From positions 62,001-126,000 of the IMG/VR virus record IMGVR_UViG_3300035698_017437: a DNA stretch of 64,000 nucleotides; one strand, 5' to 3'. The notes beneath the pieces are model-generated. The model was given only the letters and a program-made list of their open reading frames with translations, did no database searches and was not told the DNA's origin. The stretch is from a virus. Of this stretch, positions 1 to 64,000 are shown piece by piece (the first letter of the stretch is position 1; every line of letters begins with the position of its first letter). The position numbers were made by a program, and so were the translations under genes.

Positions 1-1236
1 ACCAATGCTCGTCCTGAGCAGATTATTGAAATTTTCAAAAAAGAATCCTTTATCACAAATATTGATCTTGTTGGAGAATCTTTTGGAGTTGTTCTTATTG
101 ATGGAATTGAAGTAGCGACATTCAGAGGGGATCATTATTCAGGTACGGGTTCTCAAAAAGATGTTGAAATCACTTATTGTGATACAATTGAGGAAGACCT
201 TTCCAGAAGAGATTTCACTGTCAACTCAATGGCTATTGATCTGTCTGGTGATTTGATTGATCCTTTCGGAGGCCAAAGAGATTGTGAAGATATGATTCTT
301 CGTTTTGTTGGTTCTGCTGATAAGAGAATCAAAGAAGATTCAAACCGAATTCTTCGGGCCTTTCGGTTTTCAGCTAAAGGTTTTAAACTTCAGCTTGATC
401 TAAAGATCGCAATTGTAAGGAATCTTTCTTCTGTAAAGAATATTGCTCCTGAAAGAATTCGTCTTGAACTCTTAAAAACGATGGAATATGAGAAACCTTC
501 CATCTTCTTTGAAAATGCTTATAAACTTGGAGTTCTTGAGTATATATTTCCTGAATTATGTCTTTCATGGGAACATGATGGAGGAAATCATCATCCTGAA
601 TCTGTTTGGGAACATGTTATGATTGCTGGAGATTCGGCTTCTCCTAAGTTTCCATTACAACGCCTTGCCGCTTATCTTCATGACATTGCCAAACCTGAAT
701 GTTTCAAAAGAAATGATGATAGGACCTTTTCCCGTCACGATGTTGTGGGATATAAGATTCTCCAGAAAAATCTTAAATCACTGAAATTCTCTAATGAAGA
801 AATTGAAAAAGTTTCTGGTTTGTCTAGAATTCATATGAGACATGGGTTTTATGGTGATGATAAAGGAAGTCATAAAGCTTTTCGTAAAACTCTGAGGGCT
901 CTTTCTGAATTCGGTGTTTCTTGGAGAGAATTTATCCGATTGAGAATTGCTGATACTAAAGGAAACCTTGGAGTTGAAGATCTTACTTTTACTCAATTGA
1001 GAACCATTATCACTCCTTTTGTAAATGGATTATATGCTGATACTCCATTTACTGCTCATGCTCTGGCATTATCTGGTGGAGATATCAAGGATCTTTTTCA
1101 TTTGGAAGGCAAAGAAATTGGAGAGCTTCAGAAACATTTACTCCATTTGGTTGTTGAGGATGGAGTGGAGAATGCTAGGAACGTTTTGATGGAAGTATCT
1201 TTGGATTTCATCAAGGAATCTAAAGTTCGAGAATAA
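1..1236 (+). CDS. cca: CCA-adding enzyme (tRNA nucleotidyltransferase), 5' end outside window
   Basis: Adds or repairs the 3' CCA of tRNAs, using CTP and ATP. The frame is open from base 1, so the N-terminus and the GS...D metal-binding motif lie outside the window; the first internal ATG is at 229. Visible: the class II motif RRDFTVNSMA just before that ATG, the arginine-rich RILRAFRFSAKGF helix, and a C-terminal HD domain (HHPESVWEHV, AAYLHDIAKP). Catalytic polymerase-beta head plus HD tail is typical of bacterial class II enzymes with an HD domain. Several tRNAs of this phage (Gln, Met at 17.6 kb, Tyr, Ser) lack an encoded CCA, so they need such an enzyme. Fits with the RNA-repair genes elsewhere in the window. 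High confidence in family. Confidence 0.92.
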   Translation, partial: TNARPEQIIEIFKKESFITNIDLVGESFGVVLIDGIEVATFRGDHYSGTGSQKDVEITYCDTIEEDLSRRDFTVNSMAIDLSGDLIDPFGGQRDCEDMILRFVGSADKRIKEDSNRILRAFRFSAKGFKLQLDLKIAIVRNLSSVKNIAPERIRLELLKTMEYEKPSIFFENAYKLGVLEYIFPELCLSWEHDGGNHHPESVWEHVMIAGDSASPKFPLQRLAAYLHDIAKPECFKRNDDRTFSRHDVVGYKILQKNLKSLKFSNEEIEKVSGLSRIHMRHGFYGDDKGSHKAFRKTLRALSEFGVSWREFIRLRIADTKGNLGVEDLTFTQLRTIITPFVNGLYADTPFTAHALALSGGDIKDLFHLEGKEIGELQKHLLHLVVEDGVENARNVLMEVSLDFIKESKVRE

Positions 1237-1255
1237 ATTTTATTGGAGAAGAAAA

Positions 1256-1438
1256 ATGATTGAACTTATATTGGTTTTTATGTCTGGTAGTCCCTGGCTA
1301 ACTTTCTGTTTGATTTTTATCTTCTTGTGTAGCATTGACGAGTTATACAAGAAAACTATTAGAGGATTAAATATTAGAAAACATGGATGGCCGCCACTCA
1401 ATTGCGATGCTGATGGAGATTTCAGAGGAGAGGAGTAA
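1256..1438 (+). CDS. small membrane protein, function unknown
   Basis: A 60-residue protein with one hydrophobic segment at about residues 8-27, then a basic stretch and a C-terminal motif WPPLNCDADGDF that looks conserved in character (aromatic-proline, Cys, acidic cluster). Start ATG has GGAGAAG upstream. It follows the CCA enzyme by 19 bases and probably shares its transcript. I do not recognise a function. Confidence 0.6.
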   Translation: MIELILVFMSGSPWLTFCLIFIFLCSIDELYKKTIRGLNIRKHGWPPLNCDADGDFRGEE

Positions 1439-1451
1439 CTTTATTGAAATA

Positions 1452-1505
1452 ACTATTGACTTCTCATTTATTATATGTTATAATAGTGTATGAGAAGTCA
1501 ATAGT
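1452..1505 (+). promoter_or_regulatory. early sigma70 promoter inside a 15-bp inverted repeat
   Basis: -35 TTGACT 1456-1461, 17-bp spacer, extended -10 TGtTATAAT with TATAAT at 1479-1484. Perfect 15-bp arms at 1452-1466 and 1491-1505 flank the spacer and -10; the left arm contains the -35. Drives the nucleotidyltransferase gene at 1529. Confidence 0.88.
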
Positions 1506-1528
1506 CAATTTAAAATGAGGAGAATCAA

Positions 1529-2410
1529 ATGAGTAATCTATTGAAATCAATGAAGGAAGATATGGTAATATCCCCTCCTGAGTGGATTCCGTCATCTACT
1601 ATATATCTGACCAAGATGGGTAGTCAAGCGTATGGAGTAGCAAATTCAGGCTCTGATATAGATTTATATGGAATTTGTGTTCCACCAAAAGAGATTATTT
1701 TTCCTAACCTGAAAGGTCTTATTTCTGGATTTGATGAGATTCCCTCCTTTAATCAATTCCAACAACATGGAATAAATGGATATAAAGGAAAGGATTATGA
1801 TGTTGTAATTTTCAATATCATAAAATTTTTCAAGTTGACAATGGCAAACAATCCAAATATGCTTGATTCTATTTTTACTCCTGATAATTGTGTTATTCAC
1901 ATGAATGAAGTTGGTAAACATATCAGGGATAATAGAAAACTCTTTCTACATAAAGGGTCTTTCCATAAAATGATTGGATATTCATATAGTCAGTTACATA
2001 AAATGGATATCAAGAAACCAAAAGAATGTTCTAACCGATATGAAGATGTAAAGAAACATGGATATTCTACAAAATTTGCCTATCATATAATTCGTTTATT
2101 GAATGAAGCTGAACAAATTCTTATGTATGGAGATTTAGACCTTCAACAAAATAAAGAACAATTGAAATCTGTAAGACGAGGTGAATGGACCTCAAAAGAT
2201 ATTCATGATTATTTTGATAAGAAAGAAGAGGAGTTGACAAAATTATACATATCTTCTGATGCTGTTCCGCATAAACCAGATACTAAAGCTATCAAATCAT
2301 TACTGATGGATTGTTTAGAAATGTATTATGGTTCTCTTGAAAAAATGATGTCTGTTGATACCGAAAACCTTAATAAATTAGACAAGATTGCTAAAATTCT
2401 TGGTAGATAA
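1529..2410 (+). CDS. RlaP-like polymerase-beta superfamily nucleotidyltransferase
   Basis: A 293-residue protein with the nucleotidyltransferase signature GSQAYGVANSGSDIDLYG near residues 32-49: the GS helix and the DxD metal ligands (S-D-I-D-L). This arrangement, with the following GICVPPKE, matches the RlaP/YcgL type, which in many genomes sits beside RNA ligase or RNA-repair genes. A helical C-terminal half follows. It has its own promoter and a GGAG ribosome site. Inference: an RNA end-modifying or nucleotide-transferring enzyme, substrate unknown. It is one of five proteins of this superfamily in the window, together with those at 1, 27871, 28826 and 42248. Confidence 0.8.
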   Translation: MSNLLKSMKEDMVISPPEWIPSSTIYLTKMGSQAYGVANSGSDIDLYGICVPPKEIIFPNLKGLISGFDEIPSFNQFQQHGINGYKGKDYDVVIFNIIKFFKLTMANNPNMLDSIFTPDNCVIHMNEVGKHIRDNRKLFLHKGSFHKMIGYSYSQLHKMDIKKPKECSNRYEDVKKHGYSTKFAYHIIRLLNEAEQILMYGDLDLQQNKEQLKSVRRGEWTSKDIHDYFDKKEEELTKLYISSDAVPHKPDTKAIKSLLMDCLEMYYGSLEKMMSVDTENLNKLDKIAKILGR

Positions 2411-2456
2411 ATATCTATATGTCACAAAGTAATATAAAATCCATAAGGAGAATAAA

Positions 2457-2660
2457 ATGAACGAATTCATTGAAGTAAAAAGTATTGAAGTAGCTGAAAC
2501 TATTGATGATACTTCCTTATTGCTGAATAGGCTTGCTGTAAATGCCACATTCATAGGCAGTGCTCTTATAGGAATTTGGTCAAGCCTATGTGTTATTTCA
2601 GCTTTTGGTGCTAATGGAGTAATTCCGGTTATCTTAGGTTTATTTGGAGCAATCGTCTAA
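2457..2660 (+). CDS. small membrane protein, candidate holin
   Basis: 67 residues with a charged N-terminus (about 1-27) followed by two closely spaced hydrophobic stretches (about 30-50 and 54-67). Its stop codon overlaps the start of the M15 endolysin gene (TAATG at 2658-2662), so the two are translationally coupled. A short two-segment membrane protein directly upstream of an endolysin is the usual position of a holin. The functional call rests on size, topology and neighbour only. Good ribosome site AAGGAG. Confidence 0.5.
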   Translation: MNEFIEVKSIEVAETIDDTSLLLNRLAVNATFIGSALIGIWSSLCVISAFGANGVIPVILGLFGAIV

Positions 2661-3019
2661 TGGATATAGGAGAATTTTTCAACAGAAAGGAGTTTTCTTG
2701 TCGAGGAAATATGTGTTGTTCTGGATCAAGTCCTATGAATCAGGATCTTATTGATGGTCTTGATGAGTTACGAAGACGAATAGGAGCAATTTATGTTACC
2801 TCTGGCTTCAGGTGTCTAACTCATAATAGAAATATTGGAAGTAATGATACTAGTCAACATCCTTTAGGAACAGCGAGTGATATATGGAGTAAATATTTGA
2901 CTCCTTCTGAAATAGCTGAAGTTGCTGAAGAGATTCCTATTTTCAAGAATGGTGGCATAGGAATCTATAATGACTTTGTCCATGTAGATGTCAGAAAAAC
3001 TGGCCCAGCTAGATGGTAA
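2660..3019 (+). CDS. M15-type zinc peptidase, endolysin
   Basis: A 119-residue compact peptidase of the M15 (D-Ala-D-Ala carboxypeptidase / L-alanoyl-D-glutamate peptidase) fold. Seen: the SGFRC motif, then the zinc ligands of SQHPLGTASDI (His, Asp) and FVHVDVR (His). It would cut peptide cross-links of peptidoglycan at lysis. There is no signal peptide, so export would depend on a holin, which suits the small membrane protein immediately upstream. A second, unrelated wall hydrolase (SleB type, with signal peptide) is at 52054. Confidence 0.85.
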   Translation: MDIGEFFNRKEFSCRGNMCCSGSSPMNQDLIDGLDELRRRIGAIYVTSGFRCLTHNRNIGSNDTSQHPLGTASDIWSKYLTPSEIAEVAEEIPIFKNGGIGIYNDFVHVDVRKTGPARW

Positions 3020-3054
3020 AGTTTAGAGGAATCCCAGTCCATTTTATAATATTA

Positions 3055-3062
3055 TATAAATA
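3055..3062 (+). promoter_or_regulatory. T4-type late promoter box TATAAATA
   Basis: Exact match to the T4 late -10 consensus in a very AT-rich, gene-free stretch, 36 bases before the start at 3098. Confidence 0.65.
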
Positions 3063-3097
3063 TAGTAAATAATATAATTCTATCATAGGAAACAGTA

Positions 3098-3451
3098 ATG
3101 AAAAAGGCAAAAATGTTGGGAATTCTTTCAGAAGAAAAGGTTGGAGTTGATACAGGTCATGAATTAGCTCTTTCTGTCTTTGATGTCAAGATGGGTAAGA
3201 ATAAGGTATCATATAAATTAGGAATTACTCTGGATGATGAAAATGGCAAAAGACGTATGAAAGGCCCTGGTTGGGATAAAATGGCAAAAAAGATTGCTAA
3301 AGATTTTGGAACAAAACAAGTAGATAAAGATATCCAACAGAATCCTGAAATGGGAGATGTAGCTTGGTTTGAGATTATGGAAGAAGAGAAGTTTGATTCT
3401 CCTTGGCGTTATATCAAATTGAACAATAAGAAAATTCCTCTAGGACAATAA
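3098..3451 (+). CDS. unknown late-promoter protein
   Basis: 117 residues, lysine-rich, probably alpha/beta, no membrane segment or recognisable motif. It follows an exact TATAAATA late box and a GGAAAC ribosome site, and is two bases ahead of a gene whose product begins with a capsid-targeting-like decapeptide. That context suggests a virion or head-associated role, but nothing in the sequence proves it. Confidence 0.6.
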   Translation: MKKAKMLGILSEEKVGVDTGHELALSVFDVKMGKNKVSYKLGITLDDENGKRRMKGPGWDKMAKKIAKDFGTKQVDKDIQQNPEMGDVAWFEIMEEEKFDSPWRYIKLNNKKIPLGQ

Positions 3452-3453
3452 AT

Positions 3454-3636
3454 ATGTTGACTTATAAAGCATTTTTGAATGAAGAAACTGGCGATAAAAA
3501 AGAATATCAGAAGTTTTTCAATAAAACTTTGAAAAAATATGGTGTTGATGAACCAGATAAACTATCTAAAGAAGATTCCAAGGAATTCTATAACGAAATT
3601 GATTCTGGTTGGTCAGGAGATAAGGAGTCTGACTGA
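3454..3636 (+). CDS. small protein with capsid-targeting-like N-terminus
   Basis: 60 residues beginning MLTYKAFLNEE, which resembles the T4 capsid-targeting sequence MKTYQEFIAEA that directs internal proteins into the prohead and is cut by the gp21 protease after (L/I)xE. The rest (FFNKTLKKYGVDEPDKL...) is a short charged helical domain of a kind I associate with T4-type core or accessory proteins. Its stop overlaps the next start. Candidate internal head protein. Confidence 0.6.
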   Translation: MLTYKAFLNEETGDKKEYQKFFNKTLKKYGVDEPDKLSKEDSKEFYNEIDSGWSGDKESD

Positions 3637-3818
3637 TGCTGACCTGTGGACATGAAGAAATATATAATGCCGAATATGATGCCCATTATTGTGGTATTTG
3701 TAATATTTGGGTAGATGTACAATGTGAGGATCCTCAATGTTGTTATTGTATAGATAGACCTGAAACTCCTCTAGCGGATAAAGATTTAGATACCAAAGAG
3801 GTATTAGATAGAAGATAA
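3636..3818 (+). CDS. small Cys/His-rich protein, probable zinc-binding
   Basis: 60 residues with cysteine/histidine pairs in CGHEE, HYCGIC and CEDPQCCYC, enough for two metal sites. Start overlaps the preceding stop. No function recognised. Confidence 0.55.
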   Translation: MLTCGHEEIYNAEYDAHYCGICNIWVDVQCEDPQCCYCIDRPETPLADKDLDTKEVLDRR

Positions 3819-3821
3819 GTC

Positions 3822-3869
3822 TTGACTTCTCATTCTATACATGTTATAATAGTGTATACTGAATGAGAA
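3822..3869 (+). promoter_or_regulatory. early sigma70 promoter with 9-bp dyad
   Basis: TTGACT 3822-3827, 17-bp spacer, extended -10 TATAAT 3845-3850. Arms TTCTCATTC 3827-3835 and GAATGAGAA 3861-3869. Confidence 0.88.
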
Positions 3870-3895
3870 ATACCTAATTCAAAATAGAGAACAAA

Positions 3896-4075
3896 ATGAA
3901 ATGTTCAGGTAAATTGTTTATGATTATTTATGAAGTAGAGTTTCCTTGTGAGGGACAGACAAATTTCAAAGAAGAATGGTCAACAGGAATAGATGAGTTT
4001 GATGCCGCTGAAAATCTCAAACGGCGCCTGGGTGAGATTGGAATATGTTCTATTACCCCAATGGGATCAAAATAA
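3896..4075 (+). CDS. unknown 59-residue protein
   Basis: Short reading frame directly behind a promoter and the standard leader (AGAGAACAAA before ATG). Begins MKCSGKLFMIIYEVEF and reads like a small beta-alpha domain (FDAAENLKRRLGEIG). No known family. Accepted because start signal, frame and codon use match neighbouring genes. Confidence 0.55.
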   Translation: MKCSGKLFMIIYEVEFPCEGQTNFKEEWSTGIDEFDAAENLKRRLGEIGICSITPMGSK

Positions 4076-4099
4076 AAATTTGAATTAGGAGAATTTGTT

Positions 4100-4702
4100 A
4101 TGTTGTTAGGTAAAAAAGCAGTAGCTATTTGTGAGGGAATTGCCAAGGAGTGGGATAATTATCATTCTTTGAATACTCTTTGTATTGAAAAAGAGGAAAT
4201 TTCGGCTTCAAATGGACATTCTCTATATTGGGTAGAAAATGATGAAGTTGAATTGGATTATCCAGAAAGAAAAGATTATCAAGATATTCAAGAGTTTCCT
4301 GCTTTTATTCCTGTAGATGTTTTGAAGAGAATTATCCCATCAATTCCAAAGGGAAATCTGGATTGTATCAAAAAAATAAATGTTGAGAAGAATAAAGTCT
4401 CTACAAACAATTTAGATTTTGAAACAACTATAGAATATAGAGATATCTCAGATGTTTCTTTCCCTGACATGGATCCTATAAAAAAATATTATGAAAAACC
4501 TCAGAAAGACCCTGTTGTAGAATTCAATCTCTCGGTTACAGAATTAGAAGTTTTATTGAAAATTGCTAAAAAAGTGAAATCCTCAGGATTAGATATTATC
4601 AAATTCAAAGCATCTGGTCAAAACCATCCCGTTTCTGTTGAAATAGATGTAAACGAACCTGGAGAATTTATAAAAGGTATGATCATGCCTTGTCAATCCT
4701 AA
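4100..4702 (+). CDS. possible DNA sliding-clamp-like protein
   Basis: 200 residues. Features that recall beta-clamp (DnaN) proteins: SASNGHSLYWVENDE near residues 35-49, similar to the ATDGHRL element, a middle segment FPAFIPVDVLKRIIPSIPKG, and the C-terminal strand EFIKGMIMPCQS, similar to the VRYVVMPMR end of DnaN. It is about half to two thirds of a DnaN chain, so it would have to be a reduced form. T4 phages normally use gp45 as clamp, so this may instead be a decoy or accessory clamp. Remote resemblance only; a structural prediction would decide. Confidence 0.4.
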   Translation: MLLGKKAVAICEGIAKEWDNYHSLNTLCIEKEEISASNGHSLYWVENDEVELDYPERKDYQDIQEFPAFIPVDVLKRIIPSIPKGNLDCIKKINVEKNKVSTNNLDFETTIEYRDISDVSFPDMDPIKKYYEKPQKDPVVEFNLSVTELEVLLKIAKKVKSSGLDIIKFKASGQNHPVSVEIDVNEPGEFIKGMIMPCQS

Positions 4703-4787
4703 AGGCTTAGGATTGCCTGTCCGCTCTGTTCCACATCTGCGATACTGTGATATAAAAATTGTATTATCAGTAAGGACAGGCAATCCT
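4694..4787 (+). promoter_or_regulatory. structured intergenic RNA with two mutually exclusive hairpins
   Basis: A perfect 14-bp inverted repeat, 4709-4722 and 4774-4787, encloses 51 bases with a smaller internal TACTG/CAGTA pairing. The first seven bases of the left arm (AGGATTG, 4709-4715) can instead pair with CAATCCT at 4694-4700, which overlaps the stop of the preceding gene. CAATCCT therefore occurs twice and competes for one partner. No T-tract follows. May be an attenuator-like switch or an mRNA processing element. Confidence 0.6.
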
Positions 4788-4857
4788 CCACGTTATACCC
4801 ACGTAAGACTGTAATATTATTATAAGAATAATCCCTAAAAACTTTTGGAGAACAATT

Positions 4858-5013
4858 ATGAAGAAAGAAAATGAAGTATCATCCTCACAAATCTATGGCA
4901 ACATCTGTCAAAAATGTAAATCCCACTCCAATAACCCATCTTTCTGTAAAAGGAAAGAATCTTTCGTCGGCCGTAAACAGGATGCTTGTGACTTATTCAA
5001 GGTGAAAAAGTGA
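4858..5013 (+). CDS. small Cys-rich protein
   Basis: 51 residues with CQKC, C at residue 30 and C at residue 44, plus a histidine, compatible with one zinc site. Ribosome site GGAG. Its TGA overlaps the GTG start of the next gene (GTGA). Function unknown. Confidence 0.55.
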   Translation: MKKENEVSSSQIYGNICQKCKSHSNNPSFCKRKESFVGRKQDACDLFKVKK

Positions 5014-5366
5014 ATATAATAGTATGTCCAACCCATGAGGTAAAGATATTCTGTGGAACAAAACCAGGATATGAAAATACATCTTTTACTCAACAATCCA
5101 TTATTTCCCTAGAACTTCAAGACCTTTGTGAAAAATATTGTGATGAAATTGGATTAGGATTGACATTTACCAACACAAAGTTTATTTACACTGATGGAAA
5201 GGAAGAGGGTGTAATTGTTGGATTGATCAATTATCCTAGATTTCCTAAAGCTCCTCTTGAAATTGAAGAAATTGCTTTTGATTTAGGTGAAAAAATGATG
5301 ATCCTTGCTAATCAAGAAAGGATTTCTGTCCTTACTCCAACCACAACTTATATGTTGGAGATATAA
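5010..5366 (+). CDS. unknown protein, GTG start
   Basis: 118 residues, predicted alpha/beta, beginning MNIIVCPTHEVKIFCG. GTG start coupled by a four-base overlap to the upstream gene, and its stop overlaps the ATG of the next gene. No recognised motif. The tight coupling with two small Cys-rich proteins suggests one functional unit. Confidence 0.6.
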   Translation: MNIIVCPTHEVKIFCGTKPGYENTSFTQQSIISLELQDLCEKYCDEIGLGLTFTNTKFIYTDGKEEGVIVGLINYPRFPKAPLEIEEIAFDLGEKMMILANQERISVLTPTTTYMLEI

Positions 5367-5545
5367 TGGAAAAAATAATTATGTATTGTCCTTCATGCAA
5401 TTTTATGGAATTAGTTGTAAGATCTATATATGATCCTGAAGATGCTACCATTTTAAAAATGAACTGTGATAGTTGCGAATCTTGTAAAGCAGATGAAGCT
5501 AAAAAGGGCCAATATTATGGTCAGAAAGGAGAAATAAATGGATAA
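5366..5545 (+). CDS. small zinc-ribbon protein
   Basis: 59 residues with CPSC near residue 8-11 and CDSCESC near residues 34-40, a plausible rubredoxin-like zinc knuckle. Overlaps the previous stop by one base and the next start by eight bases. Function unknown. Confidence 0.6.
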   Translation: MEKIIMYCPSCNFMELVVRSIYDPEDATILKMNCDSCESCKADEAKKGQYYGQKGEING

Positions 5546-5852
5546 GATGTATTGTTATATTCGGACATCCAATAGATCTTTTGATTTTAGGTTATCAAAA
5601 GATTTAGATATCTTGGGTAAATTTGTTATGAGTGATAAGGTTGAATTGGAAGAAGAAGTAAGTTCTTGGCACGTTCTTGAGTATACTACATGTTTCAACT
5701 CTATATTATTCACTTTTGATAAATTTGGTTGTACTAAACCTGAATTGTTCACTTCTAATAATGTGAAAGGAGATAGGATATTTGAAAAATATTCTCAAGG
5801 AAAAGAAAATAAAGTTATAACTTCAATAGAATCATCAATTTTAGGAGAATAA
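5538..5852 (+). CDS. unknown protein
   Basis: 104 residues, soluble, aromatic-rich beta segment (WHVLEYTTCFNSILFTF) in the middle. Good ribosome site AGGAG inside the upstream gene. No family recognised. Confidence 0.55.
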   Translation: MDKMYCYIRTSNRSFDFRLSKDLDILGKFVMSDKVELEEEVSSWHVLEYTTCFNSILFTFDKFGCTKPELFTSNNVKGDRIFEKYSQGKENKVITSIESSILGE

Positions 5853-5853
5853 A

Positions 5854-6045
5854 ATGAAAATGGGCCAACAGTGGGAACGAGTTACCGGAAAAGATCTCCA
5901 CGATAAAACAGATCAAACAAATAAAAATGCCTCAACTCGGGTTTCAGGTAAGTTTATTTCAGCTTGTGAGAAAGCTGGGATTCCAGCAACTCGGAGGCAA
6001 GCTTCTAAATGGAACATGAAAAAGGGGCTTGCTTTTTCGGGATGA
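5854..6045 (+). CDS. small basic protein, phage-conserved type
   Basis: 63 residues, basic, ending in a TRRQASKWNMKKG segment of a kind I have seen in small conserved T4-type proteins. Ribosome site GGAG. Function unknown; might bind nucleic acid on charge alone. Confidence 0.55.
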   Translation: MKMGQQWERVTGKDLHDKTDQTNKNASTRVSGKFISACEKAGIPATRRQASKWNMKKGLAFSG

Positions 6046-6061
6046 CAATTTTCTGGTATTT

Positions 6062-6117
6062 TTATTATAGCCAAACTATCATTGTATTTTATTCTTTGGG
6101 TAGTTTGGCTATAATAA
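6062..6117 (+). repeat. 17-bp perfect inverted repeat hairpin
   Basis: Arms 6062-6078 and 6101-6117 are exact reverse complements separated by 22 bases. It sits between the small basic protein gene and thyX. There is no T-run, so it is not an obvious terminator; it could be an mRNA-stability or processing element. Confidence 0.75.
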
Positions 6118-6186
6118 CAGTAATAGCTAAAATATTGTATGAAATGTATGTACAGTTTAAGGGCATGTTCTGTAAAGGAGAGAAAA

Positions 6187-7077
6187 ATGAAATATGATTT
6201 GATAGATCCTGAAGTAAATTGGTTGGGACAAGTTCCAAAATTAGGTCCAGATAATTTGCTGGAATGTTTAGAATTCATTGAAGTTGCTGGTAGAATAGCT
6301 TATCAATCTCAAGAAAAGATAAAGTCTGGCTCTGCTGAGAAGTTTTGTAATAAAATGATGTCTCATGATCCTAAACATGGAGCTGTGATTGAACATTCCA
6401 ATATGGTTTGGGAAATTTACGATACCGTAGAAGTCATAGATAAAATCAAAGTTTCTATTTCTGGCTCCTTTCTGAAATTAGAATCATATTTCAATGATAG
6501 TTTAGGAGTATATGTTTATTATCTTGGTGGCAATCTCCGAGCTTGGTATGAATTTCTTGAAGTTGAGGATTTGAAGGATATTTATTCAGCTTCAGAGGAA
6601 TATCTTGAAGGTTTCTGTACATGTATATTTACCATTTGTGTTGATGATGATTTTGTTCCTGAAGGATTGGATGCTCATTCTTGTATATTCACAAATGATA
6701 GAGCATTCACTCATGAATTGGTTCGGCATAGACCTTGCTCTTTTCTTATGGCTTCTCAGAGATATATTCCAAATGATGGAAGAATTAAGGTTATTCGACC
6801 TCCATGGATGGTTTTGAATTCCCTATTAGAAGACAATGGAAAAACAAAAGAACTTTTCCTCAATTCTATATCACGATCCTTTGAATGTTATCATATGTTG
6901 AGAAGTCATAAGATGTCGCCTCAATATGCTAGAGGTGTTCTTCCTAATGCCATCAAAACAGAAATTATTGTAACTTGTGATATTACTGAATGGAAATGGA
7001 TAAAACTTCTTAGAAGTGCCTCTGGAGCTCATCCATCAATGAAGGAAGCATTTAAAGAGTTAGATGATGTAATATAA
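6187..7077 (+). CDS. thyX: flavin-dependent thymidylate synthase
   Basis: Makes dTMP from dUMP with methylene-tetrahydrofolate and FAD/NADPH. The ThyX signature RHR-x3-S-x3-S-x-RY is present as RHRPCSFLMASQRY about residues 180-193, with upstream HxxxxEH-type motif (HGAVIEHSNMVWEI) and C-terminal RGVLPNAIKTEI for substrate binding. 296 residues is somewhat long for the family because of an insertion around residues 90-150. Start chosen at 6187 for its GGAGAG ribosome site. Together with the B12-type ribonucleotide reductase and a P-loop kinase it supplies deoxynucleotides for an AT-rich genome. Confidence 0.93.
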   Translation: MKYDLIDPEVNWLGQVPKLGPDNLLECLEFIEVAGRIAYQSQEKIKSGSAEKFCNKMMSHDPKHGAVIEHSNMVWEIYDTVEVIDKIKVSISGSFLKLESYFNDSLGVYVYYLGGNLRAWYEFLEVEDLKDIYSASEEYLEGFCTCIFTICVDDDFVPEGLDAHSCIFTNDRAFTHELVRHRPCSFLMASQRYIPNDGRIKVIRPPWMVLNSLLEDNGKTKELFLNSISRSFECYHMLRSHKMSPQYARGVLPNAIKTEIIVTCDITEWKWIKLLRSASGAHPSMKEAFKELDDVI

Positions 7078-7112
7078 GATCTATAACTATTATGATTCCA
7101 GCCGTTTTAGTG

Positions 7113-7162
7113 TTGACTTTTCATTTCATATATGCTATAATAGTGTATACAAAAATGAAATG
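7113..7162 (+). promoter_or_regulatory. early sigma70 promoter with 8-bp dyad
   Basis: TTGACT 7113-7118, 17-bp spacer, TATAAT 7136-7141. Arms CATTTCAT 7122-7129 and ATGAAATG 7155-7162. Confidence 0.85.
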
Positions 7163-7173
7163 GAGGTTACAAA

Positions 7174-7476
7174 ATGAAAATATTTTTGGATGATGTAAGA
7201 GATTGTCCTGAAGGCTTGATTCTCTGTAGAACTGCTGAGGAAGCCATTGAACTAATCAACTCTGAGGATGTAGAGTATATTTCTTTTGATCATGATTTGG
7301 GTCTTGGGAAAACTGGATATGAGGTAGCTTGTCATATTGAACTTCTTGTTCATCTTGATTTTATGTCTGTTCCTGGGTGGAATATTCATTCTTCTAATCC
7401 TGTTGGCCGTAAGAATATTCAAGAAGCAATGGAATCAGCAGAAAGATTTCAAAGGAGAAATGATGGCATTAGTTAG
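7174..7476 (+). CDS. cyclic-phosphate processing receiver domain (cREC)
   Basis: 100 residues with the receiver-like fold seen in the cREC family, which was defined from association with RNA-repair operons and is thought to handle 2',3'-cyclic phosphate ends. Visible hallmarks: MKIFLDDVRDCPEG (acidic pocket DD), the RTAEEAIELI helix, ISFDHDLG and the C-terminal WNIHSSNPVGRKNI with conserved His, Asn and Arg. In this window RtcB and an Rnl5-type ligase use or create such ends, so the gene fits an RNA-repair role. The catalytic function is inferred from family knowledge, not demonstrated. Confidence 0.82.
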   Translation: MKIFLDDVRDCPEGLILCRTAEEAIELINSEDVEYISFDHDLGLGKTGYEVACHIELLVHLDFMSVPGWNIHSSNPVGRKNIQEAMESAERFQRRNDGIS

Positions 7477-7699
7477 AAATTTCTTTTGTACAGTTTGTTT
7501 AGAAGAGAAAGAGGAAATTATTTCCTCTAAACATCCAAATATATGTATGAATTGTTATAGTGAGGAGTTATCTCTAAAAAGAGTTTGTTATCTTATTGGG
7601 GTAAAATCTATTCCTATTGAAGACAGATTATCAAGAGTAGAAGCCTGGATATATGATCACAAACATAATGTTGATCCAATGAATATTAAATATGGGTGA
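7460..7699 (+). CDS. small zinc-binding protein
   Basis: 79 residues with CTVC near residue 10 and CMNC near residue 29, consistent with a zinc finger, then a helical C-terminus. Start at 7460 has AGGAG at the right distance and overlaps the preceding gene by 17 bases. Function unknown. Confidence 0.6.
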   Translation: MMALVRNFFCTVCLEEKEEIISSKHPNICMNCYSEELSLKRVCYLIGVKSIPIEDRLSRVEAWIYDHKHNVDPMNIKYG

Positions 7700-7703
7700 G
7701 AAA

Positions 7704-8702
7704 ATGAAAATAACAAGAAATTTGGAAGTACCAACAGGAAATATCCTTATTGTTGAAGGCGATAAAGGAAATCTTGAATGTTTATCTATTGGAGATTATG
7801 GTAAAGATCTTAACATTAAAGCTGATTTTTTGGGGATCACTAATGAAATTGAAGGAGTTCCTAATTCTGAAATTATGCCTCTTGAAAAGAAATGGGTAAT
7901 AACTCTTTCTACTCAATATGGTTGTTCAATGAATTGTAAATTTTGTGATGTTCCTAGAGTTGGCCCTGGACGTAATGCTACATTTGATGATCTTGTTGGA
8001 CAAGTTAAAACCGCTATGTCTTTACATCCTGAGGTAAAACGAACAGATAGATTGAATATACATTATGCCCGTATGGGAGAACCTACTTTCAATCCAAATG
8101 TTCTTAGGCATAGCGCATATATGAGTATTCAATCAATCTTAAGGGATTCTTTGATTCATCCTGTGATATCTACAATGTTGCCAAGAAAGAATAAAAAATT
8201 AGAGAGTTTCTTGGAAACATGGACAAGAGACATAAAGAATGGATTCTATAATGGCGATGCGGGACTTCAATTTTCAATCAATAGCACAAATAACAATCAG
8301 AGAAAGGAAATGTTTTCTGGAAATTCCTTATCTTTACAGGATATTTCTAAAATTGGCACAGACTTGATTATGCCAAAGGGAAGAAAATATGCTTTGAATA
8401 TTGCCCTTGCTGATAATTATGAAGTTGATGCTAAAGAAATGAAGAGATTATTTTCACCTGATAAATTTATGGTGAAAATTACTCCTCTTCATGTTACGAA
8501 TTCAAGTTCTGACAATAAAATTGTGACTAGTGGTGGATATACAAATTATACACCATATCAATATGTGGAAAGAGATTTAATTGCTGAAGGTTTTGATGTA
8601 TTAGTGTTTGTCCCATCTATGGACGAAGATGAAAGTAGAATTACTTGTGGTAATGCTATACTCAGCGGATCTCTTCCAACTTGTGAATTTAATGAGCTTT
8701 GA
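7704..8702 (+). CDS. RlmN/Cfr-like radical SAM enzyme
   Basis: About 332 residues. CSMNCKFCDV carries the CX3CX2C cluster motif for the 4Fe-4S cluster and SAM. ARMGEPTFNP corresponds to the GMGEP(L/T) motif of RlmN/Cfr, and ITCGNAI near the C-terminus corresponds to the ACGQL region that holds the resolving cysteine of these methyl synthases. RlmN methylates adenosine in 23S rRNA and some tRNAs; a phage version could modify rRNA or tRNA. The N-terminal RNA-binding region looks divergent, so the target is open. An ATG at 7692 is an alternative start, but 7704 has the better spacing to GGGTGAG. Confidence 0.8.
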   Translation: MKITRNLEVPTGNILIVEGDKGNLECLSIGDYGKDLNIKADFLGITNEIEGVPNSEIMPLEKKWVITLSTQYGCSMNCKFCDVPRVGPGRNATFDDLVGQVKTAMSLHPEVKRTDRLNIHYARMGEPTFNPNVLRHSAYMSIQSILRDSLIHPVISTMLPRKNKKLESFLETWTRDIKNGFYNGDAGLQFSINSTNNNQRKEMFSGNSLSLQDISKIGTDLIMPKGRKYALNIALADNYEVDAKEMKRLFSPDKFMVKITPLHVTNSSSDNKIVTSGGYTNYTPYQYVERDLIAEGFDVLVFVPSMDEDESRITCGNAILSGSLPTCEFNEL

Positions 8703-8736
8703 AATGAATATTGACAATAAAGAGGGAATTAGAGTT

Positions 8737-8958
8737 ATGAAAAAAATTATTGTTTGTATGTTTTGTCTGTTAGTATTTGTTGGATGTGAAAGAGTCCGAC
8801 CAGAATTGATTTATGAGGCCGAAAAGGCTTGTGAGACTCAAGGGGGATTGAAGTTAGTTAAAATAGCCCTTTTCAATAATGAAGCATTTTGTAATAATGG
8901 TGTTATTATGATTGATTATAAACAAACATATATAGAAGACAGAGAAATAAAAGACTAA
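8737..8958 (+). CDS. putative lipoprotein
   Basis: 73 residues with a short lysine N-terminus, hydrophobic core and lipobox LVFVGC, so processing at Cys17 or near is likely. The mature part is small and contains two more cysteines (CETQ, AFCNN). Would be anchored in the host envelope; possibly superinfection exclusion or lysis related, but nothing specific is recognised. Confidence 0.65.
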   Translation: MKKIIVCMFCLLVFVGCERVRPELIYEAEKACETQGGLKLVKIALFNNEAFCNNGVIMIDYKQTYIEDREIKD

Positions 8959-8979
8959 TCAAAACAAAGGACAAAAGAT

Positions 8980-10683
8980 ATGGACCAACTCCAGAAATAC
9001 ATTCACCTGAGCAAGTATTCCAAGTGGGTAGAAGAATTATTACGACGAGAAACTTGGACAGAAACAGTAGATAGATATATTGATTTCTGGAGAAATAGAT
9101 ATGATCTTTCAAATAATGTCCTAAAAGAAATCCGAAAATCTATATTGAATCTTGAAGTAATGCCTTCCATGAGAGCCTTAATGACCGCAGGCAAAGCTCT
9201 TGAAATTGATAATATGGCTGGTTTCAATTGTACAGCAACAGCAATAAATCACCAAGCTGTCTTTTCTGAAGCTTTTTATATTTTAATGTGTGGATCGGGC
9301 CTGGGATTTTCTGCGGAAAGGCAATACATAAACAAACTTCCTGAAGTAGCTGAAACATTGTATCCATCGGATACAATTATCAATGTAAGAGATTCTAAAA
9401 TAGGTTGGGCTACAGCACTCAAAGAATTGATTTCTTCTCTTTATAATGGAACAATTCCAAAATGGAATCTTGAGAAAATTCGTCCTGCTGGTTCAAGATT
9501 GAAAACCTTTGGGGGTAGGGCATCTGGCCCAGCTCCTCTTGGAAAACTATTCAATCAAGTTGTACAAATATTCAAGGGAGCAACAGGAAGAAAATTGAAT
9601 TCCATTGAATGTCATGATCTGATGTGTTTTATAGCCGATGCTGTAATTGTCGGAGGAGTTAGGAGAAGTTCGTTAATTTCTTTATCAAACTTGACAGATG
9701 ATAGGATGAGAAGAGCAAAGAATGGACAATGGTGGGAGATTAATCCTCAAAGAGCTTTAGCTAATAATTCCGTAGCATACACTGAAAAGCCAGATCTTGC
9801 CGCTTTCTCAAAAGAATGGAGATCTCTATACACATCCAAATCTGGAGAAAGAGGTATATATAATAAAGAACATGCTTATCTAAAATGTGAGGCATTAGGT
9901 AGAACAGAAAATTTCAATGGATCATTTATTCCCAATCCTTGTGCTGAGATATTACTTAGAGACACAGGCGGCGGTTGTAACCTATCTTCTAAAATTATTC
10001 GCCAGAATATCTCATTTCAAGAAATGTTGGATGGATTGAGAATAGCAACTATTATCGGAACACTTCAATCAACTTTGACTGATTTCAGGTTTTTGAGGAA
10101 AGTATGGAAGGATAATTGTGAAGAGGAGCGGCTTTTAGGTGTATCTTTGAATGGAATAATGGATAATAAAATCTTTTCTAATATGGCATCAAGAGAGGAG
10201 TTTGTTGAATTTTCGGGTGATGAATCGCTTGATTGTCTTGCTAAAATCCTTGACCATATGAGAGCTTACTGTAGGACTATAAATGTAAAATGGTCAAAGA
10301 AATTGGGAATAACTCCATCTAAAGCTATAACTACAATAAAGCCAGAAGGCTGTTTGGAAATAGGATCAAAAATACGAACCTCAGAAGGAGCAAAATCCAT
10401 TGAGGATTTTTTCAAGGATTCTGGAATAGATTTACTTTTATTTGAAGGTAGTAAGGATATATGGTTTAAACCCGATATTTCATATAAAGTATACAATCGT
10501 AATAATAAGGAAGTGGATGTGTCAAAATTGTATTATAATGGAATACCTAAAGAAACAGTAAAATTAAATTTTGAGGATGGAACAGAACAAAATGTTACTC
10601 CAGATCACAAGTTTGAGACTATTTCGGGAAAATTTGTGAAGGCTAAAGATCTTACAATGATGGATGATATTAAATCCTTTTAA
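8980..10683 (+). CDS. nrdJ: B12-dependent ribonucleotide reductase, N-terminal part fused to split-intein N-half
   Basis: Residues 1-457 are the body of a monomeric adenosylcobalamin-dependent ribonucleoside-triphosphate reductase (RTPR type): FNCTATA active-site cysteine, IRPAGSRLKTFGGRASGP, NPCAEILL and TTIKPEG match that family. At residue 458 (base 10351) the protein switches to an intein N-half of 110 residues: C1-LEIGSKI (block A) and NVTPDHKF (block B), then stop. The missing extein continues in the gene at 10863. Trans-splicing would join KPEG to TSSLLVASSSG, restoring the conserved KPxGT loop that contacts the substrate phosphates. No homing endonuclease domain is left. Strong call; whether splicing is efficient is untested. 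Confidence 0.92.
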   Translation: MDQLQKYIHLSKYSKWVEELLRRETWTETVDRYIDFWRNRYDLSNNVLKEIRKSILNLEVMPSMRALMTAGKALEIDNMAGFNCTATAINHQAVFSEAFYILMCGSGLGFSAERQYINKLPEVAETLYPSDTIINVRDSKIGWATALKELISSLYNGTIPKWNLEKIRPAGSRLKTFGGRASGPAPLGKLFNQVVQIFKGATGRKLNSIECHDLMCFIADAVIVGGVRRSSLISLSNLTDDRMRRAKNGQWWEINPQRALANNSVAYTEKPDLAAFSKEWRSLYTSKSGERGIYNKEHAYLKCEALGRTENFNGSFIPNPCAEILLRDTGGGCNLSSKIIRQNISFQEMLDGLRIATIIGTLQSTLTDFRFLRKVWKDNCEEERLLGVSLNGIMDNKIFSNMASREEFVEFSGDESLDCLAKILDHMRAYCRTINVKWSKKLGITPSKAITTIKPEGCLEIGSKIRTSEGAKSIEDFFKDSGIDLLLFEGSKDIWFKPDISYKVYNRNNKEVDVSKLYYNGIPKETVKLNFEDGTEQNVTPDHKFETISGKFVKAKDLTMMDDIKSF

Positions 10684-10741
10684 ATCCTTAGACCTATAGT
10701 TAGAAATCAAATTTCATAAAGAAATACGACAAGGAGATAAA

Positions 10742-10897
10742 TTGAGGTATCTGTTTGTTTTAGATAGGATTAAGAACCATTTAATCATTTGGGAATCGGA
10801 ATACAATAAGGACAGAAACAAATGTTTAGAAGATTTAATAATAACAATAAAGGAAATGAGAAATGAGATTGAGCCAAAATCCAGTAATAGAGAGTAA
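10742..10897 (+). CDS. small ORF between the intein halves
   Basis: TTG start with a well-placed AGGAG, 51 residues, charged and helical (RYLFVLDRIKNHLIIWESEY...). It lies in the 179-base gap between the two reductase pieces and overlaps the second piece. It may be a translation-coupling leader or a remnant of the element that broke the intein. No family recognised. Confidence 0.4.
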   Translation: MRYLFVLDRIKNHLIIWESEYNKDRNKCLEDLIITIKEMRNEIEPKSSNRE

Positions 10898-11519
10898 TGG
10901 AATACTTACATTAGACATAGAAACAGACGATACTCATACCTACCAATTGGCTAATGGATGTGTTAGTCATAACACGTCTTCTCTTCTTGTTGCTAGTTCA
11001 TCTGGTATTCATCCAAGAGAATCTTATTGGTATATCCGAAGAGTTCGCCAAGATAAAAAAGATCCTCTATCCATGTTGATGATTGATCAAGGAGTTCCCT
11101 ATGTAGATGATGGAGATAAATATATTTTCACTTTCTATATTGAATCTCCTTCACATTCAATAACTAAAGAGCAAATGGGCGCAATAGATCAATTGGAATT
11201 GTGGAAGATTTATGCTACTCATTGGACGGATCATAATGTTAGCCAGACTATATATTATACAGAAGATGAGTATTTTGCTGTTGCTGATTGGGTATGGAAA
11301 AATTGGGATATCATATGTGGATTGAGTTTCTTTCCATCTTCTGATCATATATATGAAAATGCTCCTTTAGAAACTATTACCAAAGAAGAATATGATAAAG
11401 CAATGGAAACCTATCCAATAATTGATTTTAGTAAATTAGTAAATTTTGAACATGAAGATAATACCAGTACCAATGAATTAGGAGTTGCCTGCACGGGCGG
11501 GACTTGTGAAGTACTCTAA
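10863..11519 (+). CDS. nrdJ: split-intein C-half fused to C-terminal ribonucleotide reductase
   Basis: Residues 1-37 form an intein C-half: LTLDIETDDTHTYQLANG (block F with His) and GCVSHN (block G, terminal Asn), followed by Thr38 as the +1 nucleophile (base 10974). The C-extein of 181 residues carries TSSLLVASSSGIHP, HWTDHNVSQTIYY and a redox tail ACTGGTCEVL with the CxxxxC pair, just as in RTPR-type reductases (CQGGAC in the Lactobacillus enzyme). The piece has no activity on its own; it depends on trans-splicing or association with the product of the gene at 8980. Confidence 0.92.
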   Translation: MRLSQNPVIESNGILTLDIETDDTHTYQLANGCVSHNTSSLLVASSSGIHPRESYWYIRRVRQDKKDPLSMLMIDQGVPYVDDGDKYIFTFYIESPSHSITKEQMGAIDQLELWKIYATHWTDHNVSQTIYYTEDEYFAVADWVWKNWDIICGLSFFPSSDHIYENAPLETITKEEYDKAMETYPIIDFSKLVNFEHEDNTSTNELGVACTGGTCEVL

Positions 11520-11547
11520 CAGATAATAAACCTTAACGGAGAAGTAA

Positions 11548-11715
11548 ATGAGTGAATCAACCGAAGTAATGAAAGAATTATGTGAAGATTTTATCCTTGA
11601 ACTAGAAACCTGTGAGAAAACTAAAGCCAGTGGACAACGAGCAAGAAAGCTTTCAAATACCCTTACTAAGGCAATGAAAGATTTCCGAAAAGAAAACGTC
11701 GCAATCCATAAATAA
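11548..11715 (+). CDS. small charged protein
   Basis: 55 residues, strongly helical, with a basic segment ASGQRARKLSNTLTKAMKDFRKE. Lies after the reductase with AACGGAG ribosome site, and before a strong hairpin. Possibly nucleic-acid binding; family not identified with certainty. Confidence 0.55.
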   Translation: MSESTEVMKELCEDFILELETCEKTKASGQRARKLSNTLTKAMKDFRKENVAIHK

Positions 11716-11723
11716 ACAACATT

Positions 11724-11755
11724 GAAAGCCTTAACTATACCAAGTTAAGGCTTTC
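11724..11755 (+). terminator. 12-bp hairpin, probable terminator
   Basis: Perfect arms 11724-11735 and 11744-11755 with an 8-base loop, right after a stop codon and before a new transcription unit. The following bases are CCCCTT rather than a T-run, so efficiency is uncertain. Confidence 0.65.
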
Positions 11756-11779
11756 CCCTTAAGAGATATATATATATAT

Positions 11780-11953
11780 ATGGTAACTAATATAACCCTG
11801 TCCTGTACCTCCTGTATGGGAGAACTAAAGATCAATCATGAAATGGATCCTAAAAGATATTTAGTGGAATCTTGTCCCTTTTGCTCCAGCGAACATGTGG
11901 ATGTGGAGATTGAAGATGAAGATGATTATGATTGGAAATTTGTAGAAGACTAA
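11780..11953 (+). CDS. small zinc-ribbon protein with acidic tail
   Basis: 57 residues with CTSC and CPFC motifs 24 residues apart and a tail rich in Asp/Glu. Looks like a single zinc ribbon. Preceded by a TATATA run; ribosome site is weak. Function unknown. Confidence 0.55.
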   Translation: MVTNITLSCTSCMGELKINHEMDPKRYLVESCPFCSSEHVDVEIEDEDDYDWKFVED

Positions 11954-11976
11954 CCAAAATGAAATGAAAATAAGCG

Positions 11977-12005
11977 TTGACTTCTAATTCTATACATGTT
12001 ATAAT
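11977..12005 (+). promoter_or_regulatory. early sigma70 promoter
   Basis: TTGACT 11977-11982, 17-bp spacer, extended -10 TATAAT 12000-12005. The flanking dyad seen elsewhere is missing here. Confidence 0.88.
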
Positions 12006-12054
12006 AGTGTATACCGTAAAGGAGAAATACACATAATTCAAAATGGAGAACAAA

Positions 12055-12294
12055 ATGAACGATAGAATTTCAAGTCAGAGGGATGTTGCTGTAAATCTTG
12101 TAAAATTAGCCATGAGAGAAGTTGCTGAATCTGAGAGTGATATACATTCTGGAAACGGAACGAAATCTTTCTGGTGGAATAATCCTTTGATTTGTTCTGC
12201 TCTTTTTATTGGTCAATCCGAAGGTTGGATTATTAGAACAAGTACAACTCAAGTTGAATGGACAGAAGAAGGTGTAAGGGAATACAACATATGA
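12055..12294 (+). CDS. unknown small protein
   Basis: 79 residues, start at 12055 chosen because GGAGA lies just ahead; an in-frame ATG at 12043 overlaps that ribosome site and is probably not used. Sequence has a winged-helix flavour (ALFIGQSEGWIIRTSTTQVEWTEEG) but no certain family. Stop overlaps next start (ATGA). Confidence 0.55.
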   Translation: MNDRISSQRDVAVNLVKLAMREVAESESDIHSGNGTKSFWWNNPLICSALFIGQSEGWIIRTSTTQVEWTEEGVREYNI

Positions 12295-12509
12295 AAACTG
12301 ATATAAAATTGATCCACGAATCGTTAGAGTGGACTCAAGAAATAGCTGACCAGGGAATAATTATTCTGGCTAAGAATGCCACTGCCAATCATTTCAGATC
12401 TACAGGAAGAGTAATGACTGAAAAGGAATGCTTCAGATCCTCTAATATTTTCCTATCCTTTCTGACCAAATTCAACAACATAAAAGAGGAGTATGATCAA
12501 ACCTCATGA
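12291..12509 (+). CDS. unknown helical protein
   Basis: 72 residues, mostly helical, translationally coupled to its upstream neighbour by ATGA and to the downstream one by a short overlap. No motif recognised. Confidence 0.55.
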   Translation: MKTDIKLIHESLEWTQEIADQGIIILAKNATANHFRSTGRVMTEKECFRSSNIFLSFLTKFNNIKEEYDQTS

Positions 12510-12772
12510 GTACAATTATTACATTATTTTTCATCATAACATTTTTGTTGATATTCAAGATTATTTCAGATGGAATAAAAATTCATAAATTATCTACTGA
12601 TATGAGAGCTTTGACTATTTCAAATTCTAGGGTTATAGGACAGATCGGAGTGATTGTTATGAAATATATACCTACGGATGATGGTTCCTATTTGGCAGAT
12701 TTTATGTTGAAAGAAGGATTCAAATTCAAAGATCCACTAACTGATGAACTTATTGGTACTACAAAGAATTGA
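12506..12772 (+). CDS. membrane-anchored small protein
   Basis: 88 residues with one N-terminal hydrophobic segment (about 4-22) and a soluble tail. N-terminal anchor type; function unknown. Confidence 0.55.
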   Translation: MSTIITLFFIITFLLIFKIISDGIKIHKLSTDMRALTISNSRVIGQIGVIVMKYIPTDDGSYLADFMLKEGFKFKDPLTDELIGTTKN

Positions 12773-12912
12773 TTATTCATATTTCCTATTTGGCAGAAGC
12801 TTCCTAGTTTCTGCCAAACATCGTTTGTGGAGAGGAATGAAAATCCTTGAATCAGGTGAGGAGTTTTATATTGAATCCTTAATAAATATCATAAACAATA
12901 AGGAGATTCAAA

Positions 12913-13365
12913 TTGAAAACATATAAAAAATTTATCACAGAAGCCGCAAAAGTTGTAGGATTTGTAAAATTACCAAAAGAAAAAGAATCCACTTGTGATT
13001 CTTCAAAATTTATTTCAAAAAAACAGTTATCATCATTAGAATCAATATTGGATAAATTGTTTGCCAATTATAATATTGATGTTGATCTAATGAAGAAACA
13101 TTTCGGCCAACGTATTAATGATTGCCGGAATAAAGAACAAATAACAATTCCAGAATTGAAGAAAATATTCTCTTCTCTTCATAAAAAATTTGGTAAAGAA
13201 TTAAGTAACGCAAAAGATATGGAAGCTGTTCTTACAGATATTCAATCCAAAATCAATATTCCTTTTGTTCTGAAACTAGACAAGAAAGGCGAGTTTGACC
13301 TGGTGGCAAAAACCGTAATGAGAAAACCAAATTTCAAAACTCCAGATAAAAGATACAAAGTATAA
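12913..13365 (+). CDS. capsid-targeting-like protein (TTG start)
   Basis: 150 residues, starting at TTG with a good AAGGAG site, as MKTYKKFITEA. This differs from the T4 capsid-targeting decapeptide MKTYQEFIAEA at few positions and keeps an (I)xE cleavage site. The body is lysine-rich and helical, like T4 internal proteins, with no catalytic motif visible. Likely packaged in the head and possibly injected; inferred from the N-terminus only. Confidence 0.6.
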   Translation: MKTYKKFITEAAKVVGFVKLPKEKESTCDSSKFISKKQLSSLESILDKLFANYNIDVDLMKKHFGQRINDCRNKEQITIPELKKIFSSLHKKFGKELSNAKDMEAVLTDIQSKINIPFVLKLDKKGEFDLVAKTVMRKPNFKTPDKRYKV

Positions 13366-13384
13366 AATAAAGTAAAGAAAAGTG

Positions 13385-13413
13385 TTGACTTTCTCTGTGG
13401 GAAATGTTATAAT
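13385..13413 (+). promoter_or_regulatory. early sigma70 promoter
   Basis: TTGACT 13385-13390, 17-bp spacer, extended -10 TATAAT 13408-13413; short TTTCTC/GAGAAA dyad around it. Confidence 0.85.
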
Positions 13414-13458
13414 TACATATACCAAATGAGAAAGACTAATTTAGATTGAGGCTTCAAA

Positions 13459-13650
13459 ATGAATAGAGAAACACTTGAAAATCTTCTTTGCGAGTTATCC
13501 ACTTCTGCTATGTCCTCGGACCGATGGTTAGAGTTTTTTGGTATTATTTATAAAGCAGAAGTTGGTGGCATCGAAGTTGCTCCAATGATTTCGCCCATTA
13601 CCAATTACAATTATGAGAATTGGAAAAAACAAAAGGGGTATTTAGTATGA
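13459..13650 (+). CDS. unknown small protein
   Basis: 63 residues, first gene after a promoter. Helical N-terminal half, then a Pro/Asn-rich tail. Coupled to the next gene by ATGA overlap. Confidence 0.55.
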   Translation: MNRETLENLLCELSTSAMSSDRWLEFFGIIYKAEVGGIEVAPMISPITNYNYENWKKQKGYLV

Positions 13651-13811
13651 AAGATAAAGAATTTGCGGTTACCTATTATGATGAACAAGGAGAGATCCAT
13701 AGTCATTATGTGATGGGTGAGAATAAAATGGATGCTATGGATATATTTGACCAGAGGACAAATGGTAAATATATTATTGAGACTGTAAGAGAAACCTATC
13801 AAGGAAATTGA
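13647..13811 (+). CDS. unknown small protein
   Basis: 54 residues, start at the ATGA overlap (13647). Beta-rich beginning (FAVTYYDEQGEIHSHYV) followed by a helix. No family recognised. Confidence 0.55.
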   Translation: MKDKEFAVTYYDEQGEIHSHYVMGENKMDAMDIFDQRTNGKYIIETVRETYQGN

Positions 13812-13813
13812 TC

Positions 13814-13891
13814 ATGAATATTTATATGCCCATTCTTATGTTTTGGATTTCAATATCAACAATTCTAATTTTGGTTGCGAGGAGCCTATGA
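13814..13891 (+). CDS. 25-residue single-pass membrane peptide
   Basis: Very short frame with AAGGA upstream and an ATGA overlap into the next gene. Nearly the whole peptide is hydrophobic (MPILMFWISISTILILV). Its place in a run of coupled starts argues that it is translated. Could be a toxin-like or regulatory membrane peptide. Confidence 0.4.
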   Translation: MNIYMPILMFWISISTILILVARSL

Positions 13892-14046
13892 AATTCAAAC
13901 GTCAAAGTACAACTAAAATCAAAAAGTATGAAGGTGAAACCTATATTTTCAAAAATGGTGTAGCAAAGGTTCCTAAAATGTTCCATAGACCTAGACGTCC
14001 TTATACTATTACTTTGAAAGAATTCGAGGAGTTTACAAATGTTTAA
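13888..14046 (+). CDS. small basic protein
   Basis: 52 residues from the ATGA-coupled start at 13888, basic, with KIKKYEGETYIFKNGVAKVPK and a Pro/Arg-rich patch. Possible nucleic-acid binder by charge; family unknown. Confidence 0.5.
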   Translation: MKFKRQSTTKIKKYEGETYIFKNGVAKVPKMFHRPRRPYTITLKEFEEFTNV

Positions 14047-14224
14047 TAGAGAAAGTGATGAAAGATTGTTGATTCAGTTTGTTGAAGATCAGGGTTTTGA
14101 TATTCCAGAATTAGTGGAAGCGGCTAGACGACTAAGTGTAGGTCTTGATGATGGACTACAAGATTATTCTGTTCCTTTTGATGAATCAGCCTCAACCGGT
14201 AAGGTGAGGAAAGGTATACAGTAG
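14039..14224 (+). CDS. small acidic protein
   Basis: 61 residues, helical then Gly/Asp rich. Overlaps the upstream gene by eight bases. It may instead be the front part of a longer product that continues in the -1 frame at 14203-14583. Confidence 0.5.
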   Translation: MFNRESDERLLIQFVEDQGFDIPELVEAARRLSVGLDDGLQDYSVPFDESASTGKVRKGIQ

Positions 14225-14583
14225 AAATATTTTATAGAACTGGAAACTCATTTGGTTCAGAAGAAAGAACAGAGAAAATAGGTTGTTGTTGGGAGTCTAA
14301 AGATTTAGCCAGAAAAGCCTTACAATCAATAAAGGAACATTATTCTCTGTTTGATAGTTGTGGTGATAAAATAAAAGATAAGAAACCAAGTGATTTTGAT
14401 TGGTTTGACAAGACTTATTCTTCACAGAGGATTCTAGTAGAACTAGATGATGGAACAAGAACTAAAATATCCGTTTTTTGGATTGGTTATTTTGAGGCAT
14501 TACTTTCAGCAAAAATAGTGGTTGATGAGGATGATGAGGATGATGAGGATTGTTTTGAAACGGGTATATATATTAAGGATTGA
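14203..14583 (+). other. open frame with no usable start, probable protein-coding remnant or frameshift product
   Basis: 126 codons are open between TAA at 14200 and TGA at 14581, in the -1 frame relative to the gene before it. The translation looks like a real protein (YTVEIFYRTGNSFGSEERTEKIG..., an FDWFDK motif, an acidic tail) and the start of it recalls small conserved T4-type proteins, but there is no ATG, GTG or TTG at the beginning. AGGAAAGG at 14207-14214 looks like a ribosome site. Options: non-standard start, frameshift from the preceding gene, or a base error. Confidence 0.5.
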
Positions 14584-14608
14584 CTTCTGATTCTATACAT
14601 GTTATAAT
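14580..14608 (+). promoter_or_regulatory. early sigma70 promoter
   Basis: TTGACT 14580-14585 overlapping the TGA of the frame before it, 17-bp spacer, extended -10 TATAAT 14603-14608. No downstream dyad arm. Confidence 0.88.
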
Positions 14609-14650
14609 AGTGTATACCAATATCTAATTCAAAATGGAGAATATGTCTAT

Positions 14651-14794
14651 ATGACCACATTATATATTGTAAAGGCTGAAGGTTCCTCCCAATGGGTAGA
14701 ATCCTATACAAATGGTCCTTACGCAAAAAAAGTAGCGAAAAAATTATCAAAGAAACATAAACCAATAAAGTATGTAGTTGAAAAGAGGAGATAA
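14651..14794 (+). CDS. unknown 47-residue protein
   Basis: Starts MTTLYIVKAEGSSQWVESY and ends in a lysine-rich helix. First gene after the promoter, GGAG nine bases upstream. Might be an RNA or nucleoid binder by charge alone. Confidence 0.5.
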   Translation: MTTLYIVKAEGSSQWVESYTNGPYAKKVAKKLSKKHKPIKYVVEKRR

Positions 14795-14796
14795 AA

Positions 14797-15009
14797 ATGA
14801 AGAAAACTGTTGCCCTTTCCTGTCTAGTAGGATTATTCTTATTTTCCTGTGAAACTTGTCCAGCTGTTACCTGTAAAGTAATCAATGTATTTACTACTCA
14901 AACAGGTCAGGTTGTCGCTAAAGTTTCATGTGAAGATTATATTGGTGAACCAGGAACTTTGATCAAAGTCAGAAAAGCAAAGAAAGAACCTCAAATAGAA
15001 GGATGTTGA
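14797..15009 (+). CDS. putative lipoprotein
   Basis: 70 residues, lysine N-terminus, hydrophobic core and lipobox LFLFSC with further cysteines (CPAVTC). Mature domain looks like a small beta-barrel (VAKVSCEDYIGEPGTLIKV). Envelope-anchored; function unknown. Confidence 0.65.
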   Translation: MKKTVALSCLVGLFLFSCETCPAVTCKVINVFTTQTGQVVAKVSCEDYIGEPGTLIKVRKAKKEPQIEGC

Positions 15010-15010
15010 T

Positions 15011-15586
15011 ATGAGTTGGATGAAAAGTCCTATAGCTCACACATGGGAAGGTTGGAGAGGTATTGAAAAGTATAATAAACAAAATCATCCCTTTCAATAT
15101 TTCTTTAGAGAATCTATTCCTGATGTTTGTGAAACGTTCAAAAGTAGAGTAAACAATTTTTATTGGAATATTCAATATAGACTGAATCCAAATCATAGAT
15201 ATCATATGGTTCATACAGGATTCAAGCCTGGTTATTACGATATCCCTGAATTACTTTTAGCATCTTCATTTTCTCTGTTGGTCAGATATGTAGAGGATGA
15301 AAATGGTTTAGACTATATTGATGAATCTTCCTGTTTTGACGATGATGTGAATGATTTATATATTTGGTGGACAGAAGTATATCCTTCATATGAATCTCAA
15401 AGAGATGATTTATATGAATTATTCAAAGGTAATTCTGAAGATTTTTTTGGAGAAGATCCTAAGGAATACAAGGAATACAATAATAAATTATTCAACCGCA
15501 TAAATCATATGGAATCTTTATGGGATAATATTGCTGACTATCAATTGAGGAGATTGATAGGGTTAAGATTGAGACTTTGGACATAG
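15011..15586 (+). CDS. conserved phage protein of unknown function
   Basis: 191 residues, aromatic-rich and soluble. The segment RVNNFYWNIQYR...NHRYHMVHTGFKPGYYD is of a type found in hypothetical proteins of other large phages. No catalytic motif is evident. One base after a lipoprotein gene, so in the same operon. Confidence 0.6.
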   Translation: MSWMKSPIAHTWEGWRGIEKYNKQNHPFQYFFRESIPDVCETFKSRVNNFYWNIQYRLNPNHRYHMVHTGFKPGYYDIPELLLASSFSLLVRYVEDENGLDYIDESSCFDDDVNDLYIWWTEVYPSYESQRDDLYELFKGNSEDFFGEDPKEYKEYNNKLFNRINHMESLWDNIADYQLRRLIGLRLRLWT

Positions 15587-15647
15587 TCATTATTTGATAG
15601 CTGAGGATAAAAAAGATACACATTATGGAATAAAGTGAATTTAGTTG

Positions 15648-15676
15648 TTGACAAGTGATCCTAAATATGTTATAAT
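15648..15676 (+). promoter_or_regulatory. early sigma70 promoter, second family
   Basis: TTGACA 15648-15653, 17-bp spacer, extended -10 TATAAT 15671-15676. Spacer AGTGATCCTAAATATGT matches the family used before the RNA genes near 19.5 kb. Confidence 0.88.
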
Positions 15677-15723
15677 ACGTCATACAGAAAAGAATAAAAC
15701 AAACATTCAAAATGGAGAACAAA

Positions 15724-16173
15724 ATGAAAAACTGTGATATTAAAGTAGAAGATTTGACCTCAAGCCAAGTCTATTGTCTTGGTAGTGTTTCGTTTATTAC
15801 TCTTGATTATATTAGAAAAGTTTATGATGTAAAGAGCACTAGACGATTTGAAAAAAAGAAGATTACTATAAACATTATTGATTTTCTTGATTCCTCAACT
15901 ACCAACTCAGAGGAATCTTTACAAGATTTTATAAGCATTTTGATCAAGAAACTCCATGATGGATTCAGTATCATAAAATCAGATTCCGGGTATGATACGG
16001 ATATATTGATTGAAAAAGAATATGACTCTGAATATTTAGAAGATATTCTAAAAACGGAAATGAGATTACAGAAAAAAGTGAAAAAATTGATGGGTTCAAA
16101 ACTCAAAGATTATAAGGATTATGAGAAATACCTTGATTTGAAGAAAAGATTTGAAAATGAAGTTAGTTGTTGA
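15724..16173 (+). CDS. unknown helical/charged protein
   Basis: 149 residues from the ATG after GGAGA (15724). Alpha/beta N-terminal half, long charged helix at the C-terminus. No family recognised. Last gene before the first tRNA cluster. Confidence 0.55.
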   Translation: MKNCDIKVEDLTSSQVYCLGSVSFITLDYIRKVYDVKSTRRFEKKKITINIIDFLDSSTTNSEESLQDFISILIKKLHDGFSIIKSDSGYDTDILIEKEYDSEYLEDILKTEMRLQKKVKKLMGSKLKDYKDYEKYLDLKKRFENEVSC

Positions 16174-16223
16174 CTTTTCGTTCCAGAAATGATACATAGA
16201 ATAAATAAAGATAAAGTTTCTAA

Positions 16224-16297
16224 GCCGGTATAGCTAAGTGGTTAAGCGCAAGATTTGTATTCTTGAAACGGGGGTTCGATTCCCTCTACCGGCTCCA
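16224..16297 (+). tRNA. tRNA-Thr (TGT)
   Basis: Seven-base acceptor stem, loop TTTGTAT with anticodon TGT on a five-pair stem CAAGA/TCTTG, T-arm with TTCGATT, encoded CCA. Reads ACA. The 44 bases after it hold a fragment (GGAGCTCAAATCC...GGCTCCA) that may be the 3' remnant of another tRNA. Confidence 0.92.
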
Positions 16298-16341
16298 ATA
16301 ACGAGGAGCTCAAATCCGAACGGAGGCTCCAAAACAATTAT

Positions 16342-16417
16342 AGATCTGTAACTCAGTGGATAGAGTAGATGCCTTCTAAGCATTTTGTCGGGAGTTCAAA
16401 TCTCTCCAGGTCTACCA
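16342..16417 (+). tRNA. tRNA-Arg (TCT)
   Basis: Acce stem AGATCTG/CAGGTCT, anticodon loop CTTCTAA with TCT, T-loop TTCAAAT, encoded CCA. Reads AGA, a common codon in this AT-rich genome. Confidence 0.9.
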
Positions 16418-16426
16418 AGGATTAGT

Positions 16427-16723
16427 ATGAGTAAATGTTTATTCTATATGGCTCGACCCATTTCAGGAGTAGATGGAATACGGATGCTTTCCCATCTAAA
16501 AATTCTTGAAACAACAGCAGATGAAGTTTTCCATTTATCAAACACAAAGACGAACAAAGGCAAGGAAGTAATTGAATTCCACAGTGGATTAAGAATATCA
16601 AAATCAATCAACTATTTTGGTGAAGTATATACCAACGAGTTGAAACATCTTGATTCTTGGATGAATGTTTATAATGCTCTTGATGTATCTCCTTTAAAGA
16701 TATATATGATAAACTATTCATAA
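16427..16723 (+). CDS. unknown protein, first of a coupled pair
   Basis: 98 residues starting MSKCLFYMARPISGVDG just behind tRNA-Arg. The YMARPISGV opening faintly resembles phage glycosyltransferase-like proteins that start with (V/M)ARPIYGG, but the rest does not confirm it. Overlaps the next gene by one base; the two could be halves of an ancestral longer protein. Confidence 0.5.
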   Translation: MSKCLFYMARPISGVDGIRMLSHLKILETTADEVFHLSNTKTNKGKEVIEFHSGLRISKSINYFGEVYTNELKHLDSWMNVYNALDVSPLKIYMINYS

Positions 16724-17496
16724 TGGGAGGTATATGTTTTAGAAGTTCAGGATTTTGTAGAGGTGGTAAACGAGAAGATTCATTTCCTAATGATAAAGGT
16801 CAAATAAAATTTATCAGTCAAGGAACTCATTTTGTAAATATTCTCGCAATATTGAAAGCCCATAGGGAGTATGGAATTCCACTTCACGAATACTCTTATG
16901 ATACTGATGAGTTGCCTTGTTCATCTTTTCATCCTGATGTGTCACCAAAATTGAATTATTATCTATATTATGGACATTCAATAAAAGATTACGATATATC
17001 CCGTTTGGATTGTCACCAATATTATATGAAGAATAATAGGAAGAATACTATATTTGATGATATTCCTGAAAAGGTTCATGATCTAACTAGTGGATATACA
17101 AACATAAACGATACAAGAAATAGATATTCAGTTGAGCTAGATGATTTAGCATCAAATTGTAAAACGTCTAATATATACATAAGAGATAAAATTCAAGGAA
17201 TAGATACATTTCTTGATAAAGATCAATATAATCGGATGATTTCAGAATCCAGGTTTACTTTTATATTTCCTGCCTATGATCTTCATGTAATATCTATTGA
17301 TAGGATGCTTGGAGCTATACACCGAGACTGTCTACCTCTATTCCATAGTGAATGTGTCTTGACGGATGTAGAGGAATCGTTCGGTGTTGATCTAAAATAC
17401 TTAGTTAGAACAAAACTCTTATCTGAAGAGGACCGGTTAAGATGGTTGAATATATTGAAAGAAAAGTTTACTGCCTTTCGAATAGGATTCAAATAA
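16723..17496 (+). CDS. unknown protein, second of a coupled pair
   Basis: 257 residues. Near the C-terminus SRFTFIFPAYDLHVISIDRMLGAI and DCLPLFHSECVL look like the end of a Rossmann-type nucleotide-sugar transferase (acceptor His, small hydrophobics), which would go with the weak glycosyltransferase hint in the gene before it. That remains speculative. No signal peptide or membrane span. Confidence 0.5.
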   Translation: MGGICFRSSGFCRGGKREDSFPNDKGQIKFISQGTHFVNILAILKAHREYGIPLHEYSYDTDELPCSSFHPDVSPKLNYYLYYGHSIKDYDISRLDCHQYYMKNNRKNTIFDDIPEKVHDLTSGYTNINDTRNRYSVELDDLASNCKTSNIYIRDKIQGIDTFLDKDQYNRMISESRFTFIFPAYDLHVISIDRMLGAIHRDCLPLFHSECVLTDVEESFGVDLKYLVRTKLLSEEDRLRWLNILKEKFTAFRIGFK

Positions 17497-17510
17497 GGTG
17501 TATTTATATG

Positions 17511-17539
17511 TTGACAAGTAATATCCAATATGTTATAAT
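17511..17539 (+). promoter_or_regulatory. sigma70 promoter for tRNA genes, second family
   Basis: TTGACA 17511-17516, 17-bp spacer, extended -10 TATAAT 17534-17539; transcription would begin about 10 bases before tRNA-Gln. Confidence 0.88.
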
Positions 17540-17555
17540 AGAGTATACAGAATGA

Positions 17556-17627
17556 AGACCCGTAGTTCAGCGGTAGAACCTCACCCTTTGAAGGTGATTG
17601 TCGGATGTTCAAATCATCCCGGGTCTG
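17556..17627 (+). tRNA. tRNA-Gln (TTG)
   Basis: Acceptor AGACCCG/CGGGTCT, anticodon loop CTTTGAA with TTG on TCACC/GGTGA, T-loop TTCAAAT. Discriminator G; CCA is not encoded, so the phage or host CCA enzyme must add it. Confidence 0.9.
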
Positions 17628-17636
17628 AATATAATC

Positions 17637-17710
17637 GGGAGATTAGCTCAGTTGGTTAGAGCCGTGTTCTCATAAATCACAGGTCACTGGTTCAAATCCA
17701 GTATCTCCCA
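17637..17710 (+). tRNA. tRNA with CAT anticodon (Met or Ile2)
   Basis: Acceptor GGGAGAT/ATCTCCC, loop CTCATAA with CAT, T-loop TTCAAAT, no encoded CCA. The anticodon stem GTGTT/ATCAC has one T-T mismatch. With CAT it may be an elongator Met or, if C34 is modified by TilS, an isoleucine tRNA for ATA codons. Confidence 0.85.
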
Positions 17711-17742
17711 AAATACTTTAGTTTCTTCATCAAAGGAATATT

Positions 17743-17934
17743 ATGAAAGCTTATGGAGTTCCTAGAATAAAAGACGCCGAATGTCCTGATAAAGCGGATA
17801 TCAAACGTTTCGGGTATTCATCAACTGATCGTTGTTCCAGAAAAGATAGAGGCAAAAATACATCAAGACGGATATGGAAGAAAAAGTTCAGAGCAGATCA
17901 AAAGAAATTATGTAATTACAAAGAATTCCTTTAG
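17743..17934 (+). CDS. small basic protein
   Basis: 63 residues, Lys/Arg rich with SRRIWKKKFRADQKK near the C-terminus. Embedded among tRNA genes and preceded by AAGGA. Looks like other short basic phage proteins that probably bind nucleic acid. Confidence 0.5.
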   Translation: MKAYGVPRIKDAECPDKADIKRFGYSSTDRCSRKDRGKNTSRRIWKKKFRADQKKLCNYKEFL

Positions 17935-17964
17935 GAATCACAATTTAACCTAAAAAGGAACCAA

Positions 17965-18159
17965 ATGTTACATAAAATGAAAGTTGTACTTGATAACACA
18001 TCTAGTCCAAAAGTTTATAAAAGAACTAGATGGACACATTATGAGGGATATAAATTTATTTGTTGTATGTGTAAACCTCATAGAGGATGTAACAGAAAAA
18101 GAAATCCAAGCCTATCTTGGAAAGATCAAAGCAAAAAAAGAAATTCATGGGAGAAATAG
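17965..18159 (+). CDS. small basic Cys-containing protein
   Basis: 64 residues with CCMCKPHRGCNRKRN, a possible zinc knuckle, and a basic C-terminus WKDQSKKRNSWE. This frame is preferred to an overlapping one (17984-18166) because of the ribosome site AAAAGGA and the coherent Cys/basic pattern. Possible nucleic-acid binder. Confidence 0.5.
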   Translation: MLHKMKVVLDNTSSPKVYKRTRWTHYEGYKFICCMCKPHRGCNRKRNPSLSWKDQSKKRNSWEK

Positions 18160-18162
18160 AAT

Positions 18163-19254
18163 ATGAGAAAGTTAGCAACAATCAGAAGAATTGAAAATAT
18201 CCTGCCTATTCAAGGAGCTGATAGGATTGAAGTAGCTTATATTGATGGTTGGGAATGTGTTATCAAAAAAGATCAATTCATAGTAGGTGATTTCTGTGTT
18301 TATTTTGAAATTGATTCTATGCTTGATAAAGATAATCCCGTTTTTGAATTTATGGCTCAACGAAAGTTTAGAGTAAGAACTATCAAACTGAGAAAACAGA
18401 TTTCTCAGGGACTTGCTCTTGCTCTTGAGGATTTCCCTGAATTGAAAAATCCTATAGTTGGTGATGATGTAACCTCTCTACTGAAGATCACTAAACATGA
18501 TCCTCATGCACAAAGAGAGCGAAATCAACAGGTTAGCACTAGGAAGAAGCCTCCATTGCGCTGGATGCTCCGATTTGGTGTAGGACGATATCTACATCAA
18601 AAGATTTGGAACAGAGCTTCAGGATCATGGCCCGGACTTTTTCCCAAAACCGATGAAGAAAGAATTCAAAATCTTTCTCTATATAATCTTGAAAGTATTC
18701 TCAAAGATGAAGTGGTTGTTACAGAGAAATTGGACGGACAATCAGTATCAATTTTCTATGATAGAAAAGCAAAAACGGGATTCTTCAAACGAGGAGTTTT
18801 TGGAGTATGCTCTAGGAATATTTGGTATAAAAACCAAGCAAATAATAATTGGTGGAATATAGCAATCAAAGAAAACCTCCAATTGACTCTTCCTGAATAT
18901 TGTAATCAAGAAAAGATGTCGCTTGTCATTCAAGGAGAAATAGTAGGAGAGGGAATTCAAAAGAATAGATATAATCTGAAAGGACAACATCTATATGTTT
19001 TTTCTGTATATGATATTGAAAATCAGAAATATATTGATCCAAAAGATGAGACTTTATCTTTGGGTTTGACAAGAGTTCCAGATCTAGGAACTTGCGTCTT
19101 AGAACCAAATAAAAAACTTATCCTTGAATTCGCTGAAGGTAAATCTGTAGTTGGATCTAAATCTCTTAGAGAAGGAATTGTTATTCGTTCTGAGAAAGAT
19201 CAATCCAAATCATTCAAAGCTATTTCTAATAAATGGCTTCTCAAAAATGAATAA
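18163..19254 (+). CDS. RNA ligase, Rnl5 (DraRnl-like) type
   Basis: 363 residues. N-terminal OB-like domain (about 1-125: IRRIENILPIQGADRIEVAYI...) precedes the nucleotidyltransferase domain, the order seen in Deinococcus Rnl. Motif I is EKLDGQS (Lys adenylated), with later motifs VIQGEIVGEGIQ (motif III region) and REGIVIRS (motif IV) and a C-terminal Lys motif (SFKAISNKWL). Seals 3'-OH/5'-phosphate RNA nicks through an AMP intermediate. It lies inside the tRNA bank and, with RtcB and the CCA enzyme, points to tRNA repair after host anticodon-nuclease cleavage. Confidence 0.88.
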   Translation: MRKLATIRRIENILPIQGADRIEVAYIDGWECVIKKDQFIVGDFCVYFEIDSMLDKDNPVFEFMAQRKFRVRTIKLRKQISQGLALALEDFPELKNPIVGDDVTSLLKITKHDPHAQRERNQQVSTRKKPPLRWMLRFGVGRYLHQKIWNRASGSWPGLFPKTDEERIQNLSLYNLESILKDEVVVTEKLDGQSVSIFYDRKAKTGFFKRGVFGVCSRNIWYKNQANNNWWNIAIKENLQLTLPEYCNQEKMSLVIQGEIVGEGIQKNRYNLKGQHLYVFSVYDIENQKYIDPKDETLSLGLTRVPDLGTCVLEPNKKLILEFAEGKSVVGSKSLREGIVIRSEKDQSKSFKAISNKWLLKNE

Positions 19255-19298
19255 TGTGTATACAAAATAAGAAACATATAATTCAAAAGGAGAGAGAT

Positions 19299-19508
19299 AT
19301 GAAATTTGTTATCGGAATGAACGGAGCACCAAAAGCACCAAAAACCAAAGAAGAAGAAAAGTCTATTGAAGAAAGTATGGGATTCTTCATTAAATTTATC
19401 GCTTGGAGTATTGTCGGTATTGCTCTTATTGGAGCATTTCTTGTTTGTGTAGCTGATGTACAAAGTGAAAGCAATGTAACAAAAACAGAAATAAGTGTTG
19501 ACAAATGA
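19299..19508 (+). CDS. small single-pass membrane protein
   Basis: 69 residues, start at 19299 with AGGAGAG ahead. Charged N-terminal third, one hydrophobic segment (about 31-53), short tail. Its 3' end contains the -35 of the next promoter. Function unknown. Confidence 0.6.
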   Translation: MKFVIGMNGAPKAPKTKEEEKSIEESMGFFIKFIAWSIVGIALIGAFLVCVADVQSESNVTKTEISVDK

Positions 19509-19526
19509 TTCTAAATATGTTATAAT
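19498..19526 (+). promoter_or_regulatory. promoter for structured RNA 1
   Basis: TTGACA 19498-19503, 17-bp spacer, extended -10 TATAAT 19521-19526. No protein start follows before the next promoter. Confidence 0.88.
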
Positions 19527-19532
19527 TACATA

Positions 19533-19610
19533 TACCAAATGAATAAGACTATAACAGTGAGTTAACCTTGTAAATGCCACCGTGCTCTAGGCACTGTTAT
19601 ATCTTGTTTA
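19533..19610 (+). ncRNA. candidate small structured RNA 1
   Basis: Between two strong promoters and without a reading frame. A 10-bp perfect helix, TATAACAGTG 19550-19559 with CACTGTTATA 19592-19601, is extended by AAGA/TCTT across a one-base bulge (19545-19605). The 32-base loop includes TGCC/GGCA. Not a tRNA. Function unknown. Confidence 0.55.
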
Positions 19611-19638
19611 TATATACAAAATAAAATGAATTTAGTTG

Positions 19639-19667
19639 TTGACAAGTGATTCTAAATATGTTATAAT
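19639..19667 (+). promoter_or_regulatory. promoter for structured RNA 2 and tRNA-Tyr
   Basis: TTGACA 19639-19644, 17-bp spacer, extended -10 TATAAT 19662-19667, almost the same 30-mer as the one at 19498. Confidence 0.88.
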
Positions 19668-19679
19668 TACATATATATC

Positions 19680-19799
19680 AAATTTTGTTGTGTTGTAAAA
19701 ACAAACCTCACACAGTATAAGCGGTGATAAGGTAGAGAATCGCCAAAGACATTATAGTCTTTGCTTGGAGAGAGCGATTTCCCACACAACAATAAACAT
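19680..19799 (+). ncRNA. candidate structured RNA 2
   Basis: Closing helix TTGTTGTGT 19685-19693 with ACACAACAA 19784-19792; inner helices AATCGC 19738-19743 with GCGATT 19774-19779, and directly stacked on it CAAAGAC 19744-19750 with GTCTTTG 19757-19763. It ends at the tRNA-Tyr 5' end, so RNase P would free its 3' end. No coding frame. Unknown class. Confidence 0.65.
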
Positions 19800-19882
19800 G
19801 GAGAGTTATACCGTAGGGGTAGCGGGATAGACTGTAAATCTATTGTCCTTTGGCTCGGGTGGTTCGACTCCACCACTCTCCA
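19800..19882 (+). tRNA. tRNA-Tyr (GTA)
   Basis: Acceptor GGAGAGT/ACTCTCC, loop CTGTAAA with GTA on ATAGA/TCTAT, long variable arm as expected for bacterial Tyr, T-arm GGTGG/CCACC. CCA not fully encoded. Confidence 0.92.
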
Positions 19883-19901
19883 CTTAAAATTAATTTAGTT
19901 G

Positions 19902-19930
19902 TTGACGAGAAATAGAAAATATGTTATGTT
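19902..19930 (+). promoter_or_regulatory. weak promoter for structured RNA 3
   Basis: TTGACG 19902-19907, 17-bp spacer, TATGTT 19925-19930. Upstream bases TTTAGTTG match the other RNA promoters, but the -10 is poor. Confidence 0.55.
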
Positions 19931-19937
19931 TCTTTAT

Positions 19938-20108
19938 AATAATATGCTTTCTGTGGTCGGGTAGTCCCGTATGAACGTGTAGGATTTATCAATAGAGTAA
20001 GATGATCATCCTCTATAATTTGATAGGCAGCCTTGCTTCAGAGGCAGATCTTGAATTCGCTAAGAAACGGTTCAATGATGATCTGCCCGCACACCGAAAG
20101 CATATTAG
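19938..20108 (+). ncRNA. candidate structured RNA 3 (about 170 nt)
   Basis: A 12-bp perfect closing helix joins 19940-19951 to 20096-20107. Inside: CGGG/CCCG hairpin at 19958-19969; ATAGAG 19992-19997 with CTCTAT 20011-20016, extended by ATCA/TGAT, whose loop is the self-complementary decamer GATGATCATC (20001-20010); GGCAGATC 20043-20050 with GATCTGCC 20080-20087, continued by TTGAA/TTCAA across a bulge. It is followed at once by tRNA-Glu. No known RNA family fits (not tmRNA, RNase P or 6S by motifs). Confidence 0.7.
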
Positions 20109-20111
20109 TAT

Positions 20112-20186
20112 GACCATATAATCCAACGGTTAGGATACGAGGTTTTCATCCTCGTAATCGGAGTTCAATTCTCCGTATGGTCACCA
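20112..20186 (+). tRNA. tRNA-Glu (TTC)
   Basis: Acceptor GACCATA/TATGGTC, loop TTTTCAT with TTC on CGAGG/CCTCG, T-arm CGGAG/CTCCG, encoded CCA. Reads GAA. Confidence 0.92.
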
Positions 20187-20197
20187 GATTGTAGATT

Positions 20198-20260
20198 AGA
20201 GATTTAGCTTATGTAAAGCGGGTATTTTGACAGATCTTGGTTCAACCCCAAGAATCTCCT
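20198..20260 (+). pseudogene. shortened tRNA-like element
   Basis: Acceptor AGAGATT/AATCTCC (first pair mismatched), small D-arm GCTT/AAGC, perfect T-arm CTTGG/CCAAG, but no standard anticodon stem; at 63 bases it is about ten short. Flanking TGTAGA/TCTACA could extend the acceptor helix. Decayed tRNA or a tRNA-like RNA. Confidence 0.5.
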
Positions 20261-20276
20261 TTCTACATACAATTAT

Positions 20277-20351
20277 TGCGGAGTAGAGTATTGGTAACTC
20301 TCTTGTCTCATAAGCAAGGATATGTTGGTTCAATTCCAACCTCCGCAACCA
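20277..20351 (+). tRNA. tRNA-Met (CAT)
   Basis: Acceptor TGCGGAG/CTCCGCA fully paired (so elongator type), loop CTCATAA on CTTGT/GCAAG, T-arm GTTGG/CCAAC, encoded CCA. Confidence 0.9.
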
Positions 20352-20361
20352 ATTTTTATAT

Positions 20362-20591
20362 CTCTCTATAGCTCAATAGGTAGAGCTTCTGAGGAATATT
20401 GAGTGTGAATTTTTGGGTTGCTCCTCAAATTCCTTCAATAATAATCAGAGCAAGTATTTCAATAATCCTACACTGGTCGGCAGATCATAACCTTGACCTC
20501 TTTTCTCTGGATAGCCATGGAACAAAGAGAAAAATTGTCATTGAAGTAGATTAGAGAAATCGTGAAGGTTCAAATCCTTCTAGAGAGACCA
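20362..20591 (+). tRNA. tRNA interrupted by about 155 nt
   Basis: The 5' end has acceptor CTCTCTA, TA and a perfect D-arm GCTC/GAGC; the 3' end has T-arm GAAGG/CCTTC, matching acceptor TAGAGAG, A73 and encoded CCA. Between them lie about 155 extra bases. TCTGA (5') and TTAGA (3') could form the anticodon stem, but I cannot assign the anticodon or splice sites. The insert has its own pairings (CTTCAAT/ATTGAAG, TTTTCTCT/AGAGAAAA) and lacks group I core motifs. The intact D-arm rules out tmRNA. Confidence 0.55.
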
Positions 20592-20606
20592 ATTAGTTTT
20601 AAATGC

Positions 20607-20694
20607 TCCCGCCTGACAGAGTGGTAATGTGCCTGGCTGTTAACCAGAGACCTAGAGTAATCTAGCGGTTGTTCGACCCAACCGGCGGGAGCCA
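20607..20694 (+). tRNA. tRNA-Asn (GTT) with long variable arm
   Basis: Acceptor TCCCGCC/GGCGGGA, discriminator G as in bacterial Asn, loop CTGTTAA with GTT, T-arm GGTTG/CAACC, encoded CCA. Unusually a variable-arm hairpin CTAGA-GTAA-TCTAG is present, a class II feature normally found in Leu, Ser and Tyr tRNAs. Confidence 0.8.
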
Positions 20695-20724
20695 ATTGTC
20701 CCACTAACTTTTAGAGAGAATAGA

Positions 20725-21009
20725 ATGACAAAACATTGGTGCGATGCTTGTGAAAGAGAGATAGTAGATAATAACTATAAGAATGTTGGAATACCTTGTC
20801 ATTTATATTCTATGAGTAGATCAGGAAATCTCCAGGGAGGGTATGTTGATAGGGAATTTCAACCAATATCAGGAAGAGATGATAATGTCCTTTTATGTCA
20901 TAAGTGTTTGAACAAAGGATGGTCGGCATTCTTGACTAAATTGGACTTAAATGGAGAGAAAAGGACAGAAACAGTTGAAACAGAGAGACTAAACGCCTTT
21001 ATTTATTAA
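20725..21009 (+). CDS. small zinc-binding protein
   Basis: 94 residues with CDAC near the start and CHKC about 50 residues later, a treble-clef-like or ribbon arrangement around a beta-rich middle. It lies between tRNA genes. Function unknown. Confidence 0.6.
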   Translation: MTKHWCDACEREIVDNNYKNVGIPCHLYSMSRSGNLQGGYVDREFQPISGRDDNVLLCHKCLNKGWSAFLTKLDLNGEKRTETVETERLNAFIY

Positions 21010-21019
21010 GAGTATATGT

Positions 21020-21095
21020 GCGCTTGTAGTCCAACGGCAGAGACAACAGGTTTAAGCCCTGTCCAGTGAAGGTTCAAATCCTTCCAGGCGTACCA
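21020..21095 (+). tRNA. tRNA-Leu (TAA), class I shape
   Basis: Acceptor GCGCTTG/CAGGCGT with two G-T pairs, anticodon loop TTTAAGC with TAA on ACAGG/CCTGT, five-base variable loop, T-arm GAAGG/CCTTC, A73, encoded CCA. Leu tRNAs usually have a long variable arm; this one does not. Confidence 0.8.
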
Positions 21096-21113
21096 AATAA
21101 TTATATTGACAAA

Positions 21114-21198
21114 GAAGATGCCGTCCGTTGGTGGACAGCTAGACTTGAAATCTGGTGGCGTGTTAGAAATAGCATGGGGTTCAACTCCCACATCTTCT
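21114..21198 (+). tRNA. tRNA-Ser (TGA)
   Basis: Acceptor GAAGATG/CATCTTC, loop CTTGAAA with TGA on CTAGA/TCTGG, long variable arm as expected. The T-arm is slightly irregular (TGGG/CCCA with an 8-base loop). CCA not encoded. Confidence 0.75.
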
Positions 21199-21259
21199 TC
21201 TTATAGAAAATAAATGTTGACAAATAAATGTTGACATATCATTTACAGGGAACTTTAAT

Positions 21260-21748
21260 ATGACGAATTTGCTTGAATTTATTCCTGAGGAACTTTTGGC
21301 TCCACATTCTATTGATGATAGATGGTATACTTCCAAATTTTATAATTTGAAGATTATGCCTTGTAGATCTATGGGTTGTAGGGGAGAAAAGATAGTTGAA
21401 TCAATATATTCCATTTTTGAAAGAGATGTATTGAAAGCATTGAATAAGGGACATGATAGACTAATTGATTCCAAGAAAGTTGAAATAAAAACCTCAATGG
21501 TAAGTAAAGGAAAGAAAGAGAAATATAGTTTCCTTCAAATCCGTCCTTCAGATGATTATGAAGTGATTATATTCTTTACTATCAATTATGATTCTTGTTC
21601 CTTTTATGAATTGACCAAAGAGGAAGTGCTGGAACGAATAGAGAATGGATTATTCAAACGTCAACATTTAGGAAAGAATGGAGATTCAGGCACCTTTTCA
21701 TATAATGGCACTATGGAGAATCTTGGTGCTAGGGAGATTGTTTTTTGA
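21260..21748 (+). CDS. PD-(D/E)XK restriction endonuclease-like protein
   Basis: 162 residues. LIDSKKVEIKTS gives the PD-(D/E)XK core with Asp70, Glu75 and Lys77; it continues as SFLQIRPSDDYEVIIFF, a pattern I associate with small type II restriction enzymes, followed by a QHLG element near residue 138. Its stop overlaps the TTG start of a DNA methyltransferase, the usual arrangement for a restriction-modification pair. Could cut unmodified competing DNA, or be a nicking/exclusion nuclease. Recognition site cannot be predicted. TTGACA elements upstream lack a clear -10. Confidence 0.65.
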   Translation: MTNLLEFIPEELLAPHSIDDRWYTSKFYNLKIMPCRSMGCRGEKIVESIYSIFERDVLKALNKGHDRLIDSKKVEIKTSMVSKGKKEKYSFLQIRPSDDYEVIIFFTINYDSCSFYELTKEEVLERIENGLFKRQHLGKNGDSGTFSYNGTMENLGAREIVF

Positions 21749-22827
21749 GCAAAAGACATACTTCACAAGATTTTCAACAAGCCAATGGACAATATTATTC
21801 CTCTAATACCGGAACTCTCTTATCTGGTTTTGAGAATTTCCTTGATAATATGAATATCATTGAGCCTTTTGCTGGAAATAAAGATCTAATAAACTGGACT
21901 ATTGAAAATTGTGATAATGTTTCTTTTTCAATGTATGATCTATATCCAACTGATGAGTCAATAACAAAAAATGATTCAATAAAATATCCTCCTTATAAGG
22001 ATGAAAATGGTATAATATCAAATCCCCCTTATCTTTCAAAGAACAAAAGTAAAGATAAGGAAGTTTTTGATCAATGGAATCAAAGTGATTTATATAAATG
22101 CCATCTTGCTTCAATAGTTGATAGTAAAATAGAAGGGGGTATTCTAATACTTCCATCAAATTTTATAAGTGAAAGCAGATCAAAAATAAGAGATTTATTT
22201 TTCTCAAAATATAAGATAGAGATGATCAAATATTTCTCTTATCCAGTTTTTGATGATGCAACGACAGGAATTATATCTTTCTCTTTCTCTTTATGGAAGG
22301 AAAAAAATGTTATGATTATTCCTTTTCATTTATATTCCAGCGAAAATGTAGTAAAGGTCAAAGAATATTCTTTGATTAGGAAATATGGCTGGTTAGTAGG
22401 AAAGAATTTCTTTGATTATATTTTAGAAGATGATTATCCTTTGAAATTAGAAATGTTGGAAGAACAACCGCAATCTAATTCAAATATTGTTATCGGTTTA
22501 TTGACAAATGGTAAATATTGTTTGGGAGCCCATTATAACGAAAAGGAAGCAATACGATCTAATGGGAAAGCATTTACAACATATCAAATATTCCTGAATA
22601 ATGACCTTTATTTATCTGAAGACGACCAAAAAGCTATTATAAAAAGATACAATAAGGTATTGAATGGTTTTATTGAAGAATATTCAGGATTATTCCTTGC
22701 CAATTATATGGGAGCAAACCAGAAAATCAAGAGTAGAAAATACTCAAGCCTTTTATTGAGTAGATGTATAAAGGAAATAAAAGGTATATACAAAGAAAAA
22801 AACGATTTATCTGAATTTATGACTTGA
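21745..22827 (+). CDS. N6-adenine DNA methyltransferase
   Basis: 360 residues, TTG start overlapping the stop of the nuclease gene (TTGA). Motif I is IIEPFAGNKDL (about 38-48) for SAM binding and motif IV is SNPPY (92-96), the adenine-N6 signature; ILILPSNFISESRSKIRDLF corresponds to later structural motifs of type II gamma-class enzymes. The C-terminal part is likely the target-recognition domain. As partner of the nuclease it would protect phage DNA at the same site. Confidence 0.8.
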   Translation: MSKRHTSQDFQQANGQYYSSNTGTLLSGFENFLDNMNIIEPFAGNKDLINWTIENCDNVSFSMYDLYPTDESITKNDSIKYPPYKDENGIISNPPYLSKNKSKDKEVFDQWNQSDLYKCHLASIVDSKIEGGILILPSNFISESRSKIRDLFFSKYKIEMIKYFSYPVFDDATTGIISFSFSLWKEKNVMIIPFHLYSSENVVKVKEYSLIRKYGWLVGKNFFDYILEDDYPLKLEMLEEQPQSNSNIVIGLLTNGKYCLGAHYNEKEAIRSNGKAFTTYQIFLNNDLYLSEDDQKAIIKRYNKVLNGFIEEYSGLFLANYMGANQKIKSRKYSSLLLSRCIKEIKGIYKEKNDLSEFMT

Positions 22828-22852
22828 CTTCTGATTCTATACATGGTATAAT
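22824..22852 (+). promoter_or_regulatory. early sigma70 promoter
   Basis: TTGACT 22824-22829 overlapping the methyltransferase stop, 17-bp spacer, -10 TATAAT 22847-22852. Flanks TTCTGATTCT and AGAATGAGAA are complementary except one position. Confidence 0.87.
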
Positions 22853-22899
22853 AGTATATACAGAATGAGAAAGATACATAATTCAAAGTGGAGAAACCC

Positions 22900-23271
22900 A
22901 TGAGACTTTCAAAAACAAGTGATTATATTGAGATTGATGAAAATGAAGATGTTGAAATTCTGTTCCTTTCAGATGAAGAATGGCAATCAAGTTTGAGTAA
23001 TAAATCTGCTTTAGCTTCTGTAAAGGATGAGGTTGCCTTTGCTGTAATGTCTGAGGAAATAAAATATTCAAGAATATTCGTCAATATAGATAAAGTTTAT
23101 GGAGTAGATTATGAGGTTGTTATTGCCCATGAATATTCACATATTCTTTTTCATGAAGTAGATGAAGAGAAAACAGATAGAAATTGTTTTCAATTTCTGG
23201 TAGAGAGTGAAATTGGTTGGTTGAAAAGTCAATGGGAAATCCGTCATGGACATAAATTTGAGGAGATTTAG
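22900..23271 (+). CDS. HExxH-type putative zinc metalloprotein
   Basis: 123 residues, start at 22900 after GGAGAAA. Contains AHEYSHILFHE, a standard HExxH zinc-peptidase motif, followed by DRNCFQFL, which may supply the third ligand. Small size suggests a minimal IrrE/SprT-like metalloprotease, perhaps cleaving a host regulator. A similar-sized HExxH protein occurs at 53747. Activity is inferred from the motif only. Confidence 0.6.
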   Translation: MRLSKTSDYIEIDENEDVEILFLSDEEWQSSLSNKSALASVKDEVAFAVMSEEIKYSRIFVNIDKVYGVDYEVVIAHEYSHILFHEVDEEKTDRNCFQFLVESEIGWLKSQWEIRHGHKFEEI

Positions 23272-23272
23272 A

Positions 23273-23476
23273 ATGTTTGAAAAAGAACCTAAAGGATCAA
23301 TGTTTTTCTATTCTGGAAACACAAACAGAAAAAATAATGAGAATTGGTTCCAGTTCTCAGGAATTTACCAATTACAGGAAAAAAGGAAAATTGAAGATGT
23401 TTTCTGTGACATAATCAAACTCAAAGAAGATGAACTGAAAGAACAAGTTGTCCTCACAAGCATGAATAAAATATAA
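23273..23476 (+). CDS. unknown small protein
   Basis: 67 residues, begins one base after the metalloprotein stop, ribosome site GAGGAG within the upstream gene. Short beta-hairpin followed by a charged helix. Function unknown. Confidence 0.5.
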   Translation: MFEKEPKGSMFFYSGNTNRKNNENWFQFSGIYQLQEKRKIEDVFCDIIKLKEDELKEQVVLTSMNKI

Positions 23477-23499
23477 TAATATCTTTGGAGGATATTAAG

Positions 23500-24141
23500 A
23501 TGAGTGAAATTTCAATTACAAGAGCTTTAGTGAAAATCAAAACCCTTCGGTCTAAGATAGAAAAAGGATCAAAGGCAATGGCAGTTTGTTCAGGATATCA
23601 AATTCAGGGACAACCAATTATTACAAGAGCTGGTCAAGTAAAAAATGCTGATATTCTTCAAACAGATATTAGTAAACGATGGCAAGCTGTGAATGATTTG
23701 ATGGATCTATATATCAAAATTCGAGAGGAGATCCAGAAATCTAATGCCGTTACTTTAGTTACAGTTGGAAAAAATAAAATGACCGTAGCAAAAGCCATTT
23801 TCATGAAAGAATTAATCTCGGATGAACGAGTTCCCCTTGCCTCTGTTGTTCTGAAAGATATCAATAACTCTAAACTACTGGTTCAGAAAAGGATAGAGGA
23901 TAATGATGAACGACTAACCGAACTTATCAAAAGCTCATTTCAAGGGAAATCAACTAAAATCTCTGATTCTGAATTTGAAGCAATTGCCAAACCTTTCAAT
24001 AAGAATAACAAAGTTGAATTCATTGATCCTTTTGGTATGGAAACAAAAATTGAAAAGGTTATTAATCAAAATGAAGAATTCCTTGAGGATATTGATGTTG
24101 TGTTAAGTGAATCTAACGCAAAAACAACGATTGAAATATAA
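23500..24141 (+). CDS. conserved helical protein, unknown
   Basis: 213 residues, start at 23500 with TTGGAGGA ahead. The opening ISITRALVKIKTLRSKIEKG recalls the DIP1984/septicolysin-like family of helical proteins, but this is a low-level impression. No enzymatic motif. It is the last coding gene before the second RNA cluster. Confidence 0.55.
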   Translation: MSEISITRALVKIKTLRSKIEKGSKAMAVCSGYQIQGQPIITRAGQVKNADILQTDISKRWQAVNDLMDLYIKIREEIQKSNAVTLVTVGKNKMTVAKAIFMKELISDERVPLASVVLKDINNSKLLVQKRIEDNDERLTELIKSSFQGKSTKISDSEFEAIAKPFNKNNKVEFIDPFGMETKIEKVINQNEEFLEDIDVVLSESNAKTTIEI

Positions 24142-24161
24142 GGGGAGTCATATCTAACAGA

Positions 24162-24169
24162 TATAAATA
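24162..24169 (+). promoter_or_regulatory. late promoter box TATAAATA before an RNA gene
   Basis: Exact late box 13-20 bases before the first paired base of the RNA candidate at 24175; no protein start follows. Confidence 0.55.
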
Positions 24170-24174
24170 AGTAC

Positions 24175-24484
24175 ATAAAGTATTATATTGAAACTGACTA
24201 AAAAGATATTCTCCTCAAATTGGAATAAGAGGTTAACATAAATTCCGCAACTAATTGCCTCAAACGCAATCTATTGATACAGCCTATAAAGCTGAACCGT
24301 TTCTGTAAAGTTTACAAAATCAAAAGATTAATGTTCAACAATTAGCGAGAAAAGTTTATACAATTACACCAAGAAAAATTAGAGAATAAAGATTGATTGA
24401 ATCTTGTGTATGGGTTTAGTAGGAAATTAGAATATCACGTCCTCAGTCAGTACCATCAAGCTGATAGAATACTTTACTTTTTAT
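24175..24484 (+). ncRNA. candidate structured RNA 4 (about 310 nt)
   Basis: The stretch 24142-24484 has no gene. Its ends pair: AAAGTATT 24177-24184 with AATACTTT 24468-24475, and ACTGACT 24193-24199 with AGTCAGT 24445-24451. Internal hairpins include CCTC/GAGG, ATTGC/GCAAT and AAGATT/AATCTT. It lies exactly between a late box and tRNA-Leu, so its 3' end would be made by RNase P. Unknown class. Confidence 0.55.
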
Positions 24485-24561
24485 GGCGCAATAGCCCAAT
24501 TGGCAGAGGCAATGGTTTTAGAAATCATGTGTTGTAGGTTCAACTCCTACTTGCGCTACCA
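24485..24561 (+). tRNA. tRNA-Leu (TAG), class I shape
   Basis: Acceptor GGCGCAA/TTGCGCT, loop TTTAGAA with TAG on ATGGT/ATCAT, variable loop of only five bases, T-arm GTAGG/CCTAC, A73, encoded CCA. Reads CUA. Like the TAA tRNA it lacks the long arm of normal Leu tRNAs. Confidence 0.82.
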
Positions 24562-24577
24562 TAAATTATAAATAAGA

Positions 24578-24652
24578 GCGTTCTTAGTATAAAGGTTATT
24601 ATTCTTGGCTTCCACCCAGGAGATGAGGTTTCGAGATCCTCAGAACGCTCCA
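24578..24652 (+). tRNA. tRNA-Gly (TCC)
   Basis: Acceptor GCGTTCT/AGAACGC, discriminator T, loop CTTCCAC with TCC on CTTGG/CCAGG, encoded CCA. Overall form resembles the tRNA-Gly of T4, including the TCCA end. T-arm has one mismatch. Confidence 0.88.
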
Positions 24653-24664
24653 ATAGTTTTATGT

Positions 24665-24730
24665 TCCTCAGGAGGCAGAGTCGATGACTTAATCATATTG
24701 TCGGAGATTCGAATCCTTCCTGAGGAACCA
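24665..24730 (+). pseudogene. shortened tRNA-like element
   Basis: Acceptor TCCTCAG/CTGAGGA, A73 and encoded CCA are perfect, but only 66 bases long: the D-arm is reduced to 11 bases and the T-stem has mismatches. A loop CTTAATC (TAA) can be drawn. Either decaying or a minimal D-arm-less tRNA. Confidence 0.5.
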
Positions 24731-24738
24731 AATTTTAT

Positions 24739-24814
24739 AGCGGGATAGAGCAGTTGGTAGCTTGCCAGCCTCATAAGCTGGAGGTCGGGAGTTCGAATCT
24801 CCCTCCCGCCACCA
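24739..24814 (+). tRNA. initiator-type tRNA-fMet (CAT)
   Basis: First acceptor pair is mismatched (A1-C72), and the GAGCAG...GGTAGCT D-arm is like bacterial initiator tRNA. Loop CTCATAA on CCAGC/GCTGG, T-arm GGGAG/CTCCC, A73, encoded CCA. Confidence 0.85.
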
Positions 24815-24837
24815 AATTTTTATTCATAGGATACATT

Positions 24838-24999
24838 ATGAAAGAAGAAAAGACAGTGAATAAAGAAAAGAAGCCTTATACCTCTCCTAAACTTGTTATC
24901 TTTGGTTCTGTCACAGAACTAACTCAAGGTACAGGTGGATCATGTTATCCTCCTCAACCTCCTGGCTCTCCAGGTATGCCTTGGGATCCTTGCTCCTAA
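24838..24999 (+). CDS. RiPP precursor-like peptide with lasso-type leader
   Basis: 53 residues. KKPYTSPKLVIFGSVTELTQ matches the leader pattern Y-x2-P-x-L-x3-G-x4-LT that is bound by RRE domains in lasso-peptide and related RiPP precursors. The putative core GTGGSCYPPQPPGSPGMPWDPCS is rich in Gly and Pro with two cysteines; it lacks an Asp/Glu at ring position 7-9, so it is not a standard lasso core. No maturation enzymes are in this window. It begins 23 bases after tRNA-fMet with AGGA upstream. Could hijack or jam a host RiPP enzyme, or simply use the host pathway. Confidence 0.6.
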   Translation: MKEEKTVNKEKKPYTSPKLVIFGSVTELTQGTGGSCYPPQPPGSPGMPWDPCS

Positions 25000-25056
25000 A
25001 TGAAATAAAGTGTATAGCGTAAATGAGAATACCTAATTCAAAATGGAGAATCCAAA

Positions 25057-25662
25057 ATGAAATATTCAGTAACTAAAAATGGCGAAGCTTTATCTACTAA
25101 ACTTTATTCCTTTGATGAAAAAACCAGAACATTTTCTTCAAACGAGGAAGGTCTTGTTTTGGATTTCCATACTTTACATTGCGTTACATTCAATACAGGA
25201 TCATCTTGTACATTCAATACAGGATCATCTTGTACATTCACTACAGGATCATCTTGTACATTCACTACAGAATATAATTGTACATTCAATATAGGATCAT
25301 ATTGTACATTCAACTGTGGATCAGATTGTACATTCAAAACTGGATCATTTTGTACTTTCAAAACTGGAATATATTGTACATTCAATACAGGATCATCTTG
25401 TACATTCAATACAGGATCATCTTGTACATTCAATACAGAATATGATTGTACATTCAATACAGGAGCACATTGTATATTCAATACAGGATCCGATAGTGTA
25501 TTCCTTACAGAATATGATTGTACATTCCTTACTGGGTCTAACGGTGTGATTGTCCGTAGAGATATTTTAGAAGTTATTCATCTAGAAGCGGATGTACCAA
25601 TTGTACTGAATGGATATGAAGAAATGGGATACAAAGAGGTAAAGCAGTCAAAAATGAAATAA
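25057..25662 (+). CDS. octapeptide-repeat (CTFNTGSS) protein, copy 1
   Basis: 201 residues. After an N-terminal domain (MKYSVTKNGEALSTKLYSFDEKT..., 1-43) come about 15 tandem eight-residue repeats of the form C-T-F-N-T-G-S-x, then a short C-terminal domain (NGVIVRRDILEVI...). Regular short repeats with aromatic and Cys ladders suggest a beta-solenoid. It starts after the standard leader TTCAAAATGGAGA but the usual -10 is missing upstream. A paralogue is at 39718. Of a type I have seen in other phages; role unknown, possibly binding or mimicry. Confidence 0.7.
   Translation: MKYSVTKNGEALSTKLYSFDEKTRTFSSNEEGLVLDFHTLHCVTFNTGSSCTFNTGSSCTFTTGSSCTFTTEYNCTFNIGSYCTFNCGSDCTFKTGSFCTFKTGIYCTFNTGSSCTFNTGSSCTFNTEYDCTFNTGAHCIFNTGSDSVFLTEYDCTFLTGSNGVIVRRDILEVIHLEADVPIVLNGYEEMGYKEVKQSKMK
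25187..25550 (+). repeat. 24-bp tandem repeats encoding octapeptides
   Basis: About 15 units of roughly ACATTCAATACAGGATCATC plus four bases, with some adjacent units identical, pointing to recent unit duplication. Wholly inside the coding frame. Confidence 0.85.
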
Positions 25663-25676
25663 ATTGTATTTTAGTG

Positions 25677-25724
25677 TTGACTTCTCATTCTATACATGTT
25701 ATAATTACATATACCGAATGAGAA
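25677..25724 (+). promoter_or_regulatory. early sigma70 promoter with 9-bp dyad
   Basis: TTGACT 25677-25682, 17-bp spacer, extended -10 TATAAT 25700-25705. Arms TTCTCATTC 25682-25690 and GAATGAGAA 25716-25724. Confidence 0.9.
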
Positions 25725-25750
25725 ATACCTAATTCAAAATGGAGATCAAA

Positions 25751-26074
25751 ATGAGCAATTCAATTACAGTAGAACATCCTTCCTTCCGACAATGGTTTTC
25801 CGATTGTCAACTCATGTGTGACAAATATAACGCAAAGCAATTTCCCAACCTTGTAAAAAACAATGAAATTCCTGACCTTATAATTTCAAATAGGGGCCGA
25901 AAATATATCAAAATAATTCTTAGCAATTCTGTATGGGCTTTCATCAACAAAGAAAACGGTGATATTTTGAAACCTGCTTCTTGGAAAGCTCCTGCCAAAA
26001 TAGCCAGGGGAAATATATTTGATGAATATAAAGGAATGAAATCAATGAGTCCTTATGGACCAGCTTATCTTTAG
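25751..26074 (+). CDS. unknown protein
   Basis: 107 residues from the ATG after GGAGATCAAA. Compact alpha/beta appearance (KYIKIILSNSVWAFINKENGDILKPASWKAPA); that segment resembles small phage proteins that carry a conserved WKAPA-like motif. Function unknown. Confidence 0.6.
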   Translation: MSNSITVEHPSFRQWFSDCQLMCDKYNAKQFPNLVKNNEIPDLIISNRGRKYIKIILSNSVWAFINKENGDILKPASWKAPAKIARGNIFDEYKGMKSMSPYGPAYL

Positions 26075-26085
26075 GAGAGAAATAT

Positions 26086-26361
26086 ATGTTAGGTGTAATA
26101 TTTCCAAACGGAAGAAAATTCAAACTTGAAGTAGCTGAGTATGATATAGCCACTCATAGATCTATTATGAGATTTTCTAATATTGTTATTGAAGAGAAAA
26201 CAGGAAAGGTTATAAAAGATAGGTATCACAATTATATTGAAAATTATCATAATAGTTGGTGTATAAAGAATTGGCCTAATTTGGAGGATGTTTTAGATTT
26301 ATCAAATAAAAACATCTTTGAAAATGTGGACAGTAGCTTAATGATGTTGGCAATATACTAA
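26086..26361 (+). CDS. unknown protein
   Basis: 91 residues, beta-rich start (VIFPNGRKFKLEVAEYD). Second gene in the operon, GGAGAGA site. No family recognised. Confidence 0.5.
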   Translation: MLGVIFPNGRKFKLEVAEYDIATHRSIMRFSNIVIEEKTGKVIKDRYHNYIENYHNSWCIKNWPNLEDVLDLSNKNIFENVDSSLMMLAIY

Positions 26362-26394
26362 CAAACGTAATTCAATAATAGCTGGAGAGAAGCA

Positions 26395-26562
26395 ATGGAA
26401 GATAGAAAAGAGATCCTCTTGAAAGCATCCTATGATATTCTCAAGAAATGTAGTGAGGGAATGTATGTTTTTGAAGCTACAGCCAAATGGGATGAGGCTA
26501 CATATGATGGATATTGTCTCATGGAAGATATTAAGGATGAACTCAACTTGGAAGATGAATAA
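26395..26562 (+). CDS. unknown acidic small protein
   Basis: 55 residues, helical and acidic. GGAGAG upstream; its TAA overlaps the next ATG (TAATG). Confidence 0.5.
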   Translation: MEDRKEILLKASYDILKKCSEGMYVFEATAKWDEATYDGYCLMEDIKDELNLEDE

Positions 26563-27224
26563 TGAAAATGAAAAAGAAACTTGTTTATATTTCTAGTAGA
26601 TATCTCAACGGAAATCAGGCTGAAAATGTAGCTATCCAATTAGATATAGCACATAAGATTATGGATCTAGGTGGTATTCCAATTGTTCCTCATTTACATC
26701 ATTTCCTTCATATCCATAAACAACGTCCTTATGAAGAATGGACGGAAATGATGTTGAGATATATAGATACTGCTGATTGTGTATTTCATGTTCCATGTAT
26801 ATCCTCAAGAGTTGATAAAGAGATTTCTTATGCTAGAAAAAAGGATATTATGGTTTTTCATGATATCCTGTACCTTGAGCAATTTCTTCAGAGTCGTACA
26901 GGAAGAACGACTAAAATTCTTGAAGATGTCTTGGATATTGCTGATACAACGAAAGATGGTTTTATGTGTTTTTGTTGTAATACTATTGGTCATAGGAATG
27001 TGTTAATCTCTATGGCCAAGAAAATTGCTAGGTCAAAAGGTATCAATTTTCTATTAAAGGAAAATATTCTGAGAATAGGATCAACTATCATAGTTTTCAC
27101 TGTTGAATTGCGGACCTTAGATTCCTTCATTCAGCATGCTATGAGAATACCTAAATTTGGAGTTTGGAAGGATCATTGTAACATGTATGATTGGTTACCT
27201 CAGAATGGATGGATAGATAAATAA
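26562..27224 (+). CDS. DUF4406 / deoxyribosyltransferase-like protein
   Basis: 220 residues. The N-terminal ~110 residues (VYISSRYLNGNQAENVAIQL..., GGIPIVPHLHHFLHI, WTEMMLRYIDTADCVF) follow the DUF4406 pattern, a Rossmann-like fold related to nucleoside 2-deoxyribosyltransferases. The C-terminal half has cysteines (FMCFCCN) and an uncharacterised domain. Might act on nucleosides, ADP-ribose or similar; substrate unknown. Confidence 0.6.
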   Translation: MKMKKKLVYISSRYLNGNQAENVAIQLDIAHKIMDLGGIPIVPHLHHFLHIHKQRPYEEWTEMMLRYIDTADCVFHVPCISSRVDKEISYARKKDIMVFHDILYLEQFLQSRTGRTTKILEDVLDIADTTKDGFMCFCCNTIGHRNVLISMAKKIARSKGINFLLKENILRIGSTIIVFTVELRTLDSFIQHAMRIPKFGVWKDHCNMYDWLPQNGWIDK

Positions 27225-27225
27225 T

Positions 27226-27426
27226 ATGAATACAACTACATTAGTGCAAAAGAAAGCTTTTATCAAAAAGTTATCTGCTCTACTCAAGAGGTCAAAGGTT
27301 ATCATTGAAATTGATGTTGAGGAAAGTCCTACAATTATGGCAGTTTTTGAGGATGGGACAGAAACAGAACTTTTAGGTATATTCAATAACAAAACCCTAG
27401 ATAAATTACTAAAGGACATCAAATGA
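27226..27426 (+). CDS. unknown small protein
   Basis: 66 residues, Lys-rich helix then beta-hairpin (TIMAVFEDGTETELLGIF). Coupled to the next gene by ATGA overlap at 27423. Confidence 0.5.
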   Translation: MNTTTLVQKKAFIKKLSALLKRSKVIIEIDVEESPTIMAVFEDGTETELLGIFNNKTLDKLLKDIK

Positions 27427-27767
27427 AATCATACGACGAAATAAACGAGGAAACTCCTCTTGACAGAGCAATGAAGAATATTGGAGTAAAAGTAATCAAG
27501 AACCCGAAATATAAAAGTACGATGTCTAAAAATGATTATATTCATCATATTCAAGCTTTAGATCAAATTACTTCTACACATAAAGATGCCATTCAAATGG
27601 TCAATGACAAGAAAACTCTTGATGATACCAGTAGAAAATGGATCACTAAAGCAGTAAATGCTATTGAAAAATTAGATTCTAAAGATTCCGCTCCTTTTGA
27701 GAAACTTATGAAAAAATCCTCTGGAATCAATTTCAAAGAGTTTTTGAAACTGACAAAGAAAAAGTGA
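27423..27767 (+). CDS. capsid-targeting-like protein
   Basis: 114 residues beginning MKSYDEINEE, which looks like the T4 capsid-targeting decapeptide with an INE cleavage site. The remaining part is Lys-rich and helical like T4 internal proteins. No enzymatic motif. Packaged internal protein is the inference. Confidence 0.5.
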   Translation: MKSYDEINEETPLDRAMKNIGVKVIKNPKYKSTMSKNDYIHHIQALDQITSTHKDAIQMVNDKKTLDDTSRKWITKAVNAIEKLDSKDSAPFEKLMKKSSGINFKEFLKLTKKK

Positions 27768-27795
27768 CATATCTTCATTTTTATAAAGAAAATGG

Positions 27796-27840
27796 TTGAC
27801 TTCTCATTTCTTATATGTTATAATTGTGTATAAGAAATGA
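27796..27840 (+). promoter_or_regulatory. early sigma70 promoter with 12-bp dyad
   Basis: TTGACT 27796-27801, 17-bp spacer, extended -10 TATAAT 27819-27824. Perfect arms 27804-27815 and 27829-27840, different in sequence from the other promoter dyads. Confidence 0.9.
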
Positions 27841-27870
27841 TAAACACCTAATTCAATATGGAGATTCATT

Positions 27871-28755
27871 ATGGGCGGAAACATTTTCCAAAACACTACA
27901 ACCATCAAAAAAGAAAATATCACTTTCACTGTTGAAGCATATATCCAGGAAATGAGGAAAATGTTTTCTTGGTTTCCTGAAACTTCCCTCCTTGGTTCTG
28001 CTGGCAAAAAAGATATATCTGGCGATATTGATATGGCTGTGGATATGTCTATCCTTCGTTCTAACGCTAGGGATACCTTTGGTAATAGTACCATTCAAAA
28101 AACCTTTGAAGTGCTCAAGAACCGATCAAGAACATCTTCAGATGAACAATTGGAAGACAAAGCAATCCTCCAATTGATGGGAGGGATAATTTCTTCAGAA
28201 AGTAGTATGATAAAAGTCGATGAGAAAAAGATTGGATTGAATTGTCTTTTTTCTTGTTTTCCTATTCATGATGAAAATGGAATCACTGAGGAATGGGTCC
28301 AAGTTGATTGGCTTGTGGGTAATATTGAGTGGTTGAATTTTTCATATTATTCAGATGTATATGATGAGAATGTTCGGGGGCTCCATAGGACACAACTAAT
28401 GTTAGCAACATTCAAAGCTTTTGATCTTTCATTTATTCACGGATCAGGAATCAAAAATAGTAAACATGAATTTCTTGCTTCCACTCCTAGAGAAGCAATT
28501 TATCTTTTGAATGGAGTATCTGGAGCAGAATTCAATCAAGATATTCTCTCAAATTTCTTCCTTCTTTATAATCATATAGAAAAATATCTTTTCACTAAGG
28601 ATATTCAAAAAATCAAAAATATTTATTTGTCTATTTTAGATAAAACTAGATGTGATATTCCAGAATGTCTCCAAGATTATTGGTCCTCACATAAAGAAGA
28701 TCTGAAGTTGACAGGAAAATTTCTCCCTGCTGATTCAAACTTATATCATAATTGA
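27871..28755 (+). CDS. nucleotidyltransferase-like protein 1
   Basis: 294 residues. LLGSAGKKDISGDIDMAVD near residues 40-58 is the polymerase-beta-type GS...DxD active site. A helical C-terminal domain follows. Own promoter. Same general build as the next gene, from which it is separated by another promoter. Inferred to add nucleotides to an RNA or small molecule; target unknown. Confidence 0.7.
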   Translation: MGGNIFQNTTTIKKENITFTVEAYIQEMRKMFSWFPETSLLGSAGKKDISGDIDMAVDMSILRSNARDTFGNSTIQKTFEVLKNRSRTSSDEQLEDKAILQLMGGIISSESSMIKVDEKKIGLNCLFSCFPIHDENGITEEWVQVDWLVGNIEWLNFSYYSDVYDENVRGLHRTQLMLATFKAFDLSFIHGSGIKNSKHEFLASTPREAIYLLNGVSGAEFNQDILSNFFLLYNHIEKYLFTKDIQKIKNIYLSILDKTRCDIPECLQDYWSSHKEDLKLTGKFLPADSNLYHN

Positions 28756-28763
28756 TTTTACTG

Positions 28764-28792
28764 TTGACTTATCATTCTATACATGTTATAAT
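28764..28792 (+). promoter_or_regulatory. early sigma70 promoter
   Basis: TTGACT 28764-28769, 17-bp spacer, extended -10 TATAAT 28787-28792; the downstream dyad arm is deleted here. Confidence 0.88.
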
Positions 28793-28825
28793 AGTATACA
28801 CCTAATTCAAAATGGAGAAAATATT

Positions 28826-29671
28826 ATGAGTGGAGTTTGCGGTTCGCCTAAGATAACAAGAGAAGATTTCAAATTCATCTATAGAAACTGGATTGATATG
28901 ATTCGTCAAGAATATGAACCTTTCAAATATTCTTTGCTTACAGGTTCTTACTTTGATGAAACAAAACAACTCTTCGGTGATATTGATAATATATTTCTTG
29001 TTGAAGGAGATAATAAAAAACAATCCAAACTTGATTTCATTGAATGGCTGAAAACCATTCCTGAAGGAATTCTTGAACCTTTTGAGAATCCAAAACATCT
29101 TGGAAAACTCTGGTACAATTCTGGAGAAATCGTTTCTGTTCGTTTCCAAGGAGCTCAAATAGATAATATTTTCGCTTTATCTGAAAATGAAGCTAAATAC
29201 AAGAAAGCGTTCCTAGATATGGAAGCTCCTAAACAAGGACTAATTCTAGGACTTATCAAGACTATTTTGCTTGAACTTCCTGTGAGACAAACATTACATG
29301 ATATGGCTATTATTGTTGCTCCATTGAATGAAAATTGGGAATATGAATTTAATATTTCTCCTTGTGAACTTCAATTGAGAAAAGTTCATATGGATTATGT
29401 GACAATGAAAACAATCCATAGTGAAATTGTTTGGAGGAGTAAAGATTGGAATTATGTACTAGGGCTCCTAAAGGATTATGCTATTCAAAATAAATCTTTT
29501 GAATCTCTTTTGACTCTTTCCGGAGACTTGATAAAAAAGGAAAGAAGCCGTAAAAGAATCATAGGACTGTTTCAAGCAATGATCACCATTAAAAGTGGTG
29601 AGGTTGGAACACCTAAAGGACAACGCAAAACAGATACTCTACAAATGATCAAGGATAAATTTGAAAAATAA
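28826..29671 (+). CDS. nucleotidyltransferase-like protein 2
   Basis: 281 residues. SLLTGSYFDETKQLFGDIDNIFLV near residues 35-58 carries the GS and DID motif of the same superfamily as the preceding gene. The motif spacing and position match those of 27871, suggesting an old tandem duplication with strong divergence. C-terminus is basic. Ribosome site GGAG. Stop overlaps the TTG of the next gene. Confidence 0.68.
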   Translation: MSGVCGSPKITREDFKFIYRNWIDMIRQEYEPFKYSLLTGSYFDETKQLFGDIDNIFLVEGDNKKQSKLDFIEWLKTIPEGILEPFENPKHLGKLWYNSGEIVSVRFQGAQIDNIFALSENEAKYKKAFLDMEAPKQGLILGLIKTILLELPVRQTLHDMAIIVAPLNENWEYEFNISPCELQLRKVHMDYVTMKTIHSEIVWRSKDWNYVLGLLKDYAIQNKSFESLLTLSGDLIKKERSRKRIIGLFQAMITIKSGEVGTPKGQRKTDTLQMIKDKFEK

Positions 29672-30146
29672 AATAGGAATTTATTTAGGAAGGTTTCAGC
29701 CTCCTACAAAAGCACATTTAGCAATAATCAAACAAATGTCTGGTGATGGTCCAGGAACAGTTTATATTGTAGAAGGTAAGAAATCTAATCCTAAAAAGAA
29801 TCCATGGACAGGAAAAGAAAGAAAAGATCTTCTGAAAAAGATGTTGCCATCAAATATCAAAGTTGAAATAGTTCCAACAGGTTTCTATCCAGGTATATGT
29901 AACAAATCCAAACATAATGATTTTGCTTTGTATTGCGGTTCTGATAGAATTGCTACATATGAAAAACAAGAACAATATCTAGAACCTGGTAAAACCATTA
30001 GCTATAGAGAGGTAAAGCGAACTGATGAAGATATAAGTGCTACAAGACTTAGAAGAGCACTCCAGAGTGATAATGAAAAAGTGTTCAGAGAAATGGCTCC
30101 TAAAGAAATATGGGACCAATATGAAACAATGAAGGGTAAATACTAG
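29661..30146 (+). CDS. NMNAT/cytidylyltransferase-like nucleotidyltransferase
   Basis: 161 residues, TTG start inside the preceding gene. GRFQPPTKAHL (near 11-21) is the HxGH-type nucleotide-binding motif in its (T/H)xAH variant and DEDISATRLRRAL is the C-terminal ISSTxxR motif of nicotinamide/nicotinate mononucleotide adenylyltransferases and relatives. Could make NAD+ from NMN and ATP, or CDP-linked compounds. In operon with two polymerase-beta-type enzymes and a P-loop kinase, so a nucleotide or NAD-metabolising set is plausible. Confidence 0.75.
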   Translation: MKNKIGIYLGRFQPPTKAHLAIIKQMSGDGPGTVYIVEGKKSNPKKNPWTGKERKDLLKKMLPSNIKVEIVPTGFYPGICNKSKHNDFALYCGSDRIATYEKQEQYLEPGKTISYREVKRTDEDISATRLRRALQSDNEKVFREMAPKEIWDQYETMKGKY

Positions 30147-30159
30147 GACTAGGACTAAC

Positions 30160-31422
30160 ATGAAAAATTATATTGAAGTAAACAAAGAACATGAAAAGGC
30201 TATTCAGGAATCCCTATTTGAATCTCAAGGATATGGACAATATGAATGTGGCGCCATTGAAAATTTAGATGAAGCTTTGATCACTTTTGGCAAATCTGCT
30301 TATCCTAGAGGTGGTCACGTGGTTATACTTGCTGGTGGGGCATCTTCCGGAAAAGGATTTATTACAGATAAACTTCTTGGTATTGAAGGGAAAACTTTTG
30401 ATGTTGATATATTGAAACAGCTTGCCGCAGGTCATTCTAAATTTAGAGGAGTATTAGAAGATTCATTCAAAGATTTAATTAATGCTGGGGAAATTGATAA
30501 AATGCCAGATATTAACAAAATCTTGACTGATCCTAATGCTTTGCGAGATCCAGATAATGTTCACGCTTTTCATCTGGCATTGGAGAAAACCCAATGGTCA
30601 GATAAAATTCAAAAAAATGTTTTCAAGAATATTGCCGGAAAGAAAGTTGAAGATAAAATCAATCTTATTTTTGATGTTACTTTAGCAAATATCTCAAAAT
30701 TGAAATCTATTACATATGATATAAATCTTCTTGGTTATCCTAAAGAAAATATTCATATCGTTTGGATTGTCAATGATGTGGAAATTGCTAAAGTTCAAAA
30801 CTCAAAAAGAGATAGAGTTGTTCCTGAGGATATCCTAGTTGATACACATAAAGGTGCTTCTAGAACAATGTCAGATATTATTGGAATGGGGACTAAACTC
30901 AGAAAATATATGGATGGAGCAATCTATATTGCTTTCAATAAAATTGGTGTTGATGCGGATGTTGAATTCGGTGATAGAACTAAATGGACAAAAGAAACTT
31001 TAGTTGTTGTCAATAAATCAAATTATGTTCGTATCAAAGATCAAGGAAAACCTATCAAAGCTGACCAAATAGGTAGATCTATAATATCAAAAGTAAAACG
31101 ATATGTTCCTAGAGATACTTTTTTTGTTCCTAAGCAAAAAGGAAAGGGATCCAAGAAGATGAAAGATTTTTCAAAGAAGAAAAAAGTTAATAAAGGAGAT
31201 TGTATGGAAATTTTATTGAAATTTAATACGAAGGATAAAGAGATTATCCTCACCAAAGAAGAAGCAAAAACACTCTATAATGAATTGAAAGAAATTTTTG
31301 AGGCAAAGATAACCGCTCCTTCTTTTCCGTATACTGGTATAAGAAAAATTTCTGAACCTCTAGAAACTAATCCTTATTCTTTTCCATATCTTGATGATGT
31401 ACCACCCCGGATAATATACTAG
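30160..31422 (+). CDS. P-loop kinase, zeta-toxin-like, with capsid-targeting-like start
   Basis: 420 residues. Begins MKNYIEVNKEHEK, loosely like the capsid-targeting sequence. VVILAGGASSGKGFITDKL (about 52-70) is a Walker A P-loop with the GGASSGKG form seen in zeta-toxin/UNAG-kinase and related kinases, followed by FDVDILKQL. A central region resembling a kinase lid (WIVNDVEIAKVQNSKRDR) and a basic C-terminal extension (KGKGSKKMKDFSKKKKVNKGD) follow. Likely phosphorylates a sugar nucleotide or other small molecule; possibly packaged. Function inferred. Confidence 0.62.
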   Translation: MKNYIEVNKEHEKAIQESLFESQGYGQYECGAIENLDEALITFGKSAYPRGGHVVILAGGASSGKGFITDKLLGIEGKTFDVDILKQLAAGHSKFRGVLEDSFKDLINAGEIDKMPDINKILTDPNALRDPDNVHAFHLALEKTQWSDKIQKNVFKNIAGKKVEDKINLIFDVTLANISKLKSITYDINLLGYPKENIHIVWIVNDVEIAKVQNSKRDRVVPEDILVDTHKGASRTMSDIIGMGTKLRKYMDGAIYIAFNKIGVDADVEFGDRTKWTKETLVVVNKSNYVRIKDQGKPIKADQIGRSIISKVKRYVPRDTFFVPKQKGKGSKKMKDFSKKKKVNKGDCMEILLKFNTKDKEIILTKEEAKTLYNELKEIFEAKITAPSFPYTGIRKISEPLETNPYSFPYLDDVPPRIIY

Positions 31423-31456
31423 ACATATATTCAACCAATAGGCATGAAACATAATC

Positions 31457-31729
31457 ATGAAGAATATGAAACGAGCAGAAAGACGAGGACATTATAATAG
31501 ATTGAAAAGAAATCGTAAGAATTATTATGGAAGGGGTTTGGAAGGAAGTACTCCTATGTCAGAAGGTCAATTAGGTTGTACTGTCAATACTCCAACTCCT
31601 TGCTCTTGTTCTATGTGTACTAATGGAAGGAGAAATTCTTGGAATAACTCAAAAGAGAAATTAACCTTACAAGAACAGAAACAGCTTTTTGAATCTAAGG
31701 AAGAATTAGAGACAGAACATTATGAGTAA
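31457..31729 (+). CDS. small conserved Cys-rich basic protein
   Basis: 90 residues. RAERRGHYNRLKRNRKNYYGRG followed by CSCSMCTNGRRNSW is a pattern I know from short conserved bacterial and phage proteins. The start could be the second Met. The Cys cluster may bind zinc. Function unknown. Confidence 0.6.
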   Translation: MKNMKRAERRGHYNRLKRNRKNYYGRGLEGSTPMSEGQLGCTVNTPTPCSCSMCTNGRRNSWNNSKEKLTLQEQKQLFESKEELETEHYE

Positions 31730-32435
31730 TGGCATATACATTGTTGGAGATCTCCATTGTGATTGGGGATCACTCAACACATTCATAAACAAAAAGAATC
31801 CTGCTATGATTTTACAGGTTGGTGATTTTGGTTTTTGGCCCAATGAAACGTATACAAAAAGAGAATTGTATACAGGATATACAGATATTCCAAAGAAGAA
31901 ATATAAATATTGGGATGAAGGACTAATCAAGAATAAAGGAACAAAAATCCATTGGTGTGATGGGAATCATGAAAACCATACTGAATTAGAAAAGTTGGAG
32001 GATAATGAAATATTTCCGGGTATCATTTATCAACCTAGAGGATCTGTTCTAACCTTACCTGATGGAAGAAATGTGTTGTTTATCGGAGGAGCTTTATCAA
32101 TAGATAAACAGTATAGAACTATCGGTAAGGATTGGTTCCCTCAAGAATTGATAACTCAAAGACAAATATATGATTTACCAGATATTCATATTGATATTGT
32201 GATATCTCACACCTGTCCAATAGAATTTCTTTATGGACTTGATTTGGGTATAAAATTACAAGATCCATGTAATAGAGCGTTATCTATGGTATTAGAAAAA
32301 TATAAACCCAAAGAATGGTTCTTTGGACACTTCCATCAAACAAAATCTGGATATAAAAATGAATGTAAATGGACTTGTCTAGATATGCCCAGAAACTCTG
32401 GTAAATGGTGGACTAAATTAGGAGAGAGATTATAA
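31722..32435 (+). CDS. metallophosphoesterase
   Basis: 237 residues of the calcineurin-like fold: GDLHCDW (motif I), QVGDFGFW (II), CDGNHENH (III), SHTCP (IV) and GHFHQ (V) are all present and in order, supplying the two-metal site. Hydrolyses a phosphate ester; phage members are often called protein or nucleic-acid phosphatases. Start overlaps the previous gene; stop overlaps the next ATG. Confidence 0.88.
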   Translation: MSNGIYIVGDLHCDWGSLNTFINKKNPAMILQVGDFGFWPNETYTKRELYTGYTDIPKKKYKYWDEGLIKNKGTKIHWCDGNHENHTELEKLEDNEIFPGIIYQPRGSVLTLPDGRNVLFIGGALSIDKQYRTIGKDWFPQELITQRQIYDLPDIHIDIVISHTCPIEFLYGLDLGIKLQDPCNRALSMVLEKYKPKEWFFGHFHQTKSGYKNECKWTCLDMPRNSGKWWTKLGERL

Positions 32436-32662
32436 TGAATTATTGTGGAGAAGTGATAGGATGGTTGTTGGTAGCTGTTCTGATTTTGGTTATAGGAGGA
32501 ATTATAGTACACTCAGCTGGATATAAATCAGGACAATTAGAAGCAATGAAAGATAAGTATCATTACCAATTAGTCCAAGAGAAGGATCAAGAAACAAAAT
32601 GGAAGAGAAAAACCGAATCAATAACCCTAAAAGAAACAGGATACAATAATGAAAACCTATAG
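32435..32662 (+). CDS. single-pass membrane protein, spanin-like in build
   Basis: 75 residues: one N-terminal hydrophobic segment (about 7-27), then a charged helical tail. The build matches i-spanin-type proteins, but there is no partner o-spanin gene nested in it, so the call is open. Confidence 0.5.
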   Translation: MNYCGEVIGWLLVAVLILVIGGIIVHSAGYKSGQLEAMKDKYHYQLVQEKDQETKWKRKTESITLKETGYNNENL

Positions 32663-32879
32663 TGAAGTAAACGAAGCCAAGAAAGATAGAACAATCCTCC
32701 TTTCAGAACTGCCAGATAAACATAAGAAATTTGCCGAAAAGAATATAATGAAAGATAAAGTATATTATTCCTCTTCGGATGATTTTGTTGATGTTTGGTC
32801 CAATATGAAAAAGGAAGTAGAGGGATTCAAAGAGCTTTTCCAATATACTGATTTCCGCCAAGTTATTAGAGACAAATAA
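32649..32879 (+). CDS. capsid-targeting-like small protein
   Basis: 76 residues beginning MKTYSEVNEA, close to the T4 capsid-targeting decapeptide (VNE in place of IAE). Body is Lys-rich with an acidic SSSDDFVDVW patch. Candidate internal head protein. Confidence 0.52.
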   Translation: MKTYSEVNEAKKDRTILLSELPDKHKKFAEKNIMKDKVYYSSSDDFVDVWSNMKKEVEGFKELFQYTDFRQVIRDK

Positions 32880-32893
32880 GGTGAAGAAATGTG

Positions 32894-32941
32894 TTGACTT
32901 CTCATTCTATACATGTTATAATAGTGTATACAGAATGAGAA
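32894..32941 (+). promoter_or_regulatory. early sigma70 promoter with 10-bp dyad
   Basis: TTGACT 32894-32899, 17-bp spacer, extended -10 TATAAT 32917-32922. Arms TTCTCATTCT 32899-32908 and AGAATGAGAA 32932-32941. Confidence 0.9.
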
Positions 32942-32970
32942 AACCACATAATTCAAAATGAGGATTCAAA

Positions 32971-33144
32971 ATGGATATGACTGATTATGGCATTACTATT
33001 CTACCAGATGAAGATGCGGTATATTTGGATATTGATAATGAAGGAGTATACCTATCGTCTTCAATGTTAGAAATATATATTGAGGAACTTGTGAAGGCTA
33101 AAGTAGAGATTGATCATATAATTTTGGAGAGTTCAAATGAATAG
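32971..33144 (+). CDS. unknown acidic protein
   Basis: 57 residues, acidic, one helix at the C-terminus. First gene after the promoter and leader; overlaps the next start. Function unknown. Confidence 0.5.
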   Translation: MDMTDYGITILPDEDAVYLDIDNEGVYLSSSMLEIYIEELVKAKVEIDHIILESSNE

Positions 33145-33655
33145 TAATAAAAGGGTATATATTGTGAATGGTCGTCCTAGAGCAGGAAAAGGAACTCTAA
33201 TCCAAATCATGAAGGATAATTATCCTGTTCATCATCTTTCAACCGTGGATACAGTGAAAGTTCTAGCTAGACAAATGGGTTGGAATGGGACTAAAACTCC
33301 TGAAAATCGCCAAATGCTTTCTGACCTAAAAGATTTCTATTCAAAGAATTTTGATGGACCTTTTAGAGAGATGACTGAAGCTACCAACTCCCATGATTAT
33401 TGTGTCTTTGAGATTAGGGAACCAAAAGAAATTGAAAGACTCCAAAAATGGTGTGAACTTAATTGGATTATTTGTGATACTATTTTGGTACAATCCGACA
33501 AACATGATGCCACCTCTACTTGCCATTCAGATGTAAATGTTGATGGTTTTGATTATCGTTATATAGTAAACAATTACAATTCATTAGATGATTATGAACA
33601 TAACTGTAAAGAATTCTTAAAATCTATTATGGATGAAGATGAAGAAGATGAATAA
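33137..33655 (+). CDS. deoxynucleotide/nucleoside monophosphate kinase-like protein
   Basis: 172 residues with Walker A VNGRPRAGKGTLIQIM (residues 9-24) and a middle motif CVFEIREPKEIERLQKW, which is like the substrate and lid region of P-loop NMP kinases found in phages. Ends in an acidic tail. Would supply dNDPs for the reductase/ThyX pathway, although a kinase for another small molecule is also possible. Confidence 0.62.
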   Translation: MNSNKRVYIVNGRPRAGKGTLIQIMKDNYPVHHLSTVDTVKVLARQMGWNGTKTPENRQMLSDLKDFYSKNFDGPFREMTEATNSHDYCVFEIREPKEIERLQKWCELNWIICDTILVQSDKHDATSTCHSDVNVDGFDYRYIVNNYNSLDDYEHNCKEFLKSIMDEDEEDE

Positions 33656-33956
33656 AACAATTTTGATTCTTAGTGGAGTTTTGATCGGGTTTAGTTCGCC
33701 TGTATTAGCTGAAAATCCTTTTTCGGGATTGAGCGACGTTGGAAAGATATTACAAGGAGTTTCTATAGTTAGAGGATTAACAGATGGAACTCCTATAGAA
33801 AAAAGACTCCAAACTAGTGCTTTTGATTATAACTCTCAAATTTCCCATTATGTTCGTCCTGTACATGTAGAAACCTATTATAAACAAAAATTAGAAATAG
33901 CAACTTCCAATATCGCATGGGAAGCAAGGAAATCATTATATAAAGGGAGAGAATAA
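33633..33956 (+). CDS. exported small protein
   Basis: 107 residues with a Lys/Met start, hydrophobic core ILILSGVLIGFSSPVLA and a clear signal-peptidase site (VLA-EN). Mature part about 80 residues, unknown. Several close ATG codons make the exact start uncertain. Confidence 0.62.
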   Translation: MKMKKMNKTILILSGVLIGFSSPVLAENPFSGLSDVGKILQGVSIVRGLTDGTPIEKRLQTSAFDYNSQISHYVRPVHVETYYKQKLEIATSNIAWEARKSLYKGRE

Positions 33957-34287
33957 TGAATAATGAATACCGAATCAAACATTACCGATTTTATGAGAGG
34001 GGAAGTTTTACTATGGTATCAAAAACAAAAGGTCAATATATAATATTTTCATTGGCATTTTGTTCACCCAAAGATAATTTCAGCAAGAAGAAAGGAGTTG
34101 CTATTTGTGGAAACCGGCTTGCTGGAATCTCACCTAACGCAGTATTCAAGTTACATATATATCAACATGTAGTCCTAACAGACAAGATTGCGAATTGCTT
34201 AAGCTTTCTTTATCTCTTGCCGGAATGGGTATTCCTGAGTTTGGAAAGGGTCTAATCCGTGAAGCTATTTCATATGCTGTAAATTGA
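33956..34287 (+). pseudogene. conserved phage protein broken by an apparent -1 frameshift
   Basis: Frame one (33956-34255) is open for 99 residues, but near 34186-34195 a shift of -1 leads into ELLKLSLSLAGMGIPEFGKGLIREAISYAVN, ending at 34287. This tail looks far more protein-like (PEFGxGLxREAIxYA) than the last 25 residues of the zero frame, and I associate it with conserved small phage proteins. Either a one-base deletion, a base-calling error or a real frameshift. Confidence 0.5.
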
Positions 34288-34288
34288 T

Positions 34289-34849
34289 ATGTTGGCGATT
34301 GCTGGAGTAGATTATTCAATGAATAGTCCTGCTGTATGTATTCATACAGGAAAGGAATGGAATGTCACAAACTGTGAGTTCCATTTTTTCCATAAAAAAT
34401 TCACTAAACAGGATAATTTATATCCTTCTTTATATCCGATATATACCGAAGATTTCAATAATACAGACAGATTCTATAAACTTGCCCAATGGGTTATAGA
34501 TACTGGTATAGGTAAATGTGATTATATTGGACTGGAGGGTTTTGCCTATGGTGCGAAAGGAAGGGCAGTATTCAGTATCCCTGAAGCTACGGGGTTTATG
34601 AAATGTATGGTTTGTCATACCCATGGTATGACTTTTGAGACTTTTTCACCAGGACAAGTCAAAAAGATGGCAACAGGAAAGGGAAATTCAAAAAAAGAAA
34701 TCATTGAAGAACATTTCATCAAAGAAACAGGAATAGTATTGAGAGATATTATTGGACAATCTCCTAAATCTGTTACTCCTTCCTCAGATATCCATGATTC
34801 TTATTATGTCACCAAATTATTATGGGAAAAGATTCATCTTGACAAGTGA
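34289..34849 (+). CDS. RuvC-like Holliday junction resolvase
   Basis: 186 residues with RNase H fold motifs in order: GVDYSMNSPAVC (first Asp), YIGLEGFAYGAKGRAVF (Glu), GNSKKEIIEEHF and SSDIHDSYYVTKLLW (last Asp pair), the layout of RuvC-type resolvases of large phages. Would cut branched DNA in recombination or before packaging, a role T4 gives to gp49. Begins two bases after the preceding frame. Confidence 0.78.
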   Translation: MLAIAGVDYSMNSPAVCIHTGKEWNVTNCEFHFFHKKFTKQDNLYPSLYPIYTEDFNNTDRFYKLAQWVIDTGIGKCDYIGLEGFAYGAKGRAVFSIPEATGFMKCMVCHTHGMTFETFSPGQVKKMATGKGNSKKEIIEEHFIKETGIVLRDIIGQSPKSVTPSSDIHDSYYVTKLLWEKIHLDK

Positions 34850-34867
34850 TATCCAATATGTTATAAT
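34839..34867 (+). promoter_or_regulatory. early sigma70 promoter, second family
   Basis: TTGACA 34839-34844 within the end of the resolvase gene, 17-bp spacer, extended -10 TATAAT 34862-34867. Confidence 0.87.
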
Positions 34868-34903
34868 TGAAAAAATTATCTGAACCCTAAATGGAGAGAA
34901 CGA

Positions 34904-35128
34904 ATGAAAAAATTAAAATTCTGGCGTAAACGATCAAAAAATATTCATCTTGCGGATAACAAATTAACAAAAGCTGAAATTGTGGGATTTCTGGGAGAAA
35001 GAGGATATGACCAAAGTAGATCTGTTAAATTGACTCTAAGAACATTGAAAATCATTTGGTCTAACCTCAACAAGAAAGATGCTAGAAAAGCTCAAGAGCG
35101 TATGATAGCAGAAGGGAGTTGGGTATGA
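34904..35128 (+). CDS. small basic protein upstream of rnh
   Basis: 74 residues, basic N-terminus (KKLKFWRKRSK), then a helix-turn-helix-like stretch (LTKAEIVGFLGERGYDQSRSV). Coupled to rnh-N by ATGA. May bind DNA; function unknown. Confidence 0.5.
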   Translation: MKKLKFWRKRSKNIHLADNKLTKAEIVGFLGERGYDQSRSVKLTLRTLKIIWSNLNKKDARKAQERMIAEGSWV

Positions 35129-35619
35129 TTCTGCTTGATTTTAATGCCATTGCAATTGCGACTATCATGATACAACTAAGTCAGGATGAATCAATTGTCA
35201 ATGAGGATTTCATTACTCATTCCATACTCAACTCCGTAAGAAAAAGAAATAAACAATTTAGAAATGAATATGGCAAAATGGTTATCTGTTGTGATTCAGG
35301 AAATGTATGGAGAAAAAAAGTATTTCCATTATATAAAGCAAATCGTCTGAAGAATAGAGAAAAGGATGATTATGATTGGGATATGATCCATGAGGCTATT
35401 CACAAAACCGAAGAGGTTTTGAGGATGAGTTTTCCTTATCTTGTAATGAAAGTTGATACTGCTGAAGCTGATGATATTATTGCTCGGTTGAGTTATAATA
35501 TTTTTGAAGAGAAACCTAATGTTATAGTTTCAAATGATAGGGACTTCCTTCAACTAATCTCGCCTTCATGTTCAGTATTTAGGCCCACATCTGAAGAGAC
35601 TATAATATTCAAGCCTTGA
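35125..35619 (+). CDS. rnh: RNase H (T4 rnh, FEN1-family), N-terminal part of a split gene
   Basis: 164 residues equal to the N-terminal half of T4 RNase H, a 5'-3' nuclease that removes RNA primers and flaps. Seen: LLDFNAIA (metal Asp), CCDSGNVWRKKVFPLYKANRL (helical arch region), AEADDIIARL and VSNDRDFLQL (metal Asps). The frame stops soon after a reverse-strand homing endonuclease begins to overlap it (11 bases); the remainder lies at 36392. Start at 35125 chosen for GGGAG spacing. The two halves would have to assemble in trans. Confidence 0.85.
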   Translation: MILLDFNAIAIATIMIQLSQDESIVNEDFITHSILNSVRKRNKQFRNEYGKMVICCDSGNVWRKKVFPLYKANRLKNREKDDYDWDMIHEAIHKTEEVLRMSFPYLVMKVDTAEADDIIARLSYNIFEEKPNVIVSNDRDFLQLISPSCSVFRPTSEETIIFKP

Positions 35620-36277
35620 TTATTTCCCATCCTTCAGTTAGTAATCCTTTTTCTGTTAATCTAGTGGCCTTTTTATTAGGTTTAATAACACCTTTGTTTA
35701 TATTTCCATATAAGCGGGAAAATGATAAACCATGTTTTTTTGAGAACGAGGCCAATTCTCCATGAATATTATATAATATTCCAAGAGGAGAAATTATATT
35801 ATATTTTTGAGCATGTTTATTGTTTTTCCCTTTACAAGCTTTAGAGCAGGCTGTATGGATATTATTTCTTTTATTTATGTCTGGTACTCTGATATGTAAG
35901 GGTATTCCAAAAGAGGGATTCTTTTCTCCGGACAAAGCAAAACTCAATTTATCTCGGGTTTCTTCTGAAATTGTTAGACCTCCCTGACCGCCTAGACCTC
36001 CCGTCTTGACATTATATGTGCTTCTAGAGTCTACAAAGGCAGAATCTACAAGATCTCTTTCCTTAGAATATGCTGATGTTTCTGAAACAAAAGAGAATAA
36101 TACTATTTTACTGAAATTATCTTTTCCATATTTTTTTATAGCTCTCAAAAGAATCTTGCCAGATCCTAAATAAGAATCGTTTGGATCTGTAGTAGAGTGT
36201 TTGCCAACATATATTTTTTGATTCACTAAACAAGTTGTTTGATATACTGTATGATAAATAGTTTTAGCTTGAGACAT
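35609..36277 (-). CDS. GIY-YIG homing endonuclease
   Basis: 222 residues from the ATG with GGAG six bases ahead (an ATG at 36289 is an alternative). The N-terminal GIY-YIG core reads TIYHTVYQTTC...QKIYVGKH...YLGSG, then LRAIKKYGKDNF; the middle GGLGGQGG...SEETRDKLSFALSG and NPSFGIPL resemble NUMOD-type DNA-binding motifs of phage mobile endonucleases. It is the only reverse gene in a long forward region and sits exactly in the break of rnh, so it is most likely the agent of the split. Confidence 0.85.
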   Translation of the reverse strand: MSQAKTIYHTVYQTTCLVNQKIYVGKHSTTDPNDSYLGSGKILLRAIKKYGKDNFSKIVLFSFVSETSAYSKERDLVDSAFVDSRSTYNVKTGGLGGQGGLTISEETRDKLSFALSGEKNPSFGIPLHIRVPDINKRNNIHTACSKACKGKNNKHAQKYNIISPLGILYNIHGELASFSKKHGLSFSRLYGNINKGVIKPNKKATRLTEKGLLTEGWEIIKA

Positions 36278-36306
36278 TTCTAACTCCATAGAAAAGTTTT
36301 AGGTTA

Positions 36307-36338
36307 GAAAAGAAAGTTGTTGACGCAACTTTCTTTTC
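36307..36338 (+). repeat. 13-bp inverted repeat centred on a -35 hexamer
   Basis: Perfect arms 36307-36319 and 36326-36338 around TTGACG. Lies between the divergent homing endonuclease and rnh-C genes; operator or boundary of the mobile insertion. Confidence 0.7.
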
Positions 36339-36348
36339 GTGTTATAGT
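36320..36348 (+). promoter_or_regulatory. promoter for the 3' rnh fragment
   Basis: TTGACG 36320-36325, 17-bp spacer, TATAGT 36343-36348. Supplies transcription to the severed C-terminal gene. Confidence 0.65.
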
Positions 36349-36391
36349 TATTTATATAAATTGAATTATAACTCTAAGAAAGGAGAAAACA

Positions 36392-36841
36392 TTGAAAAGA
36401 ATAATGATGGAGCCTAATGATATCAAAAGAACTTTATTTGACCATTTTTGTAGAGGCGACTCTTCTGATGGTATTCCCAATATTGTTTCAGATGAGGATG
36501 TTTTCATTTGTGAAGAGAAGAGACAGAAATGTATATTTGCTAAAAAGTTAGATATTTGGTATCCTTTATATGTTGAAAGTCCTTCTTTATTCTTCAAAGA
36601 AATTGGTCAGGAAATGTCTGTCAAATTTGAAAGGAACAGAATTCTGATTGATTTGAATAAAATTCCTGAAGATCTAATTATATCTATCAATAATGAATTT
36701 GAAAATGAATGTAAGTTGCCTTGTCCTGGCAAAATGGAGATTCTCAACTATTTTGCTAACAATAAAATGAAACTTCTTGCTAGTTGTGTTGGAGATTTCA
36801 CAGGACCGACAAGAACTAATTCATTAGCTGAATTTCTATAA
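36392..36841 (+). CDS. rnh: RNase H, C-terminal part of the split gene
   Basis: 149 residues, TTG start with AAGGAG. EPNDIKRTLFDHFCRGDSSDGIPNI corresponds to the KGD-x2-D helix-hairpin-helix DNA-binding region of T4 RNase H, and LIDLNKIPEDL and LPCPGKMEILNYF match its C-terminal elements. It takes up where the fragment at 35125 ends, so together they make one full-length enzyme. It has its own promoter and start, which argues for a functional split gene rather than debris. Confidence 0.82.
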   Translation: MKRIMMEPNDIKRTLFDHFCRGDSSDGIPNIVSDEDVFICEEKRQKCIFAKKLDIWYPLYVESPSLFFKEIGQEMSVKFERNRILIDLNKIPEDLIISINNEFENECKLPCPGKMEILNYFANNKMKLLASCVGDFTGPTRTNSLAEFL

Positions 36842-36844
36842 ATA
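36837..36844 (+). promoter_or_regulatory. late promoter box TATAAATA
   Basis: Exact late box overlapping the rnh-C stop codon, 35 bases before the gene at 36879. Confidence 0.6.
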
Positions 36845-36878
36845 AGAACAATACTAACCTTAACATATGAGAGATATT

Positions 36879-37379
36879 ATGTCTAAAATGACAGTAGAAG
36901 AGAAACAATTGGTTCTAAATAATAAAGTAAAAGCTGGGAAACTTCAGGTATTTATTCCTGAACTATTTGAAACAGTTGTGGAGTTTGGATCAAGAAATGA
37001 TAAAATTGAAACTTTACGAAATAATGCTTCTAAAGCGTTATTCAATCTTCTCTTTCTAACCTTTACTGATGTTGAATGGGTGGTTGATCCTAAAGAAGCC
37101 TCGAAAATAAAATTTGAAGATTTAGATATCAATGATTATACAATGGCTGCTTCCACCTTGATGAAGGAACATTTACGATTCAAACATCTTGTAAGATTGG
37201 GAAATAATAATATCACCAAAGAAAAGGCTTCTATTCTTATCAGTCAAATGTATTCCTCAATGTATGAAAAGGATGTTGAGGTAATGAGAGGGATGTTTCT
37301 TGGGAAAATTCCATATAAAGGAATCACTGAAAAATTAATTCGTGAAGCATTTCCAAATCTTTTACCTCAGGTGAAATAA
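36879..37379 (+). CDS. DUF6433-like conserved T4-type protein
   Basis: 166 residues, start at 36879 (GAGAG ahead). KIETLRNNASKALFNLL near the N-terminus and the C-terminal EVMRGMFLGKIPYKGITEKLIREAFPNLL follow a family conserved in T4-type and cyanophage genomes (DUF6433 as I recall it). Function unknown. Follows an exact late box. Stop overlaps the next ATG. Confidence 0.7.
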   Translation: MSKMTVEEKQLVLNNKVKAGKLQVFIPELFETVVEFGSRNDKIETLRNNASKALFNLLFLTFTDVEWVVDPKEASKIKFEDLDINDYTMAASTLMKEHLRFKHLVRLGNNNITKEKASILISQMYSSMYEKDVEVMRGMFLGKIPYKGITEKLIREAFPNLLPQVK

Positions 37380-37543
37380 TGATAGAGAAATGTGGAAATT
37401 GTAAATTCTGGAAAGAATCTTGGGAATTTGGTTTTCCTATACCTAATGAAGGTTTTTGTAATAGATATCCTGTAGAAAATAAAACAAATAGTTCTCAATA
37501 TTGTGGCGAATTCAAGCCCAAAACGCTTAATGAGGGAAAATAA
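37379..37543 (+). CDS. small four-cysteine protein
   Basis: 54 residues with CGNCKFW, FCNRYP and YCGEF: four cysteines in the pattern of a small zinc or FeS-binding domain found in environmental phages. Function unknown. Confidence 0.6.
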   Translation: MIEKCGNCKFWKESWEFGFPIPNEGFCNRYPVENKTNSSQYCGEFKPKTLNEGK

Positions 37544-37546
37544 TAT

Positions 37547-37813
37547 ATGCCAATTTATACTTTCTCCTGCCAGGAATGTGATGAGATTTGGGAAAACCAA
37601 TTTCTTATTGAGGACCGAGGAATTCCTCTTGATGAACCTTGTCCTTATTGTAACACAAAGGACAAGATTCAAAGGAATATAACTCCTGTTTCTATTGCTC
37701 ATACTTTAACTGTTTTATCAGGGAAAAAAATGGATTCTGAAGTGAAAAACCGAATTGATAAAATCAGGAACACTCCTGGAGCTTCTAAAGAAACCACTCA
37801 ATTACAATTTTAG
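37547..37813 (+). CDS. FmdB-type zinc-ribbon protein 1
   Basis: 88 residues. MPIYTFSCQECDEIW and PCPYCN give the two CxxC knuckles of the FmdB regulatory zinc ribbon. Polar C-terminus. Followed after three bases by a second copy. Confidence 0.75.
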   Translation: MPIYTFSCQECDEIWENQFLIEDRGIPLDEPCPYCNTKDKIQRNITPVSIAHTLTVLSGKKMDSEVKNRIDKIRNTPGASKETTQLQF

Positions 37814-37816
37814 ATT

Positions 37817-38026
37817 ATGATTTATTCTTATCAATGTCCCGATTGTGGGACAATAACAGACAAATTTACATCCAATTATAATTTGAATGCTATTGATTGT
37901 CCCGAATGTAAAGCTTCTAGACAATTGATTGTGTCTGCCCCTAAGATTGTTGCTCATTGTTCTTTCCAATTGAAAGGCCCTGGTTGGGAAGCCGATGGAT
38001 ATTCTTCTGTAAAATCAAATACATAA
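37817..38026 (+). CDS. FmdB-type zinc-ribbon protein 2
   Basis: 69 residues. YSYQCPDCGTI and IDCPECKA form the zinc ribbon; FQLKGPGWEADGYS at the end is the typical FmdB tail. Probably an ancient duplicate of its neighbour. Confidence 0.78.
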   Translation: MIYSYQCPDCGTITDKFTSNYNLNAIDCPECKASRQLIVSAPKIVAHCSFQLKGPGWEADGYSSVKSNT

Positions 38027-38055
38027 CCATAGAAGATGTCTAGGAGCTTGATCAC

Positions 38056-38080
38056 TGAATGATAAATAGTTTTCTATACT
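38056..38080 (+). promoter_or_regulatory. possible middle promoter
   Basis: TGAATGAT 38056-38063, 11-bp gap, TATACTAGCAT from 38075. The same arrangement recurs at 52859. No -35 hexamer. Similar in layout to MotA-dependent promoters, with a different box. Confidence 0.5.
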
Positions 38081-38130
38081 AGCATTCATTTGGATTGGAA
38101 CTCTTCACCTAGACTCACCGAGGTATCAAA

Positions 38131-38565
38131 ATGAGAATAATCACAATTTTAGTTTTTATAACAATTTATTTAATTCCATCAACAGGATATGGAGATTGGA
38201 TAGAAGACTTTGAAATAAACACCGCCGCCCAAGGAATAGAAGTTGCTGTAAGTGGAGCTCTTGAATTAGGAAGATCTCCATATGAAATTTTAGAACATGG
38301 ATTATTGAATTTAGATAATAATCCTCAACGTGTATTGAAAGCTTTATATTGTGAAGGAGTTGATGGAGAAGATATCAAAAAAGCATCAAATGAATTAGAT
38401 ATTTCTGATCTAATTCTTGTATCAGCTTTTGAAAAAAGTATAGCTGAATGTGGAGATGCTGTAGCTGATTCACAGGCATATACTCCTATAAAGGTTTCCT
38501 TTTCTGGACTTCCTTCAATTTCTTCAAAAACAACCTCTAGATTGTCTTCTCCTTCTACATTTTAG
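38131..38565 (+). CDS. exported protein, unknown
   Basis: 144 residues with a signal peptide (MRIITILVFITIYLIPSTGYG, cleavage near residue 21). Mature part helical with two cysteines, then a Ser/Thr-rich tail. Periplasmic or outer location in a Gram-negative host. Function unknown. Confidence 0.65.
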   Translation: MRIITILVFITIYLIPSTGYGDWIEDFEINTAAQGIEVAVSGALELGRSPYEILEHGLLNLDNNPQRVLKALYCEGVDGEDIKKASNELDISDLILVSAFEKSIAECGDAVADSQAYTPIKVSFSGLPSISSKTTSRLSSPSTF

Positions 38566-38580
38566 GATATATATATATAT

Positions 38581-39246
38581 ATGAAACGTTTCACCTCGGT
38601 TGAAGGAATAACCAGAACAAAAGATCCTATTGGAAGAGTTTATAATACTCCAATGGGATCTTTTTATTCAGTCACTACTATATTAGGCAAGACAAAAGAT
38701 ATGTCTGGTCTTGATGAATGGAGAAAAAGAATAGGAAATAAACCTGCTGATAGAATCCTCAAACTTGCTGGTCTTGATGGAACATGTTTTCATGAAATGC
38801 TTGAAGCTTCTTTAGATGGGAAAGAATATACAGGAATACAATATCCAATAGGGAAAAGATTATATAGACAAGCTTATCCTATAGCTAAAAAGAATGTTGG
38901 TCATATATACGCTCAAGAATTATACATTTTTTCTAAAACATTGAAATTAGCTGGTACTGTTGATCTTGTAGCTGATTGGAATGGGATTCCATCAATTATA
39001 GATTTCAAATCTTGTGGATATTTACCGAAAGATGATAGATATATCAAAGACTATTGGATACAAATTTCCCTATATAGACACATGATTGAGGAAATGTATG
39101 GACTATCATGTCCTCAATTAGTTTTATTATTCTCAGCAAAGAAAGTTCAAAGAGCTAAAGTTATTACTTGTCACCACAACAAATATGCGAGGGATACAAT
39201 AGAAAGAGTAAAAGAATGGCGATTATGGTTGACAGAGAATGCGTGA
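38581..39246 (+). CDS. PD-(D/E)XK exonuclease, MGME1/RecB-like
   Basis: 221 residues. GTCFHEMLEASL (His-containing helix), LAGTVDLVADWNGIPSIIDFKSC (Asp...D-x-K, about residues 121-144) and DYWIQISLYRHMI (QxxxY) are the ordered motifs of RecB-type single-strand nucleases, in the MGME1-like subgroup found in T4-type cyanophages. Likely a 5'-3' ssDNA exonuclease for recombination or replication. Ends inside the next promoter. Confidence 0.8.
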   Translation: MKRFTSVEGITRTKDPIGRVYNTPMGSFYSVTTILGKTKDMSGLDEWRKRIGNKPADRILKLAGLDGTCFHEMLEASLDGKEYTGIQYPIGKRLYRQAYPIAKKNVGHIYAQELYIFSKTLKLAGTVDLVADWNGIPSIIDFKSCGYLPKDDRYIKDYWIQISLYRHMIEEMYGLSCPQLVLLFSAKKVQRAKVITCHHNKYARDTIERVKEWRLWLTENA

Positions 39247-39257
39247 TATGTTATAAT
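39229..39257 (+). promoter_or_regulatory. sigma70 promoter
   Basis: TTGACA 39229-39234 in the 3' end of the exonuclease gene, 17-bp spacer, extended -10 TATAAT 39252-39257. Confidence 0.85.
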
Positions 39258-39302
39258 AGTGTATACCGTAAATGAGAAAAACAATTCTAAAGGGTGGTTA
39301 TT

Positions 39303-39464
39303 ATGATTGAATATGAAATTAAAATTGAACGAGCTTTTCCATTATATCCTTCTGAGAAAATAAAAATAGATTTCTGCTTTGCTGACAGTATTAGCGAGGC
39401 AAAACAGGTGATGAATCATATATATGGTGAAATGATATCTTTTATCTATGTTCGGGAGTTTTGA
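39303..39464 (+). CDS. unknown 53-residue protein
   Basis: Small alpha/beta protein (MIEYEIKIERAFPLYPSEK...). AGGGTGG ahead; stop is immediately followed by the next ATG. Function unknown. Confidence 0.5.
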   Translation: MIEYEIKIERAFPLYPSEKIKIDFCFADSISEAKQVMNHIYGEMISFIYVREF

Positions 39465-39674
39465 ATGACAAATATAGAATTTGAAGAAATCTTATCCGGT
39501 CTTGTTCAAGAATATAAACCCTTTGAATCTAAAAAATTGGTATCTTTTCTTCGGAAAGATGATGCTTTAGATTATGATGGTTGGATAGAGTTCTATAAAA
39601 TATTGAATGAGTTGGATAATGGTTTGTGTACTTGGTACGAGGCCTTAGATGATTTATTATTTTTATTAGCATAG
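39465..39674 (+). CDS. unknown acidic protein
   Basis: 69 residues, acidic and helical, with the start directly behind the preceding stop. No family recognised. Confidence 0.5.
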   Translation: MTNIEFEEILSGLVQEYKPFESKKLVSFLRKDDALDYDGWIEFYKILNELDNGLCTWYEALDDLLFLLA

Positions 39675-39717
39675 CGTATAGAAAAGATAAAACACATACT
39701 TCAAAATGGAGAACAAA

Positions 39718-40317
39718 ATGGAATATTCAGTAACTAAAAACGGCAAAAAATTATCTACAGACCTTTATTCCTTTGATGAAGAAACTTTAACATTTTATTC
39801 AAATGAGGACGATCTTGTTTTAGATTTCCATACTTTGTCTGGAGTTACATTCAATACAGGACCATATTGTGTATTCCATACAGGACCATATTGTGTATTC
39901 CATACAGGACCTGAATGTACATTCAATACAGGATATGCTTGTGTATTCACTACAGGATATGCTTGTGTATTCAATACAGGACCATCTTGTGTATTGCATA
40001 CAGGATATGGTTGTGTATTCACTACAGGATATGATTGTACATTCAATACACAAGATGATTGTGTATTCCATACAGGATATGGTTGTGTATTCACTACAGG
40101 ATCATCTTGTGTATTCCATACAGGATCATCTTGTGCAATTGTCCGTAGAGACAATTCTGAAGTTATTATTCCAAAACCTTATGTAGCAATAAAACTGAAT
40201 GATTATGGAGAGAAAGGATTCAAAGAAGTAAAGACGACAAAAACTATCGTTATTGATGGTAAATCTATAGAACTTTCTGAAGAATCTTTTGATGAATTGA
40301 AGGAACAATTGATTTAG
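39718..40317 (+). CDS. octapeptide-repeat protein, copy 2
   Basis: 199 residues, paralogue of the protein at 25057: the same N-terminal domain (EYSVTKNGKKLSTDLYSFDEET), about 12 octapeptide repeats of the form C-V-F-H-T-G-x-x, and the C-terminal AIVRRDNSEVII. Its C-terminus is longer. Repeat units differ by Tyr/Pro at the x positions, so units have been shuffled independently. Starts after GGAGAACAAA but without a visible promoter core. Probable beta-solenoid, role unknown. Confidence 0.7.
   Translation: MEYSVTKNGKKLSTDLYSFDEETLTFYSNEDDLVLDFHTLSGVTFNTGPYCVFHTGPYCVFHTGPECTFNTGYACVFTTGYACVFNTGPSCVLHTGYGCVFTTGYDCTFNTQDDCVFHTGYGCVFTTGSSCVFHTGSSCAIVRRDNSEVIIPKPYVAIKLNDYGEKGFKEVKTTKTIVIDGKSIELSEESFDELKEQLI
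39845..40135 (+). repeat. 24-bp tandem repeats encoding octapeptides
   Basis: About 12 in-frame units of roughly GTATTCCATACAGGATATGG plus four bases; sister array of the one at 25187. Confidence 0.82.
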
Positions 40318-40320
40318 TTG

Positions 40321-40349
40321 TTGATTTCTTATTCTATACATGTTATAAT
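40321..40349 (+). promoter_or_regulatory. sigma70 promoter
   Basis: TTGATT 40321-40326, 17-bp spacer, extended -10 TATAAT 40344-40349. Directly after the repeat-protein stop. Confidence 0.82.
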
Positions 40350-40396
40350 ACGTCATACAGAAAATGATAATACATAATTCAAAATGGAGATTCAAA

Positions 40397-40627
40397 ATGA
40401 AATATTGTATTCTTTGTGTTTTATGTTTATTCCTCCTGAGTGGATGTGGAATAGATCCTCAAGGGGTAGAGGATCATGTAAGAGAAACCTTTCCTCATTC
40501 TAAGATAACACCATTATCTGATTATAGATTTCTTGTTGAATCAGCAGATGTTAAGTATCTTGTATCTTGTATGAAACCATTCAGTGTAGAAATTTCTTCA
40601 ATAAAAAGAGTAGATGATCTTGATTGA
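40397..40627 (+). CDS. putative lipoprotein
   Basis: 76 residues from the ATG after GGAGATTCAAA. MKYCILCVLCLFLLSGCG has a clear lipobox LSGC. The mature domain is short and alpha/beta. Third small lipoprotein in the window. Confidence 0.68.
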   Translation: MKYCILCVLCLFLLSGCGIDPQGVEDHVRETFPHSKITPLSDYRFLVESADVKYLVSCMKPFSVEISSIKRVDDLD

Positions 40628-40871
40628 TCCTTTTTACACATTTAGGACAGAATATAAAAATATGAATCTAATTGAAAAAGACGAAAACATTTCCATTGAT
40701 TTAGAAATCCTTAGTACTGAACTTTACACTTCAGGAAAGGACCAAGTTCTAGATGAGATTGCTAATATGATTCTATACGCTGGAAATCTGATAGAAGAGT
40801 TATATACAGAACTAGAAAATAATCAAGCGGATTGTATCCTTTGTAGAGGATCTTATCCAGAGGAAAACTAA
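40614..40871 (+). CDS. unknown protein
   Basis: 85 residues if started at 40614; a start at 40662 is also possible. Helical, with CILC near the C-terminus. Function unknown. Confidence 0.5.
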   Translation: MILIDPFYTFRTEYKNMNLIEKDENISIDLEILSTELYTSGKDQVLDEIANMILYAGNLIEELYTELENNQADCILCRGSYPEEN

Positions 40872-41102
40872 ATGGAATATCTGAATTACGAAACAGGAGA
40901 AACTCCAGAAAAAGTAGAAACTCTTATTGATCCTAATAAGTTTGAGTTTGGTCCATCTAAAAGAATGGTTGAAGAATCTTTTGATGATTATAAACTCAGA
41001 AGAAAAAGAGAGAAATATCAAATGAAAATGCTCAACCGTAATGGATATTCCCGAAGGAATGCTTCTCAAGGAACTTATCAAAAATTTCCATTACAACCTT
41101 AA
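40872..41102 (+). CDS. unknown basic-tailed protein
   Basis: 76 residues, Tyr/Glu-rich N-terminus and basic C-terminus (KLRRKREKYQMKMLNRNGYSRRN). Begins right after the preceding stop. Function unknown. Confidence 0.5.
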   Translation: MEYLNYETGETPEKVETLIDPNKFEFGPSKRMVEESFDDYKLRRKREKYQMKMLNRNGYSRRNASQGTYQKFPLQP

Positions 41103-41120
41103 AATAAATGAGTTTATCCA

Positions 41121-41261
41121 ATGAAAACTAAAAAATATAATAAACAAGGTAAATTGGATAAACCCATTATTGGTAGAATTCCTGTTGGTCCTCCTACTAA
41201 AGTAATAGATGTTCCAAAGAAGGGGAAAGGATCTTATACCAGAAAGAAAAAACATAAATAG
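41121..41261 (+). CDS. small basic conserved phage protein
   Basis: 46 residues: KPIIGRIPVGPPTKVI followed by GSYTRKKKHK. The GPPTK plus Y-(S/T)-RK-x-KHK pattern occurs in many short T4-type proteins of unknown role. Probably binds nucleic acid by charge. Confidence 0.55.
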   Translation: MKTKKYNKQGKLDKPIIGRIPVGPPTKVIDVPKKGKGSYTRKKKHK

Positions 41262-41265
41262 TATT

Positions 41266-41814
41266 ATGAAAACATATAAACAACTAATACTTGAACTCAG
41301 TCATGGTAAAGCCGCTGTCTTTGCTAAAGATGCTCATTCTGGACAATATAGAAAACTCTCTGGAGAACCATATCTGGTTCATCCTAAAGAAGTAGTCAGA
41401 ATACTCCAAAGATCAGGAGTAAAAGATAAAAATATTTTGATTGCGGCCTGGCTCCACGATGTTTTGGAAGATTCAGATTCCTCTTATAATGATATCAAAA
41501 GAGAATTCAATAAAGAAGTTGCCGATCTTGTCAAAGAAGTATCTTCTATAAAGAAAGATCTCAACCTTGTAGGTAAAGAGAATTATCTTGCCAAGAAAAT
41601 GATTGGAATGTCAGATGGAGCCTTGTTATTGAAACTGTCCGATAGAATCCACAATATTTCTGATTTGTCCTCTATGCCAGGAGATAAGTCATTGAAATAT
41701 TCCCTCCAAACAAGATTTATGATGGATGAATTGAAAAACAAAAGAAAATTGAATAAATCTCACAAGAAACTTGTCAGAAAAATAGAAAAGGTTATAAACA
41801 AGTTTCTCCACTAA
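41266..41814 (+). CDS. MESH1/SpoT-like HD hydrolase with capsid-targeting-like start
   Basis: 182 residues. Begins MKTYKQLILEL, similar to the T4 capsid-targeting decapeptide with an ILE cleavage site. The HD domain follows the (p)ppGpp hydrolase pattern: AKDAHSGQYRKLSGEPYLVHPKEV (first His), AAWLHDVLEDS (HD and ED) and LKLSDRIHN (final Asp). The synthetase half of RelA/SpoT is absent, as in MESH1 small alarmone hydrolases. If packaged and injected it could lower host (p)ppGpp or another pyrophosphorylated nucleotide at the onset of infection. Family fairly sure; packaging inferred. Confidence 0.72.
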   Translation: MKTYKQLILELSHGKAAVFAKDAHSGQYRKLSGEPYLVHPKEVVRILQRSGVKDKNILIAAWLHDVLEDSDSSYNDIKREFNKEVADLVKEVSSIKKDLNLVGKENYLAKKMIGMSDGALLLKLSDRIHNISDLSSMPGDKSLKYSLQTRFMMDELKNKRKLNKSHKKLVRKIEKVINKFLH

Positions 41815-41828
41815 AAGGGTTCTTATAA

Positions 41829-42227
41829 ATGAAGAAAATTATAGTATTATTCTGTTTGATGTTCTTTTATACATCCTCGGCTCAAGCATTCTTTTGGACT
41901 TATGAAGAAAAGGATCCTTATAATATCCTAATGTATGTTGAAGATGATATTGAGGAATGGTTATGTATTCTATATGAATTTGATACCACTAGATTCATAG
42001 GAATAGGAGATCAAGTATTCAAAGAATTTATTGAAACCCATGATCCTGAACCGATGCCCTGGAATGTATATTCTTATGAATGGGAGTGTTTACCTAGAAA
42101 TTGGGAATGGGCTTGGACATGTTTTGACACTTCTGATTGTAATCCTGTTCCTGAACCAGCCACATTGTTGTTATTTGCTATTGGTATTATTGGAATATCC
42201 ATAGGATATAAGAAAAGAATGAAATAA
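41829..42227 (+). CDS. PEP-CTERM sorting-signal protein
   Basis: 132 residues. N-terminal signal peptide (MKKIIVLFCLMFFYTSSAQA, cut near residue 20), a mature region rich in Trp, Glu and Cys, and at the C-terminus PVPEPATLLLFAIGIIGI followed by the basic tail GYKKRMK: the three-part PEP-CTERM signal recognised by exosortase in many Gram-negative, EPS-producing bacteria. The phage must rely on the host exosortase. Possible roles: surface change, exclusion of other phages, or decoy. Phage-borne examples are unusual. Confidence 0.82.
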   Translation: MKKIIVLFCLMFFYTSSAQAFFWTYEEKDPYNILMYVEDDIEEWLCILYEFDTTRFIGIGDQVFKEFIETHDPEPMPWNVYSYEWECLPRNWEWAWTCFDTSDCNPVPEPATLLLFAIGIIGISIGYKKRMK

Positions 42228-42247
42228 ATTTAATTGAGAGATTTACA

Positions 42248-42736
42248 ATGAAAAGGATATCAAATGAGGTTATGAATGAAATTAGGACATATGGAACATT
42301 ATATGGATCAAAAGTGTTTGGTGGATATGTCAACGGTGTAAGTGACTTGGACTTTCTTATATCATATAAAGATTTAGATGAAAATTCTGAAATCAAGAGA
42401 ATGGTAGACTGTGGATCAACAGAAACATTCTATTCCGAAGGTTCAATGAAAAATTGTGAAGAATTCGTATCCTTCAAATCCTTTAATGATATGGAAACTC
42501 CTCCTATCAACCTTGTTGTGTTTTCAGATATAGAACTTCTTGAATCATATAAAGAAGCAACCAAGGTGATGATTGCTATGAAAGAGATTCCATCTATAGA
42601 GAATATTATCAAGAATAAGGAAAAGAGGATTCAATTGTTCCAATATCTAGTGAATCTATTAGATACTAGAAATCCTCTTACATTATCACCTACAAAACCA
42701 CCTACAACTTATCCAGATGATGATATACCGTTCTAA
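42248..42736 (+). CDS. nucleotidyltransferase-like protein 3
   Basis: 162 residues with YGSKVFGGYVNGVSDLDFLIS near residues 19-39, the GS...DxD active-site signature of polymerase-beta-type enzymes, in a minimal (MNT-like) size. The rest is helical with a Pro/Thr-rich tail. Could be an antitoxin- or repair-type enzyme. Last gene before a strong terminator. Confidence 0.65.
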   Translation: MKRISNEVMNEIRTYGTLYGSKVFGGYVNGVSDLDFLISYKDLDENSEIKRMVDCGSTETFYSEGSMKNCEEFVSFKSFNDMETPPINLVVFSDIELLESYKEATKVMIAMKEIPSIENIIKNKEKRIQLFQYLVNLLDTRNPLTLSPTKPPTTYPDDDIPF

Positions 42737-42758
42737 AATAAAATATTCTAAAATTTCC

Positions 42759-42796
42759 TGGCTCATGTTGATTTATTTCAATATGGGCCATTTTTG
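42759..42796 (+). terminator. rho-independent terminator
   Basis: 13-bp stem with two G-T pairs (42759-42771 with 42778-42790), six-base loop, then TTTTTG. Ends the early/accessory block. Confidence 0.85.
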
Positions 42797-42801
42797 TTTA
42801 C

Positions 42802-42809
42802 TATAAATA
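42802..42809 (+). promoter_or_regulatory. late promoter box TATAAATA
   Basis: Exact late box directly after the terminator, 34 bases before the gene at 42836; likely opens the late appendage block. Confidence 0.75.
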
Positions 42810-42835
42810 ATATTGAAATAAAACATGGAGGATTT

Positions 42836-43099
42836 ATGTTAGAAAATAGAGATTTACCCACACAATGGAAGAGTGAAGTTGATATTTTAGGTTTGAGGGG
42901 ACAAATACTTCAAAAAGATCAAGAATTGATAAACAAGGAACAATCTATAGTTGACCTGAAATCTATAATTCTTCAAACAGAATCTTCTAGCTTAGTTGCT
43001 ATCCAAGAGAAACTGTTTTCTGATATCTTGAATGATTTAGATATAAAAGGTTCCATAAAAGGCATAAATAATGGATCAATTTCTATTGAAATTGAATAA
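42836..43099 (+). CDS. unknown late protein
   Basis: 87 residues from the ATG after GGAGG. Central coiled-coil-like helix (QILQKDQELINKEQSIVDLKS) and a short Gly/Ser tail. First late gene; maybe a virion or chaperone component. Confidence 0.55.
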   Translation: MLENRDLPTQWKSEVDILGLRGQILQKDQELINKEQSIVDLKSIILQTESSSLVAIQEKLFSDILNDLDIKGSIKGINNGSISIEIE

Positions 43100-43101
43100 A
43101 T

Positions 43102-43109
43102 CATAAATA
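43102..43109 (+). promoter_or_regulatory. late promoter-like box CATAAATA
   Basis: One mismatch to TATAAATA, 14 bases before the gene at 43123. Confidence 0.4.
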
Positions 43110-43122
43110 ATAATATAAGAAA

Positions 43123-43521
43123 ATGGAAAAAAACACTTGTAATTATCCTGACTGTGCTAGAGAATGTGGCGAGCATAGTCTAATGACAAATAGAGTTGCT
43201 AATGTCGAAAAGGATTGTGCTATACTCAAGAAAGGTTTTACTCCTCTAGCTCTTGATCAAGCAAGAAACCAAGGTAGAGTGAATACTTTCATGATGATAT
43301 CTGGTTCGGCACTTACAGTTTTATGTGGAGTGGCTTCAGTAGCTCTAATCCAAATAGCTGAACACAAAACCCAATATTATAATGACATGAAAGAAATGAG
43401 AGATTCCATTCATAAAGTTGAAAAAGAACATATTCAATCACTTACGGGAATATATAGAGTGATTGGAGATATATCTACAGATGTAAAAATATTACTAGAA
43501 AAAGAAAAATCAAAAGAATAA
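43123..43521 (+). CDS. membrane/coiled-coil protein with Cys-rich start
   Basis: 132 residues: N-terminal CNYPDCARECGEHS, central hydrophobic segment (about 59-79) and a charged helix at the end (MKEMRDSIHKVEKEHI). Resembles small phage proteins sometimes placed near lysis or tail genes, but no firm family. Confidence 0.52.
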   Translation: MEKNTCNYPDCARECGEHSLMTNRVANVEKDCAILKKGFTPLALDQARNQGRVNTFMMISGSALTVLCGVASVALIQIAEHKTQYYNDMKEMRDSIHKVEKEHIQSLTGIYRVIGDISTDVKILLEKEKSKE

Positions 43522-43549
43522 CATTTATATCCATTAAGGAGAACAAATT

Positions 43550-45263
43550 ATGGCTATTGCTGACGATATTACTGTTGCCGCAAACGGTGACATTAGATAT
43601 GATGCTGGAATACACGGAGATGCCCTTGCCGCTTATTACCCAGTTATTGAATTTCATAGGTTTCTACAAGATTTGGCCGATGATGCTGTAGCCGTTGGAG
43701 ATGATCTTCTTGATATTCCTGATCTTACGCCTTCTGCCAGATCAACAGATAATATTATTGGACTTTTATCTCCTTATAATATTGACGATGAACTATCTCA
43801 ACACCTTTATGATGGAACTATTTCCCAAAATGGTGGTTGACGATGTTTGGGATGGTATTGTAAATTACGGTACCGAAGGTATTCATATTGAAATTATTCA
43901 AAACGCTTCTGTTATTATTGATGATTTCTGGAACTCTATTCCTAATGGAGAAACAGAAAAAGGCCTCAATCGTAACCTGACCGCTGGTATTTCTCATAGA
44001 TTTATGGTCAAAGTTATTTCAGGCGGATCTATTATTGATAATCGTAGACTGATTGGAACTAATAGAGAGTTTGGAAAAACTTTTGGTGAGTTCAATATTT
44101 CAGCTACATCAAACGGTAACAACACTCTTGCTCTTACTCATTCAGATGATCTGAATAACACCACTGCCGCTGTTACTGTTGGTGCTCTTGTAGGTATTTC
44201 TAATACCGAAGGTTATACTCCTATTGATGTAAATAATGATGGTACTCCTGAGTATTATTACTCAGAGTGGTTGAAAGGCGCTAATACTATCAATGATTTC
44301 TATGAGTATATGAAATGGCTCACTATGAGACAAGATGGTGTTGGAGCTACAATTTATGGACTTGAATCTGAAGTGTTTCGTGGCATTACACATGAAATTG
44401 ATCTTACAGATCTTGCTTCTGGAATTTGGGTTACATCTACTGAGGTAACATGGGCAGGTGGAACAGGACAAATTCTTGCTATTGATGATACTGCCAGCGG
44501 TTCAGCGGCCAAAATGTGGCTTCAACTTATGACTGGCGCTACTCCAACAGGAACTATTACAAATCCTGCCAATGGCGCTACTGCTACCGTAGGAACTGTT
44601 CTTGAGCGACCTCTATCCACACCCTTCGTTGGTGCTTCTACTGGTTCCGCTCTTATTGGTTCTTATGGCTTCGGTGTAACATATAACGATCTAAAGAACA
44701 CTGATAAGGTTTTCGATCTTACTAATACTCAAAGAGTTCCACCTAATAACGTGAAGTTTACTGTTTCTGGTGTTGTTCATGGTGAAGATAGAATTCTTAT
44801 TGGTCCTGATACTGGTGGCGGTGCTCTAGATGAAAGTCAGTTTACTCTTGCTACTGCTCTGGTTACTGATGATATCACTGCTGTTCAGGTCAATGTAGCA
44901 ATTCCTACAGATACTCCAGCCTCAGGAACAATTAGGGTTTATGATGATCTTCTTATTTCTCGTAGATTAGCATATACATCATATACAGGAAATACATTTA
45001 CCATTAGTTCTGCGGATGGTAATGAGGATTTCCTGGCCGATGAAGCTCAAATAGGTAACAATGTGTTTATTTCTTATGTTGATGCTCTTTATGATAATGC
45101 TGTTCCAGCAACTTATGAATTTACTGGTGTTTATCTTGCTGATAGAGATTTGTTCATTCGTGTTCGTGATGGTGGTGGTACTCCAATCAAGACATTTGAA
45201 GGTGGTGGTTCAATGAAATCTACAGATCAGAGTATTTCTGTAATTCGTACACCAGACGAGTAA
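43550..45263 (+). CDS. virion structural protein encoded across a +1 frameshift
   Basis: The first 96 codons (MAIADDITVAANGDIRYDAG...SQHLYDGTISQNGG) end in TGA at 43838, while the next frame continues ...DDVWDGIVNYGTEGIHIEI to 45263. Skipping one T in GGT TGA C gives SQNGGDDVWDG, a continuous structural protein of about 570 residues with Ig- or lectin-like beta domains. The site looks like the +1 site of RF2 (TGA followed by C) but lacks its Shine-Dalgarno-like spacer element, so a base error is also possible. Likely a head or appendage protein; a clear terminator follows. Confidence 0.7.
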
Positions 45264-45273
45264 AGCAATAAAC

Positions 45274-45313
45274 AACTTCTCAACTGTCTTCGGATGGTTG
45301 AGAAGTTTTTCTT
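45274..45313 (+). terminator. rho-independent terminator
   Basis: 11-bp perfect stem 45274-45284 with 45297-45307, extended around a TTCG loop, followed by TTTTTCTTTTT. Confidence 0.92.
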
Positions 45314-45325
45314 TTTGGAGATAAC

Positions 45326-45731
45326 ATGGCTTGGATAGATATTGTAGAAGTTCCTTGGGAATATACAACTACGCCTGAAATAGACGATGTGTATAATGCT
45401 CATAATTACACAAATAAGCATGATTATGGTATTCGGACAAATTCTGATGGTACCTTAGTATATGTTTATTGTAGACAGTTGAATAGAATAGAAGGTGTAG
45501 GTTATGGAGAGATAAAAGTATAAAAGACATGGAAGACACTCATACTTTACTACAGGTACACCGGACTATATCCCTGTACCCAAGACTCAGCAAGAGTGGG
45601 TATCTGATGGAGTTATCAATAATGATAAGCAGAGATACCTTACTGACTGCGAAGGTAAACCACCACAGATGTTAATCTACAAAGATCCAAGAACTGTTGC
45701 TGAAGATGCTGAAATTAAGCTCTTCATCTGA
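45326..45731 (+). CDS. structural protein broken by an apparent +1 frameshift
   Basis: The first frame (45326-45523, MAWIDIVEVPWEYTTTPEIDDVYNA...) stops at TAA 45521. The +1 frame then reads YKRHGRHSYFTTGTPDYIPVPKTQQEWVSDG... to 45731 but has no start of its own. Removing one A from the AAAA run at 45513-45516 joins them as GEIKYKRHGRH. Likely one protein of about 134 residues, a small appendage part; frameshift or base error. Confidence 0.55.
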
Positions 45732-45751
45732 TTTTAATAAGAGATATAACT

Positions 45752-48442
45752 ATGGCCTTTCAAACAGGATTTTCCAAATACGAAGGAACAACGGCTGCAA
45801 CTGATCATGCAATCAATGATCAAATACTCATAGATACTAAAGTAGATGACGTCTTACTTGCCAGTGTTGTCATGGATCGAGGGAAGGTTATGACTCCGTG
45901 GGGTGATGGTTGGACTGAACTCAAAAATACTATCAATTCGGGCATAGGTCATATTGTTATGTGGAAGAGGTGCACTGTTGACAATGAGATATTTCCCGAT
46001 ATCGTTCTTAGTGGGGCTGTAACAGCATCTGTGGAAATAGTTAAGTTTATAGGATGCTCAACAAGTAGTTCTCCTGTCGGTGCTACTTCAGATAATGATG
46101 GTGGTAGTACGACTCCAACATACTTATCAATAACACCTCAAGCTAAAAATAGTGCTATTATTTGGTTTGGTGGTCTTGATAGAAGAAATATGCTTACTGT
46201 TGGTAATAAGGCAGTATTAATGATAGCTGATAGTGCAGGAGCTTGTGGTATAACCGCTTACGAATTTTCCAATAGTATAAATCCCACAGGGGATGTGATT
46301 GGTACGGTGGACTCAGGAGATGGTTGGCAAACATTCGTAGTTGAAATATTGGATAATGTAGTAACTCCTAGAATACCAACATACTTTGAGAATATGGCTG
46401 GGGCAGTAATAGACAGCGGACTATACACTCCTGATGTGGATTTTAGGTCAGAGTATATGTTAAATGATACAACGATTGAAGGAGATCCAAGAGCAAATTA
46501 TACTTTTGATAGTAATAACATAACATCAGGAACAACTACTCTCCTTAGTGATGTTGACGGAAGTATTGTCAAAATTGATAATGATATATTTTCCATCCCA
46601 TCTGGAATGATGGACACGTATCAAGTAGTCGGAGCAACTCTGAACGTTCTCACGGGAAATCAAATAGGTGCTTATGAAATAACGGGCATTAGAAAAGACT
46701 CTCAAATAAATGTTGATCATATCTTTACAGAACTAGAGTCCGATTTAGAATATACGATAACAACAACAAGTGATTTAATAGAGCCTACCCTTGATGTAGA
46801 TCACAATATCAGAACCTTTCGAGCGACAGGAACAGTACCAACTGGCATGGTTGTTGATGAGTTCTATTATATCGCTATGATGAATGCTCAATATTGTACA
46901 GTATATAGTGCCGCTGGTACTCAAACACTAGCTGAGGGAGACTTATCACTTACAGGTGTTGCAGGAACTTGTAGTCTTGAAGAGTGTGGGATAGCCTTAC
47001 AGATTTCAAATGGAACAGAGTATAATCAAATAGACGCAGGGTTAAATGCTAACAAGAATGTAAGAGGTTCGGCTCACGAATTTACTACGCCAATAGATCT
47101 TACCGACCGCTCTATTGGTCTGAGAATTAAGTCAGGTGGAAGCAACATGGCTTTCTTTTCGTTTATGTTTATGGATATTAACGGAAACTGGAAAAATTGG
47201 AAGTTAGCAAAAGACCAAGGGGAAGAAGTAGACTTCTCACAGACACTTACTGCCCCAGACGGGAATGAGAATTTTGCGTCAAGTGGCGGTGTGTTTGACC
47301 ATACTCAGGTAAAATACTTTATACCTTTGTACAAAGATAATAGTTACACATCTACGGATACTATGTTTTTCTCTTCTTATTCAGACATTAACATACTAGT
47401 CGTTCTTGGTGGGGACTCTGTTGAAGCCGCAGATATAAAATCACTACAATCTTCATTGTGGACGCAACTGAAAGATACGAGTACATCTTCAGTTATCCAA
47501 TACAGTTTCTTGCATTCACTACAATTTGGTAATGGTACAGATGATTTAAGATTTGAAGATACAAATAAATCTATTGAGTTCCCACCATTATCAGATGGAA
47601 TTAATACATTCGGGATATATCTAGCAAGCTTAGGTGTTAGTTGGAAGTTGAAGGATACAGACACTTTAGACTTTACGAATAGTCAGTTATGTTCAGGTAA
47701 GCCCTTTGTTTTTTTGGCAGATCCAACAACGAATATAAACGCTGATTTATCCTTCGCTGGTATGCAAGTAATTCAAGGAACGCCAACATTAAAAGAGGGT
47801 GAAATACACGATAGTATCACTTTTATTGGTGGAGATGGTATTACTCATAATGATGCAACAATTAGTAATTGTACTGTTGATGGCTCTCTGAGAACAGAAG
47901 GAGCTCTAATCCTCACAACTACTCATAATATAACTGATAGTTTGTTTAAGAATATGGGTAATGCTATAGAGATAGATACGGCAGGAGACTATGAGCTATC
48001 AGATATTAAGTTTGAAAATAATACTAATGATATTAATGTAACAGCTACAACCGGAACAGTTACAATCAATGTACTTGATGGAGGAGATACTCCGACTTAT
48101 ACAACATCTGGGGCAACTGTTAATATTGTATCAGGTCAAGTAACTTTGACGGTTACTGTAAAAGACATCGTCACTGGATCGATTATTCCTCTCCTTGCTA
48201 GGGTTTATGTCTTAGCTGACACAGGAGGATCTTTGGCTGTTGATACTGTTATTATCGATAGAGTGCTAACAGATGCTAATGGACAAGCCTCAGACACAAG
48301 GTCATATCCTACAAGTCAACCCATAAAAGGTTGGGTTCGGAAGGCATCCTCAACACCATTTTATAAGACAGCTCAGATTGCTGGTACGATTGATAATGTT
48401 TCTGGTTTAAGTCTTTCAATCCAGATGATTTCTGATGAATAA
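45752..48442 (+). CDS. large tail-fibre/appendage protein
   Basis: 896 residues. N-terminal jelly-roll-like domain (1-200), a central beta-rich region, then a segment with regular N/T/V/D-rich turns (about 650-790: DSLFKNMGNAIEIDTAGDYELSDIKFENN) that looks like a right-handed beta-helix, and a C-terminal Ig-like domain (SGQVTLTVTVKDIVTGSIIPLLARVYV...). Typical of receptor-binding or polysaccharide-degrading appendages. Codon choice looks less AT-biased than in neighbouring genes, suggesting recombination. Catalytic residues cannot be picked by eye. Confidence 0.72.
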   Translation: MAFQTGFSKYEGTTAATDHAINDQILIDTKVDDVLLASVVMDRGKVMTPWGDGWTELKNTINSGIGHIVMWKRCTVDNEIFPDIVLSGAVTASVEIVKFIGCSTSSSPVGATSDNDGGSTTPTYLSITPQAKNSAIIWFGGLDRRNMLTVGNKAVLMIADSAGACGITAYEFSNSINPTGDVIGTVDSGDGWQTFVVEILDNVVTPRIPTYFENMAGAVIDSGLYTPDVDFRSEYMLNDTTIEGDPRANYTFDSNNITSGTTTLLSDVDGSIVKIDNDIFSIPSGMMDTYQVVGATLNVLTGNQIGAYEITGIRKDSQINVDHIFTELESDLEYTITTTSDLIEPTLDVDHNIRTFRATGTVPTGMVVDEFYYIAMMNAQYCTVYSAAGTQTLAEGDLSLTGVAGTCSLEECGIALQISNGTEYNQIDAGLNANKNVRGSAHEFTTPIDLTDRSIGLRIKSGGSNMAFFSFMFMDINGNWKNWKLAKDQGEEVDFSQTLTAPDGNENFASSGGVFDHTQVKYFIPLYKDNSYTSTDTMFFSSYSDINILVVLGGDSVEAADIKSLQSSLWTQLKDTSTSSVIQYSFLHSLQFGNGTDDLRFEDTNKSIEFPPLSDGINTFGIYLASLGVSWKLKDTDTLDFTNSQLCSGKPFVFLADPTTNINADLSFAGMQVIQGTPTLKEGEIHDSITFIGGDGITHNDATISNCTVDGSLRTEGALILTTTHNITDSLFKNMGNAIEIDTAGDYELSDIKFENNTNDINVTATTGTVTINVLDGGDTPTYTTSGATVNIVSGQVTLTVTVKDIVTGSIIPLLARVYVLADTGGSLAVDTVIIDRVLTDANGQASDTRSYPTSQPIKGWVRKASSTPFYKTAQIAGTIDNVSGLSLSIQMISDE

Positions 48443-48463
48443 ATAGTATAAAGGAGAGAAATA

Positions 48464-49243
48464 ATGGATATAAATGATGTAGTAAGAAATGAAGTATCAA
48501 AGAGGAATTTTAGCTCACTAAGTACAGGATTGAAACAAGTGAGAAAAGAAAACACCGAAACACTTGAAAGAGTTTTATCTCTTGAACAAACTATTGTACA
48601 ATTACAACAACAAATCCAAATATTACAAACTCAAAACTCTATTGCTATGGCTGGAGGATTTGGTGAAACATTACTCCTTGTTGATGGATTAGGTATTACT
48701 TTAGATAATTCTCTTTATAGTATAAATATAGACACACAAGATTTAGTTATTGGTATAGGATCAGATGGAATCACCACAGAGTTGAATAATAAGGGAATTA
48801 GAATCAAGACAGCGGCAGATAGTTATGATATAGGATTACTTGCCGATAATATGTCAGTTGAAGTCAAATGTGGATCAACTTTAGTACCAGAAAATGAGCT
48901 TATGCAAAAAGTAGCAGGAGAAAACATAGCAGGATTTAGAGCGGTAACGGTAGATAATGAGGGTAGGATTATTCATGCCACTATTGCTAGAATATTGACC
49001 GGATTACCAGTTATTGCTATATCCGTTCAAGCTGTTGAGGCTTTTAGTTTATGTATTGTTACCGTTACTGGAGATGAAATAACAGAAAATTCTTGGGATT
49101 GGGATATGTCAGAATCTATTTATTTTACTGAAGATGGAATATTGACACAAGTTCCACCTACAACTAACTTTTTACAAATTGTTGCTGTTCCTCTTTCTCC
49201 GACTTCATTACGAGTTAGAATTGAACCTCCAATATTCTTTTAG
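48464..49243 (+). CDS. coiled-coil fibre protein
   Basis: 259 residues. Residues 20-62 form a heptad-like coiled coil (ETLERVLSLEQTIVQLQQQIQILQ), probably trimeric; then Gly/Ser-Asp-rich beta segments similar to fibre shafts. Close to the large appendage gene (21 bases), with GGAGAG site. Probably a fibre or its attachment part. Confidence 0.62.
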   Translation: MDINDVVRNEVSKRNFSSLSTGLKQVRKENTETLERVLSLEQTIVQLQQQIQILQTQNSIAMAGGFGETLLLVDGLGITLDNSLYSINIDTQDLVIGIGSDGITTELNNKGIRIKTAADSYDIGLLADNMSVEVKCGSTLVPENELMQKVAGENIAGFRAVTVDNEGRIIHATIARILTGLPVIAISVQAVEAFSLCIVTVTGDEITENSWDWDMSESIYFTEDGILTQVPPTTNFLQIVAVPLSPTSLRVRIEPPIFF

Positions 49244-49253
49244 AGATTAAAAT

Positions 49254-49583
49254 ATGGCTGAAAAAATAACAAAAGTAATATATTATAGAGGAGACTCATA
49301 TTCTAAAGAGTTTACTATAACAGATGAAGATACAGATCTGGCAATCAATATCACAGGATATACTTTCACTTTAACTGTTGATAGTAAAGATACACCCTCA
49401 GATCCTCTAACTGAAAAATTTGTCACGTCTGGCACTATTGTTGATGCTTTGAATGGTATAGTTTCGTTTACTCCTTCCTCTGTAAATAATGATATAAAAG
49501 AATCTAATTATTATTATAAAATTAGAATGACTAGTGGAACTACCATAAGAACTGTTATCCGTGATAAGTATGTCATTTTATAG
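49254..49583 (+). CDS. BppU-like Ig-fold baseplate/fibre protein
   Basis: 109 residues: ITKVIYYRGDSYSKEFTITDEDTDLAINITGYTFTLTVDS is the beginning of a BppU-like N-terminal domain, which in phages attaches receptor-binding proteins to the baseplate. All-beta. Function by family resemblance. Confidence 0.62.
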   Translation: MAEKITKVIYYRGDSYSKEFTITDEDTDLAINITGYTFTLTVDSKDTPSDPLTEKFVTSGTIVDALNGIVSFTPSSVNNDIKESNYYYKIRMTSGTTIRTVIRDKYVIL

Positions 49584-49591
49584 GAGTCCTT

Positions 49592-49774
49592 ATGAAAAAA
49601 CATACATATTTAGAAGATGGGAAAACTAAAGCAGAAACATTGCTTTTAGGTACTTCCGACGATGTTGTTATAACGGACCCAGAACCTGGACATACTCTAA
49701 TATGGGATGGTAATGATTGGACCAATCAATTATCAACAATAACAGAAAATATTGATGGCGGAAGCTTCATATAA
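49592..49774 (+). CDS. small fibre-associated protein
   Basis: 60 residues. GHTLIWDGNDWTNQ is a short motif common in phage fibre proteins (also found as YEWNGSDWTE in the next gene). Probably an adaptor or N-terminal fragment of a fibre. Confidence 0.55.
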   Translation: MKKHTYLEDGKTKAETLLLGTSDDVVITDPEPGHTLIWDGNDWTNQLSTITENIDGGSFI

Positions 49775-49791
49775 AATAATAGGAAAAAATA

Positions 49792-51054
49792 ATGAGCACA
49801 ATTCAATTACGAAGAGGAACTAAAGCACAATTAGATACCATTTCTCTTGCTGTTGGTGAATTAGGATATACTACAGATACAGACGAAGTGTATGCTGGTG
49901 ATGGAACTAACAATCATCTAATTGGTGGTGTAGGAGTAGGTTTAGCTTCAGGTCGACCCTCAGCAGGAGTATCAGGAAGAATTTATCACGAAACGGATAC
50001 GGATGCTACCCTTGTGGATGATGGTGTTTCTTGGGTGAATATTAGCTCTACCCTTGATCTTTCAACTATATCTGGAGATCTTGATGATATTGATGATGGT
50101 ATAGGATACGGTAAAGTATTACAAACAGAACTATCGAATGGTGTAGTTTCTCAAATCAATGATGAAACTAATGTTGTAACTGCCTCAGAGGCAAGAACTC
50201 ATATTGATTTGACTGATGGGCATGAATCTATAAATGATTCTGGAACTTCTACTTCAGAATTATGGTCTTCACAAAAAATTGGTGATGAGATTGCCACGGT
50301 AGTTTCAGGTATAGATCCCCAAGAATCTGTTATTAGTCAATTGAATCTTGTTACATCTGAACCAGCTATTCCAACTATTGGTGATAGATATATCAATACA
50401 GCCTCAGGAGACACCTCTACAACTTCCCAAGCTGTATTAGTCAATAACATTTATGAGTGGAATGGCTCTGATTGGACAGAAACAATAGTATCAGAAGGAA
50501 TGCATACTTGGGATGAAACTCTTGATTCTGCCTATATATTCAATAACTCTTGGGTAAAATTTGGATCAACAGTAACACATAATAATCTCTCTAGTCTCCA
50601 AGGTGGAACTACAGATCAATATTATCATGTTACTGCCTCTGAAAAAACTGTTGTATCTAACACTTCAGGAACAAATACAGGAGATCAAGCTTCAGGTGAT
50701 TTTGATCATGATTCTCTTGTCAATACACATAATCTAACAACTGATATCAACCACGCAACAATTACTGGTGGTCATAATCTAACAACTGATATTGATCATA
50801 ATAATATCACAAATAGTCATAATCTAACCACCGATATTGACCACGATTCTCTATTGAATTTTCAATCAGGAGAACATTTTCTTCAAGGAGCAATCAGTAT
50901 TCCGTCAGGGCAAATATCAGATTTCAACGAAGCTTCTCAAGATTCTATTGGTGGAATACTAACAGACACAGTTTCTATTGATCTTACGTATGATGATGCT
51001 GGAGGAACAATCAAAGCTGACCTATTGTTGGCTGATGGTGGTACATTTGTATAA
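49792..51054 (+). CDS. tail-fibre protein with RRGT N-terminal module
   Basis: 420 residues. Begins TIQLRRGTKAQLDTISLAVGELGYTTDTDEVYAGDG, the module found at the N-terminus of many phage fibres and major tropism determinant-like proteins. Residues about 312-355 hold a threefold HNLTTDIxH repeat. C-terminus has beta segments (GGILTDTVSIDLTYDDAGGTIKADLLL). Receptor recognition or fibre assembly. First of three genes with the same opening module. Confidence 0.72.
   Translation: MSTIQLRRGTKAQLDTISLAVGELGYTTDTDEVYAGDGTNNHLIGGVGVGLASGRPSAGVSGRIYHETDTDATLVDDGVSWVNISSTLDLSTISGDLDDIDDGIGYGKVLQTELSNGVVSQINDETNVVTASEARTHIDLTDGHESINDSGTSTSELWSSQKIGDEIATVVSGIDPQESVISQLNLVTSEPAIPTIGDRYINTASGDTSTTSQAVLVNNIYEWNGSDWTETIVSEGMHTWDETLDSAYIFNNSWVKFGSTVTHNNLSSLQGGTTDQYYHVTASEKTVVSNTSGTNTGDQASGDFDHDSLVNTHNLTTDINHATITGGHNLTTDIDHNNITNSHNLTTDIDHDSLLNFQSGEHFLQGAISIPSGQISDFNEASQDSIGGILTDTVSIDLTYDDAGGTIKADLLLADGGTFV
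50728..50855 (+). repeat. in-frame triple repeat in fibre gene
   Basis: Three copies of a segment reading CATAATCTAACAACTGATAT or close, each encoding HNLTTDIxH. Likely collagen-like or shaft turns; prone to copy-number change. Confidence 0.75.
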
Positions 51055-51380
51055 TGGCTACACTGAAGATTAGAAGAGGCACTAAAGCTGAAATATCAGG
51101 AATAACTTTAGATCTTTCAGAATTCGGATATTGTACCGACACAAAAGAGGTCTACATTGGAAACGGTGTAGGCAATACTTTTGTTGCCTCTGAAATTCTT
51201 GATGAGGATGATCTAATATCAAATTCATCAACATCTTTAGCTACTCAACAATCCATCAAGGCGTATGTGGATAATGTGATAGTTGGTGGTGATGGAGAGG
51301 CATGTAGCGATTTAGATGGTGGTGAAGCTTCAACTATCTATTCAGTAGCAGATATAATTTTAGATAGTGGAGGAGCATAA
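51054..51380 (+). CDS. short fibre-module protein 2
   Basis: 108 residues starting TLKIRRGTKAEISGITLDLSEFGYCTDTKEVYIGNG, the same module as in the gene before it. The rest (DLISNSSTSLATQQSIKAYVDN) is a linker type common in fibres. Coupled by TAATGG overlap. Confidence 0.65.
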   Translation: MATLKIRRGTKAEISGITLDLSEFGYCTDTKEVYIGNGVGNTFVASEILDEDDLISNSSTSLATQQSIKAYVDNVIVGGDGEACSDLDGGEASTIYSVADIILDSGGA

Positions 51381-51601
51381 TGGCAACAATATTACGACAA
51401 AGACGGGATACTGCCGCTAATTGGACTTCTGTAAATCCCATAATTCCTGATGGACAATTATGTTTTGATGAGACAAATCACACTTTCAAAATAGGTGATG
51501 GATCAACAAACTATGAAAGTTTACCAATACAATCAGGAGTTCCAGGACAAGATGGCGTAACTGAAGATGATGTAATTGTGATGGCTATTGCTCTAGGTTA
51601 A
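51380..51601 (+). CDS. short fibre-module protein 3
   Basis: 73 residues: TILRQRRDTAANWTSVNPIIPDGQLCFDETNHTFKIGDGSTNYESLP, a diverged form of the RRGT module, plus a short Gly-rich tail. Overlap-coupled to the gene before. Probably arose by duplication. Confidence 0.65.
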   Translation: MATILRQRRDTAANWTSVNPIIPDGQLCFDETNHTFKIGDGSTNYESLPIQSGVPGQDGVTEDDVIVMAIALG

Positions 51602-51605
51602 TATT

Positions 51606-52016
51606 ATGATAATATATATTACAATAATAATAATATTTCTCCTAATAACAAATGAATTGTTTTTATGGGGATTAGGAATAAATCGTCATGCTAATTGGTT
51701 ATTGGATTTTCCTGAATTAGAAGAAAGGAAATCAGTAAGTCCTAGTATGTTGAACATTTTATCTATTATGATTATCGTTTATTGTGTTTTATCTTTATCT
51801 TGGTGGTTATATGCTATTCCTATGATGGTTGGAATAGGAATAAAATGTTTTATAGGAGCATCTTTCATAACTTCAGCCAGCCATGTTTTATGTATTCATT
51901 TAGTTTCTTCTATAGCTAGATACTCTTGTTGTCCACGAAGATTTTGGCCTCCAATCTCTTCTAATATTTCCCGTATCCTATCAAAACACACCTCACATCC
52001 AGAATATCCATTTTAG
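51606..52016 (+). CDS. polytopic membrane protein
   Basis: 136 residues with about three hydrophobic segments (2-22, 48-75, 78-105) and a basic, Cys-containing tail. It stands between the fibre genes and a secreted wall hydrolase, so a holin role can be considered but is unproven. Confidence 0.55.
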   Translation: MIIYITIIIIFLLITNELFLWGLGINRHANWLLDFPELEERKSVSPSMLNILSIMIIVYCVLSLSWWLYAIPMMVGIGIKCFIGASFITSASHVLCIHLVSSIARYSCCPRRFWPPISSNISRILSKHTSHPEYPF

Positions 52017-52019
52017 TTG

Positions 52020-52048
52020 TTGACATCTTTTTTCATTCATGTTATAAT
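52020..52048 (+). promoter_or_regulatory. sigma70 promoter unusually close to a start codon
   Basis: TTGACA 52020-52025, 17-bp spacer, extended -10 TATAAT 52043-52048; ATG of the next gene is at 52054, so the mRNA would be leaderless or start inside the frame. Confidence 0.82.
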
Positions 52049-52053
52049 ACACC

Positions 52054-52563
52054 ATGAGAAAAAATATAATTATAAAAAGTTTGTTGGTTTTTTCTGTATT
52101 ATTCTGTTCCTCTTCTCAAGCAGATACTAAGGATTCTATTCGGAATTCTCTTCATCTTGAGGAAATCAGAAGAGAATTCCGTAAGGAACAGAAAGAAAAT
52201 ATTAAATGGCTTGCCTTGAATATTTATTTTGAAGCTAGAGGAGAGTCTATAAAAGGACAATTAGCTGTTGCTCTTGTTACCTTGAATAGAGTAGAATCCT
52301 CCAAATTTCCAAATACAGTTGAGGATGTTGTAAAACAGAGAAAACAATTCTCATGGCAATCTGATGGAAAGAGTGATATTCCTAAAAATAAAAATATTTA
52401 TAATCAATGTATTATCCTAGCCAAATTAGCATATAATATACATAATCCTAAATCCATGAATGAAGCCGACCATTATTACTCAACAATAATTAAGGCACCA
52501 TTCTGGACTAAGAAAATGATTCAGCTTCAACAAATCGGCAAGCACAAATTTTATAAATCTTAA
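52054..52563 (+). CDS. SleB-type cell wall hydrolase with signal peptide
   Basis: 169 residues. Signal peptide (RKNIIIKSLLVFSVLFCSSSQA, cut near residue 23) then the Hydrolase_2/SleB pattern: WLALNIYFEARGES with the catalytic Glu, VALVTLNRV, FSWQSDGKSD and ADHYYSTIIKAPFWTKKM. This fold acts as a lytic transglycosylase or amidase on peptidoglycan. With a signal peptide it could act through Sec export, a second lysis pathway beside the M15 endolysin at 2660. Confidence 0.85.
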   Translation: MRKNIIIKSLLVFSVLFCSSSQADTKDSIRNSLHLEEIRREFRKEQKENIKWLALNIYFEARGESIKGQLAVALVTLNRVESSKFPNTVEDVVKQRKQFSWQSDGKSDIPKNKNIYNQCIILAKLAYNIHNPKSMNEADHYYSTIIKAPFWTKKMIQLQQIGKHKFYKS

Positions 52564-52578
52564 ATGAGAGTATATAAT

Positions 52579-52812
52579 ATGTCTGTAATAGAAAAATCCC
52601 AATTTTCAGAGGAAGTAGAATTATTATTTTCAAGCAATAAAGACCTAAATGTTATTGATGCTGTTATTGAAATTTGTGAGAAATATTCTTTTGAAGTAGA
52701 TTCTGTAAAAGCTTTATTATCTAATCCACTAATTGATAAAATTGAATGCCAAGCAAGGAAATATAATAATTTGAAACGAACAACTAATGGATCTTTAGGA
52801 GCATTTTTATAA
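52579..52812 (+). CDS. candidate late-transcription accessory protein gp33
   Basis: 77 residues from the ATG after GAGAG (an ATG at 52564 is also possible). LNVIDAVIEICEKYSFEVDSVKALLSNPLIDKIECQARK resembles the short gp33 proteins of T4-type cyanophages, which bridge RNA polymerase, the gp55 sigma factor and the clamp in late transcription. Position near gp59 also fits: in T4 the order is 32-59-33. Low sequence complexity makes this a moderate call. Confidence 0.5.
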   Translation: MSVIEKSQFSEEVELLFSSNKDLNVIDAVIEICEKYSFEVDSVKALLSNPLIDKIECQARKYNNLKRTTNGSLGAFL

Positions 52813-52858
52813 TAATATCAATATATTACATATAGAGAGTTCTCCAAGACACCTTGGT

Positions 52859-52883
52859 TGAATGATTAGAGTTTTTGTATACT
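52859..52883 (+). promoter_or_regulatory. possible middle promoter
   Basis: TGAATGAT 52859-52866, 11-bp gap, TATACTAGCAT from 52878: same box, gap and -10 as at 38056. It precedes the gp59 operon. Confidence 0.5.
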
Positions 52884-52926
52884 AGCATATAACATGAAAA
52901 ACAAATTGAACCTGTGAGAGATTATC

Positions 52927-53163
52927 ATGCTTAGAGAGAATTTAGAGCTTGGAAGCTGGAATGATTTACCCCATTATGCTGTAATTGGAGAGGCATCCAA
53001 TTTTTATATTTGGGTAAATGAAGATGGACAAGGAAGTTCATGTGAATGGTTGACAGGATCAACATCTTTTAGTAATTATCATTATCTAAACAGAATTTTC
53101 AAAAAAGATAAAAAAGGATTTATCTCCTTAGTGAAGATCATTCATAAAGAGAACATGAAATGA
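52927..53163 (+). CDS. unknown protein
   Basis: 78 residues, aromatic-rich with EWLTGSTSFSNYHYL in the middle and a basic C-terminus. First gene after the putative middle promoter; overlaps gp59 by ATGA. Function unknown. Confidence 0.55.
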   Translation: MLRENLELGSWNDLPHYAVIGEASNFYIWVNEDGQGSSCEWLTGSTSFSNYHYLNRIFKKDKKGFISLVKIIHKENMK

Positions 53164-53750
53164 AAACAATTACTGGATATCTTGTCTATAAAAATTTCTT
53201 TTCATTTAGACGACATTTCTCTGGATTATATGATCTGAAATTATATGGAATGAATCCTGTAAAATTACCTTTTGAGAAATATGAAAATTCCCATGAAAAA
53301 TGGATGTTTGATACAATAGCAAAGAGAATAAAAAAGTTGGATAAACTTCAAGAACTGTTAGTTGTATCCTTCAAAGAAAAAGATAGATCTGTATATGAAA
53401 TTGTAGACAATTTAGATTCCTTAGAGAAAGATGTTGGAATATGGAGAACTCAAGTTCAAGCTTCAGAATATAATTTCAGCCAAGAAATGAAAGAATTATT
53501 CTCAAGAGGAATAAAAATTCAGAAAGGTATTGCCGATATCCTACTTGAAGAATATCTGAACGGAAAAATAAACTTGAACACCTTCTGTATCTGTTACCAA
53601 GTATTTGGTTTTGATAGATTATTAGGTGAAGATAATTTCATTTGGGATAATGGCAGAGGAGAAAGAATCAAAGCATACATGAAATTGATATCCTTTGATG
53701 TATCTAAATATCAACTCATATCCAAGAATCTTCTGGAGTGTTCAAAATGA
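53160..53750 (+). CDS. 59: gp59-like replicative helicase loader
   Basis: 196 residues, nearly all helical, as T4 gp59 (217 residues). Matching features in order: start GYLVYKNFFSFRRHFSGLYDLKLY (vs. VYKLYLMIKQHMNGKYD), YENSHEKWMFDTIAKRIKKLDKLQELLVVSF, WRTQVQASEYNFSQEM, and C-terminal FIWDNGRGERIKAYMKLISFDVSKY. It would bring the gp41 helicase to gp32-covered forks. Gene 32 lies 2.6 kb downstream. Confidence 0.75.
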   Translation: MKTITGYLVYKNFFSFRRHFSGLYDLKLYGMNPVKLPFEKYENSHEKWMFDTIAKRIKKLDKLQELLVVSFKEKDRSVYEIVDNLDSLEKDVGIWRTQVQASEYNFSQEMKELFSRGIKIQKGIADILLEEYLNGKINLNTFCICYQVFGFDRLLGEDNFIWDNGRGERIKAYMKLISFDVSKYQLISKNLLECSK

Positions 53751-54184
53751 AAATGAAAACAGACTATGGACTTCTTGATGGATCAGAACAACAAATAAAA
53801 ACCCTCACCAAGCGACTAATGTTGAGTAATTGGTGGGGCAAAAAACAAGAAGATACCTTACCTAACCTGCTATTGGATTGTGTGAATCATGTTAGAGTGA
53901 AAATGTTATATTCTCCAAAAGATTTTCGTTTCCATATTATTCTAACGGACTCCGATAATATAAACTCTATACAAATGAATTTATATGGAAAGATTCGTTA
54001 TCCTAAAATCCCATCTTTCGTTTCTTTATCCAGAAAAACTATATATGTGAATATTGATAAGATCAATAGAAAAGTTTTATATCATGAAATTGGACATTTG
54101 ATGTTCAATGATCTGATAGACAATAAAAGGGTTGGTTCCTCTTTACATGAACATATAGCCCAGTTTTGTGAAAATAAATGTTGA
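53747..54184 (+). CDS. HExxH putative metalloprotein
   Basis: 145 residues from the coupled ATG at 53747. KVLYHEIGHLMFND contains HExxH; LHEHIAQFCENKC near the end may provide the third ligand. Beta-rich middle. A minimal metalloprotease domain, as at 22900 but not obviously homologous. Its stop merges into the next promoter (TGTTGACT). Confidence 0.58.
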   Translation: MKMKTDYGLLDGSEQQIKTLTKRLMLSNWWGKKQEDTLPNLLLDCVNHVRVKMLYSPKDFRFHIILTDSDNINSIQMNLYGKIRYPKIPSFVSLSRKTIYVNIDKINRKVLYHEIGHLMFNDLIDNKRVGSSLHEHIAQFCENKC

Positions 54185-54209
54185 CTTCTCGTTCCATACA
54201 TGTTATAAT
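54181..54209 (+). promoter_or_regulatory. early sigma70 promoter
   Basis: TTGACT 54181-54186, 17-bp spacer, extended -10 TATAAT 54204-54209. Flanks TTCTCGTTC and GAATGAGAA pair with one G-T. Confidence 0.88.
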
Positions 54210-54255
54210 AGTGTATACAGAATGAGAAATATCTAATTCAAAATGGAGATTCAAA

Positions 54256-54510
54256 ATGATTATAGATACCAAACTTGTTGCTTATTTCTACAATAAACAA
54301 TTGAACATCCCCTATACTGTTGAGCTAGATTTTGACCTCGATCTTGTTTATATTCATCCTTCCAAAGATACTTTCGGTATGTGGACTTACAACACAAAAG
54401 ATTTTCTTGATCTTTCTGGTGATATGTTATACCTTGATTATGGTCAAGAATGGTATGTTATGGGAATTCAGGATGTTATTACAGAAGTAAATGATCTCAT
54501 TACAGGATGA
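54256..54510 (+). CDS. unknown protein
   Basis: 84 residues, beta-sheet-rich, acidic, after the standard leader. No family recognised. 58 bases before rtcB and probably co-transcribed with it. Confidence 0.52.
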   Translation: MIIDTKLVAYFYNKQLNIPYTVELDFDLDLVYIHPSKDTFGMWTYNTKDFLDLSGDMLYLDYGQEWYVMGIQDVITEVNDLITG

Positions 54511-54567
54511 GATTAAAATTCTTGCTCTTGCTAGAGCTTTTAGGGCTAAAACAGGGAGGTGCTGTTG

Positions 54568-55710
54568 ATGGAAGTATTCAATAATGAAATAAAACCAATA
54601 AAATCTTGGGCAAAAGATCTTGAAAAGGGAGCTCTTGAGCAAGCTAAAAATTTAGCAAATCTTCCTTTTGTGTTCAAGCATGTTGCTATTATGCCAGATT
54701 CCCATCAAGGATATGGTGCTCCCATCGGAGCAGTAGTAGCAACCGAGAATGTAGTAGTTCCTAATATTTGTGGAGTGGATATCGGATGTGGGGTTCTAGC
54801 TTGTAAAACTCTCCTAAAAAATCCTTCTATGAAACGTATTATTGAATGGAAAAAAGAAATTCAAAATTCTATTCCATTGGGATTCAATTCTCATAAAGAA
54901 CCTCAAGAATTTTGGTATGACAATGATACATATGATTTTGATAATCTTCCAATTGTCTCAAGAGAAATGGAAAAGGCTTCCTACTCTTTAGGTTCGCTGG
55001 GATCAGGCAATCATTTTCTGGAATTACAAAAAGATGGAGAAGGTTACCTTTGGGTTATGATTCATTCTGGATCCAGAAATATTGGATATCAAGTAGCAAA
55101 ACATTACAATGATGTTGCGAAAGATTTGAATAAAAGATGGTTTTCTTCAGTACCTAAAGAACATGATTTGGCTTTCCTTCCTCTTGATACAGATCTTGGA
55201 AAAAGATATATGAAGGAAATGGAATATTGTGTTGATTATGCTTCTGTGAACAGAGAAAGGATGTTTAAGGTTATTATAAATATTCTTCAATGTTTTCATA
55301 ATGCTCCTATAAACATTGCCCATAATTATGCGGCATTAGAAAATCATTATGGAAAGAATGTTGTTGTTCATAGAAAAGGAGCTACAAGAGCATATAAGGA
55401 TCAATTAGGTGTTATTCCAGGATCTCAAGGAACATCTTCATTCATTGTTAGAGGATTAGGGAATAAAGAATCTTTTTCATCTTGTTCTCATGGAGCTGGA
55501 AGAAAATTGGGTCGTAAGGCTGCCATAAGAGAATTAGATGTAAAGGTAGAGCAAGAAAAAATGGAAGGTATTCTTCATTCTATAGTAGGAACTAAACAGC
55601 TTGATGAGGCACCTGGAGCCTATAAAGATATATATGAAGTTATGAAGAACCAAAAAGATTTAGTGGAAATTGTAACTGAACTAAAACCTCTTGCCGTGGT
55701 GAAAGGATGA
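54568..55710 (+). CDS. rtcB: RtcB RNA ligase
   Basis: 380 residues, start at 54568 for the GGGAGG spacing. RtcB joins RNA 2',3'-cyclic phosphate (or 3'-P) ends to 5'-OH using GTP and Mn2+. Seen: GVDIGCGV (metal Cys and Asp), LGSGNHFLEL (metal His), MIHSGSRNIG, the HNYA histidine, HRKGATRA, PGSQGTSSFIV and the guanylylation site SCSHGAGR. It repairs the ends made by tRNA-cleaving toxins and complements the Rnl5-type ligase, which handles the opposite end chemistry. Confidence 0.95.
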   Translation: MEVFNNEIKPIKSWAKDLEKGALEQAKNLANLPFVFKHVAIMPDSHQGYGAPIGAVVATENVVVPNICGVDIGCGVLACKTLLKNPSMKRIIEWKKEIQNSIPLGFNSHKEPQEFWYDNDTYDFDNLPIVSREMEKASYSLGSLGSGNHFLELQKDGEGYLWVMIHSGSRNIGYQVAKHYNDVAKDLNKRWFSSVPKEHDLAFLPLDTDLGKRYMKEMEYCVDYASVNRERMFKVIINILQCFHNAPINIAHNYAALENHYGKNVVVHRKGATRAYKDQLGVIPGSQGTSSFIVRGLGNKESFSSCSHGAGRKLGRKAAIRELDVKVEQEKMEGILHSIVGTKQLDEAPGAYKDIYEVMKNQKDLVEIVTELKPLAVVKG

Positions 55711-55931
55711 TATCTAAACTAAAGAAAATTTCAAATCTTATTTCTGAAGTAGATGATGAAGTATGGAAAGTATTTTTTGAATACCAAAAAGAAAGGGGAT
55801 TTTATTTTTCCGATCCTGAAAGATGGGTAATTGATGATGATATCATTACATTTATAGGAGAGGATGGATGTATGGGAGTTTATGCGTCTATGTCTGTAGA
55901 AATCCCTCTATCATACTTCAAGAAAAAATGA
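55707..55931 (+). CDS. unknown protein
   Basis: 74 residues, aromatic and acidic, coupled to rtcB by ATGA. No family recognised. Confidence 0.52.
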   Translation: MISKLKKISNLISEVDDEVWKVFFEYQKERGFYFSDPERWVIDDDIITFIGEDGCMGVYASMSVEIPLSYFKKK

Positions 55932-56179
55932 GAAACCTTCATAAAAATACAGGCAAACATAAAAAAGAGTTCAAATTAGGCAGATGGATGTTGTTTTATA
56001 ATAGAGCAGAGGATCCATCTGTAAAATGGTATAAACGTCTTTGGTCTACAGATAAAGAAAATACACGATCTAATCATTTATTTTCTATAGATAATATAGA
56101 AAGTAAGGAATATGATAATAAAGCTTTTGTTATCTATATGGGACCATTTCAAGTTTACATAGGGAGAATAAAAAAATAA
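55928..56179 (+). CDS. unknown basic protein
   Basis: 83 residues from the ATGA-coupled start. Basic N-terminus, beta-rich middle (RWMLFYNRAEDPSVKWYKRLW). Function unknown. Confidence 0.5.
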   Translation: MRNLHKNTGKHKKEFKLGRWMLFYNRAEDPSVKWYKRLWSTDKENTRSNHLFSIDNIESKEYDNKAFVIYMGPFQVYIGRIKK

Positions 56180-56195
56180 AGAGAAAACATTTCTC

Positions 56196-56224
56196 TTGAC
56201 AATCATCTATAAATATACTATATT
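56196..56224 (+). promoter_or_regulatory. sigma70 promoter of gene 32 with overlapping late box
   Basis: TTGACA 56196-56201, 17-bp spacer, TATATT 56219-56224. An exact TATAAATA late box occupies 56208-56215 inside the spacer. Gene 32 in T4 is likewise read from promoters of several classes. Confidence 0.7.
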
Positions 56225-56269
56225 AAGGTAACGACTGAAACCACTAAAAAGAGAGAGGATCTTATGTAA

Positions 56270-56362
56270 TCTGTCCCTAAAGAGGACATACACCACGAAT
56301 AGGCAAATCGTATAAAATCGCCTCAAATAGAATAAAAAAATAAAAATAAAAAGGAAATAAAT
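56270..56362 (+). promoter_or_regulatory. gene 32 leader, candidate autoregulatory site
   Basis: Long untranslated leader. AGGC (near 56299) can pair with GCCT (near 56321), and GAGG upstream with the overlapping CCTC, so alternative or pseudoknotted pairing is possible; about 30 unstructured A/T-rich bases (AATAAAAAAATAAAAATAAA) lead to the start. T4 gp32 represses its own mRNA by binding such a pseudoknot plus A/U-rich operator. Confidence 0.45.
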
Positions 56363-57292
56363 ATGGTAGATTTCGCCGCATTATCAACTTCTAAAAGTGC
56401 TTCTAAATTTCAAAATCTAATCAATGCCGCAAAACGGTCTTCTTTGGGAAAAGAAAAGAAAGATTATTCTGATTCAGATTCTTGGTATCCTGAACGGGAT
56501 AACGAGGGAAATGGTCAGGCTATTATCCGCTTTCTTCCTGGACTTGAATCTGAAGGAACTCCAATCTTTGTTGAACTTTATTCTCATGGATTTGAAGGAT
56601 CTGGTGGTAAATGGATGGTAGAGAATTGTCCTACTACTATTGATAAGGATTGTCCTGTTTGTGATGCTAATAGAAAGATTGTGAAACAATATGATAGTTG
56701 GCAATCAACTCCAAAAGAGAAACAAAAGATTTGTCAAAGACGTAAACGTAAACAAGCATATCATTGTAATATTCTAATTATCTCTGATAAAGCTAATCCA
56801 GAGAATAATGGTAGAGTATGTAAATTCCGTTTTGGTAAAACAATTATGGATATGATTATGGGTAAACTCGCACCTGAATTTGATGATATTGAACCTATTA
56901 ATGTTTTTGATTATATTGATGGAGCGAACTTCAGAATGGTAGTTGGCAAAGATGATGGTTGGGTTTCATATAAAAAATCCACTTTTGATTCGGTTTCTCC
57001 TCTTGACAAAAAAACGATCAAGACTTGTGAAGAGTCTCAATTCCATATTCTTCCCCTAGTTGGAGAGGATCAATTCAAATCTGTTGAAGATCTCCAAAAA
57101 CGATTTGATGAAGTTGAGAATGAGGATAATTCTAGAGGTTCTGCTGAGGATTACTCTAAAGAAACTGAAAGTCCTCAAGAGAAGATGAAAAAAACTTCTG
57201 AAAAGAAATCTCCCAAAAAAGAAAAAGTAGTGGAGGAATCTGATGAATCAGTTGATTCATGGCTGAAAAGTCTAGCTGATTCAGAAGCCTAA
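56363..57292 (+). CDS. 32: gp32 single-stranded DNA-binding protein
   Basis: 309 residues, same size as T4 gp32 (301). N-terminal basic patch for cooperative self-binding (about 1-22), OB-fold core with a zinc site formed by His in LYSHGF and Cys in CPTTIDKDCPVC, then an acidic, flexible C-terminal tail with terminal SWLKSLADSE that recruits other replication proteins. Binds ssDNA in replication, recombination and repair and controls its own translation. A bidirectional terminator follows. Confidence 0.95.
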   Translation: MVDFAALSTSKSASKFQNLINAAKRSSLGKEKKDYSDSDSWYPERDNEGNGQAIIRFLPGLESEGTPIFVELYSHGFEGSGGKWMVENCPTTIDKDCPVCDANRKIVKQYDSWQSTPKEKQKICQRRKRKQAYHCNILIISDKANPENNGRVCKFRFGKTIMDMIMGKLAPEFDDIEPINVFDYIDGANFRMVVGKDDGWVSYKKSTFDSVSPLDKKTIKTCEESQFHILPLVGEDQFKSVEDLQKRFDEVENEDNSRGSAEDYSKETESPQEKMKKTSEKKSPKKEKVVEESDESVDSWLKSLADSEA

Positions 57293-57293
57293 A

Positions 57294-57337
57294 TAAAAAA
57301 GCTCTTACTGATTTCTTTCTCGGTAAGAGCTTTTTTT
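57294..57337. terminator. bidirectional terminator between convergent operons
   Basis: Stem 57301-57310 with 57321-57330 (one G-T pair), A-run before and T-run after. Serves gene 32 on + and the tape-measure gene on -. Confidence 0.93.
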
Positions 57338-57339
57338 AT

Positions 57340-59754
57340 CTAAAAGTTTCCTTGAGTTACTGCTAATACTCCAATATCAAAATTTCTTGATTCTAAAGGA
57401 GTATTCACCTGAGAACTATTACTAACATTTGTACTAGATGAATTGTTATTATTAGTTATTATGGGTTGAATATTTTGAGATATTTCTTTAGATTCTTTTT
57501 TATCAAATTCTTTCTTTTTATTTTCTAAAGAAGTTCCAACTATTTCTCTTGCGGTCGCTAAGGGATTTTCATATTTCAAGGTAGAGTTTTCTCTTCCCTC
57601 AAAAGCTGTAGGTTTATGTGAAGAAATAGTTTCATATTCTAGTAAAGATCCCTTGCCTCTATTATCATTCAAAATATCCTTTTCGCTCAACTGGATAGGT
57701 TGTATATTTTTCTGTTTTTCCTTTTTACCTATTCCCAATTTATCCTTCAACCAACCTCTAGCTTCATCAAAAGGTATCATGTTTGTGACTGATTCCAACA
57801 CAGAACCCATCATTTCTTTCAAATCAATATCGGGAAGAAAAGTATCTCCTATCATATTCTTGACAAAATCATATATTCTTTGAAATGCTCCTGTAATAAA
57901 AGTCAATGGATTGTTTTCTAAAATTGTTGATAAAGCTTTATCTATATCTCCAGTGAATAATTCCTTTATCGCAATGAAAGGCGCTTTCACTAAATTGAAT
58001 ATACTTTCTATATTTTCACCCAACATAGAGAAGAATATGTCTATTGAACCCATTATTTTAGAAGCGAAACCTCCCTCAATTTGAGTACCGAATAGTCCAA
58101 GAATTTTATCTACTACCCAACCGAATAATTTTATAGGCAATTCAAAGAATCCTTTCAATACTTCTGATAATCCTGCCATTGTTTTTTCTAATATAGATCC
58201 CTCTGATGCTTGGTATCCTTTAACAAAATCATAAATTCCCATAAGAATAGATATTGGCCATCCGAGACCTTTTAGAGCAAACTTGAAAGCTCCTGCGAAT
58301 TTGCCAATAAGGGGAATAGCTTTCTTCATCATTTCACCAATTCCTTTCATATTACCAAAGAATTTGATTATAGGTTCAAAAAACTTTCCAACTTTTCCAG
58401 AAACATATAAGAAACCCTCTTTTACTTTATCAAAAAAGGCAAACATCGGAGCAAAAGATTTTTGGATAAGTTTTACTCTATTCCCGATGAATTTACCAAA
58501 TGATATAAGAACTTCAAAAGGTTTGATGAAATATGCTATAGCACTACCAATTACTGCTCCTAAAGTTATTGCCGCTCCTGTTAGGACTGCTCCTATGTTT
58601 ATAAAGATATTATCCCAGAAACTTGATTCAACCTCTGGAGCTTCTAAATTCAAATCTAAATTTTCTAGAGCTTCTAGTTGTTTTTCTTGAAATTGAATTT
58701 GTTCCCTATATTTCTCTTCTTGAGAAACTTTATCCATTTTATCGGATACTGTTTGCTGTTCAAGACTAGATAATATATTGGAAAGTATTTCATTGCCCGA
58801 ATTATCTGATTCATCTTCAGGACCACTCTCTAGAGCTTTTATGATATCTGTACGAAGAATATCCAAACCTTCCTCTGTAGCCATTGCTTGAAAGAGTTTC
58901 AATGCTTCTGGATCTGTTTCATTTTGTATAGCAGAATCAATTTCTTTTTTCACCTCTTCCATGGCAACATCTAAGGATCCATCTTTATTTCCTGCTATAT
59001 CTTCCAAAGCATCTTTTGCTTGTTTTTCTGCTTCTTGTTTTATTTCTTTATTTGCTTCCTCTAAGGCTTTTTGAGATTCTGTTACTTTTTCTAATTGTTC
59101 ATTATATGATGCCAAGGCAGCTGATTCAGTTTCTTCTTTTGATTTATTTTTTTCTTCTTTACGACTTCTCATGAAATCGCCTATAGCTCCACCAGCAAAC
59201 ATAGCAAGAGGAGAATCACCTAGAACACCAGCTAATATGCCGCCAATATCTGGCATATTATTACTAACAGCACTCCCAATCATTTTAGCGTTTGATAATC
59301 TATTTGATTTATCAAAATTTATTTGTTCTTTTACTAAGGATTCCTGTCTTTTCAAGGATTGTAATTGATCTGAGGTAAGATCTCCTGAATCATCAATTGA
59401 ATCTATAACTTCTGACAATTTCTTTTCTTGAATTTTGAGAGAGAATCTTGAAGATGTGTCGCTTACTTCTTTGAAAACTGAACCAATCCTTTCAGATAAT
59501 CTATCAAAGGTTTTGCTCTGAAGAGATTCATCACCTCTCTCGGCATCTAATCCAGTTTTAGAAGTAAAATTTTGTTGTTGATTATTATTGTTTGTCTTTT
59601 TCCAAGATTTCAGGAATGAGGATAGACCACCATCTTTCATAGAATCAACAGATTTATTATAAACTCGTTCTACGTTTCTCCTATCATTTTCTACATTGGC
59701 CTCTAAACGGGCTAATCTAATATCATTCATTCTTGATTTATTTTCTTGGTCCAT
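57340..59754 (-). CDS. tail tape-measure / hub protein (gp29-like)
   Basis: About 804 residues, last gene of the reverse operon. N-terminal and middle regions are long charged helices (coiled coil, about 1-350), followed by hydrophobic stretches (about 390-425 and 490-570: AVLTGAAITLGAVIGSAIAYFI) and amphipathic helices, typical of tape measures that fill the tail tube and later insert into the host membrane. It directly follows the gp26/frameshift-partner pair, which in phages acts as tape-measure chaperone. Start at 59754 preferred: AGGA is six bases ahead. No obvious lysozyme domain. Confidence 0.72.
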   Translation of the reverse strand: MDQENKSRMNDIRLARLEANVENDRRNVERVYNKSVDSMKDGGLSSFLKSWKKTNNNNQQQNFTSKTGLDAERGDESLQSKTFDRLSERIGSVFKEVSDTSSRFSLKIQEKKLSEVIDSIDDSGDLTSDQLQSLKRQESLVKEQINFDKSNRLSNAKMIGSAVSNNMPDIGGILAGVLGDSPLAMFAGGAIGDFMRSRKEEKNKSKEETESAALASYNEQLEKVTESQKALEEANKEIKQEAEKQAKDALEDIAGNKDGSLDVAMEEVKKEIDSAIQNETDPEALKLFQAMATEEGLDILRTDIIKALESGPEDESDNSGNEILSNILSSLEQQTVSDKMDKVSQEEKYREQIQFQEKQLEALENLDLNLEAPEVESSFWDNIFINIGAVLTGAAITLGAVIGSAIAYFIKPFEVLISFGKFIGNRVKLIQKSFAPMFAFFDKVKEGFLYVSGKVGKFFEPIIKFFGNMKGIGEMMKKAIPLIGKFAGAFKFALKGLGWPISILMGIYDFVKGYQASEGSILEKTMAGLSEVLKGFFELPIKLFGWVVDKILGLFGTQIEGGFASKIMGSIDIFFSMLGENIESIFNLVKAPFIAIKELFTGDIDKALSTILENNPLTFITGAFQRIYDFVKNMIGDTFLPDIDLKEMMGSVLESVTNMIPFDEARGWLKDKLGIGKKEKQKNIQPIQLSEKDILNDNRGKGSLLEYETISSHKPTAFEGRENSTLKYENPLATAREIVGTSLENKKKEFDKKESKEISQNIQPIITNNNNSSSTNVSNSSQVNTPLESRNFDIGVLAVTQGNF

Positions 59755-59794
59755 CTTCATTCCTTATTATATTTTGTAATGCTCTTTCACATCT

Positions 59795-59950
59795 TCACTT
59801 ATCTTTATTGATTTTCTGGACAAGCAAAGCTATGTAAATCTCCCTTTCCCACGGCATCATCAACTCTATTTCTGTCAAAGACCAATTAAAGTTTTCCATC
59901 AAACTAAAATTGGTCTTATAAACAGCTAAAAGAGAACTGTGGGAGGTCAT
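59795..59950 (-). CDS. -1 frameshift partner of gp26 (tail assembly chaperone extension)
   Basis: 51 codons from an ATG overlapping the gp26 stop (TAATG). LTEIELMMPWEREIYIALLVQKIN is a pattern I associate with the second open frame of tail assembly chaperones in front of tape-measure genes. The frame lies -1 relative to gp26 and is entered at a perfect slippery heptamer T TTT TTC. It can thus be made as a gp26 extension and possibly as a free short protein. Confidence 0.7.
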   Translation of the reverse strand: MTSHSSLLAVYKTNFSLMENFNWSLTEIELMMPWEREIYIALLVQKINKDK

Positions 59951-60651
59951 TAGGCGAAAAAATCGCTAAGACCCTTAAACTCATGTTTGACTATAAATCC
60001 ACAATGAGAACATTTTTCGTTGATATTATAGGACATTCTTGGCATTGTATCAAAAAACTCTTTTACTTTTGAAAATTGTCCTGAAGTCATAGAATCCAAA
60101 AACTCTCCTATTTCTTCTTTTGATAAATCTGAAGAATTGTATATAACATCACCAATCATAACAGAATCAACCATTGATACTACAAGAGCAAACATTTTTT
60201 CTGGATCTTCAGAATCTTCCATGACACTTTCAAGAGTAGGATAATTCATAGTAATAATAACATCCTCAGATATAGCAATATTCTTTGAATGTTTTTTATC
60301 TTTCTTGATCTTCACTTTCTCAAGGTCAATCTCAATCTCAATTTTCTTTTTACATTCAGGACATGAAAAATTGATTTCTACAACTTCGCCTACAGAAGCT
60401 CCCCTTAATTTTATAAATAAAAACTCAATATCAAATGTAGCTAACTTTTCAACGTCTAATACTTCAAACGAGCAAGCAAAAATAATATCTTTCATTGCTA
60501 AAACTACATCTTCGGGATTTTTAGATTCTTTAGCTGCCAGAAGAATTTTTTCTTCTTTGACTAAAAAGGGCCTCATTTTAACTTTTTTATTTGTTGATGG
60601 TACAGTAACCGTAAATGATGGCACAGCTAACTTGGGTAGAACTGATTCCAT
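59950..60651 (-). CDS. 26: gp26-like baseplate hub / tail assembly protein
   Basis: 233 residues of the T4_baseplate (gp26) family. N-terminal beta-hairpin PSFTVTVPSTNKKVKMRPFLVKEEKILLAAKES, then FSCPECKKKIEIEIDL and C-terminal KCSHCGFIVKHEFKGLSDFF: two CxxC pairs that likely hold a zinc. Needed for hub assembly; its position just before the tape measure and the slippery sequence at its end suit a tape-measure chaperone. Ribosome site GAGAGG. Confidence 0.85.
   Translation of the reverse strand: MESVLPKLAVPSFTVTVPSTNKKVKMRPFLVKEEKILLAAKESKNPEDVVLAMKDIIFACSFEVLDVEKLATFDIEFLFIKLRGASVGEVVEINFSCPECKKKIEIEIDLEKVKIKKDKKHSKNIAISEDVIITMNYPTLESVMEDSEDPEKMFALVVSMVDSVMIGDVIYNSSDLSKEEIGEFLDSMTSGQFSKVKEFFDTMPRMSYNINEKCSHCGFIVKHEFKGLSDFFA
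59956..59962 (-). promoter_or_regulatory. -1 ribosomal frameshift site T TTT TTC
   Basis: Canonical X XXY YYZ heptamer in the gp26 frame (GAT TTT TTC GCC TAA), two codons before the stop. A 10-bp hairpin (59878-59887 with 59908-59917) lies about 40 bases downstream, farther than usual for a stimulator. Confidence 0.78.
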
Positions 60652-60665
60652 AATAATCCTCTCTT

Positions 60666-61163
60666 TTATTCTTTGTGATGGAAAAACATGGAAACTGTTA
60701 CTTGAGCTATTTCCTCTGCCTCTCCGCTATATGATACTGGACTTACATTCATTGGAAAACAATCAACTAATTTCACCCCTTTCCTTTCCTTTCCATTTTG
60801 ATCAAATCCTCTTATAATCATTTGACCTACTATTTCTTCATAATATCTAACATATCCATCATTTGTCAGAACAAAATCTAACCAATCCATGAAATATTGA
60901 TATTCTGTTAGATCTACCGAACAATGGAAGGTCATATTTACCTCACCATAATTCACTCCTGTGGGAATATTCAAATGATGTCCTGCTCCCTCAAAGAATG
61001 GAGCGGTATCAACAGAAGCAGAAGGAAATTCTACACTTGAACAATTCATTCTAGTATTAACATCCGCATTACCTAATGGTGATGAGATAATCACACCATA
61101 TTTATTAGGATTCAATAAACTTTTCTTTTTTATTATACTCATATACTGAGATATAGAATTCAT
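60666..61163 (-). CDS. tail-tube-fold protein (gp19/gp54-like)
   Basis: 165 residues from the ATG coupled to the upstream stop (61163). Pattern of the T4 gp19 tube fold: early CSSVEFPSASVDT, IPTGVNYGEVNMTFHCSVDLTEYQYFMDWLDFVL, GVKLVDCFPMNVSPVSYSGEAEEIAQVTVSMFF. In this operon position it is more likely the tube initiator (gp54-like) or a tube-like hub ring than the main tube protein. Starts with a hydrophilic 15-residue arm. Confidence 0.68.
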   Translation of the reverse strand: MNSISQYMSIIKKKSLLNPNKYGVIISSPLGNADVNTRMNCSSVEFPSASVDTAPFFEGAGHHLNIPTGVNYGEVNMTFHCSVDLTEYQYFMDWLDFVLTNDGYVRYYEEIVGQMIIRGFDQNGKERKGVKLVDCFPMNVSPVSYSGEAEEIAQVTVSMFFHHKE

Positions 61164-61744
61164 TAGTATTGACTCCTGGAGTCTCGCCACACTGCTTTAG
61201 ATGATGCTCCAACGAATTTAGCCGAAGGAAGTAATATAGCATGAGGCCATTTTTTAGGTCTTATAATATTTATTTTAGATTTTACATGATTACTCAAATA
61301 TCTATGTATACATGGACGAAAATATTTATATTTTGATGCCGCATTCAAAATCTGATAACTCAATTTCAATTTTGTAGTTTGATCAAATTTCACATTATTT
61401 ATTACTTCCATCAATCTACCCAAAAGGGTTGCTCTCAGAGCAGGTGGCAAATAATGTAAATTGATTCCCAACCAACCATCCTTATATATGTCAATAACTA
61501 TTATCAATGGATATCTATCATAATAGTCCAGTGTTTTTTTATGTTTAGGATCATAAACGAAGAAAGCCATTTTACCAATATCAATTTGTCCATTTCTTTG
61601 GCGAAGATCTGAAGTTGTTCCACCTGGTTTATCGCCTAAAGATTTGAATTCTTCTTTGAACCATTTCCTGGCATCCCTAATTTCCTCAGATTTATATTTT
61701 TTGCTTTCTACACCGAAAGAGGTTTTCTTATTTTTTTGTGCCAT
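61163..61744 (-). CDS. conserved T4-type virion-module protein, unassigned
   Basis: 193 residues. KMAFFVYDPKHKKTLDYYDRYPLIIVID...WLGINLHYLPPALRATLLGRLMEVINN is a sequence type I know from T4-type cyanophages next to head-completion and baseplate genes, where its function is not settled. Basic throughout. Overlaps gp4 upstream and the tube-fold gene downstream, so it is made with them. Confidence 0.65.
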   Translation of the reverse strand: MAQKNKKTSFGVESKKYKSEEIRDARKWFKEEFKSLGDKPGGTTSDLRQRNGQIDIGKMAFFVYDPKHKKTLDYYDRYPLIIVIDIYKDGWLGINLHYLPPALRATLLGRLMEVINNVKFDQTTKLKLSYQILNAASKYKYFRPCIHRYLSNHVKSKINIIRPKKWPHAILLPSAKFVGASSKAVWRDSRSQY

Positions 61745-62324
61745 AATATCTCCGCTTTAGTTTTCTAGGCGCTTTTTTCTTCACAGGTTTTTTTCTCTTT
61801 CCTAAAGGTTTTCTTTTCAAAGGGAGAATTATTTTTATACCTAATTTTTTCAATGTATGTTCTGTCCAGATCTGAAACTCACAATCTTTCTTTTCAGCAT
61901 ATTTTATAGCAGAAGACCATTTATCTCTATTACATCTAAATGTTATAATTGCTCTATACTTCTTTTGGACTATAGGATGATAATAAGCTTTTGAAGATTC
62001 ATTCAAAACTCCAGCTAACTCTTCCATCTTTTTATTGAATTTAGGTGGTGCCACCGTCTCCTTATGTGGCTTGACTTCAATCATTATTTTCTTACCATCC
62101 GCAAACTCAACATAAAAATCAACAAAATATCTTCTATTCTTCATTTTGAGAGTATCAAAATATGGAACTACAACACATTCCGAAGACCACCGAACAACAT
62201 TGGGATTCTTATCAAAAGCTTTACATACTGCCTTTTCCCATGTTGATCGTGTTATAATATTCCCTATATTAGGTCCACAATATTTAGCAGGATTTTTAGG
62301 AGCAAATTTTGATTTATATGCCAA
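61728..62324 (-). CDS. 4: gp4-like head completion protein
   Basis: 198 residues. AYKSKFAPKNPAKYCGPNIGNIITRSTWEKAVCKAFDKNPNVVRWSSECVVVPYFD matches T4 gp4 (AYSGKWVPKNISKYRGDPKKITYRSNWEK...GSETAVIPYF); it continues RRYFVDFYVEFADGKKIMIEVKPHKE with the D...ExK of a TnsA-like nuclease fold. Finishes filled heads before tail joining. C-terminus has an extra 40-residue basic tail beyond T4 gp4. First gene of the reverse operon, behind a late box. Confidence 0.9.
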   Translation of the reverse strand: MAYKSKFAPKNPAKYCGPNIGNIITRSTWEKAVCKAFDKNPNVVRWSSECVVVPYFDTLKMKNRRYFVDFYVEFADGKKIMIEVKPHKETVAPPKFNKKMEELAGVLNESSKAYYHPIVQKKYRAIITFRCNRDKWSSAIKYAEKKDCEFQIWTEHTLKKLGIKIILPLKRKPLGKRKKPVKKKAPRKLKRRYYGTKK

Positions 62325-62372
62325 GTGTATTGTCCTCTTGTGAAATGTTAATAAATAACTGTAATATAATAG

Positions 62373-62380
62373 TATTTATA
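62373..62380 (-). promoter_or_regulatory. late promoter box for the reverse operon
   Basis: Reads TATAAATA on the reverse strand, about 50 bases before gp4. On the forward strand AATAAATA (62350-62357) is a possible divergent late box for gp48. Confidence 0.65.
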
Positions 62381-62402
62381 ACAAAGCTAAGGATATATAA
62401 TA

Positions 62403-63104
62403 ATGACAATAAATGTTTATACAGGTAAGGATACACTTCCTCATTGTATTTTGATACCAAGTGAGGGACAAGATATCATTATTCATATGCCTATTTCAAT
62501 AAACAGCACTATGATGCCTCAATGGGCAGGAGCAGAATTGGGTTGGGTTGGAAACGAAATGAATAAAGCAAGTAATTCCAGCGAACAAGCCGAAGCAGAC
62601 GCTTTGAAAAAGTTTGCCGCTTCAGGTATGGGAAGATTTGGAGCAAATATGAAAATTGCTGCTGCCAAAGGAGTTGGAGTAAATGAGGCAAGACAATTTA
62701 TAAACAAATCTATATTGAATCCATTCAAAGAAATGTTATTCCAAGGAATTGATTTTAGATCATTCTCCCTGTCATGGAATCTAAAACCAAAAAGTAAAGA
62801 AGAAAGTGATGCTATTCAAAAAGCTGTACATCAAATTCAATTGAATTCTTTACCTTCTATTTTTGATGGAGGAACTGGTGGAACAATAAAATATCCTGGA
62901 ACATGGGATATTTGTTTTGAACCTTCTGAAGATTTTCTACCAACATTCCTGAATAGTGTATGTGTAAATATATCTGTTGATTATGGCGGAGGGGAATTAC
63001 AATTTCATGAAGGAAATGCTCCTGTTGAAGTTGCTATAACTCTAAATTTTCAAGAGACTGAAATTCTATCTAAAGAAACTTTAGATGCTGGACATTGGGG
63101 TTAA
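62403..63104 (+). CDS. 48: gp48-like baseplate tail-tube cap
   Basis: 233 residues. FQGIDFRSFSLSWNLKPKSKEESDAIQKAVHQIQ, GTWDICFEPSEDFL and the end VAITLNFQETEILSKETLDAGHW follow the gp48 pattern of T4-type phages (FxGVDFR...PxSxxE...LxFxExxILTK). gp48 sits on the baseplate and starts the tube. Shorter than T4 gp48 (364), near the length in cyanophages. Operon partner of gp53. Confidence 0.82.
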   Translation: MTINVYTGKDTLPHCILIPSEGQDIIIHMPISINSTMMPQWAGAELGWVGNEMNKASNSSEQAEADALKKFAASGMGRFGANMKIAAAKGVGVNEARQFINKSILNPFKEMLFQGIDFRSFSLSWNLKPKSKEESDAIQKAVHQIQLNSLPSIFDGGTGGTIKYPGTWDICFEPSEDFLPTFLNSVCVNISVDYGGGELQFHEGNAPVEVAITLNFQETEILSKETLDAGHWG

Positions 63105-63107
63105 ATA

Positions 63108-63710
63108 ATGGATAATAAAATAACAAAAAGTTTTCCCAATAGAAATAAATTCTATTTTTACGGAGTTGAAAATATTGATTACAACTTTAGAGGAGATAGA
63201 GATAAAGATTATATTATCACAATAAAAAATATTCTCCATAGATTTGATTTCTTGAATAACGTAAAAAACTCTGTTGCTGGTTGGAATGAATGGATAATCA
63301 AAGATGGAGAAACTCCCGAATCTATTGCTAAGGATCTTTATAAAACTCCACATCTTTATTGGATTGTTATTGTATTGAATGATATCATTGATCCTTTATT
63401 CTCATGGCCTTTGACCGATACTCAATTATTTTATTATATAACTGAGATTTATGGTTCAGATAAAAGAGAAGATATTCATCATTATGAAGCTGATGAGGAT
63501 GGCAATGTAAATGCTTATCCTGAAGGAACTATTGTAGATTCTTCCTATCCTTATAACATCTTATCTATATCCAATTATGAATATGAAAGACGTTTGAATG
63601 AATCAAAGAGAAATATAAAATTATTGAGACCAGAAGTTTTAGGATCAGTATTATATGAATTTTATTCTATCCAAAAAAGCAATTTTAGAAATGTGACGAG
63701 GAACATCTAA
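63108..63710 (+). CDS. 53: gp53-like baseplate wedge protein
   Basis: 200 residues, about the T4 length (196). WIIKDGETPESIAKDLYKTPHLYWIVIVLNDIIDPLFSWPLTDTQL corresponds to T4 gp53 (PEELANAIYGNPQLYWVLLMCNDNYDPYYGW), a LysM-like region that clamps wedges to the hub. Three bases after gp48. Confidence 0.92.
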   Translation: MDNKITKSFPNRNKFYFYGVENIDYNFRGDRDKDYIITIKNILHRFDFLNNVKNSVAGWNEWIIKDGETPESIAKDLYKTPHLYWIVIVLNDIIDPLFSWPLTDTQLFYYITEIYGSDKREDIHHYEADEDGNVNAYPEGTIVDSSYPYNILSISNYEYERRLNESKRNIKLLRPEVLGSVLYEFYSIQKSNFRNVTRNI

Positions 63711-64000
63711 TGGCCTGGAGTAACAAAAAAGAAGACAGAATACCAGGCGCTTATGAACTCCAAAGACTGCTTTATATTGGAATGTATGGTGAAGTTGATC
63801 TATCATTCATGTTTTCAGAAATAAACATATATGAAGATTTATTCAATAATTGTATTACAGGAAGTATTACACTAATTGATACCTATAATCTCATTTCCAA
63901 CTTGCCTATAGTTGAAGGCGATATGGTAGAAATGTCTATGACTCTCAATATGGATGATATAGTAGCTAATGATGCTGACCAAAAAGGCGAGCTAGATCTT
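63710..64000 (+). CDS. baseplate hub-like protein (gp27 type), 3' end outside window
   Basis: First 97 residues are visible: RLLYIGMYGEVDLSFMFSEINIYEDLFNNCITGSITLIDTYNLISNLPIVEGDMVEMSM. The (I)xEDxFxN...GxIxIxDxxNLxxxLPI pattern is that of gp27-like hub proteins in T4-type cyanophages. TAATGG overlap with gp53. Truncated by the window edge. Confidence 0.68.
   Translation, partial: MAWSNKKEDRIPGAYELQRLLYIGMYGEVDLSFMFSEINIYEDLFNNCITGSITLIDTYNLISNLPIVEGDMVEMSMTLNMDDIVANDADQKGELDL

Follow-up and report, generated by a model that had tools for sequence, protein, structure and literature searches.

The gp26-type gene of this T4-like phage and the reading frame behind it very probably constitute a tail assembly chaperone locus, in which gp26 would be the short form and a -1 frameshift would produce a gp26-gp51 long form; the slippage, its frequency and the chaperone role of the products are inferred. 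Most ribosomes would stop at the gp26 stop codon and release the short chaperone (TAC-N), and a minority would slip back by one base at T TTT TTC, where the two Phe tRNAs would re-pair on TTT TTT. The slipped ribosomes would read 53 more codons, joining gp26 to a gp51-type domain (TAC-NC). If the analogy with lambda G/GT holds, the two forms may both cover the tape measure protein, with tail tube subunits recruited by the C-domain; in T4, an equivalent long form would come from gene 51, a separate gene in which the two parts are permanently fused. The locus is a new example of a published chaperone arrangement, not a new system, and it illustrates cleanly, and over a wide sample, the short/long chaperone rule of T4-like phages.

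Gene layout of the locus

The window, i.e., the whole stretch of DNA analysed, covers 64,000 nt of an IMG/VR record that is 141,960 bases long. Profile searches placed the locus among T4-like phage genes for the tail and connector, including members of the tail tube, DNA end protector, head closure, tube cap and wedge families. The whole record contains one gp26 match and one gp51-like match. The gp26 product scored 216 bits against the PF12322 (T4_baseplate) profile, for which the cut-off is 24.5, so the domain can be assigned. The reading of the gene end as GAT TTT TTC GCC TAA with an in-phase X XXY YYZ heptamer, made in the initial annotation, is correct, and a -1 slip does enter an open frame holding a 51-codon ORF with its own ATG; the slip adds 53 residues. 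The frame is closed by a TAG at 59795-59797, giving a predicted fusion of 285 aa.

The long ORF proposed as the tape measure gene is indeed found directly downstream of the second frame. It has 806 codons, and its identity is probable mainly from its position and length, the tape measure profile phrog_934 giving a weak match (E=0.013). The layout recognised in the initial annotation as that of a frameshift tail assembly chaperone, namely a short ORF with an in-phase heptamer close to the 3' end and a -1 frame that stays open beyond it, is borne out (Table 1). An Rfam search of positions 59000-61000 yielded no match. Elsewhere in the window, thirteen tRNA genes are located within positions 16224-24814.

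Table 1. Features of the predicted chaperone locus and its neighbours (positions in the window).
Feature	Position	Strand	Evidence or remark
gp26-type gene, putative short chaperone form (TAC-N), 233 aa	59950..60651	-	PF12322 E=6e-64; phrog_150 E=3e-67
Slippery heptamer T TTT TTC, its last six bases being the zero-frame codons TTT TTC; one codon 5' of the gp26 stop	59956..59962	-	
SD-like AAGGG, candidate 5' stimulator, 9 nt upstream of the heptamer	59972..59976	-	
-1 frame, predicted 53-residue gp51-type C-terminal extension (TAC-C)	59795..59962	-	phrog_634 match
ATG of the 51-codon ORF (59795-59950), overlapping the gp26 stop as TAATG	59948..59950	-	stop TAA 59950-59952
Probable tape measure gene, 806 codons, immediately downstream	57340..59760	-	position and length
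Tail tube / tube initiator gene, upstream of gp26	60666..61190	-	phrog_45 tail tube E=1e-26

Conservation of the slippery heptamer

Taken alone, the heptamer is weak evidence, since in-phase XXXYYYZ sequences occur at 72 of the 13,508 codons in the window ORFs of at least 120 aa, or about once per 190 codons. Among the 53 ORFs of this size, gp26 was the only one to combine a heptamer in the last five codons with at least 50 open codons in the -1 frame. Relatives were gathered by two IMG/VR scans and from named phages, which resulted in 92 deduplicated sequences, the window included; these sequences are not independent, and the codon test described below used one sequence per cluster at 50-70% identity. 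An alignment of relatives, suggested in the initial annotation as a check, showed that both the heptamer and the -1 phase are kept: NNT TTT TTN is present at the same place and in the same phase in 88 of the 92 sequences, in the forms TTTTTTC (70), TTTTTTT (13), TTTTTTA (4) and TTTTTTG (1). The gp26 stop is usually located one codon past the heptamer, and the gp51-like frame is always -1. The heptamer-bearing relatives span the Kyanoviridae, Rhizobium phages, Aeromonas and Vibrio phages and IMG/VR contigs, and further cases come from Ceceduovirus, Schizotequatrovirus and the phages of Methylophilales and Stenotrophomonas.

The heptamer might be a chance product of a Phe-Phe pair at the gene end, followed by a decaying gp51 remnant, as the pair is a conserved feature of the protein C-terminus and these genes use TTT more often than TTC for Phe (722 to 263). 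However, all 88 sites with the pair read NNT TTT TTN, whereas, outside this site, the same genes have the T TTT TTY form in only 7 of 96 Phe-Phe pairs, and the -1 frame is itself conserved as protein, with a mean column identity of 57% over 39 sequences; a chance origin has a practically negligible probability. Retention of the heptamer together with the -1 frame in 88 of the 92 relatives, against 7 of 96 pairs elsewhere, settles that its conservation is far beyond chance.

The predicted -1 frame product and its relation to T4 gp51

A profile search of the short frame against gp51 families, also suggested initially, revealed a match of the 51-aa ORF to the gp51 family PHROG 634 (E=8e-19). The predicted fusion likewise matches PHROG 634, and it matches phrog_150 over 3-278 of 282 with no break at the junction. 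A comparison between a profile of nine fusions and a profile of four T4-type gp51 proteins aligned 240 columns, extending across the junction (E=5.7e-20), and gp26 alone aligned with the N-terminal part of gp51 (E=6e-12). Since the predicted fusion aligns end to end with T4-type gp51, T4 gp51 looks like a permanently fused long chaperone with both halves in one frame. T4 gp26 is homologous to the short form described here, but has neither the heptamer nor the -1 extension, and gene 51 is a separate in-frame gene for the putative long form, its product aligning with the whole predicted fusion. The same absence of heptamer and extension characterises the Tevenvirinae gp26 genes examined, which belong to phages with a long separate gp51; other Straboviridae (Angelvirus, Ceceduovirus and Schizotequatrovirus) retain both.

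AlphaFold modelling of gp26 gave a confident model (pLDDT 93.8), and the C-terminal extension was predicted to consist mainly of three helices (pLDDT 81.6). Two viral models match both the gp26 model and the model of the extension, one of them being gp51 of Acinetobacter phage ZZ1. When the gp26 model was compared with the PDB, the HK97 chaperone (PDB code 2ob9) was one of the top-ranked entries, with non-significant E-values of 0.59 and 1.2, and the likeness to the fold of this solved chaperone is suggestive only. Sequence searches against solved structures gave chance matches only.

The homology to T4 gp51 that continues through the junction also speaks against a layout of two separate genes, where the 51-codon ORF would be translated by termination-reinitiation at TAATG, releasing a free gp51-like peptide. 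The ATG overlapping the gp26 stop, pointed out in the initial annotation, is present in the window, and a short gp51 is annotated as a gene of its own in public records, both in keeping with such a layout. This ATG is, however, not conserved in the relatives: in 45 of the 88, none of the first eight -1 frame codons is ATG, GTG or TTG, and yet these sequences keep both the frame and the heptamer. Nor is the window ATG preceded by a Shine-Dalgarno (SD) sequence, the duplex energy being -0.2 kcal/mol, compared to -7.5 kcal/mol for the strong SD before the gp26 ATG and -6.2 kcal/mol before the ATG at 59754 of the probable tape measure gene. With about half of the relatives devoid of a start codon and the window ATG devoid of an SD, independent translation of gp51 is a poor rival and highly unlikely. 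Taken over the whole group, the data agree best with frameshifting.

Candidate stimulatory elements around the heptamer

Most relatives carry GAGGG (encoding Glu-Gly) at a distance of nine bases 5' of the heptamer; the window has the weaker AAGGG, with a predicted anti-SD pairing energy of -5.0 kcal/mol. In the relatives, anti-SD pairing peaks at this point (mean -6.6 kcal/mol compared to an average of -1.3 kcal/mol over 150 bases) and exceeds that of synonymous resamplings (-6.65 vs. -5.22). The Glu codon at this site is GAG in 46 cases and GAA in 18, while the corresponding counts elsewhere are 572 and 1450; the bias towards GAG was retained with one sequence per cluster at 50-70% identity (17:9, 12:5 and 10:5; P from 6e-5 to 1e-3). 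Codon context accounts for part of the bias only, GAG and GAA preceding GGN 122 and 205 times, respectively, in the long ORFs. Relatives with Arg at this residue use CGA GG or AGA GG, which still yields GAGG.

The fixed spacing of the SD-like element is relevant to a further possibility, that access to the second frame comes from transcriptional slippage, with the polymerase slipping on the six-T run, and not from the ribosome. A T-run does sit at the site, and slippage on runs of about nine A or T is known in bacteria (PMC5009743); but 70 of the 88 relatives keep TTTTTTC, a run shorter than the known slippage runs, and the target of an SD-like element held at a fixed distance would be the ribosome and not the polymerase. 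Slippage by the polymerase appears extremely improbable.

Just 3' of the heptamer, the folding energy in the relatives falls below that of shuffled sequences, with mean z-scores of about -1.2 to -1.4 compared to about -0.2 in most other places. A single conserved downstream RNA structure was considered and rejected, as an ungapped pair scan indicated differing registers in each group and no common helix. In the window, no hairpin out of the ordinary is seen downstream: of three spans, two gave a z of about 0 or higher and the third gave -0.4.

The SD-like element and the downstream hairpins resemble the dnaX cassette, the -1 frameshift signal described in PMC3711429, and can be regarded as candidate stimulators. 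As in Escherichia coli dnaX, an SD-like element is located about 9-10 nt upstream of the heptamer in the relatives, and a hairpin lies downstream in many of them; the heptamer, the product and the purpose differ from those of dnaX, and the two stimulators of the window itself are weak. No description of the SD-like element and the downstream hairpin potential was found in the literature searched, which excluded the 2022 original discussed below. Perhaps, although we put this at slightly less than an even chance, the non-Tevenvirinae T4-like chaperone genes carry a dnaX-like cassette (GAGGG or AAGGG 9 nt upstream of T TTT TTN, with lineage-specific downstream hairpins) that would set the short/long ratio, while the Ackermannviridae would keep the -1 layout with a conserved ATT TTC AT(T/C) TAA replacing the heptamer and reach the frame otherwise. 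If functional, the upstream element makes the short/long ratio testable by simple mutations; this element and the Ackermannviridae exception are the parts deserving a second look.

Comparison with known chaperone systems

The abstract of the 2022 study by Vladimirov, Gautam and Davidson (Virology 566:9-15) is said to describe frameshifting as a conserved feature of several T4-like groups, with genes 26 and 51 being used in T4. The idea of gp26/gp51 chaperone frameshifting, including poly-T slippery sites in T4-like phages, is credited to this study in PMC10885494 and PMC12846349. The T4-like system described there has the same proteins, the same class of poly-T site and the same short/long logic as the locus considered here, which adds a new genome. 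The link between the gp26/gp51 system and the frameshift chaperones, put forward in the initial annotation, is supported by the alignment of the fusion along nearly all of T4-type gp51, but it is not new, having been made in 2022. Literature searches on gp51 and frameshifting found nothing beyond papers citing that study.

Lambda G/GT, P2 E/E' and HK97 gp13/14 comprise a short form and a -1 frameshift extension, as predicted here, and lie directly upstream of the tape measure gene, of which the 806-codon ORF of the window is the probable counterpart. The slippery heptamer of lambda G/GT differs from T TTT TTC, and the gp26 protein of the window is larger (233 aa) and has CxxC pairs. No sequence family match was found between the proteins of the locus and the lambda-type chaperones. 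The function of lambda G/GT is presented in PMC5009743.

Exceptions among the relatives and annotation of public records

The four exceptions to the heptamer among the 92 sequences are T4, Vibrio phage D531, an Ackermannviridae phage and Stenotrophomonas phage IME-SM1. In the Ackermannviridae, a gp51-like domain follows gp26 in the -1 frame without an XXXYYYZ heptamer; the sequence ATT TTC AT(T/C) TAA is conserved in several genera, and ATG, ATT or ATA overlaps the stop. The gp26 gene of Vibrio phage D531 ends TCA CTT TTC AAG TAATG and is followed by a gp51-like -1 frame, also without a classic heptamer. Phage IME-SM1 was considered as a natural in-frame fusion and rejected, since its slippery run has one T fewer than that of phage Marzo; in the other Stenotrophomonas records that matched, the span is one base longer than in IME-SM1, the sequence itself having been compared for Marzo. 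The shorter T-run of IME-SM1 is probably a sequencing error, with the annotated gp26 running on in the wrong frame.

Many public records of the locus annotate two genes or miss gp51. A study of 2010 (PMC3037559) reported cyanophage gp51 to be about 20% as long as gp51 of T4 and others, lacking the first 200 residues; it would look short because only the frameshifted tail was annotated. In the public records of phages S-CAM1, AS-zj and VH7D, the gp51-like frame is unannotated, probably because there is no good start codon near the gp26 stop.
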